Positions 1-64,000 of a stretch of 64,000 nt of DNA are shown one piece after another. Positions within the stretch are counted from its first letter, which is position 1; each line of letters opens with the position of its first letter. The position numbers were made by a program, and so were the translations under genes. The stretch spans positions 1 through 64,000 of the forward strand of contig JALOOM010000003.1 of the NCBI GenBank assembly GCA_025454395.1, in the 5' to 3' direction. The notes under the pieces are model-generated. The model worked only from the letters and a program-made list of their open reading frames with translations, made no database searches and had not been told where the DNA came from. Source of the stretch: Elainella sp. Prado103. Lineage in GTDB: Bacteria > Cyanobacteriota > Cyanobacteriia > Elainellales > Elainellaceae.

Positions 1-48
1 CGAGGGGCTTTCAAACCAGGATTGGATTGGAAGTCCCTTCGCCCCTAG

Positions 49-228
49 TGGGAGAAGGGATTTAGGGATGAGGGGAAAAGATTTGTCAGTCAATCAGGTC
101 ATAATGGTCATAGTCACAGCCAGGATCACAGCAGCCAGGATCACAGCAGCCAGGATCACAGCAGCCACACTCATCAGGAACATCATCAGGGAGAAGGGGC
201 TGAGCCGGTTCCCGCTTCCCATGCGTAA
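49..228 (+). pseudogene. His-rich C-terminal coding remnant (metal-binding tail)
   Basis: One frame reads a tail rich in His, Ser, Gln and Asp, including three perfect copies of SQDHS-type units, then a stop at 226-228. Such tails are common at the ends of metal chaperones and metal transporters. The same frame is closed by a TAG at 46-48 and has no convincing start codon after it, so this is either a decayed gene end or one broken by a short insertion: the sequence around the stop resembles a cyanobacterial intergenic repeat of the type gggagaagggatttaggg. A strong hairpin terminator follows on the same strand, which supports a transcript entering from the left edge. A second frame is open from base 2 to 259 but gives no recognisable protein. 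Function not assignable. Confidence 0.3.
120..164 (+). repeat. 15-bp tandem repeat, 3 perfect copies
   Basis: Unit CCAGGATCACAGCAG repeated three times without mismatch. It produces the repeated SQDHS units of the His-rich tail. Confidence 0.9.
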
Positions 229-276
229 GAAATGGTTGCTTAACCGTGACTGTCCGTAAGTCCTAAATTTTCGTCA

Positions 277-328
277 AGGGTTGAGTACCGGGTTGGATGG
301 ATCCAACTTGTCTCAACCCTGTTATTTT
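277..328 (+). terminator. Compound Rho-independent terminator
   Basis: AGGGTTGAG (277-285) pairs perfectly with CTCAACCCT (312-320), and inside it GTTGGAT (292-298) pairs with ATCCAAC (301-307). The stem is followed by GTTATTTT. It lies about 50 bases after the stop of the His-rich frame and probably ends that transcript. Confidence 0.65.
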
Positions 329-359
329 CAAGGGGCGACTTAATTTTCAAGGGGCGACT
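322..359. repeat. 19-bp direct repeat, 2 copies
   Basis: TTATTTTCAAGGGGCGACT at 322-340 is repeated at 341-359 with one mismatch, directly after the terminator hairpin. Confidence 0.85.
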
Positions 360-402
360 CTTTATCAGCCGCCTTCAACGCGATCGGTGTAGGTCACCCT
401 CT

Positions 403-1209
403 TCAAACTAAGCCGGATCGCAGCGCTACCACGGCCGCCTGAACCCGATCGTCCACAGACAGCTTTTCCATGATCGATCGAACATGACATTTCACTGTGC
501 TCAAACTTAAGTAAAGGGTTGCAGCAATTTCGGGGTTACTCTTGCCATCTACAACCAGTCGCAAAACCTCTAGCTCGCGATTTGAGAGGTGACTATGATC
601 GCCGGTAGGGACAGGTTTCAGATGATTGAGCACCCGTCTGGCAATTTGCGGATCAAGATAAACGGCCCCTTCTAAGGCAGAAGTGATCGCTACTTCTAGT
701 TGATCCAGACTGGTGCCTTTGACGCAATAAGCATCCGCACCACTGGATAAAGCCGCCATCATCTCGTGGTCAGACGTGTGGGAAGTGAGCATAACAATTC
801 GAATCTGGGGAAACTCTTCCCGAATGCGTTGGGTCGCGGCGATCCCATCCAGTTGCGGTAAGCCAATATCCATTAACACCAGATCGGGCTGAACCTGTCG
901 CGCCGCCTCAATGCTGGCATAGCCGTCGGTCGTCTGAGCCACGATCGCAAATTGGGGATAATCTTCAAAAAACTGCTCTAACCCTAACTGCATGACTGGG
1001 TCATCTTCCACAATCAAAATTCGCAGCGGCAGGGAGGCAGTGGGTGCAGGCGAAGTCGATCGATCGTGCTCCGTCGAAAATCCATCCTCAACGGGATCGG
1101 AGCAATCATGACGATGGGGGAGGGATCGACGGGATAACCCTTCAGCTAGATTCTGAGCATTCGGACTCAGACCAGGCGAACTTTTTTCCGAACTGGATTC
1201 AAACAGCAT
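403..1209 (-). CDS. NarL/FixJ-family response regulator
   Basis: Two-component response regulator, 268 residues. A non-conserved Ser/Pro-rich extension of about 62 residues precedes a receiver domain (about 63-185) with the acidic pair in VEDD (69-70), the phosphoacceptor Asp114 in LMDIGLP and the conserved Lys164 in CVKG. A LuxR-type helix-turn-helix follows (about 205-262; LSNRELEVLRLV and STVKCHVRSIMEKL). It should bind DNA as a dimer when phosphorylated by a sensor kinase, but no kinase gene is in the window, so the signal is unknown. The start is the only ATG before the receiver; the long N-terminus is unusual for the family and may be variable. Target promoters cannot be inferred. Confidence 0.9.
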   Translation of the reverse strand: MLFESSSEKSSPGLSPNAQNLAEGLSRRSLPHRHDCSDPVEDGFSTEHDRSTSPAPTASLPLRILIVEDDPVMQLGLEQFFEDYPQFAIVAQTTDGYASIEAARQVQPDLVLMDIGLPQLDGIAATQRIREEFPQIRIVMLTSHTSDHEMMAALSSGADAYCVKGTSLDQLEVAITSALEGAVYLDPQIARRVLNHLKPVPTGDHSHLSNRELEVLRLVVDGKSNPEIAATLYLSLSTVKCHVRSIMEKLSVDDRVQAAVVALRSGLV

Positions 1210-1452
1210 CGTTTTTCATGCCTGCATGAGAATCATACAAAGGCTAGCGAAGTACCCCTTATTTGACTTCACCCAAGTGGTTCTTTTCTCAATGTGTCTG
1301 TTTATCGGTTATGCAGCAAAACTATTATGCGGCAAGACCATGGCAGGAAGTCAGACCTTAGAGGTGCCCAAAGATGTGCCCGATCGGGTGAGGTGATACC
1401 TGAAAGTCGGTTGCTAGAGTAGCAGCATCGCTCTATCATTTACGGCTTAATT

Positions 1453-1485
1453 GGGGGGTAGGCTCATAGCCTTCGCCCTTTTTTT
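1453..1485 (+). terminator. Orphan terminator hairpin, possible small RNA 3' end
   Basis: AGGCT (1460-1464) pairs with AGCCT (1468-1472) over a 3-base loop; outer G residues 1454-1456 pair with C 1476-1478; seven T residues follow (1479-1485). The nearest plus-strand protein gene starts downstream, so this may end a small RNA initiated somewhere in 1230-1450. Confidence 0.45.
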
Positions 1486-1575
1486 GGGTAATGGTTCCGG
1501 CAGATATTCACCAACTCACCGAACTCACCCCGATTTCGGCTAGGGGAGGATATCGGTAATGAGGATATTGGTAAT

Positions 1576-1614
1576 TCGGTAATACGGATCGGTAATACGG
1601 ATCGGTAATATGGA
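1576..1614. repeat. 13-bp tandem repeat, 3 copies
   Basis: TCGGTAATACGGA three times, with one mismatch in the last copy, 35 bases upstream of the PRC-barrel gene start. Confidence 0.85.
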
Positions 1615-1648
1615 AGAGACCAGGCAGTGACTTTCTGTTCTCTCCCCT

Positions 1649-2953
1649 ATGGTTTTCTCCTCTGAAACGATCCGCCAAAGCGACTTACTGAATCAACTGG
1701 TGCTCGATCGCAGTACTCTGGAAGAAATTGGGCGGGTGGAAGTGTTGTGGATGTATCCGCCAGCCCATCGGGTGTTGGGATTTATTTGCAAGTCGGGGTT
1801 TCTCGGCAACCAAAAGTCGGCGTTTCAATTGGGTCAAATTGATGCGATCGGAGAGGGTGGCGTGTTCACCTATGCTAGCTCTGAAAAAACCACCGCTGAA
1901 AAGGTACGCCAGATTGAATCTTTGATTGGAGATGAGGTTTGGAGCAACGAGGGCAATCGGGTCGGCAAAATTATCGATTGTGAATTTCAGCTTCGATCGG
2001 GTGAAATTACCCATTATTTACTCGTCTCTTCGGGTTGGGCAAATGTGCTAGGTGAAATCTATCAGCTACCGCCCGATCGCATCCTCAGTTTTGGCAAAAA
2101 ACGGGTTTTGATCGCGGAAAGTGAGATTGCTCAGCTCCGGCATGACCAAATTGGGCTGGCCCAAAAATTGAGCCAGGCCGGAGCCCAACTGGAACAACTG
2201 CGTGAGGAAGCTACCCAAGAACTGACCTCGATCGCGCAACGGGCAGAGGAAACGACCGAACAGGCCAAAGAACAATTGTTGCAACTGACGGAACAGGCGC
2301 GTCTGAAGGCACAACGCCTTTCTCAGCAGATGAAAACTAGAACACAGTCCTGGTTTGAGCAGGCGAGGGAAAAAGGCCATACCCTGATCGAGCAAGTGAG
2401 TGAACAGGTAGAAGATCGATGGGAGCAATTTGATCGCAATCCTCTGATCGATCGAGTTGAACGGCATCGAGCGCGTTCGGAGCGAGGCGCAAGCGCAGTT
2501 GCTCAGGCAGAGCCAGCGGACGACTGGGAGGATGAGTGGCATGATGAATTCGCAGCGGGTTCACCGAGTACCTCAGCAGGGGATACCGCTAAACATCCAG
2601 GTGCCGATCGCCCGCCTGCCGCTCGACCCAGCCCTGCCAAACCACCTGCTACGGCTCCATCAACGGATCAACCGACAGATCAACCTTTGACAAAGTCACC
2701 CATATCAGAACCACCCATATCAGAATCACCCATATCAGAATCACCGATACCAGTGACAGAGCCACCCATCCCAAATCGATCGGTCACCATGTCGTCCTCC
2801 GTTTCTGATGCCGATCTGGATGAATGGTTTAACTTTGATGATGATAATGATGATGTGATCGTGCCGCCGCCACCGATCCCGCCGCCCGCGTCTTCTCAAC
2901 CGACTTCCCCACCTCCAGAACCGGATGTCTGGGATGATGAACCCTGGATTTGA
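1649..2953 (+). CDS. Two-domain PRC-barrel protein with coiled coil and Pro-rich tail
   Basis: 434 residues, no signal peptide or membrane segment. Two PRC-barrel-like domains occupy roughly residues 10-80 and 90-155 (the second with GNRVGKIIDCEF and a strand-rich end at RILSFGKKRVLI). A Gln/Glu-rich coiled coil follows (about 160-260), then a Pro/Ser-rich disordered tail that includes three direct repeats of SPISE-type units and an acidic run of Asp residues. The PRC fold is used in photosynthetic reaction-centre H subunits and in RNA-maturation proteins such as RimM, and cyanobacteria carry several uncharacterised ones. A role in membrane-complex or ribosome assembly is possible but unproven. 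The gene converges with sucD, 11 bases away. Confidence 0.8.
   Translation: MVFSSETIRQSDLLNQLVLDRSTLEEIGRVEVLWMYPPAHRVLGFICKSGFLGNQKSAFQLGQIDAIGEGGVFTYASSEKTTAEKVRQIESLIGDEVWSNEGNRVGKIIDCEFQLRSGEITHYLLVSSGWANVLGEIYQLPPDRILSFGKKRVLIAESEIAQLRHDQIGLAQKLSQAGAQLEQLREEATQELTSIAQRAEETTEQAKEQLLQLTEQARLKAQRLSQQMKTRTQSWFEQAREKGHTLIEQVSEQVEDRWEQFDRNPLIDRVERHRARSERGASAVAQAEPADDWEDEWHDEFAAGSPSTSAGDTAKHPGADRPPAARPSPAKPPATAPSTDQPTDQPLTKSPISEPPISESPISESPIPVTEPPIPNRSVTMSSSVSDADLDEWFNFDDDNDDVIVPPPPIPPPASSQPTSPPPEPDVWDDEPWI
2697..2741 (+). repeat. 15-bp in-frame tandem repeat, 3 copies
   Basis: CACCCATATCAGAAT/C three times, inside the disordered tail of the PRC-barrel protein, encoding PISES-type units. Confidence 0.9.
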
Positions 2954-2964
2954 TGAATCTCGCC

Positions 2965-3864
2965 TCAAGTGCGGACTTTATCGAGGGCTTGCTGCACCAG
3001 TTTCGGGAGTTTGGAAGGGCGATCAGCCACCGGAATCTTGGCTTGCTTAAAGGCAGTCAGCTTACTGTCGATCGTCCCTACATCTACCCCTAATCCGGCA
3101 ATTTTAGCGGTGACTACGGCTCCCACATGTCCCATGGGTTGGCCTTTCGGTAAGCTATAGCCTGCTAAGTAGGCAATTACAGGTTTATCGATCGCTTCAG
3201 CAATATAGCGGGCCGCCATTTCTTCACTTTCGCCACCAATTTCGCCAATCAGCACAATTGCCTCAGTGCGATCATCTTCTTCTAAAATTTGCAGCCATTG
3301 CTGAAAGGAAGAGCCGACGATCCGATCGCCCCCTAGCCCTACCGCGATCGATTGCCCAATGCCCGCTCGCGTCAGTTCTAAAGCCACTTCATAGGTCAGG
3401 GTGCCACTGCGACTAATCAGCCCTACCGAACCCGGCAAGTAGCATTCAGCCGGATGGGTGCCCAACAACACTTCACCCGGCACGATCACCCCCGGACTAT
3501 TCGGCCCAACCACCAGTGTTTCAGTTGCTTCGGCTTCCCGCAAAATTTGCACCATATCTAAGGGAGGCACACCTTCAGCGATCAAAATCAACTGCCCAAT
3601 TTCCGCAGCCATTGCTTCTAAAGCCGCATCCAAAACTTCATAGGGCGGCACCAAGATCAAAACTGTGTCGATCGAGCCCACTGTTTCAATCGCTTGTTCG
3701 ACCAAATCAAACACGGGAATGCCTGCCACCACCTGCCCACCATAGCCCGGACTGACACCTGCAACGATCGGTGTACCATAGGCAACCATCTTCGGGACAT
3801 AGAGTGAACCTAGCGGCTCGGCAATTCCATAAACCAGTACATGACTCTCGGCAGCAAAACTCAT
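2965..3864 (-). CDS. sucD: Succinyl-CoA ligase subunit alpha
   Basis: Subunit carrying the CoA-binding domain and the phosphohistidine in succinyl-CoA + ADP/GDP + Pi = succinate + ATP/GTP + CoA, the substrate-level phosphorylation step of the TCA cycle. 299 residues from the ATG at 3864; a TTG two codons earlier is less likely. The active-site His is His246 in MGHVGAV, the same number as in E. coli. The CoA-binding part is altered: the usual GFTGxxG loop reads GIAEPLG (residues 13-19), and the Cys of GPNCPG is Ser123 (GPNSPG). It lies 42 bases downstream of sucC on the same strand, so the two form an operon. Other acid-CoA ligases of the family cannot be excluded. Confidence 0.87.
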   Translation of the reverse strand: MSFAAESHVLVYGIAEPLGSLYVPKMVAYGTPIVAGVSPGYGGQVVAGIPVFDLVEQAIETVGSIDTVLILVPPYEVLDAALEAMAAEIGQLILIAEGVPPLDMVQILREAEATETLVVGPNSPGVIVPGEVLLGTHPAECYLPGSVGLISRSGTLTYEVALELTRAGIGQSIAVGLGGDRIVGSSFQQWLQILEEDDRTEAIVLIGEIGGESEEMAARYIAEAIDKPVIAYLAGYSLPKGQPMGHVGAVVTAKIAGLGVDVGTIDSKLTAFKQAKIPVADRPSKLPKLVQQALDKVRT

Positions 3865-3906
3865 CAAATCGTACCCGACTCCCTAATACCCAACTTGAAT
3901 TCAGTG

Positions 3907-5100
3907 CTACGCAGAAGCCAGCATCAGAGAGCTTTTAGACTGCCCAGGTTGCACTTTAACAGCAGTAGAAGCCAGTCCGATCGTCTGAGCAATTGCCTCA
4001 TCCATCGACTCATACACTGGAATCTCCATCGCCGCCAGTAGGCTCTGGGCCGCCGCCCACTCGCTGCCTACCAGACGCACCACCAAGGGGGGAATAGTCC
4101 GATTGGCCGGTTGCCACTTTAGAAAGGCCGCGATCGCTTCCGCCGTTTGTAAACAGGAGGTGGCTCCACCCAACATATTGACCATGATCACCTTGAGCCC
4201 TTTGGTCTGAGTGATTAGATCGAGCCCTTGTTTAACGCGCTCTTGCAGAACATTGGGTGGGCAGCAGTGACGATAGTCTCCCCCTAAATCCACAAAATTT
4301 GCGGGTCTACCTTTAGCTTTATGAAGCAAATCCAGCGTAGACATTGTCAACCCAGCTCCACTGCATAAGACTCCAATATTGCCCTCCAATTCAACCAGAT
4401 GCACCCCACAATTGGGCATGTAGGTCAGGGTAGGATTCGGGATCGCCGCCACCAGAGCCGTTAAGGCAGGCTGTCGCCCCAGAGCTGCATCATTCACCGT
4501 AATTTTGCCATCCAGGGCCATCAACTCTTCGTTGACATTAACGGCCAGGGGGTTAATCTCAACCAAATCCAGATCGCGCTCAACCAGCAATCGATACATT
4601 TTCTCAATCACCGCACTGACTGAGGAAATCAGCTTCCCTTGCAAGCCCATCATCAGAGCCAGTCGGCGAGCATAGAAGGGAGAAAAGGTTTGATCAACCA
4701 CGACTTGGCGCATCTGATCGAGGTGAGACTCGACATCTACCCCACCATATTGTGAACCCAGCAAGACAGGGCGGCGAGTCGCATTATCTAAAGTGACTGC
4801 CAAATAAAATTCTCGATCGGCGTTGTATTTAGCTTCCGCTAATAACACCTTGGGATACTTGCCCAGAATCGGCAAATGGAAGATCGCTTGGGCTGCTGCA
4901 ATCGCATCGATCGTGTTTTCTACAAAGCGTACTCCACCCACTTTGCCACGGGCACCAGTATAGACTTGCGATTTTAAAACCACTGGAAACGGAATGCGGA
5001 GACCCTTGAGATCGGTCGGGCGATCAATTCGCTGAGAGGGCAACACCGGGATGCCAACCTGATTGAATAATTCCTTGGCTTGATATTCTAGCAAATCCAT
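3907..5100 (-). CDS. sucC: Succinyl-CoA ligase subunit beta
   Basis: Partner of SucD; binds nucleotide and, with SucD, completes the succinate site. 397 residues. The N-terminal ATP-grasp domain opens with MDLLEYQAKELF and contains LVEINPLAV, which holds the conserved metal-binding Glu. The C-terminal domain is less typical: where E. coli has a Gly-rich GGGAT loop this protein has GGDYRHCCPP with a short insertion, and FGGIVRCD is replaced by LGGATSCL. I believe these features are shared by cyanobacterial homologues, but I recall this and did not test it. First gene of the sucC-sucD operon, with an ATG start and an 880-base gene-free region upstream. Confidence 0.88.
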   Translation of the reverse strand: MDLLEYQAKELFNQVGIPVLPSQRIDRPTDLKGLRIPFPVVLKSQVYTGARGKVGGVRFVENTIDAIAAAQAIFHLPILGKYPKVLLAEAKYNADREFYLAVTLDNATRRPVLLGSQYGGVDVESHLDQMRQVVVDQTFSPFYARRLALMMGLQGKLISSVSAVIEKMYRLLVERDLDLVEINPLAVNVNEELMALDGKITVNDAALGRQPALTALVAAIPNPTLTYMPNCGVHLVELEGNIGVLCSGAGLTMSTLDLLHKAKGRPANFVDLGGDYRHCCPPNVLQERVKQGLDLITQTKGLKVIMVNMLGGATSCLQTAEAIAAFLKWQPANRTIPPLVVRLVGSEWAAAQSLLAAMEIPVYESMDEAIAQTIGLASTAVKVQPGQSKSSLMLASA

Positions 5101-5982
5101 TCTAGTAATCCCAATGAAAACTACGAAGACAGGAACTCGGGAAAGTTCTTAGCGTACGCAGTATCGGTTAAGAAAAAGTAAAGATACCTTTTTTCAGCTT
5201 ACCCAATCTCTGCAAGGGGTGGTGCAGCAAAAACTGCACTTTGACAGAAAAATTAGGGAATTGAAGCGTAACCGCATCGATCGAACAGCAGGAGTGCTGA
5301 TCACGAGTCGGTAAAGTTGGAAACATATCACCCTAGCCTGGACGATTGAGGTCGATTTCAACTCTATCCAGCGAAGGAAGGTCATGCTGACGATGAGCTT
5401 GCATCAACATGAACTGGGTCAATATGGGCTGGGTGAATCCAATGCATTAAGGTTAATCTTATCTATGCATTGGCCGGATATCACAGTGTTCTCCTCACTC
5501 GGTCGGTCATCTGGCAACTGATCAAACTGGCAACTGATCAAAGCGGTTTAAGTGTTTAGTTTCCCAAACCAGAATCGATCGGAGCGTTCTGAAGCTTCAG
5601 CTCAATTCAGATCACTCTAGACGAGATCCCTCAACGAAACAAAAAGTAGGGCAATCTAAGGGAGCCGTCACACTAACACGACTCAGACCAAAGCCGACTC
5701 ATTTGCTGCTTTCTGCACAGTCAATAGATGAACACTACCACTGCTCACAAGGTTCGTCAACTCAAGCCATCCTGAATGCCAGGTTTCAGTAGCTGCTTTA
5801 GTCTCTAGTGTCATCAGAGAATTAACGTTTACATTACGGTTGAATTAACCCTAGTATTGCTACCAAAGCAGTTGCGATGCATGATTGAACATCGATTACC
5901 AGTATTGCAGTTTGCAAACCGACAATGAAGCCTCGTTTAAGCTAGAAAGAGAGAACTCACAGTTTAATCATGGGGTAACTGC
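5101..5982. other. Gene-free region between sucC and ald
   Basis: Divergent intergenic region of 880 bases. It should hold promoters for sucCD and ald. I see a 16-bp direct duplication (5511-5542) but no tRNA, no canonical NtcA site (GTA-N8-TAC) and no terminator with a clear T-run. The short frames here do not look like protein. Confidence 0.6.
5511..5542. repeat. 16-bp tandem duplication
   Basis: CTGGCAACTGATCAAA twice in direct succession, no mismatch. Confidence 0.9.
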
Positions 5983-7071
5983 ATGGAAATTGGTGTGCCC
6001 AAAGAGACTAAAGATCAAGAGTTTCGGGTTGGGCTCAGTCCGGCCAGCGTGCGCAGTTTGGTCGATCGTCACCACCGTGTTTTCGTGGAAACTAGCGCTG
6101 GGTTGGGGGCTGGCTTCACCGATCAAGATTATCAACAAGCAGGGGCACAAATCGTTACGACTGCCGCAGAAGCCTGGCACCGCTCGCTAGTGGTGAAGGT
6201 GAAGGAACCCCTTCCGGCAGAATATCAATTTTTGCAAAAAGAGCAGATTCTGTTTACCTATCTTCATTTAGCAGCCGATCGGGGTTTAACCGAAGCCTTG
6301 CTCGATTCTGGTGTGACCGCGATCGCCTATGAAACAGTAGAGCTAGCCAACCATCGTTTACCGCTGTTGACTCCCATGAGCATCATTGCAGGACGGCTCT
6401 CCGTGCAGTTTGGAGCGCGGTTTCTGGAGCGGCATCAAGGCGGACGAGGGGTACTTTTGGGGGGGGTGCCTGGGGTTCAACCCGGAAAAGTCGTCATTTT
6501 AGGGGGTGGCGTGGTCGGCACAGAAGCAGCCAAGATGGCGATCGGGCTGGGTGCTCAAGTACAAATTTTTGATATTAGTCTCGATCGACTCACCGACTTA
6601 GAAACCCTGTTTGGCTCGCGGGTAGAGTTACTCTACAGTAATCGCGCCCAGATTGAAGCTTCAGTACCCAACGCAGATTTACTGATCGGGGCCGTGTTAG
6701 TACCAGGACGACGGGCTCCCATTTTGGTGCCAAGCCCCCTCGTGGAAACCATGCGACCGGGTTCAGTCATTGTGGATGTGGCGGTAGATCAAGGCGGTTG
6801 CATTGAAACCATGCGTCCCACCTCCCATACCCATCCGGTTTATGAAGCAGCCGGGGTATTGCATTACGGTGTGCCTAATATGCCTGGATCGGTGCCCTGG
6901 ACAGCCACGCAAGCCCTGAACCACAGTACATTTCCCTATGTCTTGAAACTGGCCGATCAAGGGGTAGCAGCTCTCGATCGCGATCCGGCTCTGGCTCACG
7001 GGCTCAATGTGCAAAATCATCAGTTAATTCATCCGGCTGTGCGGGAGGTGTTTGCCGATCTGGCCCATTAG
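5983..7071 (+). CDS. ald: Alanine dehydrogenase
   Basis: NAD-dependent reversible deamination of L-alanine to pyruvate and ammonia. 362 residues, the usual family length. N-terminal substrate domain starts MEIGVPKE and includes the conserved Lys in KVKEP and the His in YLHLA. The Rossmann NAD site is VILGGGVVGTEAA (about 170-182), and the signature VDVAVDQGG (about 263-271) and the PNMPGSVPWTAT segment are intact. The ATG has a GGGGTAAC ribosome site 7 bases upstream. In cyanobacteria it links nitrogen assimilation with pyruvate. It stands alone, 180 bases before vipp1. Confidence 0.95.
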   Translation: MEIGVPKETKDQEFRVGLSPASVRSLVDRHHRVFVETSAGLGAGFTDQDYQQAGAQIVTTAAEAWHRSLVVKVKEPLPAEYQFLQKEQILFTYLHLAADRGLTEALLDSGVTAIAYETVELANHRLPLLTPMSIIAGRLSVQFGARFLERHQGGRGVLLGGVPGVQPGKVVILGGGVVGTEAAKMAIGLGAQVQIFDISLDRLTDLETLFGSRVELLYSNRAQIEASVPNADLLIGAVLVPGRRAPILVPSPLVETMRPGSVIVDVAVDQGGCIETMRPTSHTHPVYEAAGVLHYGVPNMPGSVPWTATQALNHSTFPYVLKLADQGVAALDRDPALAHGLNVQNHQLIHPAVREVFADLAH

Positions 7072-7072
7072 G

Positions 7073-7099
7073 CTCATCAAACTCATCAAACTCATCAAG
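7073..7099. repeat. 9-bp tandem repeat, 3 copies
   Basis: CTCATCAAA three times (last copy diverged at its end), starting one base after the ald stop codon. Confidence 0.85.
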
Positions 7100-7252
7100 C
7101 TAACCGGCTCTCTGCGTTTGGCGATGTCGAGTCATTCATTCTCCGCCACTACCCATCCAGTCTGTGCGATACCATAAGCTTGAAGAGGCTTCACAGTCAT
7201 TCGGGGATGTGAGGCTTGACCGTTTGTCATAGCGCACAAAGCGGAGTCGGCT

Positions 7253-8014
7253 ATGGGATTGCTCGATCGATTAGGGCGTGTGATTCGCGCCAACCTAAAT
7301 AGTTTGATCAGTCAGGCAGAAGATCCAGAGAAAATTCTGGAGCAAACCGTGCTGGATATGCAAGATGACCTGATCCAGTTGCGGCAAGCAGTAGCTCATG
7401 CGATCGCCACACAAAAACGCACGGAACGGCAATGTGCGCAAGCCCGCACCAATGCAGAAGAGTGGTATCGGCGTGCCCAACTGGGACTCCAAAAGGGGGA
7501 TGAGCTACTGGCCCGGGAGGCCCTCAGTCGGCGGCAGACTTTTCTACAGACAGCCCAAGCAATGCAAGCTCAAATTGATCAGCAGCGCAGCATTGTGGAT
7601 CAGATGAAAAGCAACATGCGATCCTTAGAAGCCAAGCTGGCTGAAGCAAAAACGAAAAAAGACATGTACATTGCTCGGGCTCGATCGGCCCAGGCTGCAC
7701 GGCGGTTGAATGAAATGCTGTCCACTGGCGATCCACGCAATTCGACGGCTGCCTTTGAACGCATGGAGCAGCGAGTCCTCGATTTGGAAGCCCAAGCCGA
7801 AGCCATCGCCGAACTCAGCTCAGGCAATGCTTTAGATCAACGCTTTCAGGCTTTAGAAAGCAATAGCAATGTCGATGCCGAGTTGGCAGCCCTCAAAGCT
7901 CAGCTCGCCGGAACCCCTTCCCCCACCTTACCGTCCTCTCAACCACCATTGACCGATGCAGCGATCGATGCCGACCTGGAAGCTTTGCGGGCCCGGTTAG
8001 AAGAAGCGGGTTGA
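7253..8014 (+). CDS. vipp1: Vipp1/IM30, PspA-family membrane-remodelling protein
   Basis: ESCRT-III-like protein that assembles into rings and rods on the inner and thylakoid membranes and is needed for thylakoid formation and membrane repair. 253 residues: N-terminal amphipathic helix (MGLLDRLGRVIRANLNSLIS), long coiled-coil hairpin (about 25-155), further helices to about 215, then a Pro/Ser linker and a final helix (about 232-252, DADLEALRARLEEA). The C-terminal extra helix is what separates Vipp1 from bacterial PspA. ATG start chosen because it begins the amphipathic helix. Converges with holA, 51 bases apart. Confidence 0.93.
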   Translation: MGLLDRLGRVIRANLNSLISQAEDPEKILEQTVLDMQDDLIQLRQAVAHAIATQKRTERQCAQARTNAEEWYRRAQLGLQKGDELLAREALSRRQTFLQTAQAMQAQIDQQRSIVDQMKSNMRSLEAKLAEAKTKKDMYIARARSAQAARRLNEMLSTGDPRNSTAAFERMEQRVLDLEAQAEAIAELSSGNALDQRFQALESNSNVDAELAALKAQLAGTPSPTLPSSQPPLTDAAIDADLEALRARLEEAG

Positions 8015-8065
8015 ACCCGGTGCCATCCGCTTGCTCTTTAGAGGCTAGAGGAGAGCCTAGAGGAC

Positions 8066-9052
8066 TCAAACACGGCCATAGAGTTGGCACAGCTCGATCG
8101 CCCGAGTTTGCAGAGTTTCCAACGGGCTGGCTCCAAATTTGAGGCTAAATTCTAATTCCATCAAGATCGGCAGCGTTTGGGTTAAAGCAGACAGCGGAAT
8201 CGGGCGCACTTCTTTTTGCAAAAAGTAGACTTGCTTGGGATTGTTCACTTCCGCGAGGCGGGCAATCTCGCGCTCATCTCGTTCCCCAGCTTCCTGCATC
8301 AGCTTGATCCAGAGCCGAGTACGAAAATAGGTCACCAGGGTGGCAACAATCCGCAATGGAGCCTCGTTGCGCCCCAGCAGATCGCGAATCAAACTCAGCA
8401 CTTTGCTGGTATCCGCCTGCATGATCGCCTTCGCCAACTCAAAGCTACTTTGGGTGGAGGTGGTAATTAACTGAGCCACTGCTGTTTCATCGATCGGTTG
8501 ACGACTACTGCCAGCAAATAGCTTGAGCTTCTCCAATTCGGTATAAAGCTGGCGCGAGTGATTCCCGATCGATTCCACCAAAAGCTGGATCGCCCCAGGG
8601 GTCAATTTCACCTCCACTTCTTGAGCGGCTCGTTTCACCTGTTGCACCAGTTGTTCGGTATTCCAGGGCGGAATCACACTAAATTCCACAATGTCAGCAT
8701 GTTTTTGCAGCAGCTTCGTAGATTTCAAGCGGCCGTCTGGCTTATTTGTCATGGTCAGGAGCAACACCGTTTCTTCGGGTAGACGGGGTAGGGTGCGCTC
8801 AAGTTCGATCAGCAAATCTTCTGGACAGCGTTGAGCGATCGTCGTATCCGCTAGCCAGACTAAACGACTGCCCGCTCCAAACGGAGGAGTCATGGCCAGA
8901 TTGAGCCCCTGCACTACCGCATCTGGTTGATCAGGGGAGACTTTACTGTAGTTAAAGTCGATCCAAGCAGGATCCAGGGATTGAGCCCGTAAAGCAGCAA
9001 TCGATCGCTGCATGGCAAAGTCATCTTCGCCCCAGTAGAGATAGATGGGCAT
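8066..9052 (-). CDS. holA: DNA polymerase III subunit delta
   Basis: Clamp-loader wrench subunit that opens the beta sliding clamp. 328 residues from the ATG at 9052 (MPIYLYWGEDDFAM); an upstream TTG at 9079 would add nine residues and is less likely, because the protein fold begins at PIYLYWGEDDF. The N-terminal AAA-like domain has the typical FGAGSRLVWL and LLTMTNKPDGR segments, followed by the three-helix domain and C-terminal collar domain ending at TRAIELCQLYGRV. As in other HolA proteins the ATPase site is not functional. It sits just downstream of pyrB on the same strand, with 58 bases between. Confidence 0.9.
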   Translation of the reverse strand: MPIYLYWGEDDFAMQRSIAALRAQSLDPAWIDFNYSKVSPDQPDAVVQGLNLAMTPPFGAGSRLVWLADTTIAQRCPEDLLIELERTLPRLPEETVLLLTMTNKPDGRLKSTKLLQKHADIVEFSVIPPWNTEQLVQQVKRAAQEVEVKLTPGAIQLLVESIGNHSRQLYTELEKLKLFAGSSRQPIDETAVAQLITTSTQSSFELAKAIMQADTSKVLSLIRDLLGRNEAPLRIVATLVTYFRTRLWIKLMQEAGERDEREIARLAEVNNPKQVYFLQKEVRPIPLSALTQTLPILMELEFSLKFGASPLETLQTRAIELCQLYGRV

Positions 9053-9110
9053 AGCAAGCACCCAGAGATTCAGAGGCAATCAGCGTTCCGTCGCACCTAG
9101 AAGGAGGATT

Positions 9111-10121
9111 TTAAATCTTACCGCTTCCCATCAGATACAGTAGCGCCATCCGCACCGCCACTCCACTGGTTACTTGTTGGGAAATTAAGCTAAACGTTGG
9201 ATCATCCATCAATTCCGAACTGATTTCAACCCCGCGATTCACTGGCCCAGGATGCAACACCTTAACGGCAGGACGGCAGCTCCGTAAGCGATCGTGCGTG
9301 AGTCCAAATTGCTGGTGATATTCGCGCAAGCTGGGCAGCAAATGTTGGGTCATCCGTTCTCGTTGCAGCCGTAAGGTCATGACAAAATCAGCATTCTCGA
9401 TCGCCGGTTCCAGTGACCAATGCAGAAATAGCCGTCGCGCCAGTTGGGGTTGTGCTGCCGATATAGAACTGGTCACGAACTCCGCGAACAGTTTGGGCAG
9501 TAAGGTCGGTGGCCCAGCCAAATGCACCTCCGCTCCGCTTGCAGTTAAACTCCAGATGTTCGATCGGGCAACGCGAGAATGCAAAATGTCGCCCACGATC
9601 GCAATTTTCTTGTCTGCCAGGAGGGAAAGACTCGGTTTTTCATCGATCAAGGTACAGATGGTAAACAGATCCAGTAGCGCTTGAGAAGGATGTTCATGCT
9701 GTCCATCTCCGGCATTAAATACCCCCACCCGCGACTGTAAGCGATCCATCTCTTGGGCGATCGTCAGAGGTACTCCAGCTTCGCGATGACGCACCACCAT
9801 AATGTCTGTGCCCATGGCTAAGTAGGTTTTAGCCGTGTCGAGGATTGTCTCACCCTTTGTTAAGGACGAAGAACCAGGGGCGAAGTTGAGTGTATCCGCC
9901 GAGAGGCGCTTCGCCGCCAATTCAAAACTACTGCGGGTTCGGGTAGATGGCTCAAAAAACAAGTTTGCCACCACTTGCCCTTGCAGTGCGGGCACTTTTT
10001 TCGTGCGACGAGAGAGCACTTCTTGAAAGCTGGCAGCCGTTTGCAACACCGTATCATATTCATCCGGCTGAAAATCGGACAGGGAAATGATATGTCGCCG
10101 CGTCCAAGGCGGATTTGCCAT
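9111..10121 (-). CDS. pyrB: Aspartate carbamoyltransferase, catalytic chain
   Basis: Second step of pyrimidine synthesis: carbamoyl phosphate + L-aspartate to N-carbamoyl-L-aspartate. 336 residues, slightly longer than E. coli PyrB. The carbamoyl-phosphate site [13 protein letters not shown] (about 56-68) and [11 protein letters not shown] (about 88-98) are intact; the [12 protein letters not shown] motif and the C-terminal [11 protein letters not shown] aspartate-binding loop are present. No pyrI regulatory gene is nearby, as usual for cyanobacteria. It starts 6 bases after the stop of the upstream J-domain gene, so the two are co-transcribed. Confidence 0.96.
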
Positions 10122-10127
10122 GGCCTT

Positions 10128-11024
10128 TTACCGCTTTTTAGTAAACAGATTAAAGAGCCCACTACCGGCTGGTTTCGTGTCCTTGGCAGGTTCGTTCAGA
10201 TTCAGGTGTTCAGCATACTGGAGCGCCAAAGGATCCTTGGGGTTAAACTTCAGCGCTTGTCGGAAATGCACTTTGGCCATGCCAACCAGGTTCTGCATCA
10301 GATAGGCTTTCGCGAGCAAAGCATGGTACTCGCTACGATGGGGTTCCAGCCGGATCGCATCCCGCAATTCAGCAACCACCTGCGTCCAGTTAGACTTTTT
10401 AGCATATTCCTGCGCCCGATAATAATGCCGTTGCGCATAGTTAACCGCAACTTGAGCAGTTTCGTGAGGGCTGGCGGAAAATTGAGCAGGTTTAGACTGT
10501 GGAGTGGAGACGATCCCCGTCCGCTTTTCCCGAATCATCGGATCGCCCATCTTAATATACAGATAGGACAGATTCAGATCAGCCAATTGTCGGGTTAAGG
10601 ACTCAAACTGCTCCAAGTCTTGATATTGCAGCTCGCCCAACTCTGAAACCGACTGTTCATAATAGATATCAGCCTCATGCACAGGTAGCTTCAGTAACCG
10701 TTGAGCGATCGAGCTTTGGGGGGCAAAAACTTCTTCACGACTGATTTGCCGCACTCGAATCCGTAGAAGTGCCATCGCATCAGCCCGCTCCTTCTCTTGC
10801 TTTAACCGTTGATAGGCAGGGTTAACCATCCGAGCAAAGAGCTGACTTGCCATTGCTTTAGTGGCTGGATCAGCAGCCATCAAGCTATCAGGGTGTAAAA
10901 GTTTAGCAATATTACGGTAGCGCTTGAGGACGCGCCGTTCATCTGCCGCAACTGAAAGCCCCAGCACTGCATAAGGGTCAGAAAGTTGGTTAAGCCAGTC
11001 TGTGGAGAAGAGTGTCTGTGACAT
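10128..11024 (-). CDS. J-domain and TPR protein
   Basis: 298 residues. N-terminal J-domain (about 15-78) with the diagnostic HPD in LLHPDSL, so it should stimulate a DnaK ATPase. A middle helical region follows, then tetratricopeptide-type repeats at about 175-275 (KKSNWTQVVAELRDAIRLEP, AKVHFRQALKFNPKDP). A short Ser/Gly-rich end finishes with NLFTKKR. No zinc-finger or Gly/Phe region, so it is a type III J-protein and not DnaJ itself. The client is unknown. Forms an operon with pyrB, although a functional link is not obvious. ATG start. Confidence 0.85.
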   Translation of the reverse strand: MSQTLFSTDWLNQLSDPYAVLGLSVAADERRVLKRYRNIAKLLHPDSLMAADPATKAMASQLFARMVNPAYQRLKQEKERADAMALLRIRVRQISREEVFAPQSSIAQRLLKLPVHEADIYYEQSVSELGELQYQDLEQFESLTRQLADLNLSYLYIKMGDPMIREKRTGIVSTPQSKPAQFSASPHETAQVAVNYAQRHYYRAQEYAKKSNWTQVVAELRDAIRLEPHRSEYHALLAKAYLMQNLVGMAKVHFRQALKFNPKDPLALQYAEHLNLNEPAKDTKPAGSGLFNLFTKKR

Positions 11025-11123
11025 TGCAGGGCGGCGTAGGTGTCCAGTAGCTATAGTATACAGAAGTCTTATGGCTGAAAGGCAGGTTCGAAACTGAATG
11101 TACGATTAGAGACTCCATTCTGC

Positions 11124-11165
11124 CTCTGAAGATATTTCTCTGAAGATATTTCTCTGAAGATATTC
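11124..11165. repeat. 14-bp tandem repeat, 3 copies plus a partial
   Basis: CTCTGAAGATATTT three times (last base changed in copy 3), followed by CTCTGAAG. Confidence 0.9.
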
Positions 11166-11452
11166 CTCTGAAGGGTACGAGGTAATGTATCTTCCGCCAT
11201 GTTTAACTTAGCGCGATCCACCCATCACTGATGCCAATTGAGTGATAAACGTTACTTTTAACGATTAATATACTGAAGATCGGCTCGATCGCCTTCATTG
11301 AGTGCCCCAAAAGTGCCCTAAGAGTGCCCCAAAATTTGACTGTAATGTATGGAAGAATCTATTCCCATAGGAACATCGTCAGATTGATAGACTAGCAACA
11401 AAACCAGTCAGCAAAATGCTCACCCAAAATGAGCAAGCCCAACCCAACCGTA

Positions 11453-11490
11453 GTTTCAAGGAGTAGTTTCAAGGAGTAGCTTCAAGAATA
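11453..11490. repeat. 13-bp tandem repeat, 2 copies plus a diverged third
   Basis: GTTTCAAGGAGTA twice, then GCTTCAAGAATA. Confidence 0.85.
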
Positions 11491-11592
11491 AATAATTTGT
11501 CATCTGCTCGCTAAGCCGCACGGCAAATCAAAGTGAGTCACATAGTCAATGAGATGCGTAGAGCAGAATTGAAATGATCGGTGCTTGAAATT

Positions 11593-11626
11593 AGTGCTTA
11601 AAGTGATCGAGTGCTTAAAGTGATCG
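11593..11626. repeat. 17-bp tandem duplication
   Basis: AGTGCTTAAAGTGATCG twice without mismatch, flanked on both sides by the related GATCGGTGCTTGAAATT. Confidence 0.9.
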
Positions 11627-11685
11627 GTGCTTGAAATTATTAATGACGTGAACGATCGATCCAAACATTCCGCACATTCCGCAAG

Positions 11686-12183
11686 ATGGTAAATCAATTT
11701 AAACATCGGCTTAAAAATCAGCCCAAAGATCAAAAAATTGCGGTAATCCTAGCATTGGCAGGAATGCTGCTTCCTGGACTCCACAAGTTTTATCTACACC
11801 AACCCCGCTGGGGCATTACCTATCTGTTGTTAAGCTGGACACCCATCCCCAGAATTGCCAGTCTAATCGAAGCCCTTTGGTATTTGCTGCAAACCCAGCC
11901 AGAGTTCGATCGCCGTTTTAATTCAGGGATCGCCATCCCGGAAACAGCATCAGGAGCGGCTATCAATCTGACACCTGATCTATCCCCTAGCTTTCCACTA
12001 CAATCGGTTTTCCAGGGGACAAATCAAACAACAAATCAAACAACAAATCAAACGATCGATCCAGCTCAAGTTCCGAGCATCGTGGAAGCAGTACGACAAA
12101 TCGAGCAGTTGCGCCAAGAGGGATTGATCTCTGAATATGAATTTGAGCAGAAGCGACGGCAGTTGCTCGATCGCATTGGTTAA
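11686..12183 (+). CDS. TM2-like membrane protein with C-terminal SHOCT-type helix
   Basis: 165 residues. The N-terminal half resembles a TM2 domain: two hydrophobic segments (about 19-38, VILALAGMLLPGLHKFYL, and about 44-66) around a short polar turn containing the W/G of QPRWGITYLL. A disordered stretch with three TNQT repeats follows (about 110-122). The last 35 residues (IVEAVRQIEQLRQEGLISEYEFEQKRRQLLDRI) match the SHOCT pattern, a short helical oligomerisation module. Function unknown. It lies 15 bases before a helix-hairpin-helix gene and is probably co-transcribed with it. Confidence 0.75.
   Translation: MVNQFKHRLKNQPKDQKIAVILALAGMLLPGLHKFYLHQPRWGITYLLLSWTPIPRIASLIEALWYLLQTQPEFDRRFNSGIAIPETASGAAINLTPDLSPSFPLQSVFQGTNQTTNQTTNQTIDPAQVPSIVEAVRQIEQLRQEGLISEYEFEQKRRQLLDRIG
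12019..12054 (+). repeat. 12-bp in-frame tandem repeat, 3 copies
   Basis: ACAAATCAAACA three times (last base changed), encoding TNQT units in the linker of the TM2 protein. Confidence 0.9.
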
Positions 12184-12198
12184 CTGTGAGGATAGGAC

Positions 12199-12726
12199 AT
12201 GGGACTAACAGATCGGCTAGGCAATTGGTTGAACTCAAACCAGCCGTATCCCTGGCAAACCCATCCGTTTTATCGCTTTCAGTCTGTAACAGAAGTGCAG
12301 CTTGCCGCCGCTCAGGGAATGCGATTGGATGTCAACCGGGCTAGCTTGGATGACTGGCTCAGATTACCAGGTTTCTCGATCCATCAAGCACGGTTACTAG
12401 CACAATTAACCCAGATCGGGGTGCAGTTTCACTGTCTTGAAGATATTGCAGCAGCTCTGCACCTTCCCTGCCACCAGTTGCAGCCAATCGCCCCAATTCT
12501 GCAATTCTGCCACTATGAGGATGATCTCAGCCTTACTGTAATTTCACTGAATAGCGCCCCTCTGGAACACCTGCTGCAACTTCCGGGCATCACTCGATCG
12601 CTGGCAGAGCAGATTTTAGCAGATCGTCAAAGTCACGGATCGTTCCGCAATCTGGTTGAACTGCAACAGCGTCTGCAACTCCCGCCCCATTTAATGAACG
12701 ATTGGCTCCACTATCTGCGGTTTTAA
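12199..12726 (+). CDS. Helix-hairpin-helix (ComEA-like) protein
   Basis: 175 residues. Two tandem helix-hairpin-helix regions: LDVNRASLDDWLRLPGFSIHQARLLAQL (about 38-65) and ISLNSAPLEHLLQLPGITRSLAEQILADR (about 115-143). This double arrangement, with the N-R/S-A motif, is that of the ComEA DNA-binding domain, but there is no signal peptide or membrane anchor as in competence ComEA, so it should be cytoplasmic. Probably binds DNA without sequence specificity. Downstream of the TM2 gene in an apparent operon and converging with lepB, 22 bases away. The ATG has a GAGGATAGG ribosome site. Confidence 0.8.
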   Translation: MGLTDRLGNWLNSNQPYPWQTHPFYRFQSVTEVQLAAAQGMRLDVNRASLDDWLRLPGFSIHQARLLAQLTQIGVQFHCLEDIAAALHLPCHQLQPIAPILQFCHYEDDLSLTVISLNSAPLEHLLQLPGITRSLAEQILADRQSHGSFRNLVELQQRLQLPPHLMNDWLHYLRF

Positions 12727-12748
12727 CTCAGACTCAGGATCATTCGTC

Positions 12749-13369
12749 CTAATTTAATTTGCCCCACCGATCGATCGGGAAGAAGCGAAAGATCGCTCGT
12801 CCGATCACGTTCTGCTGGGGCAAGAAACCCCAAACATGGGAATCATTGCTGTTGTTGCGGTTGTCTCCCATCACAAATAAGGCATTCGTTGGCACCCGCA
12901 CCGCATTCATCTCATAGGCAAGTGGCTCGGCCACATAAGGTTCAGACAGCGCTTCCCCATTGCGATACACTTTGCCATCTTTGACCTGAATCACATCATC
13001 CGGGATGCCGATCACTCGCTTAATGAAAGCCTTATCTGGCACATAGCCAAACTGATCCTCAAACTGAGCTGGCGGATGAAACACAATAATCTCTCCGGCT
13101 TGCGGCGAGTGCAATCGGTAAGAGACCTTTTCTATGACCAACCGATCGCCAATTTGCAAAGTCGGATCCATCGAGTCCGAAGGAATATAGCGAGGCTCGG
13201 CGACGAACAGGCGGATCAAAATGGCGAGTGCCAAGGCAATCAACAAGATCTGCAAATTCTCTCGCTGAGATTGGCGCAACCGCGCCCACCCAGATACCTC
13301 AGTAGGCGCATCAAGGGGTGGAGCTGAAGTCTGGGAATCGGTAGACGGTGTATCAGGTTGAATCGACAT
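12749..13369 (-). CDS. lepB: Signal peptidase I
   Basis: Membrane serine protease that removes Sec and Tat signal peptides. 206 residues: Pro/Ser-rich cytoplasmic head, one membrane segment (about 38-57, NLQILLIALALAILIRLFV), then the periplasmic or lumenal domain. The catalytic dyad is Ser66 in PSDSMDPTL and Lys117 in AFIKRVIG. The other conserved boxes, GDRLVIEK, GEIIVFHPP and VMGDNRNNSNDS, are present. Single-TM architecture is typical of cyanobacteria and Gram-positives. Cyanobacteria usually carry two paralogues, LepB1 and LepB2; which one this is cannot be decided here. Confidence 0.94.
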   Translation of the reverse strand: MSIQPDTPSTDSQTSAPPLDAPTEVSGWARLRQSQRENLQILLIALALAILIRLFVAEPRYIPSDSMDPTLQIGDRLVIEKVSYRLHSPQAGEIIVFHPPAQFEDQFGYVPDKAFIKRVIGIPDDVIQVKDGKVYRNGEALSEPYVAEPLAYEMNAVRVPTNALFVMGDNRNNSNDSHVWGFLPQQNVIGRAIFRFFPIDRWGKLN

Positions 13370-13481
13370 ACTGAGAACGAAACACTAGGATTAAGCCCGT
13401 AGGCAGTCACAATCTTAATCCTAAATTTCCTATACTCCTAGCAACCTAAAGTTCATCCTCAAACTGAGCGGAGATGCAAAA

Positions 13482-13517
13482 ATGGCAGACAATATGGCAG
13501 ACAATATGGCAGACAAT
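13482..13517 (+). repeat. 12-bp tandem repeat carrying a start codon, 3 copies
   Basis: ATGGCAGACAAT three times without mismatch; each copy supplies a potential initiator ATG in the same frame. Confidence 0.95.
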
Positions 13518-13718
13518 GCAGAAAAAACCTGGTACGTGATCAAGCAAGACAACGGACAGTGCGAAATTGCACAAATTTTACTGGGCGAAGGCAGCGCACC
13601 GGGTGAAGAAGAAGAAGACAAAGCCCCCAAAGAGCAATGGGGGCCTTATGGCAGTGAAGATGAAGCCCTTGCCCATCGAGTTGGGTTAATTCGAGCTGGG
13701 AAATGTCTACCCGCCTAA
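13482..13718 (+). CDS. Small acidic conserved protein with triplicated start
   Basis: 78 residues. The gene opens with three perfect in-frame copies of ATGGCAGACAAT, so the true start may be at 13482, 13494 or 13506; the AGCGGAG ribosome site (about 13476) best serves the first. The core (TWYVIKQDNGQCEIAQIL ... WGPYGSEDEALAHRVGLIRAGKC) looks like a compact domain, interrupted by an acidic loop EEEEDK. I recognise the pattern as a cyanobacterial small hypothetical family but know no function. It converges with the downstream protease gene, 10 bases away. Confidence 0.7.
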   Translation: MADNMADNMADNAEKTWYVIKQDNGQCEIAQILLGEGSAPGEEEEDKAPKEQWGPYGSEDEALAHRVGLIRAGKCLPA

Positions 13719-13728
13719 CCCTAAGATT

Positions 13729-15024
13729 CTAGGGGGTCGCTTCAGCCCGATTGTTTCCCTGAGTAGCGGCAATTTGCTGATTGAGCACTTCGAGGGCCTT
13801 CACATATTGCAAATCGTCTGAGGTGCCGATCGTATTACTGACTCCAAACAGTTCTTGCCGCTGCTCATCCGTCAATTCCACCAATACATCGGGTTCAATC
13901 CCCTGATGATTAATATCCCGACCACTGGGAGTCAAATATTTGGCCACCGTAACCGCCAACCCAGAGCCATCGGCTAATCCTCGTACAGACTGAACCAAGC
14001 CCTTACCAAAGGTTTTGCTGCCAATCAGCACAGCGCGCTTGTCATCTTGCAAGGCACCAGAGAGAATTTCACTGGCGCTCGCCGATCCACCATCAACCAA
14101 TACAACCAGCGGTTTATCAGTTATTGCCGTGCCGTTTGCAGATTCCTGTTCCGAAATCCCCTGCCGATCGACCGTTGAAACGATCACCCCTTCGTCGATC
14201 CACATGCGGGCAATGTCTACACTGGCATAGAGCAACCCACCCGGATTAATCCGCAAGTCGAGCACGTAACCAGTCACCTGTTGGGATTCTAAATCTTCGA
14301 TCGCTGATCGCATTTCCTCGGCAGCATTAGCACTGAACTGGGTGAGTCGGATATAGCCCACCTTTTCGCCCTGAGAGCCTTGCTCAAGGCTATAGCGGAC
14401 TGGATGCAACTCAATTCGCGCCCGTCGCAGGTCAAACTCCATCTCTTGGGTGCCACGGCGGATCGTTAGCTTCACCGTACTGCCTTCTGGGCCGCGAATC
14501 AGGTTGACAGCCTGGTTGCTATCCATGCCCTCCGTGCTCTGATCATCAATTTTGACGATCACATCTCGCGCCATGATCCCAGCTTCAAACGCCGGTGTGT
14601 CTTCAATCGGCGAAACCACGATCAGTTCTTTAGTGTCCTCGTCTTGGGAAAGCTGAATTCCCACCCCAGTCAGTTCGCCTGAGGTATCAATCTGCATATT
14701 TTTAAACTCTTGCGGATCCATGAAGCGGGTATAGGGATCATCCAGTTTCCCCAACATTTCCCGGATTGCTTCGTAGGCATCTTCACGGTTGCCGTAGGCC
14801 CGCCCTAAGTATTCCTGCCGAATCGCCCTCCAGTCGTTTTGATTAAAGGTAGCATCGACATAATTGCGATCGATTAGCTGCCAAACTTCGTCAATCAACT
14901 CTTTGGGGCTTTCTTGAAAAAAAGCTTGCCCTTGAGAGAGACGCATTCCGGCTCCGGTCACAGTAACAGCGGCAACGGCTGCTCCGGTTGCGCCCAAAAG
15001 AAGTCCACGCTTAGTAATTGCCAT
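13729..15024 (-). CDS. Carboxy-terminal processing protease (CtpB/CtpC type)
   Basis: S41 family serine protease, 431 residues from the ATG at 15024; a TTG two codons upstream is less likely. A hydrophobic N-terminal signal segment (about 9-30) directs it to the periplasm or lumen. A PDZ domain follows (about 100-180, GELTGVGIQLSQ ... VIVKIDDQSTEG), then the catalytic core with Ser in GGSASASEILSGAL and Lys in GSKTFGKGLVQSV. Cyanobacteria encode three paralogues; this one differs from the CtpA candidate at 50615-51865 and resembles CtpC or CtpB more, though the choice is uncertain. Substrates unknown. Confidence 0.88.
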   Translation of the reverse strand: MAITKRGLLLGATGAAVAAVTVTGAGMRLSQGQAFFQESPKELIDEVWQLIDRNYVDATFNQNDWRAIRQEYLGRAYGNREDAYEAIREMLGKLDDPYTRFMDPQEFKNMQIDTSGELTGVGIQLSQDEDTKELIVVSPIEDTPAFEAGIMARDVIVKIDDQSTEGMDSNQAVNLIRGPEGSTVKLTIRRGTQEMEFDLRRARIELHPVRYSLEQGSQGEKVGYIRLTQFSANAAEEMRSAIEDLESQQVTGYVLDLRINPGGLLYASVDIARMWIDEGVIVSTVDRQGISEQESANGTAITDKPLVVLVDGGSASASEILSGALQDDKRAVLIGSKTFGKGLVQSVRGLADGSGLAVTVAKYLTPSGRDINHQGIEPDVLVELTDEQRQELFGVSNTIGTSDDLQYVKALEVLNQQIAATQGNNRAEATP

Positions 15025-15399
15025 AATCAAATTGAACTGTGAGGAATAGACTGAAAGACGAGTACGCCCAATCTAGCACAGGCTGGCAGGGACGGGCGTA
15101 GTGAAATGCCACAAGTATCCTAAGCTCTCTGAACGGTAGCCCGAACCCTCCGATCGGCTACTTGCACTCCGCAATCTACAGGCGGCTATTCAGTTTGTAC
15201 TGGATCGCAGTTGTACTGGATCGCAGTTGTACTGGATTCCATAGGTTGTACTGGGATTCCAGTTGTACTGTTATTGTAGCCAGTCCTTTCGACTCACTCA
15301 CAGCGATCGTGTAGCGGATCAAAAATTGTCACGCAACCAGGCATGGCTGTTTCATCAAGGGCGATCGAGGTTTATGGATCGAGGTTTATGGGTCGAGGT
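15025..15399. other. Gene-free region between ispG and the protease gene
   Basis: 375 bases with no gene. It holds a 16-bp tandem repeat (15195-15240, with further TTGTACTG words to 15275) and a 14-bp repeat that overlaps the ispG stop codon. It should include the promoter of the protease gene. Confidence 0.6.
15195..15240. repeat. 16-bp tandem repeat, 2 copies plus partial copies
   Basis: TTGTACTGGATCGCAG twice, then TTGTACTGGATTCC, and two more scattered TTGTACTG words downstream. Confidence 0.9.
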
Positions 15400-15404
15400 T
15401 TATG
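15363..15404. repeat. 14-bp tandem repeat, 3 copies, spanning the ispG stop
   Basis: GATCGAGGTTTATG three times (one change in copy 3). Read on the minus strand, the TAA stop of ispG (15400-15402) lies inside the copy nearest the gene. Confidence 0.9.
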
Positions 15405-16635
15405 GATCGATCCATTTACCATCTGATTGAATCAAGTTGATCAGCTCCTGAACCCCTTGATCTTCCGGGACTTTCTTAATTTCTTCTCGACCGCGATAGA
15501 GCGAGATATAGCCAGCTTGCTTACCCACATAGCCATAGTCAGCATCCGCCATTTCCCCTGGCCCGTTGACAATGCAGCCCATCACCGCAATGTTCAGACC
15601 CGTTAGGTGGCTGGTAGCTTCCCGAACTTTGTGCAGCACTTCTTCCAGGTTGAATAGCGTCCGCCCACAGGAAGGACAGGCAACATATTCCACCATCGTG
15701 CGACGGAGCCCCAGAGCCTGTAAGATGCCGTAGCAGACCGGAATTTCTTTCTCAGGTGCTTCGGTGAGGGAAACGCGGATCGTGTCACCAATGCCTTCCG
15801 CGAGCAGGGTGCCGATCCCAGCCGTCGATTTGATTCGCCCATATTCACCATCGCCTGCTTCCGTCACGCCCAAATGCAGGGGGTAGTCCATGCCCAACTC
15901 ATCCATCCGCTTCACCATCAGGCGATTGGCGGCAATCATCACCGGCACTTTGGAGGCCTTCAGCGACAGTTCAATGTTATAGAAATTGAGGTCTTCACAG
16001 ATGCGAATGAACTCCAATGCTGATTCCACCATACCTTCCGGGGTATCCCCATAGGTGAACAGCATCCGTTCGGCGAGCGATCCATGGTTCACCCCAATCC
16101 GCATCGATTTGTTTTGATCGCGCAAGGAAACCACTAACGGCTCCAGGGTTTCGCGGATCTTCTCACCAATTTCAATAAATTCGGCTTCAGTATACTCAGT
16201 GCGGCTAGCACTCGGCTTCTCAAACACGTAAAGTCCGGGGTTGATCCGAACGTTATCCACATATTTAGCAACTTCCAGGGCAATTTTCATGCCGTTGTGA
16301 TGCACATCGGCTACCAGTGGCACCGGCTGATAGGTAGTGTAGAGCCGCTCACGGATTTCTTCCATCGCTTTGGCATGGGCCATGCTGGGCACCGTCACCC
16401 GGACAATTTCGCAGCCGATCTCATGCAGCCGCCGAATCGCCGCCACCGATCCTGCAATATCCAAAGTGTCTTCGTTGATCATCGACTGCACCGCCACCGG
16501 ATGACCGCCGCCGATCGTGATGCTGCCCACCGGCACCGGACGAGTTTTGCGACGATGGATCGTGCCATCCGTGGAGAGGCAGATCGAGGAGGTAGGAGCC
16601 GGAATTGAAGTGACTGGATTGGGCAGGGTTTGCAT
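15400..16635 (-). CDS. ispG: 4-hydroxy-3-methylbut-2-en-1-yl diphosphate synthase
   Basis: Iron-sulfur enzyme of the MEP isoprenoid pathway: MEcPP is reduced to HMBPP. In cyanobacteria the electrons come directly from ferredoxin. 411 residues, the normal length for the cyanobacterial single-domain form. TIM-barrel domain from about residue 30 ([11 protein letters not shown]) with [10 protein letters not shown] and VRINPG. The [4Fe-4S] ligands are the two Cys of ACPSCGRT and the Cys of [10 protein letters not shown] near the C-terminus. ATG start at 16635. Stands alone, divergent from the downstream glycosyltransferase. Confidence 0.96.
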
Positions 16636-16836
16636 ATCCCGAAATCAGTGATTTTTTCTAATGGTTTCTATCAGTGCTTCAAAACCAATGCCTGAAAAAA
16701 CAGGTTTTAAAAAACACAATCTTATTCTCCAGAGTGCCACAAGTCGGGACACTTGAGGAGTGTCTGCAATACAGGTCGTGAATTTTCATTCGGTTGTGTG
16801 AATACTAAGGCTGTTGTTCGCTCGATTTCTGCGTTG

Positions 16837-18285
16837 ATGAATTTGCCTCTCCCTTCCGCCATCGCTTCAGAACCTCTTCCTGCGGCAGCCTCGCCATCTT
16901 TTGCTCAACCTACTGCCCAAGCCACCGTTCAACCTACTGCCCAACCTACTGTCCAAGCCACCGTTCAACCTACTGCCCAACCTACTGCCCAAGCCACCGT
17001 TCAACCTACTGCCCAACCTACTGTCCAAGCCACTGCCCAAGCCACTGTCCAAGCCGCTTTACAATGGAGCAGCCAGGCCGCTTCATCGTCTGAGCCGCCA
17101 CAGATGCTCAACCCAGGAGAAAAGGCGATCGACCTAACTTTGATCGATCGATCCGCTCAAGCTCCCTATCTATTTTTATTTCTAGAAATCTTTGCCCGGG
17201 AAGGTGGCATTCAGTCCTATGTTCGGGATATCTTTCAGGCGTTAAATCTGCAATCTCAAAATGCAGATGTGTTTTTGTTGCGCGATCAACCCTGTCAACA
17301 TCCCTATGCTTCAGATAGCCTGCGGTTTCACTACTTTAAATCTCGATCGCCACAATGGGGGCGAGTTCAATTCACGGCTGCGTTACTGACCTATCTGCTC
17401 AAATATCGACCTACTCGTGTTTTTTGCGGTCATATCAATCTTGCCCCGATCGTTCAAATCCTATGTCAACCTCTGGGGATTCCCTACACAGTGATGACCC
17501 ACGGCAAAGAAGTTTGGCAGCCTCTGCCACCGGCAGCTCAACAGGCTTTGCAGCAGGCCGATCAGATTTGGACGGTCAGCCGCTACACCCGTGACCGCTC
17601 CAGTCTGGCCCATCAGCTCGATCCAGCCCGGATCCAGCTCTTGCCTTGTGCCGTCGATGGTGCGCAATTTACCCCCGGCGGCAAGTCCAAAATACTACTC
17701 GATCGCTATGGATTGGCAGGGAGTCAAGTGCTGTTGACTGTAGCGCGGCTGTGGTCAGGCGATATCTATAAAGGGGTAGATGTGACGCTGCGAGCCTTGC
17801 CCCAAATTTTGCTGGCGTTTCCCGATGTTAAGTATCTTGTGATCGGGCGAGGAGACGATCAACCTCGCTTAGCGCAGTTAGCCCATGATTTGGGCATTGC
17901 CGATCGGGTGGTATTCGCTGGTTTTGTCCCTACCGAGGAATTAGTGGAACATTATCGCCTCGCCGATGCCTATGTCATGCCCTCCCAGGAAGGATTTGGC
18001 ATTGTCTACCTGGAAGCCATGGCTTGTGGGGTGCCAGTGATTGCCGGTGATGCGGATGGATCGGCAGACCCTTTACAGGATGGTGAGTTGGGATGGCAGG
18101 TGCCCCATCGCGATCCAGATGCCACTGCCCAAGCCTGCCTGGAACTGTTGCAAGCAAGCACCCAGCGCGATCGAGGCGAACCGTTTGATCGCCGTTGCGA
18201 TCGGTCATGGCTCCGACAACAAGCGATCGACCGATTTGGCAAAGCGAGCTTTCAACAGCGGTTGCAGCGGTTGCTTGCCAGCTAA
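16837..18285 (+). CDS. GT4-family glycosyltransferase with QxTx-repeat N-terminus
   Basis: 482 residues from the ATG at 16837; GTG at 16798 or TTG at 16753 would extend it. The first 85 residues are low-complexity and include 13 tandem four-residue units of the form Q-P/A-T-A/V. The catalytic part (about 100-480) is a GT-B fold: EGGIQSYVRDIFQAL at the start, MTHGKEVW and QIWTVSRYTR in the middle, LLTVARLW and the nucleotide-sugar motif EGFGIVYLEAMACG with its E-x7-E near the end. Retaining transfer of a sugar from a nucleotide donor, probably to a surface polysaccharide or lipid; acceptor unknown. No signal peptide is evident. Neighbours give no pathway clue. Confidence 0.85.
   Translation: MNLPLPSAIASEPLPAAASPSFAQPTAQATVQPTAQPTVQATVQPTAQPTAQATVQPTAQPTVQATAQATVQAALQWSSQAASSSEPPQMLNPGEKAIDLTLIDRSAQAPYLFLFLEIFAREGGIQSYVRDIFQALNLQSQNADVFLLRDQPCQHPYASDSLRFHYFKSRSPQWGRVQFTAALLTYLLKYRPTRVFCGHINLAPIVQILCQPLGIPYTVMTHGKEVWQPLPPAAQQALQQADQIWTVSRYTRDRSSLAHQLDPARIQLLPCAVDGAQFTPGGKSKILLDRYGLAGSQVLLTVARLWSGDIYKGVDVTLRALPQILLAFPDVKYLVIGRGDDQPRLAQLAHDLGIADRVVFAGFVPTEELVEHYRLADAYVMPSQEGFGIVYLEAMACGVPVIAGDADGSADPLQDGELGWQVPHRDPDATAQACLELLQASTQRDRGEPFDRRCDRSWLRQQAIDRFGKASFQQRLQRLLAS
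16906..17061 (+). repeat. 12-bp degenerate tandem array, 13 units
   Basis: Thirteen in-frame units close to CAACCTACTGCC and CAAGCCACCGTT, giving Q-P/A-T-A/V in the protein. Higher-order order of the two unit types suggests repeated slippage. Confidence 0.9.
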
Positions 18286-18314
18286 TGCTGGACTGAATGC
18301 ATAGCATCCAGCAT
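18285..18314. terminator. Hairpin after the GT4 gene
   Basis: ATGCTGGA (18285-18292) pairs perfectly with TCCAGCAT (18307-18314), beginning at the stop codon. No T-run follows, so terminator function is uncertain. Confidence 0.35.
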
Positions 18315-18626
18315 AACAAGACCGGAAATCTCACCGATCGAATCGGGTGAATCCCCCCCTCCATAACCCACTGCCCTGGCGATCGATCGTTTATTCTAGG
18401 GGTAAGCGAATTTAAGACCGACTTAAATTTTGTGGTTTTAGTAACCGAGTCTGTTAAACATAGAAAAACCGCTAAGGAAATGTCTTGGGAAGAACTGTCC
18501 TGATCATCAGAACAATTCACTGACACCATCTGCTCCACGCGATGCGGTCATGAGGGATGATACTGGGACGATCCAGACGATACTTTAGAACCAGCCTAGA
18601 GAACAGCGAACGGCAAGGAGGGCAGC
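18286..18626. other. Gene-free region before the zinc-ribbon protein
   Basis: 341 bases with no gene seen. Apart from the hairpin at its left end it shows no clear repeat or RNA signal. Confidence 0.5.
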
Positions 18627-19001
18627 GTGAATCAGAATGGCTATGGCGGCACCCAGTTATCTGGGCTACGCTTTTGGATTGTGCTTTTGCTGATCATTTG
18701 GCTGCTGGGGTCGATCGGACTGGGCTGGCTGGTCAAATCATTCTTGATCTTGATCGCCATTATTTTGATTGCCCCAGTGATTGGCTTTTTGGGCTTTCGC
18801 TGGTGGCTCAAACGTAACCTGATTGTCGATCGCTGTCCAGTTTGTAGTACAGAAGTCGCAGGCATCAACGGTGCTGAACTGCGCTGCCCCAACTGTGCCG
18901 AACCCCTCAAGGTGGAACAAGGTCGGCTATTCCGCCTCACTCCACCTGGCACGGTCGATGTGGATGCGATCGATGTCACCGTAAAACAGATTGAAGATTA
19001 A
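18627..19001 (+). CDS. Small membrane protein with zinc ribbon
   Basis: 124 residues. Starts at GTG with a good ribosome site, AAGGAGGG, 6 bases upstream. Two hydrophobic segments (about 16-35 and 38-59) are followed by a zinc ribbon with two CxxC knuckles, RCPVCSTEV and RCPNCAEPL, and a short acidic tail. This arrangement suggests a membrane-anchored cytoplasmic zinc-binding domain. I know no function. It overlaps the convergent GH57 gene by 4 bases, sharing TTAA as both stop codons. Confidence 0.8.
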   Translation: MNQNGYGGTQLSGLRFWIVLLLIIWLLGSIGLGWLVKSFLILIAIILIAPVIGFLGFRWWLKRNLIVDRCPVCSTEVAGINGAELRCPNCAEPLKVEQGRLFRLTPPGTVDVDAIDVTVKQIED

Positions 19002-20593
19002 CCTCCCAGGGGACGATAGGTACGAAAGTCGAGGCTGGGGAAAATGTTGTCGATCGCTTCGACTTTTTGCAGCCAGCCAGAGTCAACTTTGCCCTGTTGT
19101 ACATCTTCCCAAAGCTTGTTGAACCGCATCAGGTGCGATCGAGTGCGACGAACCGCGTAGGGCACCATCGTTCCGGTACGCATGATGAAGGCCCAGTCAG
19201 AAGATTGGGCTAAGAGTAGCTCCCTGGCTGCCTGGTTGAGGGCCCGCTTTTCTAGCTCATCGGCTGGTTCGCGGCTAGATAACTCGATCATCCGCTCGGC
19301 GGCCTTGTGCAGATGAGGGTAAATCCAGGCGTTGGTTTCATTCAGCCAATATTCATGAAAGCCGCGAAACCCCCAACTCGACTGCGCCGGACGACAGACC
19401 TGTTGCGTCGGATGCTTGCGTAGATAGTCCGCCAGGTGGATCATCTCGTAGGTACTTTGGTCGAACCAGGTTTTGCGGAACAGGTAGTCAATGAACCAGG
19501 GCCCCTCATACCACCAATGTCCAAACAACTCGGCATCGTAGGGAGAGACTACGATCGGGGGCCGTTGCATAATGCCGTAGAGATGTTCCACTTGGCGTTG
19601 ACGGTTATACATGAAGTTACCTGCATGTTCAGCCGCTTTTTCCCGCGCCCAGTAGGGATCGTACTCAGCTTTATCACTCAAACCCAAGCCGCGCCCAGTG
19701 ATCTTGTGATACTTGATGCCGGTATTTTTGCGTTGCCCGTTCGGCATGATATAGGGCTTGATGTATTCGTAGTCCGCATCCCAGCCTAGATCGCGGTAAA
19801 ACTCTCGATATTCCGGAGCACCCGGATAGCCGACTTCAGAAGACCAGACTTGCTGAGAAGATTCGTGATCCCGCCCAAACACGGCCACGCCCGTTTCGGT
19901 AAAAATGGGAGCATAGGTGCCAAAGCGGGGACGAGGGCGAGCATAGAGCAAACCATGACCATCGGTGAGGAAGTAGCGCAGTCCCGCATCGGCCACCATA
20001 CGCTCCAAACCGTCATAATAGGCACATTCCGGCAGCCAGATCCCCTTGGGTGGTCGCCCAAAGGTTTCTTCATAATGCTGGCACGCTACCTGTAGCTGGG
20101 CCCAAACCGCTTGGGGATACATCTTCATCAGCGGGAAATAGCCGTGAGTTGCCCCGCAGGTGATGATTTCCAGATTGTTACTGTCCAAAAATTGTTTGAA
20201 AGCAGACACTAAATCATGGTGATAGTGCTCCCATGTTTGTCTAACCTTGCTAAACTCAGTGGCATAAAATTCTGCCAGGTGTCGGAGGTGTCCATTGTGA
20301 ATATTGCGATCGATCTCTTTCTGCGTCAGTTCCTCTAGCTTGGCCAGGTGACTGTCGTATCGTTCTTGTAAAAGCGGATCTTGCAGCATCGACACCAGTG
20401 GCGGTGTCAAACTCATGGTGATTTTGAAATCAATGCCATCTCGCTGAAATCCCTCAAAGATTTGGAGCAGAGGAATGTAGGTTTCGGTAATCGCCTCAAA
20501 TAGCCACTCTTCCTCAAGCACATAGTCGCTTTCCGGATGCCGGACAAAGGGTAAATGAGCGTGCAAAACCAGAGCGAGATATCCAATACTCAT
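18998..20593 (-). CDS. GH57 1,4-alpha-glucan branching enzyme-like protein
   Basis: 531 residues, family GH57 (DUF1957-type C-terminus). Starts with the family motif LHAHLPFVRHPE. The predicted nucleophile is Glu189 in GIWLPECAY, and the acid is Asp353 in VVSPYDAELFGHWWYEG; Asp353 has the same number as in the characterised Thermus enzyme. Aromatic-rich loops (HWWYEGPWFIDYLF) and the C-terminal helical domain (FRGFHEYWLNETNAWIYPHL) are those of branching enzymes, so it probably makes alpha-1,6 branches in glycogen. Cyanobacteria also carry GH13 GlgB, so this may be a second or specialised activity; some GH57 branching enzymes are mainly hydrolytic. Confidence 0.87.
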   Translation of the reverse strand: MSIGYLALVLHAHLPFVRHPESDYVLEEEWLFEAITETYIPLLQIFEGFQRDGIDFKITMSLTPPLVSMLQDPLLQERYDSHLAKLEELTQKEIDRNIHNGHLRHLAEFYATEFSKVRQTWEHYHHDLVSAFKQFLDSNNLEIITCGATHGYFPLMKMYPQAVWAQLQVACQHYEETFGRPPKGIWLPECAYYDGLERMVADAGLRYFLTDGHGLLYARPRPRFGTYAPIFTETGVAVFGRDHESSQQVWSSEVGYPGAPEYREFYRDLGWDADYEYIKPYIMPNGQRKNTGIKYHKITGRGLGLSDKAEYDPYWAREKAAEHAGNFMYNRQRQVEHLYGIMQRPPIVVSPYDAELFGHWWYEGPWFIDYLFRKTWFDQSTYEMIHLADYLRKHPTQQVCRPAQSSWGFRGFHEYWLNETNAWIYPHLHKAAERMIELSSREPADELEKRALNQAARELLLAQSSDWAFIMRTGTMVPYAVRRTRSHLMRFNKLWEDVQQGKVDSGWLQKVEAIDNIFPSLDFRTYRPLGG

Positions 20594-20708
20594 AAGCTGG
20601 TGGAGTTAGAGGGGGAGGAAAAATATAAGGTGCCAAGCGGGATCGCGCCAAGCCGTTGCCAAGATTGTAAAGCAAAAATTAAGCAAATCGTTTTGTGTGT
20701 CCAGAGCT

Positions 20709-23507
20709 ATGACAGACTCCAATCTTATCGAACAGGCAAAACTCGGTGATCCTCAAGCGATCGCAGAACTGATGAATCAATCACTGCAATCTCGCGGGAT
20801 GAGAGCCAGTGTTGATCGACAAGGTGACTGCTTGGAGGTGGTATTAGAAGCGGAACGAGTTCCTAACCGTCAATCTCTCACGACCTTCGTGCAGCAAGGA
20901 ATCGACAACTTGGGAGTTCAGTCCATTCGATCGATCCGCATTTTAGGACAGCAGTTTGGAGCTAGTTATCCAGCCTGGATGCAGGAGTTACAGCTCGGTG
21001 CCACCCCACCCCTGGCAGACTTTGTTGATGATCTGGAAATCGCGCCTTCCCCCATTCAACCAGAAATTTCAGCCGAAACATCGAGTAATTTTTCTCTCAC
21101 TGAAGCCGAAATTGCATCCCCTCAGTCTTCACTCGAAACAGCCGATTTCTCTAACCCAAGAGCAGAGGCGGCTGATCTCTGGGATGAGCCAGCCCAGCAG
21201 CCGGATTTTCTGCAGGAATTAATGGAGAGTGATCGCAATCTCGATCGATCGATCGAATCCCAGGAGCCTTCAGTCGATCTGCAGACCTGGTCAGACGAGG
21301 ATCAACTTAGACCTCTAGCAGAAGCCAGTCCAGACGATAATTTGGCCGATTTTTTGCAGGAACTCTCCGATACTGCCCCCGGTGAGCCCTTTCCCACTGA
21401 ACTATCTCAGGTGCAAGCTAGTTTAGTGGAGTTACATGCTGCAGAGCCTTCCGAAGCGGCAGCACCCCAGTCCGATCCCCAGTTTGTCACTCATTCAGAT
21501 GCCAATCTAGGCTTCCAGGCAGATTTGGTACAGGCGGGTGCGGAGTTCGATCGAGCAGCCTTGGACTGGGAGGACTCTACCGAGACGATCGCCGCTGGAG
21601 AACCGGATCAAGATTGGCTGGAGGTGATCAAAACCTCTGAATCCGCAGCCACACTACCCGATGAGAACTTGCTCAATGAATATCCAGATGCGGTTTCTAT
21701 CGACCAGCTCCCGGATAACTGGCTGACGGATGCTGCGAGTGCGGAGGCACCTCCCATTGCTGCGACAGAATCCTTACCAGAGCCCTCGCCAGCATTTCTG
21801 TCTGAACTCTTGGATCAGCCCTCTGACTTCACCACGGAGCCGCTCCCCGAAGCCCTTCCCGATCTGAGCTGGGAAGCTAGCACTCAATCGCCTGCATTGT
21901 CTTCACCTGAATTGTCGTCATCGGATGAACAACCCCTCTCTCAAGGTGCCCATTCGATCGATAACCTCGTTGATCTCCCTGTTGATCCCACAATCGATCA
22001 GCCTAGCCTACCGCCAGAGAGCCGTTTTCCAGAAAACTTCTCATTAGAAGGGCAAATACCAGAAAGAATTCCAGAGTTTTTACCGGAAGCACGGCCAGCC
22101 CTTAACGAAGATTTGCAGCAGTCCCGCCTTCAGTCTGCCCCCTTTGAAGTGCCGGAAATATCAGAACCGATCGCTGCTACCGATTGGGAGCCCACTATCC
22201 TGTCTGAGGCTACGCCAGATTTTGTCATGGAGCCAGTTCTCCATCTGCCAGAGTCTGATCCCGCTGAAATGACCCTGGCAGAACTGCAACACCAGCCTGA
22301 GGTTCTAGATGCAACAATTGAAGCCCCTGAATCAGCAACCTTATCAGCATCCCCATCGGCATCACCCCTAACTGCTGCAGAAGTCCTGCGGGCTGATCGA
22401 GCAGCAGCGATCGATATCGAAGAGATTCCCCCCGACTTTTTGCTCGAGCTACAAGATGCACCTCCATTTGAGAGTGCTGGTGCTCCGCCGATGGGGAGTG
22501 AGTTGGAATTACCAGCATCTTCTTCAGAGCCAGCTTCAGAGGCACCTCCAGAGCCAATGCTGGATACTGCCCTTGCAATGGAGATGGCGGCGGCATTGGA
22601 AACAGCAGAGATCGAAGGAGCCGGAGATGGAGCGACAGATGGAGCGACAGATGGAGCGACAGAAGAAACCGAACTCACAGAACCGCTCTCCCTCGATTCC
22701 GATAGTCCAGAACTACCAACGCCTGAGGTGACGGTCGCCGCTGCTGGCATGGTTGAAACCCCAGGCTTAGCGGCCGAGTTGGCCAGTCTAGATCTGGCTA
22801 CCCCTGAGAGCTGGATGGCCACAGCGGAGCTCACCGCAACCGGGGAAAATTTAGAACCGGCACCCAACCCCATGGATCGGGCATCAGAATGGGTCGAACT
22901 CAGCGAAACTACCGAAGGAACTGCGATCGAGCCCCCTGTCGATTGGATTGCCGCTACTCAGGCAGGCATCACCTCTGAAGAGGCTGAGTTTGATCAATCC
23001 CAACCAATGGAGCCAACCGTTTCGCAAGCAGACTTAGAAGCAGGATTAGGGGAGTTTCGATCGGGCTTTGCTCAACCTGCACCATTACCGTTAGCTGAGC
23101 CCGCAACACTGGATGATCCCGACTGGCGCAATCGTTGGGACGATCCGTTATCGCTGGATGAAGAAGACGAAGAGGCAAACTACATCATTGAAGACGAAGC
23201 AAGCCTAGAGAGCCAGCCCCCGCCAGTGTACACCTTGCCACCCACTGATGCCGACCGATCAGATGCCGACCGATCAGATGCCGATCGATCAGATGATCAA
23301 CTGGAGTTGCTGCAAACCGGAGAAGAATCAACTGGGGTACGCAGCTCCTGGATCTTCCCGGTGGTGCTGCTGGTAATCTGTGGCTGGTTGGCGGGTTTAC
23401 TGGGCTTTTCGTTGTTTTCGTCTCGCCTGACTCCCCAACCTCCCCCAGCGCCTACTCCGAGCGATCCACCACCTGCCTCTACTCCACCGGCTCCGCCTGC
23501 TCCATAA
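20709..23507 (+). CDS. Large acidic disordered protein with C-terminal membrane anchor
   Basis: 932 residues from the ATG at 20709 (a GTG at 20697 is possible). Residues 1-95 form a compact domain (NLIEQAKLGDPQAIAELMNQSL ... QFGASYPAWMQEL), a module I associate with several cyanobacterial proteins of unknown role. The next ~780 residues are Glu/Asp/Ala/Pro/Ser-rich and almost free of Lys and Cys, hence disordered and strongly negative. A hydrophobic motif recurs in this region: PDFLQELM, ADFLQELS, PAFLSELL, PDFLLELQ. One membrane segment (about 883-908, WIFPVVLLVICGWLAGLLGF) and a Pro-rich tail end the protein, so the acidic arm should face the cytoplasm. DGAT and SDADR repeats are recent tandem duplications. 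Confidence 0.8.
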   Translation: MTDSNLIEQAKLGDPQAIAELMNQSLQSRGMRASVDRQGDCLEVVLEAERVPNRQSLTTFVQQGIDNLGVQSIRSIRILGQQFGASYPAWMQELQLGATPPLADFVDDLEIAPSPIQPEISAETSSNFSLTEAEIASPQSSLETADFSNPRAEAADLWDEPAQQPDFLQELMESDRNLDRSIESQEPSVDLQTWSDEDQLRPLAEASPDDNLADFLQELSDTAPGEPFPTELSQVQASLVELHAAEPSEAAAPQSDPQFVTHSDANLGFQADLVQAGAEFDRAALDWEDSTETIAAGEPDQDWLEVIKTSESAATLPDENLLNEYPDAVSIDQLPDNWLTDAASAEAPPIAATESLPEPSPAFLSELLDQPSDFTTEPLPEALPDLSWEASTQSPALSSPELSSSDEQPLSQGAHSIDNLVDLPVDPTIDQPSLPPESRFPENFSLEGQIPERIPEFLPEARPALNEDLQQSRLQSAPFEVPEISEPIAATDWEPTILSEATPDFVMEPVLHLPESDPAEMTLAELQHQPEVLDATIEAPESATLSASPSASPLTAAEVLRADRAAAIDIEEIPPDFLLELQDAPPFESAGAPPMGSELELPASSSEPASEAPPEPMLDTALAMEMAAALETAEIEGAGDGATDGATDGATEETELTEPLSLDSDSPELPTPEVTVAAAGMVETPGLAAELASLDLATPESWMATAELTATGENLEPAPNPMDRASEWVELSETTEGTAIEPPVDWIAATQAGITSEEAEFDQSQPMEPTVSQADLEAGLGEFRSGFAQPAPLPLAEPATLDDPDWRNRWDDPLSLDEEDEEANYIIEDEASLESQPPPVYTLPPTDADRSDADRSDADRSDDQLELLQTGEESTGVRSSWIFPVVLLVICGWLAGLLGFSLFSSRLTPQPPPAPTPSDPPPASTPPAPPAP
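22626..22661 (+). repeat. 12-bp in-frame tandem repeat, 3 copies
   Basis: GATGGAGCGACA three times, encoding DGAT units in the large acidic protein. Confidence 0.95.
23247..23291 (+). repeat. 15-bp in-frame tandem repeat, 3 copies
   Basis: GATGCCGACCGATCA three times (one change in the third), encoding DADRS units near the membrane anchor of the acidic protein. Confidence 0.95.
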
Positions 23508-23535
23508 GTTTAAAGCCCTAGGGTCAGTCCTCCGG

Positions 23536-23586
23536 TCACAGTTACCTGATTTCCACCAGTTACCTGATTTTCACCAATTACCTCAT
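23536..23586. repeat. About 18-bp tandem repeat, 3 diverged copies
   Basis: AGTTACCTGATTTCCACC and near copies, in the short space between two convergent genes. Confidence 0.7.
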
Positions 23587-23624
23587 CCCCACTCTTGTCG
23601 GTTTCATTCCTAGATTGAAGGCTA

Positions 23625-24497
23625 TCAAGACTGGGGTTGGGGAGCATGACGGATTTGTTGTAGAAATTGCTGGATCGTCAGAAGGTAGTCTTCACCGGCG
23701 ATCAAAGCTACGTTGTTATGACCAGCCGTTGGCACCAGAAAAATGGTTTTGGGTTGAGGACTCAAGCGATACAACGTTCGACTCATTTCGGCTGGCACCT
23801 GACTATCCACCAAACCATGAATGAAGAGTACTGGCATTTGGAGTCCGGAAACTTTTCTGATGGAGTCAAATCGCTGGGTTAAAAGCTGTTCCACTGGAAA
23901 AATCCGGTACAAAGGCACCCGATCGATCATCTGGCGAATGGAAGTGAAGGAGCTCTGCACGATCAGCCCAGCCGCATTTGGCTGTTGGGTAGCCAACTGA
24001 ATGGCGATCGCCCCACCCAGAGAATGGCCAAAAATGAGAATGCGTTCAGCCGGAATCTGCCGAGCTTGAGTGAGATATTGCCAGGCAGCCGTGGCATCTT
24101 CATAAACTTGGGGTTCGGACGGAAACGCTCCCCGACTTTGACCATAGCCGCGATAGTCGATCAGCAGCACGGATAGTCCTAATCGATGAAACCGATGGGC
24201 ATGTTCAACATTGGCACCAATATTGACCCCATTGCCATGCAAGTAGAGCAATACACCCTTCTCTTCTCCAAGCGCTGGGATCCACCAACCATGGAGTTTA
24301 TCCGATCGCTCAGGCGCACCAACCGGCAGCCAAACCTCTTGATAGTTCATCTGAAAATCGGCAGGGGTCGTCTCGATGATCGCTTGAGGAAAGAAAATCA
24401 TCCGAGTTTGACGGCTATACAAAAACCAGCAAGCCGTTGCGTAAAATGCCGCAGCCACACTGAAGAGTAGCCCAAACCATTTCGCAGAGATAAACAT
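23625..24497 (-). CDS. Membrane-anchored alpha/beta hydrolase (BEM46-like)
   Basis: 290 residues from the ATG at 24497, 11 bases after the gatA stop; an upstream GTG at 24536 would overlap gatA and is less likely. N-terminal hydrophobic anchor (about 7-27, LLFSVAAAFYATACWFLY). Hydrolase core: oxyanion region LLYLHGNGVNIGAN, nucleophile Ser in FGHSLGGAI, Asp in HGLVDSQVP and His in TAGHNNV. This order and the N-terminal anchor match the BEM46/YfhR group of serine hydrolases, whose substrates are mostly unknown. Co-transcription with gatA is likely from spacing, without a clear functional tie. Confidence 0.88.
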   Translation of the reverse strand: MFISAKWFGLLFSVAAAFYATACWFLYSRQTRMIFFPQAIIETTPADFQMNYQEVWLPVGAPERSDKLHGWWIPALGEEKGVLLYLHGNGVNIGANVEHAHRFHRLGLSVLLIDYRGYGQSRGAFPSEPQVYEDATAAWQYLTQARQIPAERILIFGHSLGGAIAIQLATQQPNAAGLIVQSSFTSIRQMIDRVPLYRIFPVEQLLTQRFDSIRKVSGLQMPVLFIHGLVDSQVPAEMSRTLYRLSPQPKTIFLVPTAGHNNVALIAGEDYLLTIQQFLQQIRHAPQPQS

Positions 24498-24508
24498 GGG
24501 GATGATCT

Positions 24509-25966
24509 CTATAGTTTCGGGCGATGTTGATGCCACTCCGTGGCCTGTTCATAACTGTAGGCAGCTTGTAACACCAAATCTTCTCGCAACAGGTTACCAA
24601 TAATTTGTAGCCCGATCGGTAGACCCTGATCGTCAAAGCCACAGGGTAGGCTCAATCCAGGTAGCCCGGCCAGGTTAACTGGAATCGTCATCAGATCTAG
24701 CAGATACATACTGAGGGGATCATTATTCTTGTCACCGGCCTTAAACGCAGTCGAGGGAGCAGTCGGACACACCAGCACATCAACCTGGGCAAACGCCCGT
24801 TCAAAGTCTTGTTTAATCAAGGTTCGAACCTTTTGAGCCTTGAGATAGTAGGCATCGTAGTAACCGGCCGACAAGGCATAGGTGCCGATCATAATGCGGC
24901 GTTTTACCTCAGGCCCAAAGCCCTCGGCTCGGGTGCGCGTATACATATCCATCAAATTATCAGCTTGGGGAGTGCGAAACCCATATTTCACGCCATCATA
25001 GCGAGCTAAGTTCGCAGAAGCCTCTGATGGGGCAATGATGTAGTAGGTTGGCACACCATAACGAAACTGCGGACAGGAAATCTCTTGAACTTCAGCCCCC
25101 AGTTTTTTGAACTGATCCACGGCTGCCATCACGGCCGTACCCACCTGGGAGTCTAACCCTTCGCCAAAGGTCTCTTTGATGATGCCGATCCGAAACTTGC
25201 GACTACTTTTCTTGATCGGCTTCAAATAATCGGTATAACGAGGCACCTCTACTTTCAAGCTGGTGGAATCTTTGGGATCATGCCCAGCGATCGCTTCCAG
25301 CAAGATCGCCACATCTTCCACCGATCGGCCAAACGGGCCAATTTGATCCAGCGAGGAGGCAAAAGCAACCAATCCGTAGCGCGACACAAGCCCATAGGTG
25401 GGTTTCAGTCCTACAACTCCACAGAATGAGGCTGGCTGCCGGATTGAGCCGCCTGTATCCGAGCCCAACGCAACAGTACATTCGTCAGCAGCTACCGCTG
25501 CGGCTGATCCACCCGACGAGCCACCGGGTACGCAGTCTAAATCCCAGGGGTTAGCGGTGCGTCCAAAGGCGGAATTTTCCGTTGAGCCCCCCATAGCAAA
25601 TTCATCAAGATTCGTTTTGCCCACCATGACCGAGCCAGCCATTTTGAGGCGCTGAGTTACCGTGGACTCGTAGGGAGGCACAAAATTTTCTAAAATCTTG
25701 GATGCGCAAGTTGTAGGAATTCCCTGAGTACAGAGGTTATCCTTAATGCCGATCGGGATCCCTGCTAGCAGCCCAACCGCTTCACCAGCGGCAATTTGAG
25801 CATCAACCGCCTCAGCCTGAGCCATCGCCTGTTCAGCAGTAACACACAAAAAGCTATGGAGCTGGGGTTCGATGGCCTGAATGCGATCGATCGCTGCCTG
25901 GGTAATCTCAACCGCAGAGCGTTCTTTCTTGACAAGCTGATCGTGCAGTTCCCGGATGGATACCAT
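24509..25966 (-). CDS. gatA: Glutamyl/aspartyl-tRNA amidotransferase subunit A
   Basis: Amidase subunit of GatCAB, which converts Glu-tRNA(Gln) to Gln-tRNA(Gln) using ammonia from glutamine; needed in cyanobacteria that lack GlnRS. 485 residues, the usual length. The Ser-cisSer-Lys triad is complete: Lys75 in GIKDNL, Ser150 in VPGGSSGGS and Ser174 in [11 protein letters not shown]. Start [11 protein letters not shown] is typical. gatB and gatC are not in the window, so the subunits are encoded apart, as is common in this phylum. Followed closely by a hydrolase gene. Confidence 0.96.
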
Positions 25967-26047
25967 GGGCGGACCTCTGACTCTGGAATATCGCTAGTAC
26001 GTGAATGAAGTTGTAAACCTATTTAGTATACGAGTCCCTGACCCCGT

Positions 26048-26911
26048 ATGGTTGTTTCACCCCCTTTGGCTCCGGCTGCACCGATGCCCTTACATACCCT
26101 GATTGCCGGCTCGGGTTACCCGATCCTCTGTCTCCATGGGCATCCAGGCACGGGGCGCAGCATGTCCGTGTTTACTCAGCCACTGTCTCAGCGGTTTACG
26201 ACCCTCGCTCCTGATCTGCGGGGCTATGGACGAAGCCGAACCCAAGCTCCATTTACCATGGAGCATCATCTCATCGACCTAGGAAGCTTGCTTGATCAAC
26301 AGTCCGTGTCTGATTGCTTCATATTGGGCTGGTCACTGGGGGGGATTTTGGCGATCGAGCTGGCCTTACGCTATCCAGAGCGAGTATCTGGACTCATTTT
26401 AGTCGCAACTTCAGCTCGACCCTGGGGGAATCATCCGCCGGTCACCTGGCAAGACAACCTATTCACCGGCATTGCTGGAGGCTTGAACTTGCTCAAACCA
26501 GGTTGGCGCTGGAATATTGAGACCTTCGGCAAACGATCGCTATTTCGCTACCTGATTCAGCAACATACCCCCACCGCCTATCGATACCTGGCCCAGGAAG
26601 GAACACCCGCCTACCTGCAAACCTCTCGATTTGCCAACCAGGCGCTGCGCCAGTCCCTACGCCGGAGATACAATCGTCTGGCAGAACTTTCCCAGCTTCG
26701 TTGCCCCGTACTCATCCTGGCAGGTGAGCAGGATCGCCACATCACGGCAGCGGCATCTCAAGAAATGGTGCCCCTACTCGGTGACTGCGAAATGAAAACC
26801 TACCCCAATACGGCCCACCTATTCCCCTGGGAAATTCCAACCCAGGTGATCCAGGATCTCCAGAACTGGCTCCAGAGGCGATCACAACATCATCCCTCGA
26901 CTGCAACATAA
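26048..26911 (+). CDS. Alpha/beta hydrolase
   Basis: 287 residues. Soluble alpha/beta-hydrolase fold: oxyanion loop CLHGHPGTGRS, RGYGRSRTQAPFTM after the second strand, nucleophile Ser in ILGWSLGGIL (about residue 98), Asp in AGEQDRHI and His in NTAHLFPWE. The overall pattern is like proline iminopeptidase, haloalkane dehalogenase and esterase relatives, so substrate cannot be given. ATG start. Its end lies 3 bases from the convergent DUF1816 gene. Confidence 0.85.
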   Translation: MVVSPPLAPAAPMPLHTLIAGSGYPILCLHGHPGTGRSMSVFTQPLSQRFTTLAPDLRGYGRSRTQAPFTMEHHLIDLGSLLDQQSVSDCFILGWSLGGILAIELALRYPERVSGLILVATSARPWGNHPPVTWQDNLFTGIAGGLNLLKPGWRWNIETFGKRSLFRYLIQQHTPTAYRYLAQEGTPAYLQTSRFANQALRQSLRRRYNRLAELSQLRCPVLILAGEQDRHITAAASQEMVPLLGDCEMKTYPNTAHLFPWEIPTQVIQDLQNWLQRRSQHHPSTAT

Positions 26912-26914
26912 CCC

Positions 26915-27199
26915 TCAGACTTGACCACTCAAGATCGGGGCAATGCCAGGATTCTTAGGTGGATCGGTTTTGTCATCAAACAACGTGAGCTGGTCAGGAC
27001 GGCAGCGCTTGATTGCAAACTTAATATTGCGCGCACCCTCTTTTTCCAGGTCATCCATGAACCCTTGCTTGTCCGCCTCTGCCTCACTTGCCCTCAAATA
27101 CGGCCCGAAGTAGTAGATGCAATTGGGAGATTCGGTCGTAATTTCTAACCACCAGGCTAGCCCAAGGAATTCAAGCGTACCTAACCAGAGTTCATTCAT
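26915..27199 (-). CDS. DUF1816 protein
   Basis: 94 residues. Pattern LGLAWWLEITTESPNCIYYFGPYLRASEAE ... KQGFMDDLEKEGA matches DUF1816, a family restricted to cyanobacteria and some plastids and related in shape to the small CpcD-like linker fold. Some members are expressed under nutrient or light stress, but no activity is established. A Pro-rich tail (PPKNPGIAPIL) ends the protein. Confidence 0.75.
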   Translation of the reverse strand: MNELWLGTLEFLGLAWWLEITTESPNCIYYFGPYLRASEAEADKQGFMDDLEKEGARNIKFAIKRCRPDQLTLFDDKTDPPKNPGIAPILSGQV

Positions 27200-27280
27200 A
27201 AGCGCTTACCAGTTTGCCGGGATGCAAAAATCAACGGAACTGCATTCAATCTCTCAAAGCAGCGGAAATCAGCCAACCTA

Positions 27281-27312
27281 TCGCCGGTGCAGCGATTCGC
27301 CGGTGCAGCGAT
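27281..27312. repeat. 16-bp tandem duplication
   Basis: TCGCCGGTGCAGCGAT twice without mismatch, between the DUF1816 gene and rlmB. Confidence 0.9.
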
Positions 27313-27362
27313 AGGAAGATTAAAGTTAACCTTTTTTACATTCTGGTTATACTGTGTTACAC

Positions 27363-28730
27363 CTACTTTTGCAAAGCCTCTTTCGATACGGTTTTGAGAT
27401 GAAATTGCCGGGATCGCCGTTGTCGAAATACTTCGTAAAGTGCCATTCCGGCCGCTACTGATGCATTCAAGCTCGGCACCGTTCCTTGCAAGGGAATCGA
27501 TACTAAGGCATCACAGGCTTTTTGCGTCAGTAGTCCTAAGCCTTCTCCTTCGGAACCCACAACCAACACGATCGCGCCACTAAAAGTCACCTGCTCGATC
27601 GATTGGCTGCCCTCAGCAGCCGTTCCATAAATCCAGAACCCAGCGCTTTTTAGCTCTTCCAAGGCGCGTCCTAAATTCACGACCCGCGCAACTGGCAGCG
27701 TTTCTAAAGCTCCGGCTGCTACTTTAGCCACGGTCGAAGTGATCCCGACGGCCCGCCGCTGCGGGATCACAATTCCTTGCGCCCCTAAAGCCTCGGCGGT
27801 ACGAATGATTGCACCTAAATTATGGGGATCGGTGATCCCATCTGCGACTACAATGACAGGCTGGTCAGTCGCAGATTTGGCTCGTTCAATCAAATCGCCC
27901 AAGTCGAAATAGGGATGAAAAGCCACTTGAGCCGCAATGCCCTGGTGATTTCCTCCCTGGGTAATCTGATCGAGACGACGAGGCTCCACTTCATCAATCA
28001 CCGCTCCTTCAGCCTTGGCTTGAGCTAATAATCCATGAAAGCGGGGATCATAACGCAACTTACTGATGATCCAAATCCGGTTGAGTGTCCGTTGGCCATT
28101 CAGGGCCGCTGTCACACTATGACGACCATATACCAAGTCAGATTCACTCCCTTCCGGCATTCTATCGATCGAGTCATCCCCCTCCGCATTCAGCGGACTA
28201 TCGGCAGTAACCGCAGGAGAGACCGGTGCATTCACCCGCCGCCCTGGACGATAGTCGGCACCATTCCAGTGACCCGATGAACCGTCGGAATCGAGATAAT
28301 GTGGAGGACGATCCCGGCCTTCTGAGGCACGCGAAACCAAGCGAGGCTTAGATCCATCGGCACGATCCCGCCGATCCGAAAATTTGCGTGACCCACGCTC
28401 ATCCTTCCGATCGCCCGCTCCCCCTCTTTTCCAGCCGTCTTCCCGACGCTCTCCAGCCACAAATTTGCCTGCTTTTCGAGCTTTTCCTCCTTTCGGAATG
28501 GGTTTGCCTGGAGCACGCTGGCCACTCTCGGGGGAACGACTACTCAATTCGCTGGATCGATAATGGGGTTGCTCTCCGCTTGAACCCTCTTCCGACCGAC
28601 CAGCAGAACGACGGAACCGCCCAGGTTTACGGGTGCCCGCACCAGCAGATTTACCGGATCCTCCAGACTTAAACGATCGAGCAGGCTTACGAGAAGACTG
28701 CGGCTTTGACGAACGGCGTGGCTTTTCCAT
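27363..28730 (-). CDS. rlmB: 23S rRNA 2'-O-ribose methyltransferase, TrmH/SpoU family, with long basic N-terminus
   Basis: SPOUT methyltransferase, probably acting on G2251 of 23S rRNA. 455 residues from the ATG at 28730, which has an excellent AAGGAG ribosome site; a GTG at 28811 is less likely. The catalytic part begins near residue 205 ([15 protein letters not shown]) with the substrate-binding domain, followed by the knot: [30 protein letters not shown] and [22 protein letters not shown]. The first 200 residues are Arg/Lys/Gly/Ser-rich and disordered, which nearly doubles the family length and may help RNA binding. The exact target base is inferred from family. Confidence 0.9.
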
Positions 28731-28865
28731 GGGTCTTCTCCTTAGCAATGCTTGATCAGGCTGGCAGTTATAGCAGTTTCGGCTAGATAGCGATCGATAT
28801 TCGCTATCCACTCAAATTCATCGGGATCGCAGTTAAAATTTTCGAGGTTACTGTGAGATTAGTGA

Positions 28866-28907
28866 CGGGTTGGGAATCGCGGGTTGGGAATCGTGGGTTA
28901 GGAATCA
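28866..28907. repeat. 14-bp tandem repeat, 3 copies
   Basis: CGGGTTGGGAATCG twice perfectly, then TGGGTTAGGAATCA. Confidence 0.9.
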
Positions 28908-29022
28908 CAGTCTGATCAGAATTGTCTCAGGATTGCCAATTCAAAACCAACGGATTCGAGATTAGGAGTTCAGGAGCAGGGATTTGAGATCCTCCCTATC
29001 CGGATCATCGTTACGCTAGATC

Positions 29023-29054
29023 ACCGTTTTTCGGAGTTACCGTTTTTCGGAGTC
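29023..29054. repeat. 16-bp tandem duplication
   Basis: ACCGTTTTTCGGAGTT followed by the same with the last base changed. Confidence 0.9.
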
Positions 29055-29109
29055 ATCGTCAGGACACTACCCACCGTCTCACTAAGCCAACCTGAATAGG
29101 AAGCAGATG

Positions 29110-29172
29110 CTCACCAATCAGTTCGCCTCATTGATCAGTTATCCTCACCAATCAGTTCGCCTCATCGATCAG
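29110..29172. repeat. 34-bp tandem duplication
   Basis: A 29-base block beginning CTCACCAATCAGTTCGCC recurs after 34 bases (29110 and 29144) with one mismatch. Confidence 0.9.
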
Positions 29173-29302
29173 GGCTCCATCGAGGTTAAGCACCTCTCAA
29201 AACCAGGAAAAGGCGAATTACTGGAAGCAATCTCAAACGCCACCCTTGCTTCAATCCAGAGCAACGCCACTGTAAAACTACTGTTAAAACGATGGAACAA
29301 AG

Positions 29303-29833
29303 CTATGAACTTGTTGGGGGATGGGCAATCGGAACAGCGGGCGAATCCGTAGCTTCACCCAATTGCAACTGCGATAACAATTGAGATAGACGTTGGGGAT
29401 CGCATAAATATAGATACCCTAAAAGCGCTTCTAACCCCGTCGCCTGCTGGTAAAGTACGGGATCGATTCGCCTAGAGCTTTTGGATGCTGCATTGCGGCC
29501 ACGCCGCACAATCTCTAATTCTAGCGGGGTAAGACAGGGTTGCAAAATTTGGAGGTGACGTGCCTGACTTTCAGCTCGCACCTGAGACACAACCTGGCCA
29601 TGGTAGTCTTGGAGGCGCTTTAGCGGAAAGAGATAGTAAGTTCGGATGTAGAGCTCGTAAACTGCATCTCCAATATAGGCTAAAGCATGAGGAGAAATCT
29701 GCTGCCGCTGTGCTTCTGTCAACTCGCCTAAGGAAGAAGACACAAACAGAACAGACAAGTCAAGTCCTTGCCTGCCTGCTGAACTCTCTAAGCAAAACTG
29801 TTGAGTTGAAGCCACATGCTTCTGCCTATTCAC
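29303..29833 (-). CDS. mrnC: Mini-ribonuclease III
   Basis: RNase III catalytic domain without a double-strand RNA-binding domain; in Bacillus the enzyme matures 23S rRNA ends. 176 residues from a GTG at 29833. The catalytic domain starts near residue 45: PHALAYIGDAVYELYIR carries the signature (Asp of GDAVYE), followed by VRAESQARHL, RRGRNA and the second acidic site in TGLEALLGYLYL. Family members are about 130-150 residues, so the first ~30 residues may not be translated; later TTG or GTG codons in LDLSVLFVSSS are alternatives. Upstream lies the STAS gene on the same strand, 20 bases away. Confidence 0.85.
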   Translation of the reverse strand: MNRQKHVASTQQFCLESSAGRQGLDLSVLFVSSSLGELTEAQRQQISPHALAYIGDAVYELYIRTYYLFPLKRLQDYHGQVVSQVRAESQARHLQILQPCLTPLELEIVRRGRNAASKSSRRIDPVLYQQATGLEALLGYLYLCDPQRLSQLLSQLQLGEATDSPAVPIAHPPTSS

Positions 29834-29853
29834 AGCAGTAGAAAATAAAAGAT

Positions 29854-30222
29854 CTACACTTTTTTCAGATTCTCAAGAGCGATATCAACAGAAGGCTGAA
29901 GAGACAAGAACTGCTCTAGTCGCACCAGCTTCACAGTTTGGGTCACTCTCGGATTGGTCACAATCTGGAGTTTACCACCGGCTCCTTGCACTTTCTTAAC
30001 AAGTTGAACGAGTGCGCCCAAGCCAGAGCTGTCAACAAAGTCAATCTGGGAGAGGTCTAGGATCAGATTCTTGGGACCTTCTTCGACAAACTTATCGAGC
30101 ACCTTGCGGAACGTTGGTTCAGAAAAAGCGTCCAACAGCCCAGCCAGGCGAAACAGTTGGCAGTTGTCCCTAACTTCGCGAGTGCCTCTCAAACTAACGG
30201 TCAGGGTAAGTGCTTCCGGAAT
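29854..30222 (-). CDS. STAS-domain anti-sigma-factor antagonist, probable ATT start
   Basis: SpoIIAA-like STAS protein, 122 residues in this model. The domain is complete: CQLFRLAGLLDAFSEPTF, NLILDLSQIDFVDSSGLGAL with the phosphorylatable Ser65, and KLQIVTNPRVTQTVKLVRLEQFL. It probably acts in a partner-switching pathway with a serine kinase and phosphatase, none of which is nearby. Start: no ATG or GTG exists between the upstream in-frame stop and the domain. The ATT at 30222 is preceded by GAGGAGG with 5-base spacing (30228-30235 region), while a TTG at 30192 has no ribosome site and would cut off the first strand. I chose ATT, as in infC. Confidence 0.8.
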   Translation of the reverse strand: MPEALTLTVSLRGTREVRDNCQLFRLAGLLDAFSEPTFRKVLDKFVEEGPKNLILDLSQIDFVDSSGLGALVQLVKKVQGAGGKLQIVTNPRVTQTVKLVRLEQFLSLQPSVDIALENLKKV

Positions 30223-30227
30223 AGGAT

Positions 30228-30236
30228 CCTCCTCGC
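30228..30236 (-). promoter_or_regulatory. Strong Shine-Dalgarno deciding the STAS start
   Basis: On the minus strand GCGAGGAGG precedes ATCCT and then the ATT codon at 30222-30220. Spacing of about 5 bases is ideal and points to ATT and not the TTG ten codons later. Confidence 0.6.
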
Positions 30237-30424
30237 TATCCAGCTTTGATAGGTGTAGTAAATAGTCCGAGGTTTAAGTATAGGTCAGGATTTTACCGGC
30301 TGCAACCCAACTTACTGGGGATTGCCGATTAATTTTTTACCTGATTAATTTTCCAAATAGTATAGCGAAACTTCGAATTGACTACGCACCGATCAACAAC
30401 CCAGACAATTCGAGTCTTTGCATT

Positions 30425-31156
30425 TTAGTCTCCCTGAGGGAATTCTTGCCAGAGATTGGTCGTTTGGCGCAGGCTAACATGATCTCCATTTCCCAGGATC
30501 AAATGATCAAGCAGCGGAATACCTAAAATTTGCCCTCCGGACAGCAATTGCCGTGTTAACGCGAGATCTTCTGAACTCGGCTCCAAATTGCCGGAAGGAT
30601 GGTTGTGGGCCACGATCGCCCGCACGGCTCCCTGCCGAATCACTTCCCGAAAAATATCGCGCGGATGGGCTAGCGTTTCAGTCGCTGTACCGATCGTAAT
30701 CACGCGAGTCCCTAATAGGCGATGCTTGATATCCAGCAGCAGCAACGCAAAACGTTCTTGGGCTTGCCACATCAGATCCGCCGTTAAAGCGGCCGCCGCT
30801 AGTACCGGATCATCAATCACAATCCGATCGGTCGATCGGCAAGATAACACTCGTTTACCCAGTTCGATCGCGGCCAAAATCGTACAAGCCTTAGCCAGCC
30901 CGACTCCAGGGATTTGCGTCAGTTCATGAATACTAGCCTCTCGCAACCGAGCCAGCGGATCTTGCTGACCCTCACCAAATTGATTGAGAATATGCTGCCC
31001 TAACCCAACAGCAGATAGCTTACCCGCCCCTTGCCCCGTACCGAGCAGGATCGCCAAGAGTTCTCCGGTGGCCAAGCTTTTTGCCCCATGGGTCATCAGG
31101 CGTTCGCGCGGGCGTTCAGTCGTCGGCAAGTCTAGAATGCGATGGCTATAGCTCAT
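30425..31156 (-). CDS. radC: RadC-family JAMM-domain protein
   Basis: 243 residues from the ATG at 31156 ([20 protein letters not shown]); a TTG at 31189 adds eleven unlikely residues. N-terminal helix-hairpin-helix-type region ([23 protein letters not shown]) and a C-terminal JAB/MPN metalloprotease-like domain with the metal motif [15 protein letters not shown]. Despite the name, a role in DNA repair is not established; the JAMM domain suggests a hydrolase, and family members appear in natural transformation contexts. Single gene with free space on both sides. Confidence 0.93.
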
Positions 31157-31593
31157 GATGCCCCGATCAGTCGGCAGAGGTGGGCGCAAATCAGCATAGA
31201 GAAAAGCTCAGGAAACTCAAGGTAAATCCCTATCGTCACCTGCCGACTCCAGCCCGAATTTAGCTTTTAGTTATCCCACCACAAATCAAAAACTATCAGA
31301 TTAATGAGATTCGCCCAGATTAATCTGGCATCCTAATCTGGCATTCATTGCAGCGCCTTGAGATTGGTGCCCGATCCGGCAAGGGATGGCAGGAAGGGAA
31401 TAGACGGCAGGAAGGGAATTGCTCCGCTGCCCGCCGATCGTCACCAGGTGATAGACTCATCTAGAAATGTCGATCGAACCGCCGTGGCTGCGATCGATCG
31501 CCCAGTTCAGGTCGTGGTACCAATCGCAAAAGGCGCTGAATTGTCCCGGCAATCAACGAATAGTGTTCGAAATGTTCGAAATATAGTGATGGT
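31157..31593. other. Gene-free divergent region
   Basis: 437 bases between radC and the next plus-strand gene. Contains a diverged duplication of GGCAGGAAGGGAAT (about 31387-31420) and GTTCGAAAT repeated at about 31565-31582. A plus-strand frame at 31358-31603 is compositionally unlike protein and is not called. Confidence 0.55.
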
Positions 31594-31977
31594 ATGCAGT
31601 TAGAGTTTGTCCCCGTCGAAGAATTTTATTTTGCCCTCACGCTGGCCGTCCGCACATTGGATGAACTGAGCGATCTAGATTTAACAGCCATTCGATCGCG
31701 CCTAGAGGAGAAACTTGGTCAGTCTTCAACCGTAGCTGCCGCTAAGCAGAACACATTCAATTACGTGTTTCGGGTGCAGGGTTATGATAATAGTCCTGCA
31801 AACCAACTGGTCGTCTCGATCGCCGATTGGCAGGACAAATTACGACTCAGTAGCGATTATGGTTGGATCTTAGATGCGGAGCGAAAACCCGTCCGTACCG
31901 ATCGATTTGAGCACCGTTCAGAATTTAGCCAAGCCCTGCAAGCCCATCTGCGTGAGTGGCTTGATCTTCCCCTCTAA
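31594..31977 (+). CDS. Conserved hypothetical protein
   Basis: 127 residues, no signal peptide or membrane segment. Mixed alpha/beta pattern: MQLEFVPVEEFYFALTLAVRTLDELSDLDL, then a basic amphipathic helix, NTFNYVFRVQGYDNS and a C-terminal LQAHLREWLDLPL. I do not recognise a characterised family. The gene has an ATG start and ends 41 bases before the ABC ATPase gene, which may be co-transcribed. Confidence 0.65.
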   Translation: MQLEFVPVEEFYFALTLAVRTLDELSDLDLTAIRSRLEEKLGQSSTVAAAKQNTFNYVFRVQGYDNSPANQLVVSIADWQDKLRLSSDYGWILDAERKPVRTDRFEHRSEFSQALQAHLREWLDLPL

Positions 31978-32018
31978 GTTTTAGTCGAGGTTTTTTCGAT
32001 CCTTGCTTGGTTCTAGCC

Positions 32019-33743
32019 ATGCCTGATATCCTGCTTCAGATTGACCACTTGCGGGTAGCCTATCCGCAAACCGACCAGCGAACCGATGAGCCAACAGCCT
32101 GGGCGATCGATGATGTATCGCTTCAGCTTCAGGCCGGTGAGCGGATCGGGTTAGTGGGGGAGTCCGGCTGTGGCAAAAGCACCTTAGGGCGAGCCGTGAT
32201 GCGATTATTACCCCGCTCCAGCCAGGTGCAAGGGCAGGTGCTATTCAACCAAGAGCCCGTATTCGAGTTTCCGCCTGAGCGGCTGCGGCAGTTCCGGGGA
32301 GAAGCTGTAGCACTGGTCTTTCAGGATCCTATGACCCGGCTCGATCCTCTGATGACCATCGGAGAACATTGCTTAGAAACACTCCAAGCCCATCAGCCCC
32401 AACTCAGCAAGTCCGATGCTAAAGCTCGTGCGATTACGACCTTAGAAGCGGTCAAAATTCCGTCTAGCCGTTGGAGTCAATATCCCCATGAGTTTAGCGG
32501 CGGGATGCGACAACGAGTGGCGATCGCCCTGGCCCTGCTGCTCAACCCGAAATTAATTGTGGCAGATGAGCCGACGACCAGTTTGGATGTCACCGTCTCT
32601 GCCCAAATCTTGCAGGAATTAACGCGCCTCTGTGACGAGCTGCAAATGGCTTTAGTGCTGATCTCCCACGATCTAGCCCTGGTTGGAGAGTACTGCGATC
32701 GGATTGCGGTCATGCATCGCGGCAAAGTCGTAGAAACCGGATCGGCTCTCTCCGTGCTCACCCAACCTCAGCATCCCTACACGCAGTCACTTTTGCAATC
32801 GGCCCTCCATATCCAGTCCAGTGCAGGCTCCCTGGATCGCGGGATCGATCGAACTATCCCCAATGCACCCCCTCAATCTACGCCATCCTCTCGCGGCAGT
32901 ATACCCGCTGCTCTCCCTTTGCTTCGTCTGCATAATGTGCAGCAGCACTACACCCTAGAGCAAAATTTTGTGGCAAAATTACTGTCCAAATCGGTCGATC
33001 AAACCATTCGAGCCGTAGATGGGATCACACTCGACCTCTATCCAGGCGAAATTCTGGGGCTGGTTGGCGAGTCGGGGTGTGGCAAAAGCACCCTTTCCCG
33101 TACCATTTTACAGTTGATTCGCCCTACTGCTGGCACGATCGAGTTTTTGGGTCAGGATCTCAGCCGCTGTTCAAAAACGGGACTTCAGCAGCAGCGTCGC
33201 CAGATGCAGATGATCTTTCAAGATCCCCATGCCTGCCTGAATCCTCTCATGACCGTGGGCGAAAGTATTGCCGATCCACTGCTGATTCACCAATTAGCCG
33301 ATTCTCACGCAGCTCGTGCCCAAACCCTACAGATGCTAGAGCGAGTTGGCCTAACCCCAGCCCCAGACTTTTATGATCGTTACCCTAAGGATCTCTCTGG
33401 AGGACAACAGCAGCGGGTGGCGATCGCACGGGCTTTAATTACTCGCCCCAAATTACTGATCTGTGACGAGCCCGTCAGTATGCTAGATGCCAGCATTCAA
33501 GGTCAAGTTCTAGAATTGATGCTGGAGCTGAAGCGGGAATTTGATCTGACCTATCTGTTTATTACGCATGATCTCTGGGTGGCCCGTTTTCTATGCGATC
33601 GGATCGCCGTAATGAATGCAGGGCAGATCGTTGAGTTGGGCAGCACCGCCGCCGTCTTTAATCACCCCCAACATCCCTATACCAAAACCTTACTCGCTGC
33701 TGCTCCCCTCCTGTCCCGGCTGCAATCCGCTCCCGAACCTTGA
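32019..33743 (+). CDS. Fused double ABC ATPase of the oligopeptide/dipeptide importer type
   Basis: 574 residues from the ATG at 32019 (a TTG at 32007 is less likely). Two complete nucleotide-binding domains in tandem, corresponding to OppD/DppD and OppF/DppF. First: Walker A GLVGESGCGKST, signature FSGGMRQRVAIA, Walker B LIVADEPT. Second: GLVGESGCGKST again, LSGGQQQRVAIA, LLICDEPV. Each ends with the family tail HPYTQSLL or HPYTKTLL, and EQNFVAKLLSK marks the second domain start. It powers import of peptides, nickel or glutathione with separate permeases and binding protein, none in the window. The fused form is known (YejF, GsiA). Confidence 0.93.
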   Translation: MPDILLQIDHLRVAYPQTDQRTDEPTAWAIDDVSLQLQAGERIGLVGESGCGKSTLGRAVMRLLPRSSQVQGQVLFNQEPVFEFPPERLRQFRGEAVALVFQDPMTRLDPLMTIGEHCLETLQAHQPQLSKSDAKARAITTLEAVKIPSSRWSQYPHEFSGGMRQRVAIALALLLNPKLIVADEPTTSLDVTVSAQILQELTRLCDELQMALVLISHDLALVGEYCDRIAVMHRGKVVETGSALSVLTQPQHPYTQSLLQSALHIQSSAGSLDRGIDRTIPNAPPQSTPSSRGSIPAALPLLRLHNVQQHYTLEQNFVAKLLSKSVDQTIRAVDGITLDLYPGEILGLVGESGCGKSTLSRTILQLIRPTAGTIEFLGQDLSRCSKTGLQQQRRQMQMIFQDPHACLNPLMTVGESIADPLLIHQLADSHAARAQTLQMLERVGLTPAPDFYDRYPKDLSGGQQQRVAIARALITRPKLLICDEPVSMLDASIQGQVLELMLELKREFDLTYLFITHDLWVARFLCDRIAVMNAGQIVELGSTAAVFNHPQHPYTKTLLAAAPLLSRLQSAPEP

Positions 33744-33947
33744 GAATTTTGGAGATGCTCCCACCGCTCTCATCTAGACAAGATTTACCCTCCCGTCCAG
33801 ATTTCAGGTCAAAAAGGTTCAATTATTGTGTAGTATTTTTAAGGGGGATTAGATTCTCGTATTGGAGCTAGCACTCATTTGTGCGGAACTTAGAGGAATC
33901 GATCGCGCTGAAGTTCACTTGATTTAATTGGCATTCTCACCCAGTCC

Positions 33948-34976
33948 ATGTTTGGTCTTATTGGTCATCTCACAAGCTTAGAACACGCTCAATCGGTTGC
34001 CAGAGATTTGGGATATCCCGAATATGCCGATCAGGGACTTGATTTTTGGTGCAGTGCACCACCGCAGATTGTCGATACGATCACCGTAACCAGCGCAACT
34101 GGACAGCAGATCGAGGGGCGATATGTTGAATCTTGTTTCTTGCCTGAAATGCTCGCCACTCGTCGGATCAAAGCTGCAACCCGCAAGATTATCAACGCCA
34201 TGGCCCATGCCCAGAAGCACGGGATCAATATCACGGCACTCGGCGGCTTTTCCTCAATCATTTTCGAGAACTTTAACCTGCAACAAATCCAGCAGGTTCG
34301 CAACATTAAACTGGAATTTGAGCGCTTTACCACGGGCAATACCCACACCGCCTATATTATCTGTCGGCAAGTAGAGCAGGCTTCCAAACAGTTGGGCATT
34401 GACTTGGGTCAGGCCACAGTTGCTGTATGCGGTGCAACGGGGGATATTGGCAGTGCTGTCTGTCGTTGGCTGAATGCCCGCGCTGATGTGGCAGAACTCT
34501 TGTTGGTCGCTCGCAATCAAGAACGCCTTCAGGATCTACAAGGTGAACTGGGCCGCGGCAAGGTGATGGGACTAGAGGAAGCCTTGCCTGAAGCTGATAT
34601 TGTGGTTTGGGTTGCCAGTATGCCCAAAGGGGTCGAGATTGACTACGGCGCATTGAAACAGCCTTGTTTAATGGTCGATGGGGGCTATCCCAAAAACATG
34701 GCCAACCTGATCCAGCATCCCGGCATCTATGTATTGAATGGTGGGATCGTTGAACATTCCCTCGATATTGACTGGCGGATCATGCGAATTGTCAACATGG
34801 ATGTACCTGCACGTCAATTGTTTGCCTGCTTTGCAGAATCCATGCTGTTAGAGTTTGAGAAACTGTATACTAACTTCTCCTGGGGCCGCAATCAAATTAC
34901 CCTGGAGAAAATGGATCTGATCGGTCAGGTCTCGGTCAAACATGGCTTCCGACCGTTGTTGTTATCAGGAGTCTAG
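33948..34976 (+). CDS. aar: Long-chain acyl-[acyl-carrier-protein] reductase
   Basis: NADPH-dependent reduction of acyl-ACP to fatty aldehyde, first step of cyanobacterial alkane synthesis. 342 residues, normal for the family. N-terminal domain [15 protein letters not shown], Rossmann motif [11 protein letters not shown] (161-171), and the acyl-enzyme Cys294 in [17 protein letters not shown], the same number as in the Synechococcus enzyme. In many cyanobacteria the gene for aldehyde-deformylating oxygenase lies directly upstream and accA downstream; here the neighbours are an ABC ATPase and coaX, so the partner is encoded elsewhere or missing. No clear ribosome site before the ATG. Confidence 0.96.
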
Positions 34977-34986
34977 GGGTTGCTAC

Positions 34987-35868
34987 TTATAAACCCTTAG
35001 AAATTGTTGAGCCGTCTTGTTCCTGCCAAACCCGGCAAATCCCCCGAAAGATCAGGTCTCGATCGAGCTGAATCACCCAATGAGAGGGATCGATCGATCG
35101 CTGTAGCTGGGTCAATCCTGGTATTAGTTGTGACGCATCCCCCCCTGTCAGCACAATGGCAGATTGGGGAAACTCGCTTTGCCAAGCGGTGATAAAGTCT
35201 TGCAAGCCAGCCAACACGGTATAAAAGACTCCACTTTGGATAGACTCGATCGTATTGGTGGCCCAGCGAGAGATGGGGCGCTGCCACTCACTGGATAATG
35301 CCGGTAAAGCAGCCGTATGTTCAAACAAGGATTGGAATTGCAGCCGCAATCCGGGTAGGATCGCCCCTCCCACCAACTGACCCGATCGATCAGCCCCAGT
35401 TAAGGTCAGAGCCGTTCCCGCATCAATGACCAGACAGGGTGCCCCATAGGCTGCCATTGCCCCCCACAAGGCCAGCGCCCGATCGATTCCTAGGGTAGGA
35501 TACTGTCCAGCCAGCGGTACTTGCTCTAAAGTAATGCGGTGGAGTTGAACATATTGCTGCCAGACTGGAGTTTGAGATGGCACCACTGACGCATACCAGA
35601 GCGGCAATGCGGGTGGAATCCTCGCCAGCTCATCTGCTATTTCCGGTGTAATGTCACCCCTCTCTAGCCATTGCTCAATCACTGGCTTAAATTCGAGCTG
35701 CCGATCGATCAGTTCAGCCATAGCTTGCTGAGCAGCATGAGGCACATGCCAAACCAGTCGGAGGTTGGTTCCTTGAAACCATGCCCAGTGCAACCGCGAA
35801 TTCCCGACCATGAGTGCTAACCAATTCTTAAGCATAGTCTCAGAATTTCCACTCAATTCAGCCTCCAT
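34987..35868 (-). CDS. coaX: Type III pantothenate kinase
   Basis: First step of coenzyme A synthesis: pantothenate to 4'-phosphopantothenate. 293 residues. ASKHA fold, with an N-terminal phosphate motif (LMVGNSRLHWAWF), the pantothenate/ATP motif LVIDAGTALTLTG, GGAILPGLRLQFQSL, TNTIESIQSGVFY and VLTGGDA. The N-terminal motif has Val-Gly-Asn-Ser where many CoaX have D-x-G-N-T, a known cyanobacterial-style variation as far as I recall. Two ATG codons are possible, 35868 and 35835 (MLKNWLALMVGN); the second fits the fold start better. Converges with aar, 10 bases away. Confidence 0.9.
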   Translation of the reverse strand: MEAELSGNSETMLKNWLALMVGNSRLHWAWFQGTNLRLVWHVPHAAQQAMAELIDRQLEFKPVIEQWLERGDITPEIADELARIPPALPLWYASVVPSQTPVWQQYVQLHRITLEQVPLAGQYPTLGIDRALALWGAMAAYGAPCLVIDAGTALTLTGADRSGQLVGGAILPGLRLQFQSLFEHTAALPALSSEWQRPISRWATNTIESIQSGVFYTVLAGLQDFITAWQSEFPQSAIVLTGGDASQLIPGLTQLQRSIDPSHWVIQLDRDLIFRGICRVWQEQDGSTISKGL

Positions 35869-35974
35869 ACTCTAAATAGCTTGGTCATCAATTGCAGGCT
35901 TAAAAAGCGCCGGTCAAACTCCAGTTTTGATATTTGAGCTTTTTGATCTTCCACCACTCAATAGTTTCTGGTTC

Positions 35975-37999
35975 ATGGGTATTGCATTCGGGCGCGAAAT
36001 TTGTGGCGATTATCACACCTCATCTAGCCGCGAGTGGTTAGTCACTAATGGAATCGGAGGGTATGCTTCAGGTACGATCGCCGGAGTCTTAACTCGACGC
36101 TATCATGGACTGCTGATCGCGGCCCTGCAACCTCCCCTCGGTCGCACCCTGATGTTGACCAAGCTAGAGGAAATTGTCCACTATCATCAGCAAATTTATG
36201 CCCTCAGTACCGATCGTTGGAGTGGCGGCAAAATTGAGCCTCAAGGCTATCGGCATATCGAACAGTTCAAACTCGATGGCACCATCCCAACTTGGCGCTA
36301 TGCCTGTGGAGATGCCCTCCTGCAAAAACGAGTCTGGATGCAGCAAGGAGCCAACACCACCTATGTTCACTATGACCTCCTGCGCGCCTCGCAACCGATC
36401 GGGCTATTTCTCAAAGCGCTGGTAAACTACCGAGATCACCATGGTGCCATTAAAAGCTGGGGTTGGCAGATGGCGGTCGATCGGGTTGAGACTGGCGTGA
36501 AAGTGACGGCCGCCGATGAGGCAACTCCGTTGTATCTGCTGAGTGATCAAGCTGAAGCCCTCACCTTACATGATTGGTACTACAACTTTGATTTGGCAGT
36601 GGAGCGAGCCCGTGGATTGAGCGATCGAGAAGATCACCTGCATGTGGCCACCTTCCACCTCACCTTACTCCCCGGTCACTCGATCACCTTGGTCGCCAGT
36701 ACTGAATCCAGCCCAGAGTTAAACGGCAACACTGCTTTTAAGCAACGGCAAAACTACGAGCAAAAGCTGTTGAATTTTTGGAAAACCGATCGAGCCTTCA
36801 GCGCTAAGAACGATCCAGACTGGCTCAATCAACTGGTGCTGGCTGCGGATCAATTCATCGTCAGTCGCACCGTCACGCTCCCCCCGCCCGATCAAATTCC
36901 GGTCTACCCTCACTCAGCGGCTCTGCTCAGCGGCAAAACCATTCTCGCAGGTTATCCCTGGTTTAGCGATTGGGGGCGCGACACCATGATCAGTCTGCCT
37001 GGGTTGACGTTAGCAACCGGGCGATCGGAGATTGCGCGATTGATTTTACGAACCTTTTCTCACTATGTCAGCCAGGGGATGTTACCTAATCGCTTCCCCG
37101 ATGCCGGAGAACAACCAGAATACAACACGGTAGATGCAACACTCTGGTATTTTGAAGCGATCCGACAATATTATCAGGTGACTCAGGATGATGATCTGGT
37201 GATGGAGCTTTTTCCCACCCTAGCCGATATCATCGATTGGCATTGTCGCGGCACTCGCTTCAATATTCACCTCGACCCGGCGGATGGCTTACTCTATGCC
37301 GGTGAAACTGGGCTACAACTCACCTGGATGGATGCCAAGGTGGGAGACTGGGTTGTCACCCCGCGCATGGGTAAACCGATCGAAGTCAATGCCCTCTGGT
37401 ATAACGCTTTGCGAACGATGGCCCGCTTTTCGCGCATGTTAGGCAAACCGCACCAGGAATATGAAGCCATTGCCGATCGAACGCTGGCTCGCTTTTCGCG
37501 CTTTTGGAATTCTGAAGTCGGCTATTGCTATGATGTGCTCGACACTCCCACCGGCAATGATCCCACCCTCCGCCCGAATCAAATTTTTGCGGTCTCTCTG
37601 ACGGAAACCCCCCTCACCCCTGCCCAACAACGAGGAGTGGTAGATGCTTGTGCTCGATCGCTATTGACATCCTACGGACTGCGATCGTTAGCCCCTGATC
37701 AGCCGAGCTATCAAGCACACTATGGTGGAGACCCGCGTCAGCGAGATGGTGCCTATCATCAGGGCACAGTTTGGGGATGGTTAATCGGAGCCTTTGTGAT
37801 CGCCCATTTGCGAGTGTATGCCGACCCGATCCAAGCTCGCCAGTTTCTAGAACCCATGGCAGATCATCTGAATAACCATGGCTTAGGCAGTCTCAGCGAA
37901 ATTTTTGAGGGCGATCCTCCTATAACTCCGCGGGGCTGCATTGCCCAAGCCTGGACTGTTGCCGAAGTGTTAAGAGCCTGGAATGCAACAGAACGTTAA
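35975..37999 (+). CDS. Amylo-alpha-1,6-glucosidase (glycogen debranching family)
   Basis: 674 residues from the ATG at 35975; a TTG at 35927 is unlikely. N-terminal beta-rich domain with REWLVTNGIGGYASGTIAG and TRRYHGLLIA, diagnostic of the bacterial GDE family, then a (alpha/alpha)6 barrel: AGYPWFSDWGRDTMISLPGL, GMLPNRFPDAGEQPEYNTVDATLWYFEAI, GLQLTWMDAKVGDWVVTPR, and QRDGAYHQGTVWGWLIGAFV. The Asp and Glu residues of DWGRD and of the late QRDGAYHQGTVW loop are likely catalytic. Should remove alpha-1,6 branches of glycogen. It complements the GH57 enzyme 15 kb away; cyanobacteria usually rely on GlgX as well. Confidence 0.9.
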   Translation: MGIAFGREICGDYHTSSSREWLVTNGIGGYASGTIAGVLTRRYHGLLIAALQPPLGRTLMLTKLEEIVHYHQQIYALSTDRWSGGKIEPQGYRHIEQFKLDGTIPTWRYACGDALLQKRVWMQQGANTTYVHYDLLRASQPIGLFLKALVNYRDHHGAIKSWGWQMAVDRVETGVKVTAADEATPLYLLSDQAEALTLHDWYYNFDLAVERARGLSDREDHLHVATFHLTLLPGHSITLVASTESSPELNGNTAFKQRQNYEQKLLNFWKTDRAFSAKNDPDWLNQLVLAADQFIVSRTVTLPPPDQIPVYPHSAALLSGKTILAGYPWFSDWGRDTMISLPGLTLATGRSEIARLILRTFSHYVSQGMLPNRFPDAGEQPEYNTVDATLWYFEAIRQYYQVTQDDDLVMELFPTLADIIDWHCRGTRFNIHLDPADGLLYAGETGLQLTWMDAKVGDWVVTPRMGKPIEVNALWYNALRTMARFSRMLGKPHQEYEAIADRTLARFSRFWNSEVGYCYDVLDTPTGNDPTLRPNQIFAVSLTETPLTPAQQRGVVDACARSLLTSYGLRSLAPDQPSYQAHYGGDPRQRDGAYHQGTVWGWLIGAFVIAHLRVYADPIQARQFLEPMADHLNNHGLGSLSEIFEGDPPITPRGCIAQAWTVAEVLRAWNATER

Positions 38000-38160
38000 G
38001 ATTTCCTTTGTTTTGTATAGAGTAATCTCTGCGATCAGAGCGCTCGTCATTACGGGAATCTTCCCCATTAGCCGATAGAATGGACTGTGATTTGTTCAGT
38101 TTTCGCGCTTGAGGGTACGGAAGTTGCCAATGTCATTTTGAGTACTTGAGGCTCCTACCT

Positions 38161-38187
38161 GCAAGACCTCAGAAGTCTAGGACTTGC
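38161..38187. terminator. Hairpin downstream of the debranching enzyme
   Basis: GCAAGACCT (38161-38169) pairs with AGGACTTGC (38179-38187) with one internal mismatch; TCTGTTTTC follows after four bases. It lies about 160 bases after the stop, so function as a terminator is uncertain. Confidence 0.35.
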
Positions 38188-38254
38188 AAGTCTGTTTTCT
38201 GCTTGATTGATCGTCCCCTGACCATTACAGCTCTTTAATCTCCATCCCTAGCTT

Positions 38255-38998
38255 GTGAAACTATCGATCTTCCATACTCCCGAACTCACTCCTAGTGACA
38301 CTTTACCGACTTGTGCGATCGCGGTTGATGTGCTGCGAGCCACAACAACGATCGCTACTGCCCTTGCCGCTGGTGCTGAGGCAGTCCAGGTTTTCAGCAG
38401 CATGGATGACCTAATGCAAACCAGTGAGCAATGGCTCCCCGAAAAACGTCTGCGCGCTGGCGAACGGGGAGGGGCAAAAGTGCCGGGCTGTGATCTAGGG
38501 AACTCACCCTTAGATTGCACTTCGGAAGTAGTCGGAGGGCGGCGGCTCTTCATCAGCACCACAAATGGTACTCGCTGCCTGAAGCGAATTGAGTCTGCCG
38601 AAACTGTGTTAACCGCAGCACTGATTAACCGAGCCGCCGTGGTGAATACGTTGTTAGCGCACCAGCCAGAAACGGTTTGGATTGTTGGATCAGGATGGGA
38701 AGGTAGCTTTTCACTGGAAGATACCGTCTGCGCTGGGGCGATCGTTCACCATCTGAGCAGCCAGCTTGAGAATGCGGGACATCCTTTGGAAGCGATTGCA
38801 GGCAATGATGAGGTTTACGGTGCGGTTGCCCTCTTCCGCCAGTGGCAGAACAACTTGCTAGGGTTGCTCCATCATGCCAGCCATGGACAACGTCTACTAC
38901 GGCTAGATTGCCAGGATGATTTAAAGTACTGTGCTCAGCTTGATGTTTTAGATGCCCTCCCCACTCAGGTTGAACCCGGCGTACTGAAGTTAGTGTAA
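38255..38998 (+). CDS. comB: 2-phosphosulfolactate phosphatase (ComB family)
   Basis: 247 residues, GTG start with no ATG alternative near. Contains the ComB motifs [68 protein letters not shown] and [13 protein letters not shown]. The founding member hydrolyses phosphosulfolactate in coenzyme M synthesis of archaea; cyanobacteria do not make coenzyme M, so the physiological substrate here is unknown, perhaps another sulfonate or phosphate ester. Confidence 0.9.
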
Positions 38999-39042
38999 GT
39001 TCCATCGAGCTGCACCCGCTTGAATCGCATTTCAACTTTTTA

Positions 39043-39066
39043 CCCCCTCGGATCGATCCTGGGGGG
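39043..39066. terminator. Hairpin between convergent comB and pentapeptide genes
   Basis: CCCCC (39043-39047) pairs with GGGGG near 39062-39066 around the palindrome GGATCGATCC. T-rich stretches are weak on both sides. Position between convergent genes suits a bidirectional terminator. Confidence 0.45.
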
Positions 39067-39120
39067 CTTGTGTAGCAGCGTTTTCCAAGCTGTGGAAATT
39101 CTGCTACTAAAATTCTGCTA

Positions 39121-40074
39121 CTAGAAGTTGCGTAAGCTAAATCGATGCGCTGGGGCACCATCCGTTTGGGCCGGATTCCAACGCACTCGGGTTAAATTCG
39201 CGCCCTCAAAGTGAGTATTCCGGAGTTGCACATCAGAAAAGTCTGCACTAGTTAAATCAGTATTACGAAAACTCGTACCCCAACCCGTTGTCAAGCGAAC
39301 CGCAAGGCGGCGAATTTGGCTCTGGCGCGGATCGCCTTGAAACGCCCGCCAACCCAGATAGAGGGTCAATAGCATCACGGCTGGCACAACCGGAACCACT
39401 GAAGTAACAATATTCGTGGCGTAGACAATCCCATTGAAAATGACACCATAAGTCAATAAAGTCAGGATAGCCACCTGGAGATTGATGCTACGCCAAATTG
39501 ATAAAGCCAGGATCGTTGCGGAAACCGTTAGAGCCGTTACAGAAGATACAATCGTGATGGCGATCGCAATTGCCGAAGAAACCGCAAAGGCGATTGGATT
39601 GATGACAGTAGAAACAATGGGGCCAACTGCGGCTACAGAAACGGCAACTAGAAAGGCAATGGCAAAGACAATAAAGCCACTCTTCAACCCTTCCAAAACC
39701 GAAAGGATGGCGAAGCCCAACAGCAAAAACACCATGGCCCAACCGGCTGTAATCTCTTCGAAGGCACTGGTCAGACCCCGCAGTTCCAAATTGAGTAAGG
39801 TACCGACTAAACCCGCTCCGATCGCCAGGATCGCCACAATGATCAGGAACAAAAGGCTCAGGAAAATTTCATCTTGTTTCCGTAGCCCCACTTGCACCCC
39901 GGTAAAGTTCGCCTCCTTCAAAATCGATCGATCGAACCTCGCCCCCCGCAAGTTAGCACCACTGAAGTCGGCTTCTGCAAGATTTTGCCCAATTAAAGAT
40001 AACCCACTCAGATTTTGCCGTCTGAAGTTACGCTCACCCTGTTGATAGCGGTTTAATAGCTCCTGATTGTTCAC
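39121..40074 (-). CDS. Pentapeptide-repeat membrane protein
   Basis: 317 residues, GTG start with AGGTAACTC upstream. Pentapeptide repeats flank a membrane domain: LSGLSLIGQNLAEADFSGANLRGARFDRSILKEANFTG at about 22-60 and NTDLTSADFSDVQLRNTHFEGANLTRV near the C-terminus. Between them are six to seven hydrophobic segments (about 70-265). The two short right-handed helix pieces are therefore on the cytoplasmic side at both ends and could pair. Such chimeras occur in cyanobacteria, but function is unknown. The first 20 residues (MNNQELLNRYQQGERNF) are a standard leader of cyanobacterial pentapeptide proteins. Confidence 0.85.
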   Translation of the reverse strand: MNNQELLNRYQQGERNFRRQNLSGLSLIGQNLAEADFSGANLRGARFDRSILKEANFTGVQVGLRKQDEIFLSLLFLIIVAILAIGAGLVGTLLNLELRGLTSAFEEITAGWAMVFLLLGFAILSVLEGLKSGFIVFAIAFLVAVSVAAVGPIVSTVINPIAFAVSSAIAIAITIVSSVTALTVSATILALSIWRSINLQVAILTLLTYGVIFNGIVYATNIVTSVVPVVPAVMLLTLYLGWRAFQGDPRQSQIRRLAVRLTTGWGTSFRNTDLTSADFSDVQLRNTHFEGANLTRVRWNPAQTDGAPAHRFSLRNF

Positions 40075-40360
40075 AATGAGTTACCTGCTAAATCTTACCT
40101 GCTGCCAAAATTTGAGCTGAGTCGGCACCCCGTTCTTGATGGTATTGAATGCTTGATGGTATTCAGTTGGATGATGAATGGGTAGGATTAACTGGATTCG
40201 ATTGAATTCGGTTATATCGATACAGTTGACACTTGGCATCAAGAATCGTCTTGGAAATTATGTCAAGCTTAAGCAGCTTCTCTTACAAAAGCTTGATTTG
40301 TCAATGCGTCTGATCCCGAAAGTCTTCATGCTTCCTTTATATTCAATCTGACTCTAGCTG

Positions 40361-41620
40361 TCAAAACTTTTGAGCATCAAAGCTTTGCAGTAAACTTTGC
40401 CACAAACAGTCAGCAATCCGATCCGCCGCTCCCGGCGTTCCCATCCGCCGTACCCCGTTCGCTTGAATCCATTGCAGTCGATCGGGATCTTGTAGAAGCG
40501 ACTGCACCGCAGTAACCACACCACTAGGCGGATCGACCAATGTCACACCTGCCCCTAACAGGCGAGTTTGCGCCTCAGCAAAGCGGGGGGTAAATTGTGG
40601 CCCAGCTCCTGGAAAGATGATTGCAGGTTTGCCCAAGCCCACGAACTGCTCTGTAGCAGTGCCGGCCATTGCCATCGCTAAATCGGCTTGATGCAGACAA
40701 TCATTGAAGCCGGTTTGAGTGACAACTAGACGCGATCGATATTGGTCAAACACGCGAGGATCAGTAGCATTGACCCGCCAGCCAAACTGTTCTAGCTGCC
40801 GTTGCATGGGAGCCAGATCGAGGTGAGGCGCGATCGCACCTAAAAACACGAGCTGCCGCTGATTTCCCAATGCCATCACTAATGCTGAAACAGCTTGTAG
40901 GAGGATCTGCCAGTTCTCATAGGCTTCTGGTGAGCGCGATCCCGGCAAGAGCAGAATCCTTAAGCCAGCCTGAGTTGAATCCAGATCGATCGGAAAAGAA
41001 ACCCCTGTCGGCTCCAACCCATCCATCATGGGATTCCCCATATCATAGGTGGGAATTGCCCAACGCTGTAGCACCATACTCGTAAGCTGATCCCTGGGAA
41101 ATACCGCTTTGCAGCGATCTCGGCACATCAGCCAGCGTTCCCAAGGTAAATAAACCGAGCCAGCCCAGTTTTCCAGTCGTTCCACCCAAGATCGGCGGGG
41201 GAGCCACCCTTGCTCATCTCGTAAGTAATACTCCGACTTAGCCGTGCCCACGAAGGCATAGTCTGCCCCACTCCAATAAGCAAACAGCAGTGGCACAATA
41301 TCGCCGACTGCCAGCAGTTTCCCCCCTTGCTGAGCCCATTGACGCACCGTTTGTAGTTGGGATCGCGTCAATTGCAGTAAGCCGCCTCGGAGGTCACGAG
41401 CCAATTGCTTCCCATCCATGTAAACGAATCCCCCAGAGGGCATCGCCTGCACTGCTCCCACAATCGGAATACCATGAGCGCGATAGACTCGTCCCTCTCC
41501 TACGATCGGCAAAGCAGCCAGTTCCAATTGGGAACCCTGAGGCGATCGACGCAGCGCTTGAAGGATGCGTAAACCAATGACATCCTCTCCATGACCGTTA
41601 CTAAGGCAAAGGAGCCGCAT
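40361..41620 (-). CDS. LpxB-like glycosyltransferase-fold protein (TIGR03492 type)
   Basis: 419 residues. Starts MRLLCLSNGHGEDVIGLRIL and has the GT-B arrangement of lipid-A-disaccharide synthase relatives: KLLAVGDIVPLLFAYWSG, AKSEYYLRDEQGW, a large central ILLLPGSRSPEAYENW, QTGFNDCLHQADLAMAMAGTATEQFVGLGKPAIIFPGAGPQF. The family is conserved in cyanobacteria and distinct from true LpxB; it has no proven reaction. It may use a nucleotide sugar to make a membrane glycolipid. Good ATG start with AAAGGAG ribosome site. Confidence 0.82.
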   Translation of the reverse strand: MRLLCLSNGHGEDVIGLRILQALRRSPQGSQLELAALPIVGEGRVYRAHGIPIVGAVQAMPSGGFVYMDGKQLARDLRGGLLQLTRSQLQTVRQWAQQGGKLLAVGDIVPLLFAYWSGADYAFVGTAKSEYYLRDEQGWLPRRSWVERLENWAGSVYLPWERWLMCRDRCKAVFPRDQLTSMVLQRWAIPTYDMGNPMMDGLEPTGVSFPIDLDSTQAGLRILLLPGSRSPEAYENWQILLQAVSALVMALGNQRQLVFLGAIAPHLDLAPMQRQLEQFGWRVNATDPRVFDQYRSRLVVTQTGFNDCLHQADLAMAMAGTATEQFVGLGKPAIIFPGAGPQFTPRFAEAQTRLLGAGVTLVDPPSGVVTAVQSLLQDPDRLQWIQANGVRRMGTPGAADRIADCLWQSLLQSFDAQKF

Positions 41621-42089
41621 GAAACCATCCTGAGTGATCGTTGTTTGCCATTAATTCACTGCTTGCCATGACTGTTTGTCGTTAATTTATCGTTAATTTG
41701 TCGTTAATTAATTGACTGGCCATTAATTAACTGTTTGCCATGACAATGCACCATGACAGGCAGATTTCCAATGTACAATTTTGCAACCCCAAATCTCTCA
41801 GGAAGCATCGATCCTACTAGCAACGACTCAATGGCTAATTGCTCGATCCTGTCTGGGGCTCCTTGAAGCTAGATGACCTTGAAGCTAGATGACCTTGAAG
41901 CTAGATGACCTTGAAGCTAGATGAAATGGTGATAGCCCGCCCTTGCCTGTAGGAGCAGGTTAACCCCAGTCAGACACCATCTGCCGCGTGAAACCACCCG
42001 ATCGTTGCCAATTCTGAAACAAACTCAGTTGACTGGTTCGCCCTCCGGCAGAATACAGTAGGCTGGATCTGATCTGTTCCAGAGAAACG
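41621..42089. other. Gene-free divergent region
   Basis: 469 bases with no gene. It contains TCGTTAATTT-type repeats (about 41674-41735) and a 16-bp repeat in four copies at 41862-41925. It should hold promoters of the LpxB-like and DUF3084 genes. Confidence 0.6.
41862..41925. repeat. 16-bp tandem repeat, 4 copies
   Basis: CTTGAAGCTAGATGAC four times, with one changed base at the end of the last copy. Confidence 0.95.
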
Positions 42090-43466
42090 ATGGCCACAGG
42101 GCTAGTATTAGTTGCAGCAATTTTGGTATTAGGTGGGGTGATCGCGACAGTCGGTGATCGCTTAGGCACCCGCGTGGGCAAAGCTCGACTTTCCTTATTT
42201 AATTTGCGCCCGCGCCAGACTGCCACCTTAATCACAATTTTGACAGGCATCGTGATCTCAGCTTCTACTTTTGCCTTGCTTTTTGCGGTGAGCGATCAAC
42301 TGCGTACCGGGGTGTTTGAGCTGGAAAATATTCAGAAAGATCTGCGGGATACTCGATCGGAACTCACAGAAGCCACCGATCAAAAAGAGCAAATCGAAAC
42401 CCGATTAAGGAATGCTCGGAGGCAGCAAAATTCAGCCCAGCGGCAACTAGAGCAAATTAACCGATCGCTTCAAGATGCTGTGGAGCAGCAAGCCGAAACT
42501 CAAACCCAGTTGCAAACCACCGAACAACGGTTGAATGAAAGCCAAACTAAGTTTCAACAGGCCCAACAACTGCTCGAAGCCGTATCTCAGCAAGCGGCTG
42601 TCCTGCGATCGGAAATTGGACAGCTTCAGTCTGATCGGCAAGAGCTGATTCGCCAGCGAGATGCAGTTCGGGCTCAGATTGCTCAACGGGATCAAGAGAT
42701 TGCCAGCCGCGATCGGGAAATTGCCAACCGCGAAAATCAACTGGAGGAGCTAGAGAGCCAAATTACCTTCTTATCCCAGCAGAAAGATACCTTAGAACGC
42801 GAGTTTGAAGACCTGAGACGAGGCAATGTCACCCTATTCCGCAATCAGACTCTCGCTTGGGGAGTCGTGCGAGTCGAAGTTCCTAGCGCCGCGCCTAAAG
42901 CGATGGTACAGCTCCTCCAGCGGGCTAATCAGTTAGTAGCTCAAATTATTCAACCGGGCACGGTGAAGGTGGAGCGGCAGGTGATTCGCATTTCAGAGTC
43001 CCAGGTTGATCAGCTAGCCAACCAGATTGCCGATGGCGCAGAGTATGTGGTGCGGGTCAGTTCAGCAGGCAACTATGTGGTGGGTGAACCCTGTGTGTTA
43101 GCGGGTGAAGCCTGCATTGATGTGATTGCCACTGCGGCCCCCAACCAAATTGTTTTCCGCAAAGGAGAGGTGATTGCCACAACCATGGTGAATGCCGCTG
43201 AAATGAATACTCCAACCATTGCCGAACGCATTTTCCTGTTACTCGCTGCCGCTCAGTTTCGGTGTCGGCAGGCAGGCATTTTGGATGATACGGTACAAAT
43301 TGTTGATAATCGGCGGGAAACAATCACTATCTTTATTGAGCAGATTTTGCAAAACCTTGTACCACTGGAAATTCAAGCGATCGCTGCCGAAGATGCCTAC
43401 ACCGCAGGTGCCAGAATTGGCTTGGTTGCCGTTTACAATGGCGAACCTTTATTTGGGACTCCTTGA
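42090..43466 (+). CDS. DUF3084 membrane-anchored coiled-coil protein
   Basis: 458 residues. Two N-terminal hydrophobic segments (about 3-22 and 48-66, ATLITILTGIVISASTFALL) anchor it, then a long Gln/Arg/Glu coiled coil (about 75-245) and a C-terminal globular domain (about 250-455; WGVVRVEVPSAAPKAMVQLLQRAN, NYVVGEPCVLAGEACIDVIA). This is the cyanobacterial DUF3084 family, of unknown function; a structural or envelope role is plausible from the layout. ATG start with AGAGAAACG upstream. The next gene, a YqgF-like protein, often accompanies it in this phylum as far as I recall. Confidence 0.87.
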   Translation: MATGLVLVAAILVLGGVIATVGDRLGTRVGKARLSLFNLRPRQTATLITILTGIVISASTFALLFAVSDQLRTGVFELENIQKDLRDTRSELTEATDQKEQIETRLRNARRQQNSAQRQLEQINRSLQDAVEQQAETQTQLQTTEQRLNESQTKFQQAQQLLEAVSQQAAVLRSEIGQLQSDRQELIRQRDAVRAQIAQRDQEIASRDREIANRENQLEELESQITFLSQQKDTLEREFEDLRRGNVTLFRNQTLAWGVVRVEVPSAAPKAMVQLLQRANQLVAQIIQPGTVKVERQVIRISESQVDQLANQIADGAEYVVRVSSAGNYVVGEPCVLAGEACIDVIATAAPNQIVFRKGEVIATTMVNAAEMNTPTIAERIFLLLAAAQFRCRQAGILDDTVQIVDNRRETITIFIEQILQNLVPLEIQAIAAEDAYTAGARIGLVAVYNGEPLFGTP

Positions 43467-43469
43467 GGT

Positions 43470-43496
43470 AAAACAGAGACAAAACAGAGACAAAAC
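43470..43496. repeat. 11-bp tandem repeat, 2.5 copies
   Basis: AAAACAGAGAC repeated, directly after the DUF3084 stop codon. Confidence 0.85.
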
Positions 43497-43621
43497 GGGG
43501 CCGTAAAGCCTGCTGAACTCAAGCCTGGAAAACCCAACCTCAGGAGGACTAGACAGGTTTGTCAGGTTGTTCTACAGTCTAGGCACAAGTCCAGGCAAAC
43601 TTTTGTTGGATCAGTTCCTCC

Positions 43622-44065
43622 ATGCCCAACTCTTCCTCTACGCTGCCTAACCAGCCTGTCATATTAGGGTTCGATCCAGGGCGGCAGAAGTGTGGTCTGG
43701 CCGTGATGGGGCTTGATCGCAGCTTGTTTTACCACCAAGTCGTATCAGCCGATACGGCGATCACCACCATCGAAGACTTACGCCAACAATTCCCGGTGTC
43801 AATGGTCGTCATGGGGAACCAAACCAGCTCCCAATCCTGGAAACAGCAACTCGCTGAAGTCGCCGATCCCTTGCGGGTAGTACTGGTGGATGAGCGTTAT
43901 TCTTCCTTGGAAGCCAGAGATCGCTACTGGCAAATGTATCCGCCCCGTGGTCTGACTCGCCTGCTACCCCAAGGGATGAGAACCCCCCCGCGCCCGATCG
44001 ACGATATCGTCGCGATCTTGCTGATCGAACGCTATCTCGAACGACTCACCAGCAATTCAGCTTAG
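43622..44065 (+). CDS. YqgF/RuvX-like RNase H-fold protein
   Basis: 147 residues, RNase H-like fold of the resolvase group. The acidic motif ILGFDPGRQKCGLAVMG (about 14-30) carries the first catalytic Asp; VVMGNQTSSQSWKQQL, VVLVDERYSSLEARDRY and the late PIDDIVAILLIERYL supply the Glu and Asp. True YqgF acts on pre-16S rRNA; this is a divergent, cyanobacteria-type paralogue, so I leave the symbol blank. It follows DUF3084 by 155 bases on the same strand and converges with a GT2 gene. Confidence 0.8.
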   Translation: MPNSSSTLPNQPVILGFDPGRQKCGLAVMGLDRSLFYHQVVSADTAITTIEDLRQQFPVSMVVMGNQTSSQSWKQQLAEVADPLRVVLVDERYSSLEARDRYWQMYPPRGLTRLLPQGMRTPPRPIDDIVAILLIERYLERLTSNSA

Positions 44066-44108
44066 AAAGCTCCTCCGGCGAGGGGGGAAATGCAATCGAA
44101 CACCAAAA

Positions 44109-45122
44109 TCACGAACTCGATAAACTTTGTTCCGGCACACCGGCTTTGAAAATCGCACTGTTGGCAAAAAAATCTTGCAGCAGTTGGGGCGGATCGGTAT
44201 CGGGCTTACGTTGAATGACGCGCCGCCCCCGCCACAACAGAAAAGCCACCATCCAAATGGCATCGGCGATCGCCGCATAGAACCGGCCATGGTTTTTGAC
44301 AAAATAGCGACGACGAGAGTCAAACCAGTATTGGGGCAACCGTTTGGGTTTTTCGGTGCGCACGGTCACGCCAGTACTCTGTCCAGCAATATGCATGACT
44401 CGGCTTTCAGGCACATACCAGCATTCCCAACCAGCTCGACGCGCTTGCAAGCAGAAATCGGTTTCTTCGAAGTAAAGGAAATAACCTTCATCCATCAGGC
44501 CGATCGTTTCAAACACTGCTCGACGAATCATCATACTGGCTCCAGGCAACCAATCGGTCGCGGCTGGCTCATCCGTCATCCACCGTACTACTGACCAGCG
44601 AGACAGCAATTTCGTGATGATTCCTAACCGCAAGCCACCTTCTAGCTCACTCAAAATTGAAGGGAAGCGGAAAGTCATTTTCCAGGGTTCGCCATCTGCC
44701 TCTTCAAAACTACTGCCGCAGATCCCAACCTGCGGATGAGCCTGCATGAAACTCAGCAAAGGCTGTAAAGCACCCGATCGCACAATGGTGTCCGGATTTA
44801 ATAGCCAGTAATAATCAGGGGGTGCCTCCGATTGTAAAGCCGGACGAACGGCGTAGTTGTTGCCATAGGCATAACCCCCATTGGTTTGAGAAGGCATCAA
44901 AGTGACCCAATCCCCCCACTGCTCTTGGGTAATGGCATCACCAATTACTTGCAGAGAATCATCGCCAGAAGCATTATCCACCACTGCGACCCGTACGCCT
45001 GGATGCCCTGAGACTTCCGGTTTGAGCGATCGCAGGCAATTCACCACAAGCTGAGCGGTACGGTAGTTCACAATCACAATCAGCACTGAGGAGGCTGAAG
45101 AAGGTTGAACTGCATCTGTCAT
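44109..45122 (-). CDS. GT2-family glycosyltransferase (rhamnosyltransferase-like)
   Basis: 337 residues, inverting GT-A fold. Motifs: VLIVIVNYRTAQLVVNCLRSL at the start, VAVVDNASGDDS, QTNGGYAYGNNYAVR, YYWLLNPDTIV as the metal-binding DxD-like site, DWLPGASMMIRRAVFETIG and the acceptor-site FEETDFCLQARRAGWECWYVP. This is the pattern of WbbL-like rhamnosyltransferases in O-antigen or exopolysaccharide synthesis. The C-terminal part has one hydrophobic helix (about 283-297, AIADAIWMVAFLLWRG) that may touch the membrane. It is 130 bases downstream of the large FkbH fusion on the same strand and could share its transcript. Confidence 0.88.
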   Translation of the reverse strand: MTDAVQPSSASSVLIVIVNYRTAQLVVNCLRSLKPEVSGHPGVRVAVVDNASGDDSLQVIGDAITQEQWGDWVTLMPSQTNGGYAYGNNYAVRPALQSEAPPDYYWLLNPDTIVRSGALQPLLSFMQAHPQVGICGSSFEEADGEPWKMTFRFPSILSELEGGLRLGIITKLLSRWSVVRWMTDEPAATDWLPGASMMIRRAVFETIGLMDEGYFLYFEETDFCLQARRAGWECWYVPESRVMHIAGQSTGVTVRTEKPKRLPQYWFDSRRRYFVKNHGRFYAAIADAIWMVAFLLWRGRRVIQRKPDTDPPQLLQDFFANSAIFKAGVPEQSLSSS

Positions 45123-45254
45123 AGGATTAAGGTAAATGACTCCAAAATTACAATGGGATCAGGAGGTAACTGAGCCTAACACTGGTATGCCAACCACCCT
45201 CCAACCCATCATCAGGTTCGCTCTCCATACTAGGCGATCCAATCTGGGAATCCA

Positions 45255-48200
45255 TCAGGCAATCATCGTAGGCAATTGGGTTGAGTTTGAGGAAGCTAGC
45301 AATGCCAGTTGGCGATCGATATAAGCCTGCATTGCATCAGCCAAGATAGCCACATTCGGCTCTTGTAACATGCTGGAATGGCCGCCTGGGACATCTTGCA
45401 CAATCACACCAGCCGTAACGCGCTGCTCCCAACCCAACAGGGGATCACTATACACCTCGATCCAGGGTTCGTCAGTGCCGCTACCTTGCGTGGCTCGCAC
45501 CAAAAACACTTCCCCATCAAACTGAGAGGGGATGTAATCTTGCTCAGCAAACTCGTAGATTTGACGCACGGAAAGCGGCTGTAAAAATGAGGGGATGGCT
45601 TGTCCTCGATCCAGGTAGGAACGGAGCAGGCGGAGCTGAATTTTGTGCTGAAGCTGCAAAAATCGAGATTGGGTTTCATAAACGAGCAGATTGCTCACCT
45701 TTTGGCTAACCTTTAGCGCGATCACTCCCACCTTTTGTAAGGGATTAAGCTGCTGTTGCTCCGCAAATACACTGGAAAATCGCTTCAGCCGTTGTTCAGC
45801 CACTCGACCGATCCGCTTGGGAGTGGCGACATCTGCAGCATCCAACAGCGCAACCATCGCGACTGTCTCCCCCTGGAGTTGCAACTGTTGGGCTATTTCA
45901 AACGTAATCACACCACCGGCACACATGCCACCAATCAAGTAGGGGCCCTGCGGCTGTACCGATCGAATTTTTTTAATGTAGTAGGCAGCCATATCCGGAA
46001 TGCGAGTATGGAGCATGGCCGCGTCCGATCGGCTGTGGGGTTGCAGCCCATAAACCGGGTGAGCCGGGTTGAGCCGATTGGCTAAGTTGCGATAAAGCAG
46101 AGTTTCTCCATCGCCATCATGCACCAAAAACACGGGCGGTTGGTCGCCCCCTACCCGCAACTGCACCAGAGAATCCATCGCTTCAGATTGGTTCAAGACT
46201 TGGGCCAGTTGCTCGACAGTCGGCGCACTGACTAAAGCCGTTAAGGGCAGCTTTTTGCCAAACTGTTGCTCAATTTGGGCAAACAGCTCAACCGACAACA
46301 AGGAGGTACCCCCGAGATCGAAGTAATCATCCGTGACTCCGACCGATTCCACCTGCAACAGTTCAGCCCAGAGTTTGGCGAGATCAGCTTCCGTCAGCGT
46401 GCGGGGTGCCACATAAGGACGCTGACTCGATCGTTGCTGGCAGCTCCGTCCCGAGCTGATGACAGCCAACACTAGAGTGGGTTGATACCACTGAGTCGCA
46501 ATTTTACCCAAGTAGTCTGATTTACTGATCGTCGCTCCAGGTTGAGTGCTAGTTTGAGGTTGCTTTTGCGGTTGCTGGGGAGCCCCATCGACTGCGGCAG
46601 GGGTAGGTTCACTCGCGGGCTGATAAACCAGCGCGGCTGCGACTGAGACGGGCATTTCATATCGATCGCCTGTCTCGATCGGTTGACGATAGTCCGCAGC
46701 AATCCGCTCCAAGAAATTACGGGCGGGCAGATTTTTCTTGCTGGGAATAAAATCAGCCTGAACCCAAGTTAGCTCTCGCTCTTCGGCGATTTTGCCTAGA
46801 TGTTGCATCATCTGATGCTCGACTCCCCGCCCTAACACCCGACAACTGAGCAGAAAAGTGTCAATTCGTAAAGCTGCCTGTTCCCGACCAAAAATCATCA
46901 CACCGACTAGGCCATAATCACCAAAGCGATCCCGCACGGTGACGGCGCGACATTCCAACCCAGCAGCAGCTAACTGCTGAATCTGACTATCACTGCGGCG
47001 CACGGTCGTAAAATTAAACTGATTGGTACGCTGGGTGAGTTGGGCGATGCGAGGCAACTGGGCGGCATCAGGCTCTGCAATTTCCACTTGCAGGTCTAAC
47101 CCTGCTAAGAAGGCATCGATCGTCAAGGTTTGCTGTTGGAAACGCTCCCGTTCCAGGTTTTGCTTGTAGAGCAAAGTGCGCTGCTGATCTTCGGCCGTTA
47201 CTTTAAGATGGTCAAATGCCCAAACATGCTGCAAGAACTGCGGTATATTCCCCTGGATCGGCAACTGTAGCGTCAGTACTTCAGGGCAGTGGGTACGAAC
47301 CTCTGCACATTCAACCGGATTATCATCCAAGAAGATGAAGCTATCGAGACCCAGGTTCAACTCTTGGGCTAAAGAACGAATATTCTGCGATTTGGGCAAC
47401 CAGTTAATCCGCCAAGCGACGATATGCTCTAGCTTCAGCGGCATCTCTGGACGTTGCTCAAACACCTCCAGTACATCTGCCTCATTGTTCTTGCTACAAA
47501 AACAGAGCAACATACCTGCTGCTTGCTGGGCGATCATAAACTGCTGTAACGCCTGATAGGCAGGAGTAATCTCAATGCCAGACACCCCATCTTCACCGAC
47601 AATGCCACGCCAGATCGTGTTGTCGCAATCCAGCACAATCACCTTATGGGGAGCGGATTTAATCGTATATAGTTTGCGAATAATTGCCGTTGCGAGCGCC
47701 GTATAAAACAAGGGAGTAAAAGGGATATGTCCCAACCGATCGCGCTGAGCATCGTAGTAGTCTGCCACCGGGTAGCGCGCTAAATCTTCGCTCCGGATCC
47801 AGTGAAGATTGCTACATCCCCCCAGTTCAGCTTCTAATTTCGCTTGCCAGGATTGGGTGAAGGCTCGCCAGTGCGGGTCAGCCTCAGCAGCCGGTGAACT
47901 GGGACAAAGGCAGAGCAAATAGGGCGAAGTTGATCGAGCAGTGGCTGCCTGAAGAGCAACGATGAATTCATCCAAGTTCCGTTCGATCGCAGCCTGAGTG
48001 CTGGCATCCTCTCTCGGCAGATCACGGCTCCAATCTTCAAATCGCAGCAGAATTACATTTGCTCCCTGCTGATTTTGGGACAGCAAACTGGTGGGATCGA
48101 GCAGTTGTTGAAAGATCTGGTTGTAAGGCGCAAACTCAGCAGTTCCTAACCAGTTGAGTTGTTTGATCCAAAAATTTAAACTCTCTTCAAGTGGTTCAGC

Positions 48201-48272
48201 GGTGAAGGTAGCAGCAACTGCAATGGTCATCGCAGTTGAAATTTGCACAGAATCCTGAGGGAGAGTTGGCAT
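45255..48272 (-). CDS. FkbH-like / carrier protein / thioesterase fusion
   Basis: 1005 residues. Residues 20-205: SGNH-like N-terminal region of FkbH proteins. About 208-330: HAD domain with Asp215 and Asp217 in VLDCDNTIWRG and FLDDNPVE. About 385-530: GNAT-like end (QRTNQFNFTTVR, SCRVLGRGVE). About 615-695: NRPS-type carrier domain with phosphopantetheine Ser657 in LGGTSLL. About 705-1000: type I thioesterase with Asp811 and His965, but the nucleophile is Cys784 (GGMCAGG) in place of Ser. FkbH enzymes take a glyceryl unit from 1,3-bisphosphoglycerate and load it on a carrier, so this may load, hold and release a C3 unit by itself. No synthase or activation domain is nearby. ATG at 48272 or 48230. 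Confidence 0.87.
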   Translation of the reverse strand: MPTLPQDSVQISTAMTIAVAATFTAEPLEESLNFWIKQLNWLGTAEFAPYNQIFQQLLDPTSLLSQNQQGANVILLRFEDWSRDLPREDASTQAAIERNLDEFIVALQAATARSTSPYLLCLCPSSPAAEADPHWRAFTQSWQAKLEAELGGCSNLHWIRSEDLARYPVADYYDAQRDRLGHIPFTPLFYTALATAIIRKLYTIKSAPHKVIVLDCDNTIWRGIVGEDGVSGIEITPAYQALQQFMIAQQAAGMLLCFCSKNNEADVLEVFEQRPEMPLKLEHIVAWRINWLPKSQNIRSLAQELNLGLDSFIFLDDNPVECAEVRTHCPEVLTLQLPIQGNIPQFLQHVWAFDHLKVTAEDQQRTLLYKQNLERERFQQQTLTIDAFLAGLDLQVEIAEPDAAQLPRIAQLTQRTNQFNFTTVRRSDSQIQQLAAAGLECRAVTVRDRFGDYGLVGVMIFGREQAALRIDTFLLSCRVLGRGVEHQMMQHLGKIAEERELTWVQADFIPSKKNLPARNFLERIAADYRQPIETGDRYEMPVSVAAALVYQPASEPTPAAVDGAPQQPQKQPQTSTQPGATISKSDYLGKIATQWYQPTLVLAVISSGRSCQQRSSQRPYVAPRTLTEADLAKLWAELLQVESVGVTDDYFDLGGTSLLSVELFAQIEQQFGKKLPLTALVSAPTVEQLAQVLNQSEAMDSLVQLRVGGDQPPVFLVHDGDGETLLYRNLANRLNPAHPVYGLQPHSRSDAAMLHTRIPDMAAYYIKKIRSVQPQGPYLIGGMCAGGVITFEIAQQLQLQGETVAMVALLDAADVATPKRIGRVAEQRLKRFSSVFAEQQQLNPLQKVGVIALKVSQKVSNLLVYETQSRFLQLQHKIQLRLLRSYLDRGQAIPSFLQPLSVRQIYEFAEQDYIPSQFDGEVFLVRATQGSGTDEPWIEVYSDPLLGWEQRVTAGVIVQDVPGGHSSMLQEPNVAILADAMQAYIDRQLALLASSNSTQLPTMIA

Positions 48273-48829
48273 AGATTGTTTGTCAGGCGTTCGTCAATGG
48301 GCGCATGAGGAAACTCAATCGGTTCACCAGCCGGTCTATCTCTTTAGAGGTTAAAGACTAAAACGCAATGCAGGTCAACATTTAGACTCAAACATAGAAG
48401 TTGAATGAACGGCAACTCCTAAACTAGAGCTTTATCGAGTCTTTAACGCCGATCGATAATTTTGACGAAATTGCTCAGAAATCTTGTCCAGAAATTTGTT
48501 GAAACTGTCATGCGTGATGACGCAGTCAATTCATCTAATCAGGCTGTCCGATTGATCCAATTCATTTCATGCCAACTGATTCCATGCCGACTGATTCCAT
48601 GCCAACTGATTTCATGCCGACTGATTCCATGCCAACTGATTTCATGCCAACTCATTTCATGCCGACTGATTCCATAAATGAACCGCCTGCGATCGGCCAA
48701 CCTTGCCCTTACAACAGCAGGCTTGACCTCTCCCAAGCGGTATGCAATTCACTATAAATGAAACCGAATGAAACCAGGAATGGCATCAGTTCGCAGACAA
48801 TCGTCCACCATGCCACCCGATGCGGCGGA
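48273..48829. other. Gene-free region with a 15-bp ATG-bearing array
   Basis: 557 bases between petD and the FkbH fusion. Holds the array at 48569-48673. Two overlapping plus-strand frames through the array (48462-48677 and 48569-48757) are repeats of themselves and are not called as genes. Confidence 0.6.
48569..48673. repeat. 15-bp tandem array, 7 copies
   Basis: Seven units close to ATGCCAACTGATTCC, alternating A/G at position 6 and C/T at position 14. On the plus strand every unit begins with an in-frame ATG and reads MPTDS or MPTDF. Confidence 0.95.
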
Positions 48830-49312
48830 TTAGAACAGGCCCAGTGTCAAAGACTTGTCGATCGGGAAAGTTGCACCAATTCCTAACCACAGAGTCGCAG
48901 CGGTACCAAACAGGAAGAAGACCATTGCCACCGGGCGACGGAAGGGATTCTGAAACTTATTGACGTTTTCAATAAACGGAATCAGCATCAAACCGAGGGG
49001 AATTGCGCTTTGCAGAGCTACACCCAACAGCTTGTTAGGAACGATCCGCAAAATTTGGAAGGCTGGGAAAAGATACCATTCCGGCAGAATTTCCAGCGGG
49101 GTCGCAAACGGATTACCCGGTTCGCCAACCATTGCTGGGTCAAGCACTGCCAATGAAACGCAGCAGGCGATCGTACCCAGGATCACGACCGGGAAGATGT
49201 AGAGAAGATCATTAGGCCAGGCAGGTTCACCATAGTAGTTGTGTCCCATGCCCTTCTTTAGCTTCTCACGCAAAACTGGATCGGCGAGATCCGGCTTCTT
49301 AACGGTTGCCAT
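48830..49312 (-). CDS. petD: Cytochrome b6-f complex subunit IV
   Basis: Membrane subunit of the cytochrome b6f complex, which moves electrons from plastoquinol to plastocyanin or cytochrome c6 and pumps protons into the lumen. 160 residues, the universal length. Three transmembrane helices (about 38-58, 95-115, 128-148) and the quinol-site [13 protein letters not shown] motif with its Pro-Glu-Trp-Tyr. Starts [12 protein letters not shown]. It is 244 bases downstream of petB on the same strand, the usual petB-petD operon order. Confidence 0.99.
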
Positions 49313-49556
49313 GAGGGAGTGCTCTCCTTAAAATTTAGGGTCAAAAATGTAGTTTAGAACCATCAGCACTTTCAGATTCGCATCGAAATAAAAGCTTAAT
49401 TGCAAAATAGCGTAGACGATCGCAAACCTGACGTTCTGACATTCTCACTACGATTTCACTCATACAGTTCGCTCACAAGATCTCGACATGACACCGACAA
49501 CGAACCGGCGGCAACAGCCGAAGAACTTGTAGATCGCAACCTAACAAGTCTCAAAA

Positions 49557-50225
49557 TTACAATGGGCCAGAGATGCCCTGCTTACGGATCATCAAGAAGT
49601 GTAGCAGCATGAAGACCGCGATCAGCCAAGGCAACACAAAGGTATGCAGGCTGTAGAAGCGGGTCAAGGTTGCTTGTCCTACGCTGGTGCCACCCCGAAT
49701 CAGTTCCACCATGAGAGAACCCACAACGGGAATCGCTTCAGGCACACCCGAAACGATCTTCACCGCCCAGTAGCCGACCTGATCCCAAGGGAGAGAGTAT
49801 CCGGTTACACCAAAAGAGACTGTAATCACTGCCAGGATCACCCCAGTGACCCAGGTCAGCTCGCGGGGCTTCTTGAAACCACCAGTCAAGTAAACCCGGA
49901 AAACATGCAGGATCATCATCAGCACCATCATGCTGGCAGACCAGCGGTGGATGGAGCGAATCAACCAGCCGAAGTTCACTTCGGTCATCAAATACTGCAC
50001 TGAGTTGAAGGCTTCAGCAACAGTCGGCTTATAGTAAAAAGTCATCGCAAACCCAGTGGCAAACTGGATGATGAAGCAGGTTAGAGTGATGCCACCCAAG
50101 CAGTAAAAGATATTGACATGGGGCGGGACATACTTGGAGCTAATGTCGTCTGCAAGCGCCTGGATCTCTAACCGCTCCTGAAACCACTGATAAGCTTTCG
50201 AGTCAGTTACCTGTTTAGTAAACAT
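49557..50225 (-). CDS. petB: Cytochrome b6
   Basis: Haem-bearing core subunit of cytochrome b6f. 222 residues from the ATG at 50225, the canonical length; a TTG two codons upstream is not the start. Four transmembrane helices hold the two b haems through His pairs: [11 protein letters not shown] and [21 protein letters not shown] with [12 protein letters not shown] and [17 protein letters not shown]. Cys35 in NIFYCLGG is the ligand-side residue for covalent haem cn. First gene of petB-petD, divergent from ctpA. A 5' hairpin lies 70 bases upstream. Confidence 0.99.
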
Positions 50226-50296
50226 GAACAACAGTTCCGGGAGTAGTTTATTACTGTCAATAAATGTAACATAGCTCTCAGCTTGTTTGCACTTCT

Positions 50297-50318
50297 AAAC
50301 CTTGACAGATCAAGGTTT
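50297..50318 (-). promoter_or_regulatory. Perfect inverted repeat upstream of petB
   Basis: AAACCTTGA, four-base loop, TCAAGGTTT, with no mismatch. If transcription of petB starts just after the TATAGA-like word near 50333, this hairpin would stand at the very 5' end of the petBD message, where it could stabilise it; alternatively it is an operator. Confidence 0.45.
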
Positions 50319-50380
50319 GAGCGAAGTTTCTCTATAAAAAGAAAATAGCTTGATCGCTAATTTTAAGTTCGGCTTGACTC

Positions 50381-50420
50381 GACTGGACTCAACTGGACTC
50401 GACTGGACTCGACTGGACTC
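50381..50420. repeat. 10-bp tandem repeat, 4 copies
   Basis: GACTGGACTC four times, one changed base in the second copy, in the petB/ctpA control region. Confidence 0.95.
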
Positions 50421-50614
50421 GACTTGGGCTGGATCTAAACTCGATCGCTTTGGATCATGCAATTTCAGGAGGTCTAAACAGGGTCTAGTCAGGCTGCCAA
50501 ACCCTGCGTGATCCACCCTCCTTGCCTTAAAAATAGGCAGGGAAAGTTCGTATTCACTTCCCCAATCCAGCGAAAAGTAGTCAGAATTGGTAAGAGAAGT
50601 TTAAGATTGGTGGC

Positions 50615-51865
50615 ATGATCAAACGAATGCTCCGGATTGGCTTCCTTGCGTTGTTGCCGATCGCTCTGTTTTTGACCAGTTTCGCTGCACCTGCGACCGC
50701 ATTCACGCCCGAACAACAGCTCCTCAGCGAAGTTTGGCGGATCGTCGATCGAGCCTACGTAGACGATACTTTTAACCACCAAAACTGGTGGCTCGTTCGG
50801 CAACGTGCCTTGCAACAGCCCTTGCCCGATCGAGAGAAGGTGTATGAGGCAATCCAATCGATGCTAGCCACGCTAGAGGATCCATTCACGCGATTTATGC
50901 GTCCTGATCAATACCGTAGCCTGCAAACCAACACCTCCGGCGAACTGACCGGCGTAGGGTTACAAATCACCCAGGAGAGCGGCAGTGGTGAGTTACGAGT
51001 GATTGCTCCCATTGAAGGATCGCCCGCTGAGCAAGCTGGGATTAAACCTCGCGATCGGATTTTGAAAATCAATGGATTCCCGACTTCGAAACTAACGCTA
51101 GATGAAGCAGCAGAGCGGATGAGAGGCCCCATGGGGAGCCAAGTCACTCTAACGGTAGCAGCGGAAGAGGAGGCAGCGACCCAGGCCCGTGAAGTAGATA
51201 TTGTCCGTAATCGAATTACACTCAATCCGGTTTACGCAGAATTGCGCACTACCGAAAACGGCACCCCGTTAGGTTACATTCGGCTCAGCCAATTCAACGC
51301 CAATGCTGCGATCGAAGTAGCAAACGCCATTCAAAAACTAGAATCCCAAGACGCAGCCGCCTATGTACTCGATCTGCGCAGTAATCCTGGTGGACTGCTC
51401 CAAGCTGGCATTGAAGTAGCCCGACTCTGGTTAGATGAAGGTACGATCGTTTATACCGTCAACCGCAACGGCATTCAAGACAGTTTTGCGGCAACCGGCA
51501 AAGCCCTGACCCAAGATCCGCTCGTGGTGCTGGTCAATCAGGGAACTGCTAGTGCCAGCGAGATCTTAGCAGGAGCCCTGCAAGATAATGGTCGCGCCAA
51601 ACTGATCGGAGAAAATACGTTTGGGAAAGGCTTGATTCAATCCCTCTTTAACTTGTCAGACGGCTCTGGATTGGCAGTCACGATCGCCAAATATGAAACT
51701 CCTAATCACCATGACATCAACAAACTGGGAATTGCGCCGGATTTCAACGTGCCCCTCAACCCATCCTTAACTCGCGAGCAAGTGGGTACAGAGGTCGATC
51801 CCCAGTACCAAGCAGCCATCGAACTGTTATCTCAACCCTCTGTGGTCGCGGCAGGAGCAGGTTAA
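50615..51865 (+). CDS. ctpA: Carboxy-terminal processing protease, D1-processing type
   Basis: S41 serine protease of the thylakoid lumen; cyanobacterial CtpA cuts the C-terminal extension of D1 so that the photosystem II manganese cluster can assemble. 416 residues. Sec signal peptide (1-29, hydrophobic LALLPIALFLTSFAA then ATA cleavage site). PDZ domain about 105-190 (GELTGVGLQITQ ... ILKINGFPTSKL). Catalytic Ser in GTASASEILAGAL and Lys in GENTFGKGLIQSL. Divergence next to petBD fits a photosynthesis role; I recall the same linkage in other cyanobacteria. Assignment as CtpA over the other paralogues is inference from context and sequence style. Confidence 0.9.
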   Translation: MIKRMLRIGFLALLPIALFLTSFAAPATAFTPEQQLLSEVWRIVDRAYVDDTFNHQNWWLVRQRALQQPLPDREKVYEAIQSMLATLEDPFTRFMRPDQYRSLQTNTSGELTGVGLQITQESGSGELRVIAPIEGSPAEQAGIKPRDRILKINGFPTSKLTLDEAAERMRGPMGSQVTLTVAAEEEAATQAREVDIVRNRITLNPVYAELRTTENGTPLGYIRLSQFNANAAIEVANAIQKLESQDAAAYVLDLRSNPGGLLQAGIEVARLWLDEGTIVYTVNRNGIQDSFAATGKALTQDPLVVLVNQGTASASEILAGALQDNGRAKLIGENTFGKGLIQSLFNLSDGSGLAVTIAKYETPNHHDINKLGIAPDFNVPLNPSLTREQVGTEVDPQYQAAIELLSQPSVVAAGAG

Positions 51866-51901
51866 GCTTAGCATAGCGGCAATCTTGTATATCTTGTCTA
51901 A

Positions 51902-51966
51902 CAATCAGGCTGGGCAATCAGGTTGGGCAATCAGGCTGGGCAATCAGGTTGAGCAATCAGGTTGGG
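51902..51966. repeat. 13-bp tandem repeat, 5 copies
   Basis: CAATCAGGCTGGG and close variants five times in a row, between ctpA and the HD gene. Confidence 0.95.
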
Positions 51967-52051
51967 CGATCGAGGTCAAAGCGATTGTCCATCCACTGGT
52001 TTAAGAACGATTGTTCTATAACTTTGCTTTATCCTTTTCCTCTTCCCTACC

Positions 52052-53305
52052 ATGACCTGGACTTCTCGGCTCGGGCGCACCTATCACGATCCGCTCCATG
52101 GCGCGATCGGGCTGAACTGGAACGATCCGGTGGATGCCCTATTAATCCACCTGATTGATACTCCTGCCTTTCAACGGTTACGGCGTATTCGCCAACTTGG
52201 GCCCGCTAGTCTCACCTTCCATGGCGCAGAAGGATCACGGTTTACCCATTCGATCGGGGTGATGGCCGTCGCCAGACGAGCTTTCGATCGCTTAGCTGAA
52301 CTCCATCCTCAATTGCAACCCTATCGGGCTGTAGTACTTTGCGCAGCCTTGCTCCATGACATTGGGCATGGCCCATTTAGCCATACCTGCGAAGAGATTT
52401 TTCAATGTCATCATGAGCATTGGACGGAACGTATTCTGCAAGAATCACTCCCCATTCGCACTCTATTAGATGACTTCGATCGCACCTTGTTACCCCAGTT
52501 GCAGCAGGTTTACCACAAGCAGCATCCTGTCCCCTGCATCTGGCAATTGGTTTCCAGTCAGTTAGACTGCGATCGGCTCGATTATCTGATGCGCGACAGC
52601 TATTTTACCGGGGCTTCCTACGGTAAGCTTGACCTCGATCGCATTATTATGGCGCTTGGCTTTGACCCTATCACCCAACAACTGACGGTAGCCCGCAAAG
52701 GAATGGCCGCGATCGAGCATTACTTGATTGTGCGTTATTTTATGTACTCTCAGGTGTATAACCACTCGAAAAACATTGCCGCCACCTGGCTACTATTTCA
52801 CGTTTTCCAACGGGCTCGCGAACTATTACCTGTGGACAAACTCTGGGCCGATCAAACGGTGACTGCCTGGTTGCAGCAAGACTGCAATGCTCTATCCCTC
52901 AAACAGTATTTAAGCGCAGATGACGGCATGTTGGTTTATCATCTGCAACGCTGGCAACAAAATCCTGATCCCGTCCTATCGGATCTCTGCCGCCGCTTTA
53001 TCGATCGAGATTTATTCAAGACACTAGATATTACCAATCTGGCTCCTGAGGAACGGATTGCCCTGAATGAGCAGATCCGCACTCAGGCAGAACAGCAGGG
53101 ATTGGCAGCCCATTACTACGTCGGGCTACGGACGGCACAGAGCAGCGGTTATACCCTATATCACCATGGCATTAAGCTGCAAATGGAGTCGGGCTTGCGG
53201 GAAATCAGTGAATTATCGCCCCTCGTGCAAACGATCGCCCAACCCTGGCGGCGCTGCTGGCTGATCTACCCGCGTGAGGTCAGCAGTGCGATTCCGGTTT
53301 TGTAG
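52052..53305 (+). CDS. HD-domain phosphohydrolase (dNTPase-like)
   Basis: 417 residues. HD domain with its metal ligands: the His of FTHSIGVMAVARRAF, the pair in LLHDIGHGPFSH and the late Asp of LDCDRLDYLMRDS. The opening YHDPLHGAIGLNW and the LRRIRQLG segment are those of the YwfO/SAMHD1-like dNTP triphosphohydrolase group, so it probably hydrolyses dNTPs or another phosphate ester; substrate not determined. ATG start. The short gap to ctpA is filled by a 13-bp tandem repeat. Confidence 0.87.
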   Translation: MTWTSRLGRTYHDPLHGAIGLNWNDPVDALLIHLIDTPAFQRLRRIRQLGPASLTFHGAEGSRFTHSIGVMAVARRAFDRLAELHPQLQPYRAVVLCAALLHDIGHGPFSHTCEEIFQCHHEHWTERILQESLPIRTLLDDFDRTLLPQLQQVYHKQHPVPCIWQLVSSQLDCDRLDYLMRDSYFTGASYGKLDLDRIIMALGFDPITQQLTVARKGMAAIEHYLIVRYFMYSQVYNHSKNIAATWLLFHVFQRARELLPVDKLWADQTVTAWLQQDCNALSLKQYLSADDGMLVYHLQRWQQNPDPVLSDLCRRFIDRDLFKTLDITNLAPEERIALNEQIRTQAEQQGLAAHYYVGLRTAQSSGYTLYHHGIKLQMESGLREISELSPLVQTIAQPWRRCWLIYPREVSSAIPVL

Positions 53306-53367
53306 GGCATCAGTCCATCAGGTTGACTCGCCGATCAGCCGCCTCATGCCGTCACAGGTGCGAATTT

Positions 53368-53426
53368 GAGATCCTACGAGGCTGAGATCCTACGAGGCTG
53401 AGATCCTACGAGGCTGAGATCCTACG
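53368..53426. repeat. 16-bp tandem repeat, 3.7 copies, reaching into the lectin stop
   Basis: GAGATCCTACGAGGCT three times plus a partial fourth. The partial copy contains the TAG stop of the lectin gene (minus strand, 53422-53424). Confidence 0.95.
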
Positions 53427-54753
53427 CGACAAAGTAATCTGCCACTTTCAGCGTGCCTTTCTTCAGATCACCAGACTTAAACTGGATACCAGTGACATCG
53501 GCTAGCAAATCATCAGTCGGTGAGAACCCGGCCCGGCCGTTGTTGATCGACAGATAGGTTGAGTTGCCCAACCGGAAGAATATGGCTTCTCCCGCCTTCA
53601 ACCGCTGATCACCCTTCTTCTTGAAATCTTTATCGTTGTAGGCGGCTTCTGCGGCTTTCAGCAGGTTTTTGCCTTTTTCCTTGCCGGAATTGAACAAACC
53701 ACGCGGTTTTTCGATCGTTTCAAGATTGCGATCGAAGTCAAGCCCAAACTTATCACCTTCAGAGAAGCGGAAGTCAGTGATTCGATCGCGAGAACGCAAG
53801 GTTGAACTCCGGAGCGCTTCTGTGCGAGAAGCTCCACGGAAGTAGAAGCGATCAACATCGGTACCACCTGTCAAGGTATCGCTCCCCTGATTACCAATCA
53901 GAATATCATTACCGGCATTTCCGACCAGGCTATCATTGCCGTTACCCGTTTCAATCACGTCGTTGCCCCCGCCACCGATGGGTTTACTGGGAGTATCCCC
54001 TGGCTGCACAATCACCAGATCACCACTGAAACTACCTGGGATCGGTGTGCCATTAAAAGCGGTAACCCGGAAATTACCGACTTCATGGATATTGGTCTGG
54101 GCACCTGTGGAAGCCGCAAAGCCAAAAAAGAAAGAGGTCGGCAGGGTTCCGTTGCCATTGGCCACAACATCCAGTCCAGGAATCGCATTTTCCCCAAGAT
54201 CATCAAAATCTCCATCCTGGTTTAGATCCACCTTGACAGACAAGACCCCTGTCGGTGCCAGATCAATCTTGGCCGTTCGCTTCGAGTTTTCCCGAGTGGC
54301 TCCCGCACCAGGATTGTCTAGACTCAGTCCAGACGGAAGCTGGGTGCCGGACAAATAGTTGTAGTTGGTGACCTGGCTACCCCGCACAACGATCGCATCT
54401 GACTGATTCCCTGGTCCGCCTGTCCGTCCTTCTGTCGGTGAAGAATAGCTCCCAAATTCATCGAAGCCAATTCCCAAATAACCGCCATCCACACCAGGTT
54501 GCACAATCCCATCCAGTTGATAGGGCGCATAGCCCAGCGAGCCCCCAAACCCCCCAACGCGCTGGATCGGTTTAGCACCATCCACTAAGAAAAAGCTGAT
54601 GCCATCTGCACCTGTTCCACCATAGGCATAGAAATCGAAGGTGATGGATAGTCCCCCGGCTGAGGAAATGGGTGCTTTATTTTCAGTTGAGTAGACCAAA
54701 TAGGCAGACTGATTCGCAACTGCATCGGTCAATCTCAAAATTTCGTTAGACAT
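53422..54753 (-). CDS. Secreted RTX protein with L-type lectin-like domain
   Basis: 443 residues from the ATG at 54753; a TTG 14 codons upstream is less likely. No Sec signal. N-terminal domain (about 10-235) has the legume-lectin-like pattern ITFDFYAYGGTGADGISFFL and GYLGIGFDEFG, a carbohydrate-binding beta sandwich, with a DLNQDGDFDD calcium loop. Then RTX nonapeptide repeats (about 262-300: GGGGNDVIETGNGNDSLVGN and NAGNDILIGNQGSDTLTGG) that fold on calcium outside the cell. The C-terminal part ends in Val-Ala with a hydrophobic DYFVA, like type I secretion signals. Likely exported by the ABC exporter encoded 595 bases away. Confidence 0.87.
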   Translation of the reverse strand: MSNEILRLTDAVANQSAYLVYSTENKAPISSAGGLSITFDFYAYGGTGADGISFFLVDGAKPIQRVGGFGGSLGYAPYQLDGIVQPGVDGGYLGIGFDEFGSYSSPTEGRTGGPGNQSDAIVVRGSQVTNYNYLSGTQLPSGLSLDNPGAGATRENSKRTAKIDLAPTGVLSVKVDLNQDGDFDDLGENAIPGLDVVANGNGTLPTSFFFGFAASTGAQTNIHEVGNFRVTAFNGTPIPGSFSGDLVIVQPGDTPSKPIGGGGNDVIETGNGNDSLVGNAGNDILIGNQGSDTLTGGTDVDRFYFRGASRTEALRSSTLRSRDRITDFRFSEGDKFGLDFDRNLETIEKPRGLFNSGKEKGKNLLKAAEAAYNDKDFKKKGDQRLKAGEAIFFRLGNSTYLSINNGRAGFSPTDDLLADVTGIQFKSGDLKKGTLKVADYFVA

Positions 54754-55347
54754 AGTGCGTATCGTGATGAATTGAACAGGGAGAATTGGACACAATTAAA
54801 CAAATTGCCACCGTTGCCAGCACATCGTTGCCAGCATTCTGAGCAGCCCCAAAGTGAGCTAGCCGGACAGAGCAGCGCACAGGGCTCGATCCATGGATTC
54901 ATCCATAGATCAGAATCTTGCGATCAAATTGGGTAGAGTGCGTTTCAGTTTAATTAGGCGGTTGCAACCGTTACCCTTCCTACAGGATGAGCCGATCATC
55001 CTTCACAAAACTTGACAAAACCAGATCTTTTGCAGATTGACACGAATAAAACCGTGCCTTGTGTGAATGGGAGCTTCTTCAAATCGGAGCATTTCATCCC
55101 AAACGCATCTCTCTCAGAGAATCCGCTGGATGATTGAGGCATATCTGCCTTAGTTAACCTTTCCTGAGTGTCTAATACTCGGTCGATCGATCGCTCTCAT
55201 TTTCGCCAGGATTTATTGAAGATTCACCAGAGTGCCGGTTGAGTAAACCCTCAGTAAAGTTCCTGAGTTCCCTGAAACAAATTCTACTCCCTATCACCGA
55301 GGTTTGCATCGATACCAGTGAGGCAGCCAGGGGAGACGGAACTAGAA
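54754..55347. other. Lectin promoter region
   Basis: 594 bases without a gene between the ABC exporter and the lectin gene, both on the minus strand. Contains a near-perfect inverted repeat at 54888-54911 and the palindrome CGGTTGCAACCG at 54959-54970, so the lectin gene probably has its own regulated promoter. Confidence 0.5.
54888..54911. promoter_or_regulatory. Inverted repeat, candidate operator of the lectin gene
   Basis: GATCCATGGAT and ATCCATAGATC are inverted with one mismatch around two bases, about 135 bases upstream of the lectin start. A regulator cannot be named. Confidence 0.35.
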
Positions 55348-57873
55348 TCAGACCGATGCTTGTTGCCGTTGATAGAGCGACCAATACAGCCCTTTTTGTT
55401 GGATCAGGTGATCATGGGTGCCGCGTTCAACGATCACCCCTTTTTCCATGGTCAAAATTAAATCAGCCTGTTTCAGAGGCGCGAAGCGGTGGGCGATCAA
55501 AAACATCGTTCGATCTTTAGAAATTCGCTTCAGATTTTCCAGAACTTGCTGTTCCGTTTCAGCGTCCAGGTGGCTCGTCGCTTCATCCAGGATCAAAATT
55601 GGCGCATTGGAGAGAAACAAACGCGCCAGGGTGATCCGCTGACGTTGTCCCCCTGATAGAGCCGTGCCCCGCTCACCGACATTGGTTTCATAGCCATCGG
55701 GAAGATCGCAAATGAAATCATGGGCAACTGCCAATCGGGCTGCTTCCAACACCTGCTCTGCGGTCACATCAGGATTACCGAGGGTAATATTTTCTAGGAT
55801 GCTGCCGTTAAACAAGAAGTCTTCTTGCAACACCACAGCAATTTGAGGCCGCAGGGAAGCGAGATCGGCACTTTTAATATCAAAGCCATCGATCGAAATT
55901 CGCCCTGACTCAGCCTGGTAAAGCCGCTGGATCAGTTTTGACAAAGTGCTTTTTCCCGATCCACTCCGTCCAACAATGCCCACAAATTGCCCAGGCTGGG
56001 CTTCGAAGGAAACCCCTCGCAGGATCGGCTCCTGGGTATCTTTGTAGCGGAAAAAGACCTGATCGAAGGCCACCTGCCCTTTCAAGGGTGGCAACATCAA
56101 GCCCGTACCCGGTTCGGCTTCGGGAGCCACGTTTAAAATGTCCCCAATGCGATCGACCGCCAACAACACTTCTTGTAGGGTTTGCCAGAGTTGAATCAAG
56201 CGCAGCAATGGCCCTGTCACATGCCCAGACAACATTTGAAACGCCACCAATTGCCCGATCGTCAACTGCTGTTTGATCACCAACTGAGCCCCAAACCACA
56301 GAATCAGCAAAGCCGAAAAGCTGGTCAAGAAGTCACCCAGGTGGTTGCTCACATTCGCCGTCGTTGAAGCCTTGAAGCCCGTGCGGACAAACCGGGCATA
56401 GAGCCCTTCCCATCGATCGCGCGACGCTTTCTCAGCCGCATGGGCCTTCACCGAATGGATGCCCGTCACCGTTTCCACCAAGAAAGACTGACTATCGGCA
56501 CTGCGGTTAAAGGTTTCATTCAGCCAATGCCGCAAAATCGGAGTGGCTAACAAGGTGAGGATGGCAAACAGGGGAATCGCCGCCAGTGCTACACCCGTCA
56601 GCTTCGGGCTGTAGTAAAACATCATGCCCAGATAGACCACGGAGAAGATGCTGTCGAGCACCACGGTTAGAGCAGTGCCGGTTAAAAACTGACGAATTTC
56701 CTCCAACTCTTGCACCCGCGCCACCGTATCGCCGACCCGTCTCGCCTCGAAGTAGGAGAGTGGCAGTCGCAGCAAATGCCGGAAGAGTTGGGCCGACAAG
56801 GCCATATCCAGGCGATTGGTGGTGTGCGTGAAAATGAACATCCGGAGAATGCCCAGAATCGCCTCAAAGACCGCCGCACCGAGCAGGGCGACCGCCATCA
56901 CATCCAGGGTGGCCAGGCTCTCCTGCACCATCACCTTATCAATGATCACCTGGGTGATGATGGGGCTGGTCAAACCTAAAATTTGCAGGGTGAACGAGGC
57001 GAGCAACACTTCACCGAGCAGGGTGCGGAACTTCCAGACCGCTGGCAAAAACCAGCTCAGGTTAAAGTTTTCTTGCTTGTGAATTAAATCGACTTGCCAG
57101 AGTTGCCCATCCCAGGCTTCTTGCACGAGGGGACGGGGCACCGTTTCACAAGTTTGGGACGGATTCATCGGGTCAGCCAGAATCAGTCGATCGCCCCGGA
57201 CTCCGTAAGCCACCACCCAATGGCCGGGCTGTTGCCATTGCAGCAGGGCTGGAAAGGTAATTTGCCGCAGATCTCGCCAGTCCCCAATCAGCAACCGCCG
57301 CATTTGCAGGCCAATTTTTTCGCCCGTATCAATCAAGTTTTTAGGACGCTGTCCCCGTAACTGCCGCTGTACCCAGTCTTGTTGCACCGGCGTGTCTAAA
57401 TATTGAGACAGCATCGTTAGGGCGGCCGCCCCGCTGTTGATGCCCGATACAAAAGGGTAACCCGTAATCGGCAGGGGTTGATCGGTGAAATTCGGTTGAT
57501 AGCGCGATCGAAGGGATGCCCAAAACTGCTGAATCTCAGGGATTGGAAAATCTTGCCATACCTCGGTCGCCCACTCTAACACCACGACCTCTTTGCTGGC
57601 TGCCCGCGCCTTCCATTCATCGCTGAGAGACAGCAAATCGCCAAACCAATCCCCTGGTTTCAATAGCACAGGTTTGCCGTCATTCGGCACTAACCGCACA
57701 TTGCCACTCACCACCAGAAATTGGCAACCCGCATCGATCGACCAAATCACCTCACCCAAGCGATGGGTTCGAGGTTTCGCGTGATCTTTCAGTTGCACCT
57801 GTTGTGCCGCACTCAGCCAGCCAAGAGGGGGAACATCCCATGCGATGCCCGCCAGGAGATCATTGGTAATCAT
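55348..57873 (-). CDS. Type I secretion ABC exporter with degenerate C39 domain
   Basis: 841 residues. Cyclic-nucleotide-binding-like beta domain at about 35-110, then a C39-peptidase-like domain (about 135-255) that has lost its Cys: the usual DCG is INSG with Ser147, while His218 (PGHWVV) and Asp234 (LADP) remain. This is as in HlyB, so it docks cargo and does not cleave leaders. Six membrane helices (about 280-545) and an ATPase with Walker A GRSGSGKST (634-642), LSGGQRQR and LILDEATSHLD follow. It overlaps the upstream isomerase gene by 4 bases (ATGA), so the two are translated together. No HlyD-type adaptor gene is beside it. Likely cargo is the RTX lectin downstream. Confidence 0.9.
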   Translation of the reverse strand: MITNDLLAGIAWDVPPLGWLSAAQQVQLKDHAKPRTHRLGEVIWSIDAGCQFLVVSGNVRLVPNDGKPVLLKPGDWFGDLLSLSDEWKARAASKEVVVLEWATEVWQDFPIPEIQQFWASLRSRYQPNFTDQPLPITGYPFVSGINSGAAALTMLSQYLDTPVQQDWVQRQLRGQRPKNLIDTGEKIGLQMRRLLIGDWRDLRQITFPALLQWQQPGHWVVAYGVRGDRLILADPMNPSQTCETVPRPLVQEAWDGQLWQVDLIHKQENFNLSWFLPAVWKFRTLLGEVLLASFTLQILGLTSPIITQVIIDKVMVQESLATLDVMAVALLGAAVFEAILGILRMFIFTHTTNRLDMALSAQLFRHLLRLPLSYFEARRVGDTVARVQELEEIRQFLTGTALTVVLDSIFSVVYLGMMFYYSPKLTGVALAAIPLFAILTLLATPILRHWLNETFNRSADSQSFLVETVTGIHSVKAHAAEKASRDRWEGLYARFVRTGFKASTTANVSNHLGDFLTSFSALLILWFGAQLVIKQQLTIGQLVAFQMLSGHVTGPLLRLIQLWQTLQEVLLAVDRIGDILNVAPEAEPGTGLMLPPLKGQVAFDQVFFRYKDTQEPILRGVSFEAQPGQFVGIVGRSGSGKSTLSKLIQRLYQAESGRISIDGFDIKSADLASLRPQIAVVLQEDFLFNGSILENITLGNPDVTAEQVLEAARLAVAHDFICDLPDGYETNVGERGTALSGGQRQRITLARLFLSNAPILILDEATSHLDAETEQQVLENLKRISKDRTMFLIAHRFAPLKQADLILTMEKGVIVERGTHDHLIQQKGLYWSLYQRQQASV

Positions 57874-58658
57874 TCACTTACCTGTAGTCTGATCGGAAGG
57901 GATTGCATTTTTTCACCTAACCATTGCTCGAAGATTTCCTCTTCAAGACTCTGCTTAATTTGGGGGTCTTCCAGGGAAGCTGGCAAGAAGGCTTCGATTC
58001 GAAACAGTCCCCAGCGTTCTTCCATGCCGATCGGCCCGACCACATCCCCTGCTTTCGCCAGATCAATTTCGGCTCGCATCAGATCCGGCATCGAACCCCG
58101 GCTGACTGGCCCCACCATCCCATTCATGATCCGATCGTCTGTGAGGGAATATTCGCGAGCCAATTGCTCAAACAAAGCCCCTTCTTGCAGTTGGGTTTTC
58201 AGTTCTTCTGCTAGCTCTCGGTCGTCCACAATAATCCGGGAAAGCACTACCCGATCGAGGTACATTTTGCGCTCGATAAAGTATTCGGGCAACCGGCTGG
58301 CAGTGACCGTTTCCCGCAGGCTGCGCATCCGAAAGCCCACCTCAATCTGGCGATGAAATGCCTCGTAGGTGAGCCCGTTGCCAGACAACCATTCCTGGAA
58401 TTTAGCTGGATCGGTGAGCTGGTTACTTAAACGAAAATCGATCACTGCTTGCTCGATCGTGGCAGAGCTAACATTTGTCTCTTGAGACTGCAACTCGCGT
58501 TCCATCACAAACTGTCGGACGATGTCACCGATGAATGCATCCAGTTTGCGCGTAGCTTGCAAATAGTTCAAAATCTGCCCGCTGGAGATGGGCTGGTCAT
58601 CAATAAACAGGAAAGGTTCAGAGGTCATGAATGCGCGCATCGACTTCAGCACCCCCAT
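57870..58658 (-). CDS. PpiC/SurA-type peptidyl-prolyl isomerase
   Basis: 262 residues from the ATG at 58658; ATGs at 58640 and 58628 are also possible and a TTG at 58688 less so. A helical N-terminal chaperone part (SurA_N-like, about 15-140, ISSGQILNYLQATRKLDAFIGD) is followed by a parvulin domain (about 150-240; LFEQLAREYSLTDD, GPVSRGSMPDLMRAEI, GDVVGPIGMEERWGLFRIEAF). No signal peptide is seen, which suggests a cytoplasmic role in handing unfolded cargo to the exporter. Similar isomerase-exporter pairs occur in cyanobacterial type I systems. Confidence 0.83.
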   Translation of the reverse strand: MGVLKSMRAFMTSEPFLFIDDQPISSGQILNYLQATRKLDAFIGDIVRQFVMERELQSQETNVSSATIEQAVIDFRLSNQLTDPAKFQEWLSGNGLTYEAFHRQIEVGFRMRSLRETVTASRLPEYFIERKMYLDRVVLSRIIVDDRELAEELKTQLQEGALFEQLAREYSLTDDRIMNGMVGPVSRGSMPDLMRAEIDLAKAGDVVGPIGMEERWGLFRIEAFLPASLEDPQIKQSLEEEIFEQWLGEKMQSLPIRLQVSE

Positions 58659-58775
58659 TATGCCCAAACTCCGGGGGGCTTTGTCCAAACTTTATGAATG
58701 GGTTAAGTAAGATTACGAGAATTGGATCCGGTCTGAGCCGATATCTGGTTGCACTGCACCAACCTGACTATAAAG

Positions 58776-58895
58776 CTTGACCACAAAACTTGACTACAGA
58801 ACTCGACCACAAAACTTAGATACAACGCTCGACTCACAACGCTCGACTCACAAAACTCGACTCACAAAACTTGACCACAAAACTTGACTATAGCT
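58776..58895. repeat. Degenerate tandem repeats upstream of the kinase gene
   Basis: ACTTGACCACAAA, ACGCTCGACTCACAA and near variants repeated about eight times over 120 bases, just before the promoter of the kinase-like gene. Confidence 0.8.
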
Positions 58896-58965
58896 TGCTC
58901 CCAATTCCCTCTAAAATGAGGACACTTCATTTTTAGACTTCCATCTCTCAGCCTAAGGGGGAACC

Positions 58966-59910
58966 ATGACGCAGCGCCCAATTGTTCTTGGTATTGTCGG
59001 TGACAGTGCAGCCGGAAAAACCACCTTGACCAAGGGGATTGCTCAGGTGCTGGGCGAGGAGAATGTCACTGTGATCTGTACGGATGATTACCACCGCTAC
59101 GATCGCAAACAGCGAGCTGAGATGGGCATTTCTGCTCTTCACCCGGATTGTAACTATCTCGATATCATCCAACAACATTTGGGCTTACTGCGCACAGGTC
59201 AACCGATTCTTAAACCGATCTACAACCACAGCAGCGGCGAGTTCGACCCACCTGAATATATTAAGCCGACTCGGTTTGTGATCGTAGAAGGGCTCCTCGG
59301 CTATTCCACTCGCGGTATGCGTGACAGCTATGATGTCAAAGTTTATCTCGCGCCTCCGGAAGATCTGCGCACTGTCTGGAAAATCAAACGGGATACCCGA
59401 AAACGCGGTTATACGGAAGCTGAAGTGCTTGAACAAATGCGGAAACGCGAGTATGACTCTGAACACTTTATTCGTCCTCAGCGCCAATGGGCCGATGTAA
59501 TCGTGACCTTCTATCCTGGAAACGAAGCCAATGGGCAAAGTGATCTCTTGCTGAATGCTCGCCTAGTTCTTCGCCCCACCATTCCTCACCCCGATCTGAC
59601 AAACATTTTGGGAGCCAATGGTAATCATCTGGGTTCTGCTATCCGGCTGGGGCTCGATCGAGACATGGGCAAACCTGTCGATCTCCTGGAAATTGATGGC
59701 CATGCCACCAGTGACCAAGTGAGAGAATTGGAGCGAGTGCTCTGTAATGAGGTGCCCTATCTCGGTAAGTTTTGCAGCCTAGAAGGGAATGATAACCTGG
59801 GTAAAGTCGTCGGCACCACTGGCGAAACCTTACAAAGTTATCCTCTCGCACTCACCCAGCTCTTGATCACGTACCACATTTTGAAAGCCCTGAACGTGGT
59901 TGAGGTCTAA
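58966..59910 (+). CDS. Phosphoribulokinase/uridine-kinase family protein, second type
   Basis: 314 residues. P-loop kinase: Walker A GIVGDSAAGKTT (9-20), TVICTDDYHRYDR, KPIYNHSSGEFDPPEYI and FVIVEGLLGYST are family motifs shared with phosphoribulokinase. It is not the main Calvin-cycle enzyme: the P-loop lacks the regulatory Cys of cyanobacterial PRK (GDSGCGKS), and the C-terminal 110 residues differ. It may phosphorylate another pentose or nucleoside. ATG start with AAGGGGGA ribosome site 5 bases upstream. Its stop overlaps the convergent permease gene by 4 bases. Confidence 0.85.
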   Translation: MTQRPIVLGIVGDSAAGKTTLTKGIAQVLGEENVTVICTDDYHRYDRKQRAEMGISALHPDCNYLDIIQQHLGLLRTGQPILKPIYNHSSGEFDPPEYIKPTRFVIVEGLLGYSTRGMRDSYDVKVYLAPPEDLRTVWKIKRDTRKRGYTEAEVLEQMRKREYDSEHFIRPQRQWADVIVTFYPGNEANGQSDLLLNARLVLRPTIPHPDLTNILGANGNHLGSAIRLGLDRDMGKPVDLLEIDGHATSDQVRELERVLCNEVPYLGKFCSLEGNDNLGKVVGTTGETLQSYPLALTQLLITYHILKALNVVEV

Positions 59911-61622
59911 CTCAGAGGAGGTGCTGAATTAGCACCTGAATTAGCACCTGAATTAGCACTGCGGGTTCTGGCAATTTGATAGCTCAATAAAATCACGGGT
60001 ACGATGCCAACTGCCACGATCGTCAAAGCTGGAGCAGCGGCTTCGGCCAGGCGTTCATCAGCCGCGAGGCGGTACACCTCCACTGCCAATGTGTCAAAGT
60101 TGAAGGGACGCACAATCAGCGTCGCAGGTAACTCTTTCATCACATCCACAAAGACCAAAATCATTGCGGTCAACAGCCCTCCCGTCATCAGGGGCGCATG
60201 AACCCGCCGCAGGGTCTGCCCAGGACTGTGGCCAAGCGATCGAGCCGCATCATCCAAGCTGGGTTTAATCCGAATCAAACTCGATTCGACGGTGTTAAAA
60301 GCGACCGCCAGAAACCGCACCAGATAGGCAAACACCAGGGCTGTAATTGTGCCACTCAACAGTAGACCAGTGGAAATGCCGAACCGAGCCTGCATCCAGG
60401 CATCCAAACTGTTATCGAGTAGCCCGATCGGAATTAGCACACCCACCGCAATCACCGATCCCGGAATGGCATAACCAATCGCTGAGGTTCGCACTGCCAC
60501 ATTCATCAAGGGAGTGGGTTGTAAGCGTAACCCATAGGCTAGCACCAGGGAGAGCAGAACCCCGATCGCAGCCGTGACGGCAGCTAAAAGTAGGCTATTC
60601 CCTACTAATGTCCAAAATCGTTCACTGAAGCGTTGTGTAACATGATTGAAGGTCATTTGCAGTAATACGCCGCCAGGAACTAAAAAGCCAAGGGCGATCG
60701 GCACAGCACAGACAAACCCAGCTAAACCGGCTCGCCAGCCTCGCAGTTGATAGGGTGCAGCAGCTTGATAGCGGCTAATACTCTGGTAATAACGGGTTTG
60801 GTGGCGCGACCATTGCTCTATCAGCAACATTGCCAGCACAAAAACCAGCAAACAAGCAGCCAATTGCGAAGCGGCGATCCGCTCCCCCAAGTTAAACCAA
60901 GTGCGATAAATGCCAACGCTAAAGGTATCAACGGCAAAGAACTGCACTGTGCCATAGTCATTCAGTGTTTCCATCATCACCAGAGCTAAACCCGCCATAA
61001 TTGCAGGCCTAGCTAACGGCAAAGCCACCTTAAAAAAACTTTTCCAGGAGCCACAGCCCAACGATCGGCTGGCTTCGACGGTACAGACAGATTGTTCTAG
61101 AAACGCGACCCGCACTAGCAAATACACATAGGGATAGAGCACTAGGCTCAGCATCAGGATGGCTCCAGCCATAGAGCGAATGGGTGGAAACCAATAGTCT
61201 TGCACACTTGTCCAACCAAAGATCGATCGCAACAATGTCTGAACCGGGCCATAAAACTCTAAGAGTTCTGTGTAGACATAGGCGAGAATATAGGCTGGTA
61301 CCGCTAAGGGCAGCAGTAAAGCCCATTGGAAAAGGCGGCAACCCGGAAAGCGACAAGTCGTGACGAGCCAGGCCGTACTCACCCCCAGCACCGCTGCCCC
61401 CCCACTCACCCCCAGCACCAGCACCACCGAGTTCGCAATGTATCGAGGCAAAACGGTGGTCAGCAGATGTTGCCAAACCTCGCCCGTGTTGCTCAAAACG
61501 CTACTGAGCACCACCAGCATAGGGGTAGCAATTAGGAGGGCAATCCCGATCGCGCTCAGAATCCATCCTCTCTGGATCAACTGTCTGACCTGAACTGAGG
61601 CTATCCTAGGAGCGCTGATCAC
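59907..61622 (-). CDS. futB: Iron(III)-type ABC transporter permease, two-domain
   Basis: 571 residues, GTG start. About twelve hydrophobic segments in two homologous halves, each with the inner-membrane EAA-type loop (VEASRSLGCGSWKSFFKVALPLARPAI and DDAARSLGHSPGQTLRRVHAPLM). This fused layout is that of FbpB/SfuB/FutB ferric-iron permeases; a thiamine permease (ThiP) is the main alternative. Divergent from the FutC-like ATPase, with which it would form the importer; the binding protein FutA is not in the window. The C-terminus ends in SGANSGANS, created by a 12-bp tandem duplication. Confidence 0.85.
   Translation of the reverse strand: MISAPRIASVQVRQLIQRGWILSAIGIALLIATPMLVVLSSVLSNTGEVWQHLLTTVLPRYIANSVVLVLGVSGGAAVLGVSTAWLVTTCRFPGCRLFQWALLLPLAVPAYILAYVYTELLEFYGPVQTLLRSIFGWTSVQDYWFPPIRSMAGAILMLSLVLYPYVYLLVRVAFLEQSVCTVEASRSLGCGSWKSFFKVALPLARPAIMAGLALVMMETLNDYGTVQFFAVDTFSVGIYRTWFNLGERIAASQLAACLLVFVLAMLLIEQWSRHQTRYYQSISRYQAAAPYQLRGWRAGLAGFVCAVPIALGFLVPGGVLLQMTFNHVTQRFSERFWTLVGNSLLLAAVTAAIGVLLSLVLAYGLRLQPTPLMNVAVRTSAIGYAIPGSVIAVGVLIPIGLLDNSLDAWMQARFGISTGLLLSGTITALVFAYLVRFLAVAFNTVESSLIRIKPSLDDAARSLGHSPGQTLRRVHAPLMTGGLLTAMILVFVDVMKELPATLIVRPFNFDTLAVEVYRLAADERLAEAAAPALTIVAVGIVPVILLSYQIARTRSANSGANSGANSAPPLS
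59924..59959. repeat. 12-bp tandem repeat, 3 copies, inside the futB end
   Basis: CTGAATTAGCAC three times; on the minus strand it encodes the repeated SGAN units at the permease C-terminus. Confidence 0.95.
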
Positions 61623-61956
61623 TCGATAAACTCCAAAAAAATCATGAACTTGATGAGAATTAATTGCAGTCGCTTCTTACTATAAGATCAGTGTCGAACG
61701 AAGGCTAGTATTCTGTCTGGACAGGCAAATTTCTGGTTTACCCGATCGGTTTCAGCGCCAGTCCAATCAATAGGTGTGCAAACTCAATAGGTTTGCAAAC
61801 TGGTAACCCCGGGGTTGCTAGCCCTTGGACTACTGTTTTCAAATCTGTCGCTTTTCACAAAGTTGCTTTCCACAAAGTTACTTTTCACAAAGTTGCTCCT
61901 CACACAATCGCTTTTCACACAATCACTCTCCACACAATCACTCTCCACACAATGGT
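61623..61956. other. Divergent futB/futC control region with a 15-bp array
   Basis: 334 bases. TGATGAGAATTAATTGCA at 61651-61668 is a poor match to a Fur box; the right half is filled by a degenerate tandem array. TACTATAAG near 61679 may be a -10 element for the plus-strand gene. Confidence 0.45.
61848..61948 (+). repeat. About 15-bp degenerate tandem array, 6-7 copies
   Basis: CTTTTCACAAAGTTG and drifting variants (CTCTCCACACAATCA) lie directly before the futC start. They keep an upstream frame open back to a TTG at 61825, but that Ser/His/Phe-rich extension is not credible protein. Confidence 0.85.
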
Positions 61957-63081
61957 ATGGCAAGCTTTATGGTCGCTGGTTCCTCTTCTCCTGAGCCAAT
62001 CTTATGTCTGGAAACAGTGACTCGACAGTTTACCTCTCATCTGCCACCGGCCGTTTGCACCGTCAGCTTTGCCCTGCAACCCGGAGAGTTACTCAGTTTA
62101 TTAGGGCCATCTGGGTGCGGCAAAACAACTTTACTGCGCTTGATTGCAGGCTTTGAACAACCCCAAACAGGAACGATCACCATTGGGCAGCAGATCGTGG
62201 CTGGAGCCGGACGGTGGATCCCGCCAGAAAAACGGGGAGTCGGCATGGTATTTCAAGACTATGCACTGTTTCCCCACTTAACCGTGCAGCAGAATATTGC
62301 CTTTGGTCTGCAAGAGAAGCCGAGTGGAGCGGTTCGGCAACGGGTTCAGGAAGTCATGACGTTGGTAGGGCTAGAGCAACTGGGTGATCGCTATCCCCAT
62401 CAACTTTCAGGTGGGCAACAACAACGGGTCGCCCTGGCCCGCGCCCTCGCACCCCATCCGTTTCTGGTGTTGTTAGATGAACCTCTGAGCAATCTAGATG
62501 TGCAGGTGCGGCTGCGCTTACGCCAAGAATTACGAGACATTCTCAAAGCGGCGGGCACCTCAGCAGTCTTGGTCACCCATGATCAAGAAGAAGCGCTTTC
62601 CATTTCCGATCGAGTCGCGGTGATGCGGCAAGGTTGTCTTGAGCAAATGGGCACCCCCGAAACCCTCTATCGCGAACCGGCTTCCCGATTTGTGGCCGAA
62701 TTTGTCACTCAGACCAATTTCCTCGCAGCTCAGCAGCAAGAGCACCAATGGCAGACTGTTCTGGGTTCTCTACCGCTCGATCGCGTTATAGCCAGTCCCG
62801 GATTAACCCCATTGCCAACGTCAGCCGATCTAATGTTGCGCCAAGAAGACCTGCGCCTCATTCCCACGGAAACATCAGGACAGGCGGTTGTACGAGATCG
62901 TCAGTTTCTCGGTCGCGAGTATCGCTACAGTGTAGAGCTTCCTTCGGGGCAACAATTCGTCGCTCGCACTCCTGTTGAATTGTATTTACCGATCGGAGCC
63001 AAAGTCAGTCTCGCGATTGCTAGCACCGCTACCTTACGAGCATTCGCCCCTGCACCAGACTTGCGTTCAGCGGAGCAATAG
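61957..63081 (+). CDS. futC: Iron(III)-type ABC transporter ATP-binding protein
   Basis: 374 residues from the ATG at 61957 (61969 also possible). ATPase domain: Walker A LLGPSGCGKTTLLRLIAG, Q-loop VFQDYALFPHL, signature LSGGQQQRVALARAL, Walker B LVLLDEPLSNLD and switch His in VLVTHDQEEA. A C-terminal TOBE-type domain follows (about 245-365, LMLRQEDLRLIP ... LPIGAKVSLAI). This matches FbpC/FutC ATPases of ferric-iron importers; PotA-like polyamine or molybdate ATPases are the alternatives, but the adjacent FutB-like permease favours iron. Confidence 0.87.
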   Translation: MASFMVAGSSSPEPILCLETVTRQFTSHLPPAVCTVSFALQPGELLSLLGPSGCGKTTLLRLIAGFEQPQTGTITIGQQIVAGAGRWIPPEKRGVGMVFQDYALFPHLTVQQNIAFGLQEKPSGAVRQRVQEVMTLVGLEQLGDRYPHQLSGGQQQRVALARALAPHPFLVLLDEPLSNLDVQVRLRLRQELRDILKAAGTSAVLVTHDQEEALSISDRVAVMRQGCLEQMGTPETLYREPASRFVAEFVTQTNFLAAQQQEHQWQTVLGSLPLDRVIASPGLTPLPTSADLMLRQEDLRLIPTETSGQAVVRDRQFLGREYRYSVELPSGQQFVARTPVELYLPIGAKVSLAIASTATLRAFAPAPDLRSAEQ

Positions 63082-63105
63082 CCTAGACAATCGACCACTC
63101 AGTGA

Positions 63106-64000
63106 TCAAGTCGGTAAATTCATCCAGAGCACTACCACCGTTCCACTCTGATCGATCGTAGGGATGATATTGAGATAACCCGTATAGGCACCCCTCGTCA
63201 CTTCATACAGTAAGCCTCCGCCATACCCCCCAGCCGCTGTTAAGCTAAACTGCTGAGCTTGAAGTTGACCACTCAGATTCGGCAGCAACTGTTCGGGGGT
63301 AGAGTTTGCCAAGAGACGGAGATTACCCACAATTTCTGGACGCGGGGCTGCATTCAGATAAAAGTCGGCAGCCGCAGCCAATTGGGACGGATCGGCCAGA
63401 CGAGTACCCACCTGTTGATTGAGCAAGGTTTCCAGCTCTGCTTTGAGGGTTTCACTCTCTTCCAGTTCCTGCAAGCTGATCGGCTGGGGCGTGACTAGGT
63501 AAATCGTTTCACCCACATTGATCGAGAACACATTTAAAAACCGGGTTTCGCCCGATCGGGTTAATTCGTAAATCTTTCGCCCAGTTTCTTCCAGATCATC
63601 CCGCAATTGAACCGTATAGCCTTGGGACTGGAACTGGCTTTCTAAATTTTGCCCCGCACTCCGAAACGGCGTACCATCCGTCAATTGGTGACAGACACCC
63701 ATCCCATAACAGCCAGTTTGCGCTCCTGCTAATACCGGCACATCACTGAACGGAATGGCGGGAGGAGGGACTGGATCAGGGCTAGGAGTTGGGCTCGGTG
63801 AAGCAGACCGGGGCGAGGGAGTCGGTTGGGGAGATCGCTGGGGAGGCGGTGGAGTGGCTGGCCGAGCAGCCAACGGCGGCGATGGAGCCACCCGAACCGG
63901 AGGAGTCGCGATCACACTCGGAGCTGGGCTGGGTTTGGGTGAGGGAGTCAGGCTGGCTGAGGGTTGGGGAGACGGGAGACGGGTCAGCGGTACTTGCGGA
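63106..64000 (-). CDS. Pro-rich protein with C-terminal globular domain, 5' end outside the window
   Basis: At least 298 residues; the frame stays open to the right edge, so the start lies beyond it. The visible N-terminal part is Pro/Ser/Ala-rich (about 90 residues, TonB-like in composition). The C-terminal half (about 200 residues) looks like a duplicated alpha/beta unit: NLESQFQSQGYTVQLRDDLEETGRKIYELT with GETRFLNVFSI, and NLSGQLQAQQFSLTAAGGYGGGLLYEVT with GAYTGYLNIIPT. Two Cys near CYGMGVCHQL may form a disulfide. Family not recognised. Confidence 0.7.
   Translation of the reverse strand, partial: PQVPLTRLPSPQPSASLTPSPKPSPAPSVIATPPVRVAPSPPLAARPATPPPPQRSPQPTPSPRSASPSPTPSPDPVPPPAIPFSDVPVLAGAQTGCYGMGVCHQLTDGTPFRSAGQNLESQFQSQGYTVQLRDDLEETGRKIYELTRSGETRFLNVFSINVGETIYLVTPQPISLQELEESETLKAELETLLNQQVGTRLADPSQLAAAADFYLNAAPRPEIVGNLRLLANSTPEQLLPNLSGQLQAQQFSLTAAGGYGGGLLYEVTRGAYTGYLNIIPTIDQSGTVVVLWMNLPT

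Follow-up and report, generated by a model that had tools for sequence, protein, structure and literature searches.

A cyanobacterial FkbH-carrier-thioesterase protein linked to a GT2 glycosyltransferase as a possible glycan-acylation module

An FkbH-carrier-thioesterase protein of cyanobacteria, here called FAT, probably serves to attach glycerate to a surface sugar, and not to produce a free, antibiotic-like compound. According to the reading that we favour, at a probability of about 0.5, FAT and the GT2 glycosyltransferase encoded beside it form a two-gene acyl-decoration module, in which the thioesterase (TE) would move a glyceryl unit onto a rhamnose-type glycan or glycolipid and so replace an acetyltransferase. 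We analysed both genes in a stretch of 64,000 nucleotides, referred to as the window, which comprises bases 1–64000 of a contig of 200,937 bp (C32), and in homologous loci of other cyanobacteria.

Results

Domain architecture of FAT

The FAT gene (45255..48272, on the minus strand as all features given here) is a complete open reading frame with an ATG start and encodes 1005 aa. The N-terminal ~205 residues (47658..48272) precede the HAD core and are kept in full-length homologues, with F34, N51, F54 and G70 invariant in their alignment. The FkbH domain (residues 209–526; 46695..47648) scores 303.5 bits against TIGR01686, above the cut-off of 146.65, and its HAD core aligns with BF1531 (PDB 3slr) at 108.8 bits. 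It carries the HAD motif DxDxT as D215-C-D217-N-T219, which all 16 FAT proteins covering this region possess, and a CSKNN motif whose Cys259 is invariant in the alignment of all 17. A phosphopantetheine carrier domain (residues 631–692; 46197..46382; PP-binding, 57.6 bits) has Ser657 as its attachment site. The TE domain (about residues 713–974/987; 45312..46136) reaches 84.6 bits over residues 713–974 with the Pfam Thioesterase profile, for which the cut-off is 26.4. The nucleophile-Asp-His triad of type I thioesterases (alpha/beta hydrolases) is present as Cys784 in the motif GGMCAGG (codon TGT, 45921..45923), Asp811 at position I and His965. We verified D215, D217, T219, Ser657, Cys784, Asp811 and His965 codon by codon; this check and the profile scores confirm the domain order and the carrier and TE residues named in a preliminary description of this DNA.

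An AlphaFold model of the carrier-TE half, based on an alignment of 7 sequences, has a mean pLDDT of 73.4 and a poor lid region; it supports a thioesterase fold, the support extending to the fold and not to the geometry of the triad. Scans for promoters and terminators gave counts near the shuffled expectation. A recent foreign island was rejected as an origin of FAT, as its GC content (0.520) and GC3 (0.536) agree with those of the window.

FAT is an orphan in its genome

Family searches of the whole genome, which is 99.29% complete, returned no match to ketosynthase (KS, PF00109) or adenylation (A, PF00501) domains on the contig that carries FAT. KS matches are confined to contigs C40, C77, C81 and C7 and A matches to contigs C81, C9, C104, C51, C33 and C143, and no condensation (C) domain was found anywhere in the genome. 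FAT is therefore a true orphan, and the earlier observation that A, KS and C domains are absent from the 64 kb holds more strongly, for the whole contig in the case of A and KS and for the genome in the case of C. FAT is the only full-length copy; the remaining matches to it in the genome are two carrier-domain matches. The genome has one match to the phosphopantetheinyl transferase superfamily and contains rmlC.

Other contigs of the genome contain two large open frames with KS domains (about 2,900 aa), and FkbH loading modules are known in cyanobacterial NRPS (AerB of suomilide/varlaxin, PMC10143770). Both would suit a stand-alone loading module acting in trans for a PKS or NRPS elsewhere, or a TE that merely hydrolyses glyceryl-ACP. 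We regard this explanation as very improbable: a release domain would compete with transfer in trans, the linkage to the GT2 gene would be left without explanation, and the fetched flanks of FAT homologues (up to about 10 kb per side, less at contig ends) contain no A, C or KS domain, the KS search having used a KS from the window's own genome as query. Homologues thus do not lie consistently beside PKS or NRPS genes in these flanks, and the flanks together with the whole-genome domain search disfavour a detached PKS/NRPS loader.

FAT homologues retain the cysteine nucleophile

We surveyed 390 cyanobacterial genomes and found 17 full-length FATs, which fall into three sets: (i) ten with the motif GGMCAGG (the window, G011 from the window's genus, G034, G044, G037, G061, G088, G148, G206 and G322), (ii) two divergent ones with GGFCAGG (G019 and G104) and (iii) five with GQC[SA]GG (G140, G176, G182, G251 and G351), the TE of which is separate on the tree. 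The nearest named relative is that of Elainella saxicola E1 with 70% identity. The nucleophile is Cys in 17/17, so that Cys784, pointed out earlier as standing where Ser is usual, has its counterpart in every aligned homologue. Asp811 and His965 are retained in 15/17. The two exceptions are the GGFCAGG proteins, in which Asp811 is replaced by Asn and His965 by Phe, and neither has an adjacent GT2 gene; the catalytic residues and the adjacent GT2 thus go together. The five GQC-type FATs have the triad but no adjacent GT2, which counts against the acyl-decoration module.

The GT2 gene is linked to FAT across genera

The GT2 gene of the window (44109..45122; 337 aa) lies downstream of FAT in the same direction, after a gap of 133 bp. 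The gene that follows a GGMCAGG FAT is the same GT2, on the same strand and at a distance of 5–133 bp, in 9/9 genomes that have this gene on the contig, and the linked GT2s are 63–76% identical to that of the window. In one further genome (G148), FAT lies 120 bp from a contig end and a GT2 with 69% identity stops 2 bp short of the end of another contig, as expected of a broken operon.

The genes around the pair vary by genus: petD adjoins FAT in the window, a tryptophan-synthase-like gene follows the GT2 in G034, Mfd is the neighbour in G206, and G044 has rmlC and rmlD, with FAT-GT2-rmlC-rmlD in a run separated by gaps of a few bases. Since the surroundings differ in this way, the linkage is not mere synteny, and the GT2 gene, whose proximity had been noted for the window, proves to stay with FAT across several families and genomic settings. 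Genes for export or polymerisation are not constant neighbours of FAT at the loci examined, which counts against the acyl-decoration module.

In another member of the window's genus (G012), the GT2 is still found at this locus, flanked by genes of the size of petB and petD and by the downstream genes, and neither FAT nor an acetyltransferase adjoins it, which indicates that the GT2 may work alone. We searched the petD-GT2 gap of this genome for a remnant of FAT and rejected this possibility, as short matches occurred at chance level only.

The GT2 family exchanges its acyl partner

We counted GT2 loci among the matches in the 390 genomes after removal of near-copies. The neighbour is a Cys-TE in 19 cases and a WcaB/EpsC-like hexapeptide acetyltransferase in 45, and 6 loci are GT2-hexapeptide fusions; none of these GT2 loci has both a Cys-TE and a hexapeptide partner. 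All TE-linked GT2s and seven with a hexapeptide gene upstream, in the position otherwise held by the TE, form one clade (SH-aLRT 99), outside of which the hexapeptide partner prevails. One GT2 family with exchangeable acyl partners is best read as one whose partners both acylate the same saccharide, as far as genomic context can tell. Two observations count against the acyl-decoration module: no acyl partner was recognised at about 12 of the GT2 loci, and the hexapeptide partner, which resembles WcaB, EpsC and CysE, scores below all three cut-offs.

The best NCBIfam match of the window GT2 is the rhamnosyltransferase family TIGR01556, at 43.9 bits and well under the cut-off of 200.55; all 19 GT2s tested match this family. 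Genes for dTDP-rhamnose synthesis occur as rmlC-rmlD directly after the GT2 at one FAT locus (G044), and rmlC adjoins two of the GT2-hexapeptide fusions. The enzyme is probably an L-rhamnosyltransferase, judged from weak HMM scores and the one FAT locus with rmlC-rmlD. Searches by sequence and by profile returned no relative of solved structure. The earlier label of a surface-type GT2 stays plausible in general terms, while the specific family call is weak at this score.

The small number of conserved genes also bears on the nature of the product. Two genes would be chemically sufficient for a small soluble compound, a glyceryl glycoside or ester serving as compatible solute, signal or metabolite, made either by TE transfer to a small acceptor or by rhamnosylation of the glyceryl unit by the GT2. 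The dTDP-rhamnose genes in the G044 operon and the lack of fixed exopolysaccharide export genes beside FAT would agree with such a product. We nevertheless consider it unlikely, if deserving of some weight, since most GT2 relatives pair with acetyltransferases resembling those of surface polysaccharides, and some lie with polysaccharide export or GT4 genes (an SLBB export gene beside one GT2-hexapeptide pair, GT4 genes near two other members of the family). The glycerylation of a sugar polymer, one of several outcomes considered in the preliminary description, gains support from the GT2 linkage and the exchange of acyl partners, from which its chemistry would follow by inference.

A Cys-TE clade with several loaders

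A-T-TE proteins of other cyanobacteria share ~48–55% identity with FAT over the carrier-TE half. Together with the corresponding regions of the GGMCAGG and GGFCAGG FATs, their carrier-TE regions make up a single Cys clade (support 100/99). Within it, the FATs do not group cleanly on a branch of their own, which may reflect an exchange of loaders or a root that the tree does not resolve. Downstream of many of these A-T-TE genes lies the same GT2, with prephenate dehydrogenase and HPPD-like genes nearby, and a C-T-TE protein with a GT2 exists as well (L146); the carrier-TE regions of the GT2-adjoining A-T-TE and C-T-TE proteins lie inside the Cys clade of FAT or closely resemble it.

According to the usual specificity rule for A domains, the Asp of the motif FDAS holds the alpha-amino group of the substrate. 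The A domains of the A-T-TE proteins read FTFS where amino-acid-activating domains read FDAS, which suggests that the acids used by these proteins lack an alpha-amino group. Instead of acylating a sugar, the A-T-TE relatives might join their acids into dimers, a possibility that counts against the acyl-decoration module.

For FAT itself, the corresponding explanation is that the TE joins two carrier-borne units to a dimeric or oligomeric glycerate ester, which the GT2 would then glycosylate. The model for this are fungal A-T-TE quinone and furanone synthetases, characterised enzymes that condense two aromatic alpha-keto acids (PMC9047271), and the sister A-T-TE genes fit it through A domains that lack the amino-holding Asp and through their prephenate dehydrogenase and HPPD-like neighbours. 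The explanation is improbable for FAT: the glyceryl unit offers no keto group for a C–C step, and its exchange for an acetyltransferase beside the GT2 points to a sugar as the acceptor. FAT is also no NRPS-like A-T-TE protein in its own right, its loader being an FkbH domain and not an A domain.

A wider version of the acyl-decoration reading is tentative and falls somewhat short of even odds. In this version, cyanobacteria would have taken up the Cys-TE clade for the acylation of glycans from a carrier, with interchangeable loaders (FkbH for glycerate, A for acids of the tyrosine pathway, C) feeding a TE that esterifies the sugar of the partner GT2 and replaces the acetyl-CoA-using hexapeptide enzyme.

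Position of the triad aspartate

Type I TEs with Cys had suggested, as the main proposal of the preliminary description, that FAT forms a strained ring, a beta-lactone of glycerate, as ObiF does for obafluorin. In the TEs of ObiF and SulM, the triad Asp occupies position II, 108 residues after the Cys, and position I of ObiF is a Gly, where a bulky residue inhibits the enzyme (PMC6668435, PMC11298585). ObiF is crippled by an Asp at position I (with Asp1254 removed) or by a Leu (PMC6668435). In FAT, by contrast, Asp811 follows Cys784 by 27 residues and thus stands at position I, as in EntF and in AB3403, the latter likewise with Cys as its nucleophile (PMC11298585). This residue is Asp in 23/25 members of the Cys clade and is lost (to Asn) only together with His965. 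A second candidate, D934, lies after strand 7 near the Asp site of ObiF and SulM and is less conserved: it is Asp in 21/25 members, whereas three GGMCAGG members have Asn instead and one GGFCAGG member lacks the residue, and at this frequency a position-II role may keep some possibility.

The solved structure closest to the carrier-TE half is AB3403 (4zxh; 138.7 bits by sequence, E 1e-21 by fold), and ObiF1 (6n8e) ranks 37th in the fold search with the model. FAT thus shares the Cys with ObiF and SulM; it has an Asp at position I rather than a position-II Asp with another residue at position I, and it does not end an NRPS line. The analogy with obafluorin and sulfazecin synthesis is not borne out. 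Ring formation retains hardly any of our credence, even though the Cys nucleophile within GxCxG, the beta-hydroxyl of the glyceryl unit and D934 speak for it.

Discussion

Our results are best accounted for by the acyl-decoration module, which would proceed as follows. The FkbH domain would dephosphorylate 1,3-bisphosphoglycerate and load the glyceryl unit onto the phosphopantetheine arm at Ser657, as expected from its family; transfer of glyceryl from 1,3-bisphosphoglycerate to a carrier has been described for FkbH proteins (PMC7489565), with a cyanobacterial example (PMC10143770). The unit would then pass to Cys784 as a thioester, a step suggested by the observed triad, and the TE would hand it to a sugar hydroxyl, as the exchange of partners implies, thereby standing in for the hexapeptide acetyltransferase found with this GT2 at other loci. 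By putative rhamnose transfer, the GT2 would either build the acceptor or cap the sugar once it carries glycerate, as part of an exopolysaccharide or glycolipid. We infer the glyceryl substrate, the sugar acceptor and the direction and order of the two steps; the domain order, the conserved residues and the absence of assembly-line genes are observed, as are the GT2 linkage and the partner exchange.

Glyceryl loading by FkbH proteins is known from polyketide and peptide pathways. In several cyanobacterial families, it now appears to work for a pair of enzymes that modify sugars. If so, (i) it provides a route for glycerate esters on a bacterial glycan, (ii) thioesterases can be swapped for acyltransferases of a very different class and (iii) FkbH-TE and A-T-TE genes that resemble orphan natural-product synthases may have their role at the cell surface. 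Were the wider reading of the Cys-TE clade to hold, assembly-line biochemistry would be linked directly to the decoration of surface polysaccharides. The parts are known; the combination of an FkbH loader, a Cys-TE and a GT2 with the exchange for a hexapeptide acetyltransferase was not found in the searchable literature. We found no paper on an FkbH-carrier-thioesterase and glycosyltransferase pair, a weak negative as subscription journals lay mostly outside the search, and titles and abstracts gave no direct example of glycerate in cyanobacterial rhamnose polysaccharides.

Among known systems, FkbH glyceryl loaders with an ACP (Mad7/Mad8 and Mad14/Mad12 of tetronate and methoxymalonyl pathways, AerB of suomilide/varlaxin) share with FAT the FkbH domain, the DxDxT motif, a carrier directly after it and the expected glyceryl-S-carrier. 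FAT differs from them in its fusion to a TE and its pairing with a GT2, with no KS, FabH-like tetronate enzyme or condensation domain nearby. The closest solved carrier-TE relative, the PCP-TE of AB3403 (ABBFA_003403, PDB 4zxh) from Acinetobacter baumannii, has the Cys and the position-I Asp in common with FAT; it belongs to a four-domain NRPS module without FkbH and is 25% identical to FAT in the fold alignment. ObiF1 and SulM likewise have type I TEs with Cys, but with a position-II Asp and, in ObiF, a Gly at position I, and they end NRPS lines by making a beta-lactone or beta-lactam.

Fungal non-reducing NRPS-like A-T-TE enzymes of the atromentin and furanone type consist of loader, carrier and TE without a condensation domain, as do the A-T-TE relatives of FAT. 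They differ from FAT in having an A domain instead of FkbH and in condensing two aryl alpha-keto acids, and we know of no GT2 partner for them. Among NCBIfam families, the ACP-TE of Pks13 from the mycolic acid pathway comes closest to this half of FAT, the carrier-TE, at 88.9 bits and far below the cut-off. The Pks13 TE has a Ser nucleophile and is a precedent for a TE that acts as an acyltransferase to a sugar, trehalose; its PKS context and very long acyl chain set it apart from FAT. The WcaB/EpsC-like hexapeptide acetyltransferases, finally, share with FAT the partner GT2 family and a predicted O-acylation, and differ from it in a left-handed beta-helix of unrelated fold, the expected use of acetyl-CoA and a reaction that involves no carrier.

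Variants of the FkbH-carrier-thioesterase architecture

In two FkbH-carrier-thioesterase proteins of other cyanobacteria (L040:11164-14085 and L081:8903-11809), the nucleophilic Cys is retained, while the catalytic Asp is replaced by Asn and the catalytic His by Phe; their thioesterases are probably inactive or repurposed, and neither gene adjoins a GT2 glycosyltransferase gene of the family paired with the window's own such protein. A second family (L082:8813-12052; L083:3230-6454; L084:9118-12393; L085:9285-12524; L086:9407-11971) carries the motif GQC[SA]GG and a longer C-terminus. None of these genes lies beside a GT2 of the family linked to FAT, the FkbH-carrier-thioesterase protein of the window; the L086 copy is adjoined by a GT2 of another kind.

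GT2 loci and other clusters

In G012, a genome of the same genus as the window, the gap between petD and GT2 measures 318 bp (L124:5100-5418) and contains no trace of FAT; GT2 and its flanks are conserved despite this absence. Single-protein fusions of GT2 with a hexapeptide acyltransferase occur at L165, L166, L177, L179, L190 and L193, directly followed at L177 and L179 by the dTDP-rhamnose gene rmlC.

Elsewhere in the window, at 53422-57873, RTX calcium-binding repeats and a weak match resembling legume lectins mark a protein encoded beside an ABC transporter whose sequence includes a C39 peptidase-like domain. A PPIase gene (57870-58688) lies alongside, and the arrangement looks like a secretion set.

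A recurrent cyanobacterial cluster in related genomes combines a Cys-thioesterase-bearing adenylation-carrier-thioesterase (A-T-TE) or longer NRPS-like protein with prephenate dehydrogenase and an HPPD-like or VOC gene (L041, L042, L044, L139, L140, L142, L154, L155, L157), often with GT2 and occasionally with an O-methyltransferase-like gene.
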